From Verrucomicrobiota bacterium (GTDB lineage: Bacteria; Verrucomicrobiota; Verrucomicrobiia; Limisphaerales; UBA1096): 13,825 nt of DNA. Positions 1 through 13,825 of this stretch are shown piece after piece. Under the pieces are notes generated by a model, which saw only the letters and a program-made list of their open reading frames with translations, searched no databases and was not told where the DNA came from. The translations under genes and the position numbers were made by a program. The stretch lies in the NCBI GenBank assembly GCA_015658765.1, contig DQOE01000234.1:1-13825 (forward strand), given 5' to 3'. Position 1 is the first letter of the stretch. Each line of letters begins with the position of its first letter.

Positions 1-1557
1 AATTCAAGGACCGGTTTCCAGACAGAAATCAAACAGCTAAAGACATGGATCTCCGGACGCCTGACATGGATGGATACCCAGTTTGACTCCATCCCGTCAC
101 CCCTGTTGAGCATCACCGAGGGTGCCGCCCTGCCCGGTTTCCAGCTTGGCGTAAGCGTGCAAAGTGACGAGGTGTATTATACGACTGACGGCACGGATCC
201 GCGCATGCCAAACGGCGACATCAACCCAAGAGCCACCCGGCTTGGCGAGGCGGAAACTGAACCGATCATCCCGATAAACTCCGAGTGGAAGTACCTCGAC
301 ACGGGAACCAAACTCGACAAGGTCGATTGGACCGCTATCGAGTACGACGACAGCGAATGGAAAAGCGGCAAAGCCGAGCTTGGCTATGGCGACGGCGACG
401 AGGCCACCGCAGTTGATCGCGGTTCAGAGCCCAGCTCGAAATTCCACACAACCATCTATTTCCGGAAGGAGTTCCAGATGGGAGAATCGATCGACAAGTC
501 GCTGCTTATCAAGCTGTTGCGAGATGACGGTGCCGCTGTTTACCTGAACGGACGCGAGTTGTTCCGAAGCAACATGAAACTGGGAACGATTCGTTATGCC
601 ACTTACTCAATTAAACGAAACTCCTCCAAGAACAGCCGCATCTTTTTCCCCTACTTCGTTGAAGTTCCCAAGTTCAAGACGGGCAAAAATGTCTTCGCCG
701 TCGAGGTGCATCGTGGCTCCCGGTCCGACAAGGATCTGAGCTTCAATTTTGTTGCTTCCGCCCTGGACGCATCCGGCATACCGGTCACCATCGACAAGAC
801 ATCCACCATTACCGTCCGCGCAAAAAACGGCGAAACCTGGAGTGCGCCAGCCACTGCGTCGATTGTCATTTCCCCCTCGGCAGCGCTCAAGGTCACGGAG
901 TTGATGTATAATCCGACGGACGGAAAAACGTTCGAGTTCATCGAGTTGAAAAACCTCAGCGGCGCTCCTCTCGACTTGGCGGGCGTTAGTTTCTCCGGCG
1001 TCCGGTTTACGTTCGACGAAGGGACGCTGGCACCGTGGGAGTCCGGTGTCCTCATCCCCAACGACGACCCGGCGGCGTTTATCGCGAAATACCCGGACGC
1101 CCCCATCCTCGGCACCTACGGCGGCAGCCTCTCCAACTCAGGCGAGGAACTTCGCCTGCTCGATCCCGATGGCCAGATCGTTTTCTCGGTTAATTACTCC
1201 GCCGACAGCCCTTGGCCAAGCAAGGCGGACGGCGTCGGCTCGTCGCTCGAGCTCGTGTCGCAACTGGCCAGTGAGCGTGACCCGTCCAACTGGCGGGCAA
1301 GCCTCGTGCCCGGCGGCACCCCAGGTGACATTCTGTTTTTATCCACCGAATTAAGCCTTACGGGTGGAAGGATGGCCATCCGATTCCTGGCGCTTCCCGG
1401 CAACACGTATTCCCTTCATACCAGCGACGACCTCGCCTCAGGGAAGTGGAGAAAACTAGAGGCAAATGAATTCGTAACAAGAATGAAAGTCGTTGAGTTC
1501 GTAGTCTCGCCTCACGATGGCGAAGGACAGCAGTTCTACCGTGTTTCAAGCCCATGA
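1..1557 (+). CDS. CotH-kinase/lamin-tail-domain secreted protein, C-terminal part (5' end outside window)
   Basis: The frame is open to the first base, so the gene starts upstream; 518 residues are visible. The first ~30 residues, with LKTWISGRLTWMDTQF, match the end of a CotH kinase-like domain. Next come a chitobiase/hexosaminidase C-terminal-like segment (YYTTDGTDP, about 58-80) and a galactose-binding-like beta region (about 95-245) carrying LLRDDGAAVYLNGREL. A lamin-tail domain follows (about 292-440; VTELMYNP, FEFIELKN, SNSGEELRLLD). A last beta segment ends in GQQFYRVSSP. This domain order is common in large exported proteins of Verrucomicrobiota. Their role is unproven; surface attachment or polysaccharide binding is likely. 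The stop overlaps the next start as ATGA, so the two genes are probably co-translated. An internal ATG at 70 could be mistaken for the start, but it lies inside the CotH motif. Confidence 0.85.
   Translation, partial: NSRTGFQTEIKQLKTWISGRLTWMDTQFDSIPSPLLSITEGAALPGFQLGVSVQSDEVYYTTDGTDPRMPNGDINPRATRLGEAETEPIIPINSEWKYLDTGTKLDKVDWTAIEYDDSEWKSGKAELGYGDGDEATAVDRGSEPSSKFHTTIYFRKEFQMGESIDKSLLIKLLRDDGAAVYLNGRELFRSNMKLGTIRYATYSIKRNSSKNSRIFFPYFVEVPKFKTGKNVFAVEVHRGSRSDKDLSFNFVASALDASGIPVTIDKTSTITVRAKNGETWSAPATASIVISPSAALKVTELMYNPTDGKTFEFIELKNLSGAPLDLAGVSFSGVRFTFDEGTLAPWESGVLIPNDDPAAFIAKYPDAPILGTYGGSLSNSGEELRLLDPDGQIVFSVNYSADSPWPSKADGVGSSLELVSQLASERDPSNWRASLVPGGTPGDILFLSTELSLTGGRMAIRFLALPGNTYSLHTSDDLASGKWRKLEANEFVTRMKVVEFVVSPHDGEGQQFYRVSSP
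1211..1220. repeat. Palindrome CTTGGCCAAG, copy 1
   Basis: Exact 10-bp copy within the lamin-tail gene, read as P-W-P-S in that frame. Confidence 0.9.
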
Positions 1558-2978
1558 CAACGCGCAACCCATCCGGCAACCTACCGCCGCTTGCGGGTGT
1601 CTGCACCCTCGAGGAGGCCCAGCGGCCCGGCCTGCCCGTGGAGGAGTGCGTCCGCCGACTGAAACGCTTTCACTACACACTTAAGCGGCTACACCAGGTT
1701 TTCAACAATCGCATTTCCTCCGAGCCGGTTTATGAGTTGAAGATGGCCTTCAGCCTCCACTCACACTACTGCGCGGAGCACGTCGCCGCCCTGCGCAAGC
1801 GTATCGGCGAGATGCGCGAACCCCCGCTTGGCCTCGAGACGCTGCCCGACAAGCATCTGGAGATTTTTTTTGACGAGATCCTCGCCGCCCCCACCACTGG
1901 CGAGTTGTTCCTTGGGGTTTACGAGGTAGCTCTCCCTTCGCTGCGGGATGCCCTGCGCCAACACCTGGCTGACACCAACCCGCTGGCTGACCACCCAAGC
2001 GTACGGCTGATCCGGTTTGCGCTGCTCGAGATCAACGAGATGATTGCGCTTGGCCAAGCGACCAACGACTCGTTGCTGGATACGGATCAACGCGCCGAAA
2101 CCGAAGGCTGGCTTGGCCTGTTGAACAACTGCCTGGCCAATGCCGGTGGCCTGGACGGCACCGCTGAACCGGCGCAGCAACCGGTCGGGCGCCAACGCTC
2201 GGCCAAGCCGTACCAGTACGACAGTGTGCCCAGGCGGGACGCGCGATTTCCCGACCCGTTCAACATGGGAGTCAATGCCGAGGCGTTCCTGTACGACGAA
2301 CAATACCCGCCGGAACCCAAGGCGCTAATGATGTTTTACAAGCGACTCCGGGAGATCGACGTGCCGGAAATGATGTCCAGCATCATCGCCGAGACGCCGG
2401 GCAAACCGTGGGGCTACTACCGCGACATGACACGCCAACTTTGGGACGAGGCGCGCCACGCCATGATGGGCGAGGTGGGCTTCGTGAACCTCGGCATCGA
2501 CTGGCCCAGCAAGGTCATGATCAATCACAACTGGTCCCTCGCCCTCAACGCGCAACTCACCCCGATGGAGCGCCATGCCGTCCTCTACTTCATCGAGCAG
2601 GGGTTGATGCCCCGGACGGGGAAACGCTTCGAGTGGGAAGTGGCCCGGGATTCCAACAACCCGTTGTCCGCGCTGTTTCAGGATTATGACTGGGCTGACG
2701 AGGTGCTGCATGCGCGCATCGGCCGCGACTGGTACCTGCCGGAATTCGACAACCCCAAGGCGGCCATCGACTACGGTGATGACTGCTGGTCGCGTGTGTT
2801 GATGGACTGGAACCAATACCGCAAGGACAGCAAAACGGAGCATCGCAACTGGTGGCCCGACCTCTACAGCGCCGCCTGCAAGGCGCGGAACATCGAGCCC
2901 GACCCCAATGTGATGCGTTTCAGCACATCCTACGAGACGGTTCGAGCTGATTTGAGAGCTATTTCAGCTTCGGGGTAA
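1554..2978 (+). CDS. Ferritin-like (putative diiron) protein, uncharacterised
   Basis: 474 residues, cytosolic, with no signal peptide or membrane segment. The N-terminal half (about 30-165) is helical with long E/H-rich helices such as KMAFSLHSHYCAEHVAALRK. The C-terminal half holds two ExxH motifs typical of diiron four-helix bundles: WDEARHAMMGE (E299, H302) and ADEVLHARIGRDW (E383, H386). Further acidic candidates are E280 and E348. The pattern recalls the ferritin-like DUF455/MiaE-type families, but I cannot assign it to one. A metal-dependent oxidase or hydroxylase role is inference. It begins with ATG overlapping the stop of the CotH/lamin-tail gene, an odd partner for a redox enzyme. 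A region rich in Gln, Arg and Pro (about 205-235) probably links the two halves. Certain as a gene; product uncertain. Confidence 0.8.
   Translation: MTTRNPSGNLPPLAGVCTLEEAQRPGLPVEECVRRLKRFHYTLKRLHQVFNNRISSEPVYELKMAFSLHSHYCAEHVAALRKRIGEMREPPLGLETLPDKHLEIFFDEILAAPTTGELFLGVYEVALPSLRDALRQHLADTNPLADHPSVRLIRFALLEINEMIALGQATNDSLLDTDQRAETEGWLGLLNNCLANAGGLDGTAEPAQQPVGRQRSAKPYQYDSVPRRDARFPDPFNMGVNAEAFLYDEQYPPEPKALMMFYKRLREIDVPEMMSSIIAETPGKPWGYYRDMTRQLWDEARHAMMGEVGFVNLGIDWPSKVMINHNWSLALNAQLTPMERHAVLYFIEQGLMPRTGKRFEWEVARDSNNPLSALFQDYDWADEVLHARIGRDWYLPEFDNPKAAIDYGDDCWSRVLMDWNQYRKDSKTEHRNWWPDLYSAACKARNIEPDPNVMRFSTSYETVRADLRAISASG
2047..2060. repeat. Palindrome CTTGGCCAAG, copy 2 (14-bp perfect)
   Basis: CGCTTGGCCAAGCG, within the ferritin-like gene, read as L-G-Q-A. 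Confidence 0.9.
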
Positions 2979-3022
2979 TTTTTGCATTTTCCTTAAAACC
3001 ATTTTCATCCAGTATCCCGCCG

Positions 3023-3526
3023 ATGCGATTGCGCCGTCTGGCCCGCGAACGGGCCATCCAGTTCCTGTTTCAACATGAGATGAACCCTCCCGAGGCAATC
3101 GAGGAGGATCTTGAGCGCTTTTGGGAATCCCAAACCAGCGCCGCAATCGCCGAGGATCACAAGGCGTCCACCTGGGGTGAGGCATCCGAGCCGACGACGC
3201 CGACCTCCGAGGACGATGAAGTACGGAAGTTTGGCGATCCCCTCATACGCGGCGTCCTGGAAAAACTCACCGAGTTGGACGGCATCATCGAGGAACAGAC
3301 ACGCAACTGGGATATCGCCCGCATTGCCAAGGTGGACCGAAACATCCTGCGACTGGCCATTTACGAGATGCTGCACCGGGAGGACATCCCGCCGGTCGTC
3401 AGCATCAACGAGGCGATCGACATCGCCAAAAAGTTTTCCACTGAGAACAGCGGACGATTCGTGAACGGCATTCTCGACAAGGTCAAGGGCAAGCTCATGC
3501 GCCCGGCCCGAACGACCGCCAACTGA
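3023..3526 (+). CDS. nusB: Transcription antitermination factor NusB
   Basis: 167 residues. The NusB fold is recognisable from RLARERAIQFLFQHE at the N-terminus and from DPLIRGVLEKL, VDRNILRLAIYEML, PPVVSINEAIDIAKKF and RFVNGILDKV towards the end. NusB binds boxA RNA with NusE (S10) in rRNA antitermination. It is about 28 residues longer than E. coli NusB (139 residues). The extra length is a polar, acidic, Thr/Pro-rich stretch at about 36-66, between the N-terminal helices and the core helices. Translation starts at ATG; no good ribosome binding site is visible. It lies 44 bases after the ferritin-like gene and 22 before the PHP gene, so it probably leads a nusB-PHP-ftsY operon. Confidence 0.93.
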   Translation: MRLRRLARERAIQFLFQHEMNPPEAIEEDLERFWESQTSAAIAEDHKASTWGEASEPTTPTSEDDEVRKFGDPLIRGVLEKLTELDGIIEEQTRNWDIARIAKVDRNILRLAIYEMLHREDIPPVVSINEAIDIAKKFSTENSGRFVNGILDKVKGKLMRPARTTAN

Positions 3527-3546
3527 GCAAACTCACTGGGAGAAAC

Positions 3547-3558
3547 GCTTGGCCAAGC
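3547..3558. repeat. Palindrome copy 3 (12-bp), holds a start codon
   Basis: GCTTGGCCAAGC; the TTG at 3549 is the start codon of the PHP gene, read M-A-K. Confidence 0.9.
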
Positions 3559-4397
3559 CATTGATCGACCTGCACCTGCACACCCTCTACTCGGACGGCG
3601 TCTCCACCCCCGAGCAAGTGGCCGAGGAGGCGCAGAAAATGAACCTTGCCGCCATTGCGCTGACCGACCACGACACCATCGAGGGCTGCCCGCGCTTGGC
3701 CAAGGCCTGTGCCGAGCGCGACATCGAGTTCATCCCCGGCACCGAGCTTTCCACCGATATCGATGGGCACGAAATGCACCTACTCGGCTACTACCTCGAC
3801 ACGGACAACGAGGAACTGATCCGCGAAACCACCCGCTACCAACAAAACCGAACCGATCGCGTCCACGGCCTGGTTCGGCAGCTCAACTCGATCGGGGTGG
3901 CCCTGCACGCCGATCAGGTTTTCGACCTGGCCAAGTGCAAGGCACCCGGCAGGCCGCATGTGGCCCGGGCACTGGTGAAGCACCGCTTTTGCAGTACAAT
4001 GGACGAGGCATTCACCCGTTACCTGCGGAAGAGCGCGCCGGGCTGGGTTCCCAAGGTCAACGTCGGCGTCGATGAGGGCATCCGGCTGATCCACCAGGCT
4101 GGCGGCTTGGCTGTGATGGCTCATCCCAGCCTCAACAAGATCGACCACTTGATCCCCCGCCTGGTTGAGGCCGGCCTCGACGGTCTCGAGTGCTGGCACA
4201 GCAGGCATCCCAAGAGCACCGCCAAGCGTTACCGCGAAATGGCCGCGCGCCTTGGCCTGCTCATCACCGGCGGGTCGGATTGCCACGGCCCGTCCCGGGG
4301 CCGGCATCCCCTCATCGGGACTGTTCGCGTGCCGTACGAAATCCTCGATGAAATGAAACGCCGCCTCCCCCGCTCCACCACGAGCAGACGAATTTAA
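3549..4397 (+). CDS. PHP-domain phosphoesterase (YciV/RNase AM-like 3',5'-nucleotide phosphatase/exonuclease)
   Basis: 282 residues with a full set of PHP metal ligands: DLHLHTLYSDG (H9, H11, D16), TDHD (D40-D42), E66 in GTELS, H77, MAHP (H192) and GSDCHG (D244, H246). The segment PGRPHVAR (133-140) is typical of the COG0613 branch that includes E. coli YciV/Rnm. Those enzymes act on 3',5'-bisphosphonucleotides and trim 5' ends of short RNAs. Substrate here is inferred from family. The only sensible start is TTG at 3549, with GGGAGA about 8 bases upstream. The start codon lies inside the 12-bp palindrome GCTTGGCCAAGC (3547-3558). Only 4 bases separate its stop from ftsY, so coupling is likely. 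Confidence 0.88.
   Translation: MAKPLIDLHLHTLYSDGVSTPEQVAEEAQKMNLAAIALTDHDTIEGCPRLAKACAERDIEFIPGTELSTDIDGHEMHLLGYYLDTDNEELIRETTRYQQNRTDRVHGLVRQLNSIGVALHADQVFDLAKCKAPGRPHVARALVKHRFCSTMDEAFTRYLRKSAPGWVPKVNVGVDEGIRLIHQAGGLAVMAHPSLNKIDHLIPRLVEAGLDGLECWHSRHPKSTAKRYREMAARLGLLITGGSDCHGPSRGRHPLIGTVRVPYEILDEMKRRLPRSTTSRRI
3695..3704. repeat. Palindrome CTTGGCCAAG, copy 4
   Basis: 10-bp copy within the PHP gene, read L-A-K, 137 bases after copy 3. Confidence 0.9.
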
Positions 4398-4401
4398 CCA
4401 G

Positions 4402-5313
4402 ATGGGTTTGTTCACAAAATTCTTTTCCGGTCTGAAGAAGACGCAGTCCAAGTTATCGACCGAGATCCGCCGGATCATCACCCGCTCACCCAAGCTCACC
4501 GAGGACGATATCGAGGAACTCGAGGCCGCCCTGCTCGCCTCCGACATGGGCCTTGCGGTCACTGGGCGCATCGTCGATGCCGTCCGTGAAAAATACGAGT
4601 CGAGCGGCGGCAAGTCGGGTAGCGTGCTCGAGGTCGCCCAGGCGGAAGTCATGTCGTGCCTCGGCGACAACACCGCCCGCTTGGCCAAGCACGACGGGTT
4701 GACGGTCGTCTCGCTGATCGGCGTGAATGGCGCCGGCAAAACCACCACCGCTGCCAAGCTCGCCCACCGCGTGAAGGCCGACGGCGGCAAACCGATGTTG
4801 GCCGCGTGCGACACCTTTCGCGCCGCCGCCATCGAGCAGTTGAACCTCTGGGGCACGCGGCTCGACATCCCGGTTGTCAGCAGCAACTACGGCGCAGACC
4901 CCGCCTCAATCGCCCACGACGCCGCCAACTCAGCGCTTAGCAAGGGCAATGATTATCTGTTCATCGACACCGCCGGCCGACTCCATACCAAGCACAACCT
5001 GATGCGCGAACTCGCGAAACTGCACCGCGTGATCGGCAACAAGGTCGATGGCGCGCCGCACGAAACGCTGCTCGTGATCGATGCCTCCACCGGGATGAAC
5101 GCGCTGAACCAAGCGCGGGAATTCAACAAGTCCGTCCCGCTGACGGGGCTGGTCATCACCAAGCTCGACGGCACCTCGAGGGGCGGAATGGTGGTGGCCA
5201 TCCAGCACGAACTCGATTTGCCGGTCAAGTTCATCGGGCTGGGCGAGCAACCCGACGACCTCCAGCCCTTCTCTGCGGCCGACTACGCCCGGGCGCTTTT
5301 CTTCGAGGAATAA
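4402..5313 (+). CDS. ftsY: Signal recognition particle receptor FtsY
   Basis: 303 residues: the NG domains of the SRP receptor GTPase, which docks SRP-ribosome complexes at the inner membrane for co-translational insertion. Seen in order: an N-domain helical bundle (about 1-95), G1 GVNGAGKTTT (from 107), DTFRAAAIEQL (137-147, typical of SRP GTPases), G3 DTAGR (189-193), G4 TKLDG (253-257) and closing GLGEQPDDLQPF (279-290). It lacks the long acidic A domain of E. coli FtsY and starts almost directly with MGLFTKFFSGLKK, a short amphipathic helix that may bind lipid. Such short forms are common outside enterobacteria. It follows the PHP gene by 4 bases. All GTPase motifs are intact. Confidence 0.96.
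   Translation: MGLFTKFFSGLKKTQSKLSTEIRRIITRSPKLTEDDIEELEAALLASDMGLAVTGRIVDAVREKYESSGGKSGSVLEVAQAEVMSCLGDNTARLAKHDGLTVVSLIGVNGAGKTTTAAKLAHRVKADGGKPMLAACDTFRAAAIEQLNLWGTRLDIPVVSSNYGADPASIAHDAANSALSKGNDYLFIDTAGRLHTKHNLMRELAKLHRVIGNKVDGAPHETLLVIDASTGMNALNQAREFNKSVPLTGLVITKLDGTSRGGMVVAIQHELDLPVKFIGLGEQPDDLQPFSAADYARALFFEE
4679..4690. repeat. Palindrome copy 5 (12-bp)
   Basis: GCTTGGCCAAGC in the N/G-domain border of ftsY, read L-A-K just before the G1 loop region. Confidence 0.9.
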
Positions 5314-5370
5314 GCGCTCCCTTTTGATTCGCTTTGGCCGAGTTGCTTGGTGTTTTGCGGCCCGATACCG

Positions 5371-5928
5371 ATGAGGAACCCTGTCTTTATCCTGGCTCAA
5401 ACCACCCCCGGCACCAACAGCCCACCTGCCGGAACCGACACGGCTGCGGAGGGTTCGTCTGCAATCGCCGGGGTTTTTGATTTCGGCGCGCTTGGCCTCC
5501 TGCTCGAGGCAGGGGTTTTCATGTGGCCCATTTTGCTGATGGCCCTGATTGGCTTGGCGGTCATCATCGAGCGTTGGCGCAGCCTGAAAATGCAGGACGT
5601 GGACGTCGGCGAACTCAAGCAGGCGGTCCTAAACGACCTCACAGAGAACCGGGTTGGAAAGGTCGCCCGGGACGCCGCCCTCGCCATTGGCTACACCTAC
5701 GAGGAACAGTCAAAAAAGAAAGACGCCATCAAGTGGTTCCAGCGGACGTGCAAGCTCTACCCCAGCACCCGCAACGCCAGCAAGGCTCACGCCCATTTGA
5801 AAAAAAATACGGCATCAGCGTCACCCTCGGTGGCTCAAGGGAAAAATGATCCCGCGCGTGGGGTCTTGACGTTCGTGGGTTTAATTGGCAACCCTCGCCT
5901 TGGCTGCAACCCAAGGCCGCCCCGGTAG
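5371..5928 (+). CDS. Chimeric ORF: MotA/TolQ/ExbB-like N-terminus joined to a TPR-like C-terminus, probably frameshifted
   Basis: 185 residues from ATG 5371 (a TTG at 5347 is possible). Residues 1-100 look like the start of an ExbB/TolQ-type proton-channel protein: a Thr/Pro-rich lead and one membrane helix (about 41-66; MWPILLMALIGLAVIIERW). At about residue 101 the sequence turns into a TPR end, with ALAIGYTYEEQSKKKDAIKWFQ and LYPSTRNASKAHAHLK. The ExbB core helices TM2 and TM3 are absent. After an A8 run at 5800-5807 the frame ends in a low-quality tail that runs 10 bases into tRNA-Arg. One extra A, or a -1 slip, would instead give KYGISVTLGGSREK and stop at 5849, a far more natural TPR end. 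The gene may be a deletion relic, a slippage-decoded gene or an assembly artefact. Function as a proton channel is unlikely. Confidence 0.55.
   Translation: MRNPVFILAQTTPGTNSPPAGTDTAAEGSSAIAGVFDFGALGLLLEAGVFMWPILLMALIGLAVIIERWRSLKMQDVDVGELKQAVLNDLTENRVGKVARDAALAIGYTYEEQSKKKDAIKWFQRTCKLYPSTRNASKAHAHLKKNTASASPSVAQGKNDPARGVLTFVGLIGNPRLGCNPRPPR
5897..5917 (+). other. 7-bp perfect hairpin just upstream of tRNA-Arg
   Basis: GCCTTGG (5897-5903) pairs with CCAAGGC (5911-5917) around a 7-base loop, ending one base before the tRNA. There is no T run after it, so a classic intrinsic terminator is unlikely. It could be a leader fold in the tRNA precursor. It lies in the meaningless tail of the preceding ORF, so coding constraint does not explain it. 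Confidence 0.4.
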
Positions 5929-5995
5929 CTCAACTGGATAGAGCGTCTGCCTTCTAAGCAGAATGTTGTGGGTTCAAGTCCCGCCCGGGGTACCA
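5919..5995 (+). tRNA. tRNA-Arg (anticodon TCT), CCA encoded
   Basis: A full cloverleaf can be drawn. The acceptor stem is GCCCCGG with CCGGGGT (G1 faces U72, the other six pairs are Watson-Crick). The D stem is GCTC/GAGC. The anticodon stem TCTGC/GCAGA holds loop CTTCTAA, giving anticodon TCT, which reads AGA and perhaps AGG. The T arm is GTGGG-TTCAAGT-CCCGC. Discriminator A is at 5992 and genomic CCA at 5993-5995. The preceding open frame runs 10 bases into it, which argues that that frame's end is not genuine. Confidence 0.96.
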
Positions 5996-6029
5996 TTTGT
6001 TGGCTTCACCAAAACCGTCGTGCGTGGCT

Positions 6030-6947
6030 TCAGTGGGTCATGGCGTAGATGAGGATGTTGATTCCCATCGGGTATGATTTGGGCTCGGAGAAGTTTTTAA
6101 AATACCATTCACTGACGCCTTCCTCCTCCCAGCCGTCGCCGATGTCGGTGTTGTGGCAGGCAACGCCCATCATCCGGCCTTTCTTGTCGAAGTAGGCGTA
6201 GAAATGCGGCTCCGGCGGCATGACGTCGTACCGCTTTGTCTCCCAGGTGACACCGCTGTCCAGCGCCTGTTGCGCCGTGGCGAACCGATCCACATACCAG
6301 TCTTCGCTGGGCACCTGCGGCTTGCTGTCGAGTGGGAACACGTGGCTGAACAGCGGGTGTTCCACCGGCAAGTCCACCGGCTCGACATCGGGCAACACTC
6401 GCTTCATTTCCCGGTAAAAGGCTTCCCACTCCGACTCACTCCAAAAGTCGTCCGCCATGAAAAAGCCGCCGCTGCGCAGATATTTGCTAAAGCCCTTCAC
6501 CTCATCCTCACCAAGGGACATTGAGCGGGGATCGGTGATGTAAACGAAAGGATACCCATAGAGCTTTTTCTCCGTGAACTGAACAACGGCGCCTTCGGGA
6601 TCGGCCTTGATGGCGGTGAGCTGCTCGATGCGGTGGGAAAAGTTTAGGTCTGCGTTGGGATAATCCACCCGCCATCCACCACCCCCCCGCCCATAGCCTG
6701 AGTATTGTATGCGGGTAAATGTGAACTTGTCATGGGGCATCTCGGCATCGTTTTCCCATTCCGGCACACCACCTCTTCCGCCTCTGCCAAACCCGCCGCG
6801 GCCACTGCGGCCACCGGGATCACGAGTCCACTGCGCCACAGCCGCCGCTGCCAGCAGAATCGCAGCCAGTATCGGCAAAACAATTTTTTGTGTCCTGGTT
6901 TTCAACGGTCTCGCTTGGCCAAGCGGTTGGCTCGGCGAAAGATCCAT
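6030..6947 (-). CDS. DUF4159 domain-containing exported protein
   Basis: 305 residues. A signal peptide or N-terminal anchor (about 17-39; KTRTQKIVLPILAAILLAAAAVAQ region) follows a 15-residue lead. Then comes a short Gly/Arg-rich stretch (about 45-61, RGGFGRGGRGG). The DUF4159 domain covers about 72-305: FTFTRIQYSGYG, RIEQLTAIKADPEG, YPFVYITDPRSMSL, LRSGGFFMADDFW, HPLFSHVFPL and a MGINILIYAMTH end. DUF4159 resembles a glutamine-amidotransferase-like fold and often sits in MoxR/DUF58 gene sets. None of those partners is here, and the function is unknown. The start is ATG at 6947; an in-frame TTG 14 codons later (just before KTRTQK) gives a cleaner signal peptide and is a serious alternative. 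The lead between them contains a 14-bp palindrome copy. It converges with tRNA-Arg. Confidence 0.85.
   Translation of the reverse strand: MDLSPSQPLGQARPLKTRTQKIVLPILAAILLAAAAVAQWTRDPGGRSGRGGFGRGGRGGVPEWENDAEMPHDKFTFTRIQYSGYGRGGGGWRVDYPNADLNFSHRIEQLTAIKADPEGAVVQFTEKKLYGYPFVYITDPRSMSLGEDEVKGFSKYLRSGGFFMADDFWSESEWEAFYREMKRVLPDVEPVDLPVEHPLFSHVFPLDSKPQVPSEDWYVDRFATAQQALDSGVTWETKRYDVMPPEPHFYAYFDKKGRMMGVACHNTDIGDGWEEEGVSEWYFKNFSEPKSYPMGINILIYAMTH
6912..6925. repeat. Palindrome copy 6 (14-bp perfect)
   Basis: CGCTTGGCCAAGCG in the pre-signal lead of the DUF4159 gene (L-G-Q-A), or in its leader if the downstream TTG start is used. Confidence 0.9.
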
Positions 6948-7017
6948 ACGTTATTGGCGTGAGAATTGTTACGGCACGCCGGAAAAAAGCGAGGCAAGCG
7001 TTTGTTGGCAACTGGTT

Positions 7018-7923
7018 TCATGTGGCGGGGATGTAGCGCTGAAACAACAGGGCCAAGCCGAACAGCCCGAAAAACACGATACCCATCTGCATGTCCTGGT
7101 TCGCCGCGAGCAGGAAGTCGAACAGCACAATACCGGCAAGCAGCCCGGAGACGGTTCGTCCGTGTTGCGGCATCATGGACTTGAAGGTGAACAGCAAACT
7201 TCGAACCGTCCACAACGCATACAAGCCAGCCGCAACCATCACTCCGCGCCATGCCACGTCAGCATCCCCGTGGCAATATGGCAGCGCGAAAGCGAGCGCC
7301 AACGGCAACCCAAGCAGCCAGCACGGCCATGAGTTGACCCGGCCGCCTGTGGCTTCGCGCCGGGCAATGTTGCTTAACCCGACGATGTACGCCCACAGCG
7401 CAACAGCGCTTAAAACAACCGTGAGGCCAAGCGACCCCGTGGCGGTTGCCCCGGCCAGGAGATACAGGAGCAAGCGGCACAGCCCCATGAGTAGCGGCGA
7501 CCAAGCCGTGCGTTTGTGCAGCCAGTCGTACACCAGAATGCTCCCGGCCAAGCCAAGCGCGCAGAGCGTCGCCAAGGTGTTCACCCAGACGAGGCAACCA
7601 AGGCCGAGCAGCAGTTGGCCAATGCCCAGCACCCAAACCGCCTTGACGCTGATGGCGCCGCTGGGGATCGGCCGCCCGGAACGATGCTCGCGGTCGAATT
7701 GAACGTCGAAGGCGTCATTGAGAAACATGCCCGCAAGAAAAAGCAGCGTCGCACCGGCAATAAGCCAGGCAAAGCGCTGCACATCCGCCGACTCGACCAA
7801 CGCGCCCCCGGCCAGCAACCAGGCGGCGAGACAGTTCGACCAGACGGTGGGCAGGTTGGAGACGCGCCCCAGCAGCAGCAGAGCCTTCACGCAACCGTAG
7901 GATGAATCGCGCTTCGGGCGCAT
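7018..7923 (-). CDS. eboC: UbiA-family prenyltransferase (EboC-type)
   Basis: 301 residues and very hydrophobic, with about eight or nine membrane helices. UbiA enzymes move a prenyl chain from an isoprenoid diphosphate to an acceptor in the membrane. The first Asp-rich motif NDAFDVQFDREHRSGRP is intact (N69, D70, D73, D77) and should bind Mg-diphosphate. The second loop, YDWLHKRTAWSPLLMGLCR, has the pattern seen in EboC rather than MenA or UbiA proper. ATG 7923 was chosen over an upstream in-frame start at 8001, because 8001 would overlap eboE by 77 bases and add non-family residues. Only one base separates it from the eboE stop. It is the last gene of the ebo-type operon. The acceptor substrate is unknown; the EboC name rests on sequence type plus neighbours. 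Confidence 0.85.
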   Translation of the reverse strand: MRPKRDSSYGCVKALLLLGRVSNLPTVWSNCLAAWLLAGGALVESADVQRFAWLIAGATLLFLAGMFLNDAFDVQFDREHRSGRPIPSGAISVKAVWVLGIGQLLLGLGCLVWVNTLATLCALGLAGSILVYDWLHKRTAWSPLLMGLCRLLLYLLAGATATGSLGLTVVLSAVALWAYIVGLSNIARREATGGRVNSWPCWLLGLPLALAFALPYCHGDADVAWRGVMVAAGLYALWTVRSLLFTFKSMMPQHGRTVSGLLAGIVLFDFLLAANQDMQMGIVFFGLFGLALLFQRYIPAT

Positions 7924-7924
7924 A

Positions 7925-9103
7925 TCAGTCAGCGGGGTGTATCCCCTGCTCTGCCAGTTTGGCCAATGTCCAGTCGTATTCCCCGGCGAGTTGATCAACA
8001 ACGTCGCGCTGCTTCAACTCACCGGGCAATACTTCCCACGTGTAGGTTTCCATCTCGATGTGCGAACAGATCGCCGGATTGGCTGCGAGCGTCTCGATGA
8101 CGCGCTGCAGTTGATCGGCAGTCGTGTCGAACAACGCAGTCGGCGGGCAATGTAGCGGAACGTGAAAGTGGATTCTCCACTCGGTGTCGTCGCTTGTCTC
8201 GCCACGTGCGGCGGCGGCCAAGGCATCCGGCAAGTCGCGGTACCTCGTGAGCGAACCGTCCGCGCCATTGGCCACAACCTGGTGAAAGTAAATATCCTCG
8301 GCAAAGCCGGCCAAGCCGTCGAGCGTCTCGGCGTTTGGGCGCACCTTGAGCGCGGAACTGAAATGCAACTTGCTGATCCGGACTCCCTCGGCGATGAGTG
8401 AGCCAAGCGCGGCGGCGGCCTCCTCGAACTCGACAGCCAAGTGACAGGCGTCGTAGTTGATGCCCAAGCGCCTGGACAAGCGATCATCGCCGGGGCGGTC
8501 GTCGCGGAGTTGTCGGTAAAACCGGATCATCTCGCCGGTGGTTTCGAGATAACACAACGGCTCCGGCTCGAGTCCGAGATGCAAATCCTTGCCGGTCTTT
8601 TCGCTGAGCGCGTCGATGTGCTCGACCACATCCCAAACATTGCGGCGCATGGCCTCGACCTGCTCGCCGGTGTTGATGAATTCCTTGAAGGAACACGGCA
8701 CCGTGCTGACGCTGCCGCCCGACTCCGCCGGAGCGATCACGGCCAAAATATCGAACAAGCGCTTGGTGTACTCGACGCGTTCGACGGTGGTCCAATCCGG
8801 CTTGTAAACCTGTTCCTTTACCCGTTTTCCGTGAAAGTCGCCATACGGGAACCCGTTGATGGTGAACACGTAACACTCATTTTGCTCGAGCCAAGCGCGG
8901 AATTTGTCTAGCTCGTCCGCTTGGGCAAGCTGGCGGGATGCGTTGTCGCCCAGGCGTAAGCCGATCGCGTACGGCTTGCCGCTGCTCACGCGGTCACGCA
9001 CTCGGAGCGTGTGCTCGTTGAGCGAGCGGAACGTCTCTGGCCAATCGCCGCCGCGATGGATGTTTGTGCAGTAGGCGAGATGGATGCCGTGGCTGAGCCT
9101 CAT
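7925..9103 (-). CDS. eboE: Metabolite traffic protein EboE (xylose-isomerase-like TIM barrel)
   Basis: 392 residues, soluble, with the TIM-barrel pattern of sugar-phosphate isomerase/AP-endonuclease-2 proteins. Marks of EboE include LSHGIHLAYCTNIHRGGDW at the start, INGFPYGDFHG (about 82-92), LGLEPEPLCYLETT, GINYDACHLAVEFE, ISKLHFSSALKV, IHFHVPLH and HIEMETYTWEVLP near the end. The conserved Glu, Asp and His residues are probably metal ligands. In cyanobacteria the ebo genes are needed to bring a scytonemin precursor to the periplasm; the reaction of EboE itself is not known. The start is ATG 9103. The 16-base gap to eboB is almost entirely the 12-bp palindrome GCTTGGCCAAGC, leaving no room for a normal ribosome binding site, so translational coupling to eboB is likely. 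Confidence 0.9.
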   Translation of the reverse strand: MRLSHGIHLAYCTNIHRGGDWPETFRSLNEHTLRVRDRVSSGKPYAIGLRLGDNASRQLAQADELDKFRAWLEQNECYVFTINGFPYGDFHGKRVKEQVYKPDWTTVERVEYTKRLFDILAVIAPAESGGSVSTVPCSFKEFINTGEQVEAMRRNVWDVVEHIDALSEKTGKDLHLGLEPEPLCYLETTGEMIRFYRQLRDDRPGDDRLSRRLGINYDACHLAVEFEEAAAALGSLIAEGVRISKLHFSSALKVRPNAETLDGLAGFAEDIYFHQVVANGADGSLTRYRDLPDALAAAARGETSDDTEWRIHFHVPLHCPPTALFDTTADQLQRVIETLAANPAICSHIEMETYTWEVLPGELKQRDVVDQLAGEYDWTLAKLAEQGIHPAD

Positions 9104-9107
9104 GTGC

Positions 9108-9119
9108 GCTTGGCCAAGC
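9108..9119. repeat. Palindrome copy 7 (12-bp), intergenic
   Basis: GCTTGGCCAAGC fills 12 of the 16 bases between the eboB stop and the eboE start, so it is non-coding here. Confidence 0.92.
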
Positions 9120-9932
9120 TCATAGCCCCTCGGGCGCAGTGAAGCGCGGGCTTTGACTCATGAACTCGATCGGGTTTTGGTAAATCACCTTGTCGATTTG
9201 CCCCGGGTCGCTGCCTCGGCGTTTCATTTCCTGTGCCGCCCGTGGCACGGCCAACGGCACGCTGATGCCCCAGTCGCACGCGCTGTTCATCCAGATGCGC
9301 TCGTTGCCGTACAACTCGAGAATATCGATCGCCCGGTTGGAGGTGCACTTGGTTTCCGGATACAGGGTCATGCCGGCCCAGAAGCCGTCGTCGAGCACCA
9401 TGCCGACGGTGTGCTCCTCGACGTGGTCAATGATGCAGCGCTCCGGCCTGATGCGGCTGTCGCTCTTGAGCGCGTCGAGAATCAGGCGCGTGCCCTTGCG
9501 CTTGTCCTCAAGGTGCGGCGTGTGAACGAGGATCAACTGGTCGTTGCTGGCCGCCAAGTCGATGTGTTTCTCGAGGACGAGCATCTCGTTTCGGCTGTTT
9601 TTGTTCAGGCCGATCTCGCCGATACCAAGGACGTTGGGGCTGCCCATGAATTCCGGGATGATCGCCAGCACCTCGTCGGCGAGTTTGAGATCCTCCGACT
9701 CCTTCGGGTTGATGCAAAGCCAGGTGTAGTGCGGCAGGCCAAACATCGCGGCTCGGCGCGGCTCGTGCTGGGTGAGTTGGCAGAAGTAGTCGTAAAAACC
9801 CTGCACCGAGCTGCGGTCGAAGCCGGCCCAGAACGCCGGTTCGCTGACCGCCTGGCAACCGGCCATCGCCATCGCCTGATAGTCGTCGGTCGTGCGGCTG
9901 ACCATGTGGCCGTGTGGCTCAATGTAACGCAT
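9120..9932 (-). CDS. eboB: TatD-family metal-dependent hydrolase (EboB-type)
   Basis: 270 residues with the amidohydrolase/TatD metal site: HGH near the start (H7, H9), GIGEIGL (E106), LVHTPH (H137, H140), IIDHVEEHT (H170) and SACDWG (D220). TatD enzymes are Mg-dependent phosphoesterases or nucleases. Members placed beside EboE and a UbiA enzyme form the EboB branch, whose substrate is unknown. All ligands are present, so it should be active. It starts at ATG 9932, 12 bases after the small upstream gene, with GAAG a few bases before the start. It fits second place in the ebo-type operon. Confidence 0.88.
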   Translation of the reverse strand: MRYIEPHGHMVSRTTDDYQAMAMAGCQAVSEPAFWAGFDRSSVQGFYDYFCQLTQHEPRRAAMFGLPHYTWLCINPKESEDLKLADEVLAIIPEFMGSPNVLGIGEIGLNKNSRNEMLVLEKHIDLAASNDQLILVHTPHLEDKRKGTRLILDALKSDSRIRPERCIIDHVEEHTVGMVLDDGFWAGMTLYPETKCTSNRAIDILELYGNERIWMNSACDWGISVPLAVPRAAQEMKRRGSDPGQIDKVIYQNPIEFMSQSPRFTAPEGL

Positions 9933-9944
9933 CGTCTTCGCCGG

Positions 9945-10220
9945 TTAAGCGTTGTCCGCGCCGGGCCAGGCACCGCAGGCGGCCTTGGTGGTTGCCGCGA
10001 GAATCGGTTCGTCTGTGGGGTCACTGAACGCCAGCAGCACCTTCCCGGCGCGATCCGGTTTCCCGCTCTCCAGCGCCTTGAGAGCAGCGCGAAAGGCGTC
10101 GTAGCGGAAATCGTCGCCGCCATTGGCCCGGTCAACACGATCCATGAACGCCGCAATGTCGATCAACCGCGCCCGGGCATCCAGAAAGTACAGGTCGAGT
10201 ATGTTTTTTCGGTCAGCCAT
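9945..10220 (-). CDS. Conserved-looking small protein at the head of the ebo-type cluster, function unknown
   Basis: 91 residues, soluble, no signal peptide. It is mostly helical: ILDLYFLDARARLIDIAAFM, then FRYDAFRAALKAL, then a short SDPTDEP turn and an ACGAWPG end. I recognise no named domain. It is far shorter than the EboA proteins I know of, and no EboA motif is apparent. Its position directly before eboB, on the same strand with a 12-base gap, suggests it belongs to the same pathway, perhaps as a small helper subunit. Start is ATG 10220; GGAG lies only two bases upstream, which is closer than usual. It contains four Cys/Trp/His residues at most, so an independent metal site is unlikely. 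Confidence 0.75.
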   Translation of the reverse strand: MADRKNILDLYFLDARARLIDIAAFMDRVDRANGGDDFRYDAFRAALKALESGKPDRAGKVLLAFSDPTDEPILAATTKAACGAWPGADNA

Positions 10221-10270
10221 ATCTCCGTGTAAAGGAGGGAAATAAACACCCGAACCGCCTTGTTGGCAAT

Positions 10271-11218
10271 CTATTGCTGATCGCCGGTTGACCTGACATT
10301 AATCATTCGCCAGACCCCGGCGGCAATGCTGCCAATGATGCAGTGCGTCACGGCACTGACAGCACACGGCACGGCGACCAACGGTAGGGCCGTAAAATGC
10401 TCTGTCGCCAAGGCGGTACCCAAGCCGCTGTTTTGCATCCCTACCTCGATCGATACCGTACGACTCGACTGCTCGTCGAATTTCATCAACTTGGCCAAAC
10501 CGTAGCCAAGCCCAAAACCCGCGACGTGCAACAGCAACACTGCGGCGACAAGCATGCGCCAATTCTCGAGAATGGAGTCACGGTTTTGCGCGAGGATGTA
10601 GCCAACAATCAGGATAATGAACACTACCGAGACGAACGGCGACACGACGGCGACACGTCTGGCCGCCTTGCCAAAAAAGCGGTTGATCCCAACACCGGCG
10701 GCGACAGGCAAAATCACGATGATCAAAATGCTCTGCAACAAGCCAAGTGCATCAACCGACACCCGTTCGTTTACATACAATTTAGTGAGCAACGGTGTCA
10801 GCACCACGGCCAGCATAGTGGAGATGCCGGTCATGCTGACGGACAAAGCAACATTCGCCCGGGCGAGAAAGGCGACGACATTCGAGGCGGTCCCTCCGGG
10901 GCAGCAGGAAACCAGCACCAAACCAACGGCCATGTCTCTCGGTAGTTGCATCATGTGACCGATGCCCCAACCCAGGAACGGCATCACTGCGAATTGAAGA
11001 GCCACGCCGCCAAGCAGAGCAAACGGAATCACGAACACCCGCCGGAAGTCGTCGAGTGTCAGCGTGAGCCCCATTCCCAGCATGATGATGCCAAGGCCAA
11101 CTCGGATCATCGTGCCGGAGTACCAGTCGAATGCGCCCGGCCAAGCCAGGGCCACCACCGCCACAAGGACAGACCAGAGCGGGAAAAGGTTGGTCAGCCA
11201 GCGAAAACAGGTTTGCAC
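10271..11218 (-). CDS. Bile acid:sodium symporter (BASS) family transporter
   Basis: 315 residues with about nine or ten membrane helices. Family marks are FPLWSVLVAVVAL in the first helix, IIMLGMGLTLTLDDFRRV, CCPGGTASNVVAFLARANVALSVSMT (conserved Na+-site loop), and EVGMQNSGLGTALA near the end. BASS proteins take up organic anions with sodium: bile acids in animals, pyruvate, 2-keto acids or pantoate in plants and bacteria. The substrate cannot be told from sequence. I chose GTG 11218 because it puts the first helix near the N-terminus, as usual; an in-frame TTG at 11272 would add 18 residues. It lies 50 bases upstream of the 91-residue gene on the same strand, so it may lead the ebo-type operon and carry its substrate. 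Confidence 0.88.
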   Translation of the reverse strand: MQTCFRWLTNLFPLWSVLVAVVALAWPGAFDWYSGTMIRVGLGIIMLGMGLTLTLDDFRRVFVIPFALLGGVALQFAVMPFLGWGIGHMMQLPRDMAVGLVLVSCCPGGTASNVVAFLARANVALSVSMTGISTMLAVVLTPLLTKLYVNERVSVDALGLLQSILIIVILPVAAGVGINRFFGKAARRVAVVSPFVSVVFIILIVGYILAQNRDSILENWRMLVAAVLLLHVAGFGLGYGLAKLMKFDEQSSRTVSIEVGMQNSGLGTALATEHFTALPLVAVPCAVSAVTHCIIGSIAAGVWRMINVRSTGDQQ

Positions 11219-11234
11219 GCGCGAATTGAGCCCC

Positions 11235-11244
11235 CTTGGCCAAG
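11235..11244. repeat. Palindrome copy 8
   Basis: 10-bp copy in the divergent region between the BASS transporter and LysM genes. It is non-coding if the GTG start at 11218 is right; otherwise read W-P-R. Confidence 0.9.
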
Positions 11245-11318
11245 CGGCGGCAATCAAAAATTTACGAAACAACCGGCTTCGGCTTGAGTTTGCGGGAGCA
11301 CGGACTTACGTTGCTGGC

Positions 11319-11903
11319 ATGAAGCGTTTGTTGTTGTTTACCTCGTTTTTGGCAACGGTTTGTCTGTTGGAAACCTCTCCCGCCATGGCCAAGGGGCCTT
11401 CACTCGATGCACGTGCCATCCGGGAGGATTATCGCCGACTGCAGAGCCAACTCGAAGACCTGCTCATGGCCCATAACGCTCTCAAGAGCGAACTCTCAAA
11501 ACTCCGAAGCGAGGTGCGGCTGCTGCGGGCCAAGACCGCGACAAAAGATACCGCCACCGCCACCCGTGACGACCTCGAGGGCCTGGCCAAGTCCATCCGC
11601 GAAGTGGATCGAAAACGCGTGCAGGACAAGGATTTGATTCTCAAGGAAATGAAAGCCCTGCTTCGATCCGGCTCGAGTAGTGGGAGGACAACCAAGACCT
11701 CCCCCAATTCCCAAAAAAGTTTTGAGCATACGGTGCAGAAAGACGAAACCATCTCGGCCATCATCGCCGCCTACAATGCTGATTTAAAAAGTCAGGGCGG
11801 AAAAAAGCGAATCACGCTCAAGTCGGTTCTCGACGCAAACCCGAAGCTGAATCCGCGAACGATGCGAATAGGGCAAACACTGTTTATTCCCGATCCGAGG
11901 TAG
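11319..11903 (+). CDS. Secreted coiled-coil protein with C-terminal LysM domain
   Basis: 194 residues. A signal peptide (MKRLLLFTSFLATVCLLETSP, probable cut after AMA at 24) is followed by a coiled coil (about 34-70, with LQSQLEDLLMAHNALKSELS) and a charged helix (about 84-117). A Ser/Thr-rich linker (118-134) leads to a LysM domain at 136-191, seen in HTVQKDETISAIIAAYN, LKSVLDANPKLNP and RIGQTLFIPDP. LysM binds peptidoglycan GlcNAc chains, so this is probably a periplasmic wall-binding protein. ATG 11319 is preferred over an open-frame extension to 11064, since that would overlap the divergent transporter and bury the signal peptide. No catalytic domain is seen. Confidence 0.85.
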   Translation: MKRLLLFTSFLATVCLLETSPAMAKGPSLDARAIREDYRRLQSQLEDLLMAHNALKSELSKLRSEVRLLRAKTATKDTATATRDDLEGLAKSIREVDRKRVQDKDLILKEMKALLRSGSSSGRTTKTSPNSQKSFEHTVQKDETISAIIAAYNADLKSQGGKKRITLKSVLDANPKLNPRTMRIGQTLFIPDPR

Positions 11904-11929
11904 CGCTCGCCAACCAACCGAACGAGCAA

Positions 11930-12295
11930 TTGGAATTCCTGTCAGAGAACTGGGGGTTAATTATCTGGGCCGTTCCCGGGGCATGGGGGTTAATCGTCCT
12001 GACGATCTTTTGGGCAATGCCCAGAATTGATTTCCGCGTCGGCTCGAAGGCCGTGGTGGTGGAGTGGATGGGATTTGCCCTGCGCAGAATACCACTGTCG
12101 GATATCGGCCGCATTTCAAAACGCCTCAAGGGCAAGCCGGAAGTTTGGCGCAACACGCTGAGGGGGAACCACCGTATGCTGGTTTTGTACCGCAAAAGCG
12201 GCAAGCGGCCGGTCGTGATCACACCGCACAACCGGTATATCTTCCGCAACCAACTCGAAACGAGTCTCGAGCGATTGGCAGCACGGGCCGATTAA
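11930..12295 (+). CDS. Small membrane-anchored protein, possibly PH-like
   Basis: 121 residues. One membrane helix lies at about 8-29 (GLIIWAVPGAWGLIVLTIFW). A short basic, beta-rich domain follows (about 33-121; FRVGSKAVVVEWMGFALRRIPLSDIGRI, then RMLVLYRKSGKRPVVITPHNRY). This strand-strand-helix layout resembles bacterial PH-type domains such as those in YcxB/DUF304-like proteins, but the match is weak. Start is TTG 11930, since no ATG or GTG in frame precedes the membrane helix. It follows the LysM gene by 26 bases and probably shares its transcript. Its TAA stop overlaps the TAA of the convergent hpnD gene within the bases TTAA (12292-12295). Confidence 0.7.
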   Translation: MEFLSENWGLIIWAVPGAWGLIVLTIFWAMPRIDFRVGSKAVVVEWMGFALRRIPLSDIGRISKRLKGKPEVWRNTLRGNHRMLVLYRKSGKRPVVITPHNRYIFRNQLETSLERLAARAD

Positions 12296-13170
12296 CCGTA
12301 AACCGGCCTGTAGGCCGTGCGCCTCAACCAAAGCCAGGTTTTCAACCCTATGGCCAGCTTGGCCAAGCGACCGGTTTTTAACCTGCGCCGATTCGACTGA
12401 AAGGCATTGTATCGCACAGCGCGAAGTTTCATCAGCAACCGCCAATAGATCGCACCCATGGCTTCCGAGGCGACGAGCTGGTGTTTCTGCCCGAGCGGGA
12501 ATGATTCGCGAGCCAGCCGGTAATGCGCCCAGGCGCGTTCGGCGATTTCCTGTGCGGCGTTTTCGTAACCAACAGTGAAGCGACCCTCCAGAATATCACT
12601 CTCGTCGACCGAGTGTTTTTCGAGCATCGATTGCGGCAGATAGATCCTGCCTCGCGCCGCATCCTCGGCGACGTCGCGCAGGATGTTGGTCAACTGCAGC
12701 GCTTGGCCAAGGTTTTCCGCGTAGCGTTGTGCCGTTTCACCATCGCAACCAAAAATGCGAATGCTCAAAAGCCCCACCACCGAGGCCGCACGATGGCAGT
12801 AAAGTTTCAATTCGTCGAAGTCACGGTACCGCGTTTTTTGCAAGTCGGACTCCATGCCAATGAGCAACTCGTCAAACAAGCTGAACGGCAAATTGTATTC
12901 CCGGATAGACGGTCGCAACTCGCGGCAGACCTCGAATTGAGGCTCGCCCCACTCGCACGCGCGCCGAATGTCGTCCCTCCATCGCTGCAGCTTTTCGGCG
13001 CGCTTGGCCAAGGGCACAGCGTCATCGTCTGCGACATCATCCACCTCCCGGCAAAAGGCGTAAAGCGCGACCATCCCTCTCCGCCTGGCCTTGGGGAGCA
13101 AGAAAAATGCGGCTGCCAAATTGGAGCCGCTTTTCGCCGTAATCAACTGGCTTTGTGAGACTTGCGTCAC
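12292..13170 (-). CDS. hpnD: Presqualene diphosphate synthase HpnD
   Basis: 292 residues of the squalene/phytoene synthase superfamily. The two Asp-rich Mg sites are intact: YAFCREVDDVADDD (D44-D50) and QLTNILRDVAEDAARGRIYLP (D166, D170). HpnD joins two farnesyl diphosphates into presqualene diphosphate, which HpnC and HpnE turn into squalene for hopanoids. Residues such as LLIGMESDL, YCHRAASVVGLLSIRIFG and GQALQLTNILRDVAED fit HpnD better than HpnC or CrtB, though I could not test this by alignment. No hpnC, hpnE or shc is in the window. Start is GTG 13170, overlapping the stop of the upstream small gene as GTGA. The C-terminus is basic and poorly conserved. Confidence 0.88.
   Translation of the reverse strand: MTQVSQSQLITAKSGSNLAAAFFLLPKARRRGMVALYAFCREVDDVADDDAVPLAKRAEKLQRWRDDIRRACEWGEPQFEVCRELRPSIREYNLPFSLFDELLIGMESDLQKTRYRDFDELKLYCHRAASVVGLLSIRIFGCDGETAQRYAENLGQALQLTNILRDVAEDAARGRIYLPQSMLEKHSVDESDILEGRFTVGYENAAQEIAERAWAHYRLARESFPLGQKHQLVASEAMGAIYWRLLMKLRAVRYNAFQSNRRRLKTGRLAKLAIGLKTWLWLRRTAYRPVYG
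12357..12368. repeat. Palindrome copy 9 (12-bp)
   Basis: GCTTGGCCAAGC near the C-terminal end of hpnD, read L-A-K on the reverse strand. Confidence 0.9.
12702..12711. repeat. Palindrome CTTGGCCAAG, copy 10
   Basis: Within hpnD just before the second Asp motif, read L-G-Q-A. Confidence 0.9.
13003..13012. repeat. Palindrome CTTGGCCAAG, copy 11
   Basis: Within hpnD shortly after the first Asp motif, read L-A-K; hpnD alone holds three copies. Confidence 0.9.
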
Positions 13171-13556
13171 TGATCAGGTTCCGTTTCCGGCTCCCCTGGG
13201 TCGTCCTCGTTTTTCGGGGGCAAGCCGCCGGTTTCGGACAGGGTCGGGTTCCGCTTTCGATGATCCCGTCGCCGACGTTTATGGCGGCGGCGTTTCTTCC
13301 GGCGATCGCCTTCCTCGCCCGGAGCCATCGGCTTGGCCGTCGACAATCGTGCGGAGCGTCCGTGTCGGGATTGCTTGGCCCCGCCATCCCGGTGCATGGT
13401 CAGGATGACAATGGCAATGACCAGAGCAAAGCCAAGTGCGATTGCCAGAATCAGCAACGGCCCCTTGAGCGCATACAAAAAACCGCCTCCAGTGCTCGGG
13501 TTGCCGGGGTTGAGAAGTGCCAGTATTTGTGTGGGGAGTTCCATTGAACAATTCAT
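13167..13556 (-). CDS. Small single-pass membrane protein with arginine-rich tail, function unknown
   Basis: 129 residues. One membrane helix lies at about 28-54 (GPLLILAIALGFALVIAIVILTM). It is followed by a strongly basic stretch (about 85-103; RRKKRRRHKRRRR) and a Pro/Glu/Asp-rich acidic end. No family is recognised. Basic residues right after the helix predict a cytosolic C-terminus, which could bind nucleic acid, ribosomes or acidic lipid. Both ends overlap neighbours by 4 bases: ATGA with the regulator gene upstream and GTGA with hpnD downstream. This supports a real, co-translated gene despite its low-complexity tail. An internal ATG at 13544 (MELPT) is a possible alternative start. 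Confidence 0.68.
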   Translation of the reverse strand: MNCSMELPTQILALLNPGNPSTGGGFLYALKGPLLILAIALGFALVIAIVILTMHRDGGAKQSRHGRSARLSTAKPMAPGEEGDRRKKRRRHKRRRRDHRKRNPTLSETGGLPPKNEDDPGEPETEPDQ

Positions 13557-13825
13557 TCGCCGTTTGGTTTATCCTCACCGTCCGCGCCTCCCTCACTGGT
13601 GAGTTGCAGTCGCGTCATGCGGTAGCGCAGGGCGTGACGGCTGATGCTCAGTTTCTGCGCGGTTTTACTGAGGTTGGAATTGTTACGGGCCAGCTCCGCC
13701 CGAATCATATCCCGCTCAAACGAGGCGAGTGCCTCTTCCAGTGCAAGCCCCTCGTACGATATGCCTAAGTCGTCCTCCTTGCGAAGGCGGGTCTCGAGTC
13801 GGAAATCGGGGAGGTTGACGGGATG
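13553..13825 (-). CDS. Fis-type HTH C-terminus of a transcriptional regulator, probably NtrC family (5' end outside window)
   Basis: The reverse-strand frame is open from the window edge for 90 residues to a TGA at 13553-13555. It reads LALEEALASFERDMIRAELA, then NNSNLSKTAQKLSISRHALR and YRMTRLQL. This is a typical Fis-type helix-turn-helix found at the C-terminus of sigma54-dependent response regulators; the variant SRHALRYRM is common in that group. The AAA+ and receiver parts would lie outside the window, so the full architecture is inferred. The tail after the HTH is short and acidic (EGGADGEDKPNGE). Its stop overlaps the next start as ATGA, tying this regulator to the small basic protein and hpnD. 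Confidence 0.8.
   Translation of the reverse strand, partial: HPVNLPDFRLETRLRKEDDLGISYEGLALEEALASFERDMIRAELARNNSNLSKTAQKLSISRHALRYRMTRLQLTSEGGADGEDKPNGE

Follow-up and report, generated by a model that had tools for sequence, protein, structure and literature searches.

The receptor of the Neisseriaceae DUS is ComP, the corresponding motif of the Pasteurellaceae is the USS, and these known motifs often form inverted-pair terminators. Nucleoid and partition proteins such as ParB/Noc and MatP also have palindromic sites, and cooperative binding in register would yield phased arrays. A 2025 paper (PMC12616744) names two proteobacterial families, Neisseriaceae and Pasteurellaceae, as the sole ones in which uptake motifs are known, and known uptake sequences are described as non-palindromic in PMC1939737. 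The HIPs of cyanobacteria are palindromes found at ~500–2500 per Mb, mostly of at least 75% GC, that are associated with a methyltransferase recognising part of the motif and whose one-off sites deviate chiefly at outer positions (Elhai 2015, PMC4390886).

Here, we analysed a stretch of 13,825 nucleotides (the window) and found a motif, CTTGGCCAAG, that resembles DUS and USS in being short, in occurring at hundreds to about a thousand copies per Mb, both within genes and between them (cf. 967/Mb for the N. gonorrhoeae DUS, a density of like order), in being tied to natural transformation and in being common to related species. It differs from them in belonging to another phylum, in being a perfect palindrome with a 14–16 bp consensus, in its helical phasing and in having post-stop copies without a terminator T-run. 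With HIP1 (GCGATCGC) and the alternate HIPs it shares palindromy, a partly overlapping density and deviation at outer positions, but it is 60% GC, C5, N6/N4 and D12 methylases were not found in 20 of the 21 genomes of its genus, and it is helically phased whereas the inner HIP1 site CGATCG is not. Unlike the sites of ParB/Noc and MatP, it is far more numerous and its density follows ComEC/DprA. Judged from sequence, CTTGGCCAAG (in full, approximately SCGCTTGGCCAAGCGS) is probably a genome-wide DNA uptake sequence, a putative role that we assign to it in a single marine genus of the Verrucomicrobia. Its enrichment, its conservation and its loss together with ComEC/DprA fit an uptake sequence upheld by transformation.

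The window contained 11 exact copies of CTTGGCCAAG, each where the original prediction had placed it, relative to a mean of 0.01 and a maximum of 1 in 200 dinucleotide shuffles. This was the commonest 10-bp palindrome of the window (runner-up, 2 copies) and TTGGCCAA, the 8-bp core, was the commonest 8-bp palindrome (14 copies; runner-up, 4), so that both stood far ahead of the next. As predicted, copies were read in three frames and lay in ORFs of both strands. The sites at 1211–1220 and 2049–2058 are read as W-P in ORF 70–1557, which encodes a lamin tail domain protein, and as L-G-Q in ORF 1554–2978, which has no Pfam family, respectively. Site 3548–3557 lies ~20 bp past the stop of a NusB-family ORF (3023–3526) and also covers the predicted TTG start codon of ORF 3549–4397, which encodes a PHP domain; the site at 3695–3704 (L-A-K) follows 147 bp later, i.e. 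after ~14 helical turns. Further copies were located in ftsY (4680–4689, L-A-K), near the 5' end of a DUF4159 gene (6914–6923, L-G-Q), near the 5' end of an SBF-family transporter ORF (11235–11244) and three times in a squalene/phytoene synthase gene (12358–12367, L-A-K; 12702–12711, L-G-Q; 13003–13012, L-A-K). At least one copy had been called intergenic, and site 9109–9118 indeed sits between two ORFs, 1 bp past the stop of ORF 9120–9932 and 5 bp ahead of ORF 7925–9103, both on the reverse strand. The three additional 8-bp cores were likewise present, in a UbiA-family gene (7615–7622), in the overlap of ORFs 7018–8001 and 7925–9103 (7959–7966) and in an SBF-family transporter gene (10491–10498). 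Seven extended copies had been claimed, whereas we found six with the GC flanks of GCTTGGCCAAGC (those beginning at 2049, 3548, 4680, 6914, 9109 and 12358), the other five exact copies having C/C or G/G flanks instead. When 8-bp flanks were compared, they were alike only directly beside the core; therefore, the copies do not derive from a duplicated element.

The window was typical of its source genome (G000; 2.24 Mb, 433 contigs, 71% complete) rather than an isolated cluster, since that genome held 1278 copies of CTTGGCCAAG vs 5 of the reversed control. We counted the motif in 58 genomes, comprising 21 from the same genus, which is the single genus representing its family, and 37 that each represented another family of the order; every genome of the genus was an incomplete MAG. 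Among the genomes searched, the motif was restricted to this genus, as 18 of its 21 genomes had 427–3274 copies and the genomes of other families had 0–39 (control, 2–33). A density of at least 500 copies/Mb was reached in 8 of the 21, and in motif-rich genomes the spacing was about one copy per 1–3 kb. The three poorest genomes (G001, 41 copies; G005, 57; G019, 43) were of 40–42% GC. Matches to two copies placed 52–53 bp apart numbered 98 in total, and among the 80 listed 78 were titled Verrucomicrobia, the other two being one Acidiferrobacteraceae MAG and one Bacillus. Names in isolate records suggest that the carriers are marine. A viral scan yielded 11 stretches, each holding two exact copies, and enrichment in phages was not seen.

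The motif was conserved between species to a degree well above that of other 8-mers. In 1656 ordered pairs of orthologous ORFs, from which the three poorest genomes were left out, and in which one site may count several times and some loci had been fetched for holding the motif, TTGGCCAA was kept in 895 of 1358 cases (0.66) vs 0.276 for all 8-mers; at 45–70% protein identity, retention was 0.52 vs a baseline of 0.154. Where the amino acid was the same, CTT was retained at 0.96 within the motif vs 0.64 elsewhere and TTG at 0.82 vs 0.57. These preserved synonymous codons, and an intergenic density exceeding that of coding DNA (97 of 451 copies in G008 vs 69 expected from length, by simple gene calls), agree with the earlier proposal of a process working at the level of the DNA, not through codon use. 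From richer genomes into the three poorest, TTGGCCAA was kept at 5 of 51 sites (0.10) vs a baseline of 0.028. With whole-genome samples of ComEC-positive genomes as the source, retention was 62/87 for G008, 57/74 for G013, 29/47 for G012 and 19/42 for G000, as well as 6/14 for G016, 6/14 for G002, 4/11 for G011, 0/3 for G006 and 0/2 for G020. Decay of sites in G000 (36/120 kept) was considered and dropped, as comparison with ComEC-positive genomes was approximately symmetric (19/42 and 17/34). The ftsY site at 4680, which falls in a poorly conserved stretch of the protein, was present letter for letter in 10 of the 11 motif-rich genomes compared (including that of the window) and absent from G018 and motif-poor G005.

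Motif density follows ComEC/DprA, i.e. natural transformation. ComEC (PF03772) was detected by family search in 9 of the 21 genomes of the genus, and its first part lay at a contig end in G006 and G012, giving 11 genomes with ComEC; for DprA (PF02481), 12 of the 21 genomes were positive. The 13 genomes with one or both genes all had 370–828 copies/Mb (copy counts divided by rounded genome sizes): G003 828, G008 818, G012 785, G013 748, G016 722, G004 574, G007 498, G017 492, G018 490, G006 478, G011 392, G015 390 and G014 370. The locus runs Ffh, ComEC, a VanZ-family gene, an Ig-like surface protein and AlaS, in a comparison where R6 merely shadows the ffh gene, itself identified separately, and R0, R1, R4, R5 and R12 are possibly shadow frames. 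G001 (15/Mb), G019 (20/Mb) and G009 (281/Mb) lacked ComEC although the rest of their Ffh-VanZ-AlaS locus was intact, and in G020 (133/Mb) its slot was filled by different DNA carrying an unrelated frame of 498 aa. DprA was missing between the HMGL-like and NuoN-like genes in G020, G009 and G005 (23/Mb), and family searches found neither gene elsewhere in any of these five genomes. Densities of the 13 gene-positive and five loss genomes showed zero overlap, a split with a chance of 1 in 8568 were the genomes independent, which they are not. Neither gene was found in G000 (570/Mb), G010 (705/Mb) or G002 (323/Mb), incomplete MAGs that were placed in neither group.

In trees of FtsY and Ffh, two single genes rooted at the midpoint, G001 paired with G019 and both fell beside G003, G020 was placed next to G018 (support 88/86) and G009 next to G017 (96/94), while G005 grouped with G016, G012 and G004 in the other of the two trees. 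Because of this placement, and if the three low-GC genomes form one clade, the five genomes probably represent about three separate losses. The nearest relatives to the loss branches had 828 (G003), 490 (G018) and 492 (G017) copies/Mb. The ratio of exact to one-off sites was 0.24 in G020, 0.32 in G019, 0.33 in G005, 0.42 in G002, 0.51 in G014, 0.69 in G011, 0.87 in G009, 0.94 in G007 and 1.10 in G000, and 1.2–6.1 in the remaining gene-positive genomes counted as well as in G010; that of G001 (1.9) stemmed from 8 copies in stretches partly picked near sites. A trend of decay was therefore present but not clean, since G011 and G014 own both genes and yet had low ratios.

Under an uptake reading, a transformation receptor at the surface, probably a minor type IV pilin, would favour DNA that bears the site. 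DNA of kin would then be imported and recombined via ComEC and DprA, so that sites would be copied back, gained and preserved, up to about one site per 1–3 kb. In a lineage losing ComEC/DprA this upkeep would end and the sites would decay. Several observations count against such a role: known uptake sequences are non-palindromic and no receptor gene was found; G011 and G014 hold both genes at only 392 and 370 copies/Mb, and neither gene was found in G000, G010 and G002, at 570, 705 and 323 copies/Mb. Furthermore, the helix-hairpin-helix family PF12836 does not track the pattern of ComEC/DprA, the poorest species still have 41–57 copies vs ~5 expected (G001 sample), the five losses reduce to about three events on two midpoint-rooted single-gene trees, and the Neisseria DUS gave no sign of phasing beyond 40 bp, from few pairs. 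The ~three losses with their graded decay offer a natural experiment on what keeps uptake sequences in genomes. Tentatively, and with rather less assurance than for the uptake role itself, the motif may represent a third system of self-recognition in natural transformation, one that arose independently outside Proteobacteria and in which a two-fold symmetric tag in helically phased arrays would be read by a multivalent receptor (dimeric or a pilus-tip cluster), same-face spacing being part of the uptake code. If true, a third such case, unrelated to the others and from a different phylum, would show that uptake tags evolve repeatedly. Among the matches listed in a literature search that covered few subscription papers, there was no earlier description of the motif, of uptake tags of this form or of such tags in this group of bacteria.

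Close neighbours of TTGGCCAA were in excess and in helical register. The period was fixed on a first sample and then checked against a held-out set of 630 kb, in which 180 pairs at 14–160 bp showed a period of 10.4 and a phase of 0.0 (z 15.2), a strength reached by 0 of 20000 jitters that preserved position modulo 3. Pooled over 1.42 Mb, z was 28.9 for pairs 14–160 bp apart; because arrays shared by orthology leave the pooled pairs partly dependent on one another, single genomes were also tested, and jitters as strong arose in 4 of 20000 for G013, 15 of 20000 for G008 and 2 of 20000 for G010. Among 244 control 6-mers, the top three (cosine z 6.9, 4.8 and 3.2) were pieces of the extended motif and the next best reached 2.9, cf. 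7.6 for the motif. Phasing faded with distance, was absent past ~300 bp and was present in all three mod-3 classes, on which ground alpha-helix or codon periodicity was rejected as its source. Weak TGGCCA sites were phased to strong sites (z 13.8) but not among themselves (z 0.9), and a search for six TGGCCA clustered in 150 bp yielded none. An array with steps of 52–53, 63 and 21 bp occurred in two different MAGs and a second shared array (53, 49, 128) kept whole turns only in part, both coming from loci fetched for a 52–53 bp step. In 550 kb of N. gonorrhoeae, 14 same-orientation DUS pairs gave z 1.8, and 130 opposite pairs gave z 11.7, arising from tight hairpin pairs mostly 15–25 bp apart, with z 0.1 for the 26 opposite pairs beyond 40 bp; the missing DUS phasing counts weakly, because the samples of 14 and 26 pairs are small.

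The phasing hints at the physical manner in which DNA is contacted, and suggests a reader touching several sites on one face, which may be the uptake receptor or a second protein. We consider it unlikely that the motif is instead the binding site of an abundant, sequence-specific nucleoid protein, dimeric and bridging or oligomerising on one helix face, with sites serving chromosome architecture. Such a protein would suit the palindrome, the excess of close pairs and a register seen in every mod-3 class, but it leaves the collapse of density upon ComEC/DprA loss unexplained, density in convergent gaps equals or exceeds that in divergent ones, and no candidate protein emerged. The nucleoid and uptake readings are not fully exclusive, as one protein could do both.

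The original prediction had correctly pointed to a process on DNA and listed natural uptake among its possible roles, but its headline of a HIP1-like methylation site fared poorly. That a DNA methyltransferase makes or keeps the site, as in Elhai's model, would agree with a palindrome occurring up to about once per kb, and with one-off deviations, which were tolerated best at positions 1 and 2 and worst in the TGGCCA centre. We regard it as very improbable, as the three families searched were nearly absent from the genus: C5 methylases (PF00145) were found in 1 of 21 genomes (10/14 controls positive), N6/N4 (PF01555) in 0 of 21 (11/14 controls) and D12 (PF02086) in 0 of 21 (4/14 controls), and density tracks ComEC/DprA. 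In addition, CGATCG was unphased on 800 kb of cyanobacterial plasmids (448 pairs, z 0.98, mean cosine −0.013, se 0.033). HIP1 itself gave only 38 pairs on the plasmids (z 2.5), after HIP1-poor L276 had been excluded.

Sites were distributed unevenly along genes. Exact copies in G008 were flanked by C (0.76) and G (0.70), then by C/G (0.87), from which the full site above was derived, and its coding copies comprised 193 L-A-K, 139 L-G-Q and 19 W-P by simple gene calls. Across 460 genes of G008 and G013, the density of the 8-bp core was 0.7–0.8/kb deep inside genes and ~1.8/kb in their first 100 bp, and it peaked at 4.94/kb 0–50 bp past stops. The peak, and a palindrome that by inspection could form a short hairpin, would suit an RNA-level or terminator element, an explanation to which we give slightly less credence still, since no T-run followed post-stop sites (1.89 vs 1.68 T per 10 nt) and the majority of sites lie within genes. 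Composition, codon or protein effects, or low-GC drift are the least credible source of the pattern, for although the three poorest species are of low GC and coding sites lean to the L-A-K and L-G-Q frames, a 378-kb sample of G008 had 291 copies vs 1.15 expected from a trinucleotide Markov model, synonymous codons are kept, intergenic density exceeds coding density, and GC drift alone is insufficient for the drop because G009 is poor at 59% GC. A promoter element was rejected, as convergent gaps were no less dense in sites than divergent gaps (1.90 vs 1.76/kb in G008; 1.80 vs 0.96/kb in G013). Despite this, core density does climb just ahead of starts, to 2.75/kb in the 50 bp upstream in the same 460 genes.

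Compared to average 8-mers, two other words, TCGATCGA and AAGCGCTT, showed higher retention in the orthologues of high-motif genomes (those other than the three motif-poorest, G001, G005 and G019), and the latter word is the junction created when two motif sites touch. CTCGAG was counted 18 times in the window, cf. ~7 expected.

Three consecutive genes at window positions 7018–9932 encode a UbiA-family protein, a xylose-isomerase-like TIM barrel (match below the cut-off) and a TatD-like protein (match just below the cut-off), a row that may resemble an ebo-type cluster.

The motif-rich genome G008 carried a second, divergent match to the DprA family (stretch L325, G008:C11:9913-10518). In genome G020, the ComEC slot within the Ffh-VanZ-AlaS locus was occupied by an unrelated open frame of 498 aa (stretch L297, 10965-13341). 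Several ftsY-bearing records of whole-chromosome size, such as NZ_CP119140.1, were classed as plasmids in the plasmids collection.
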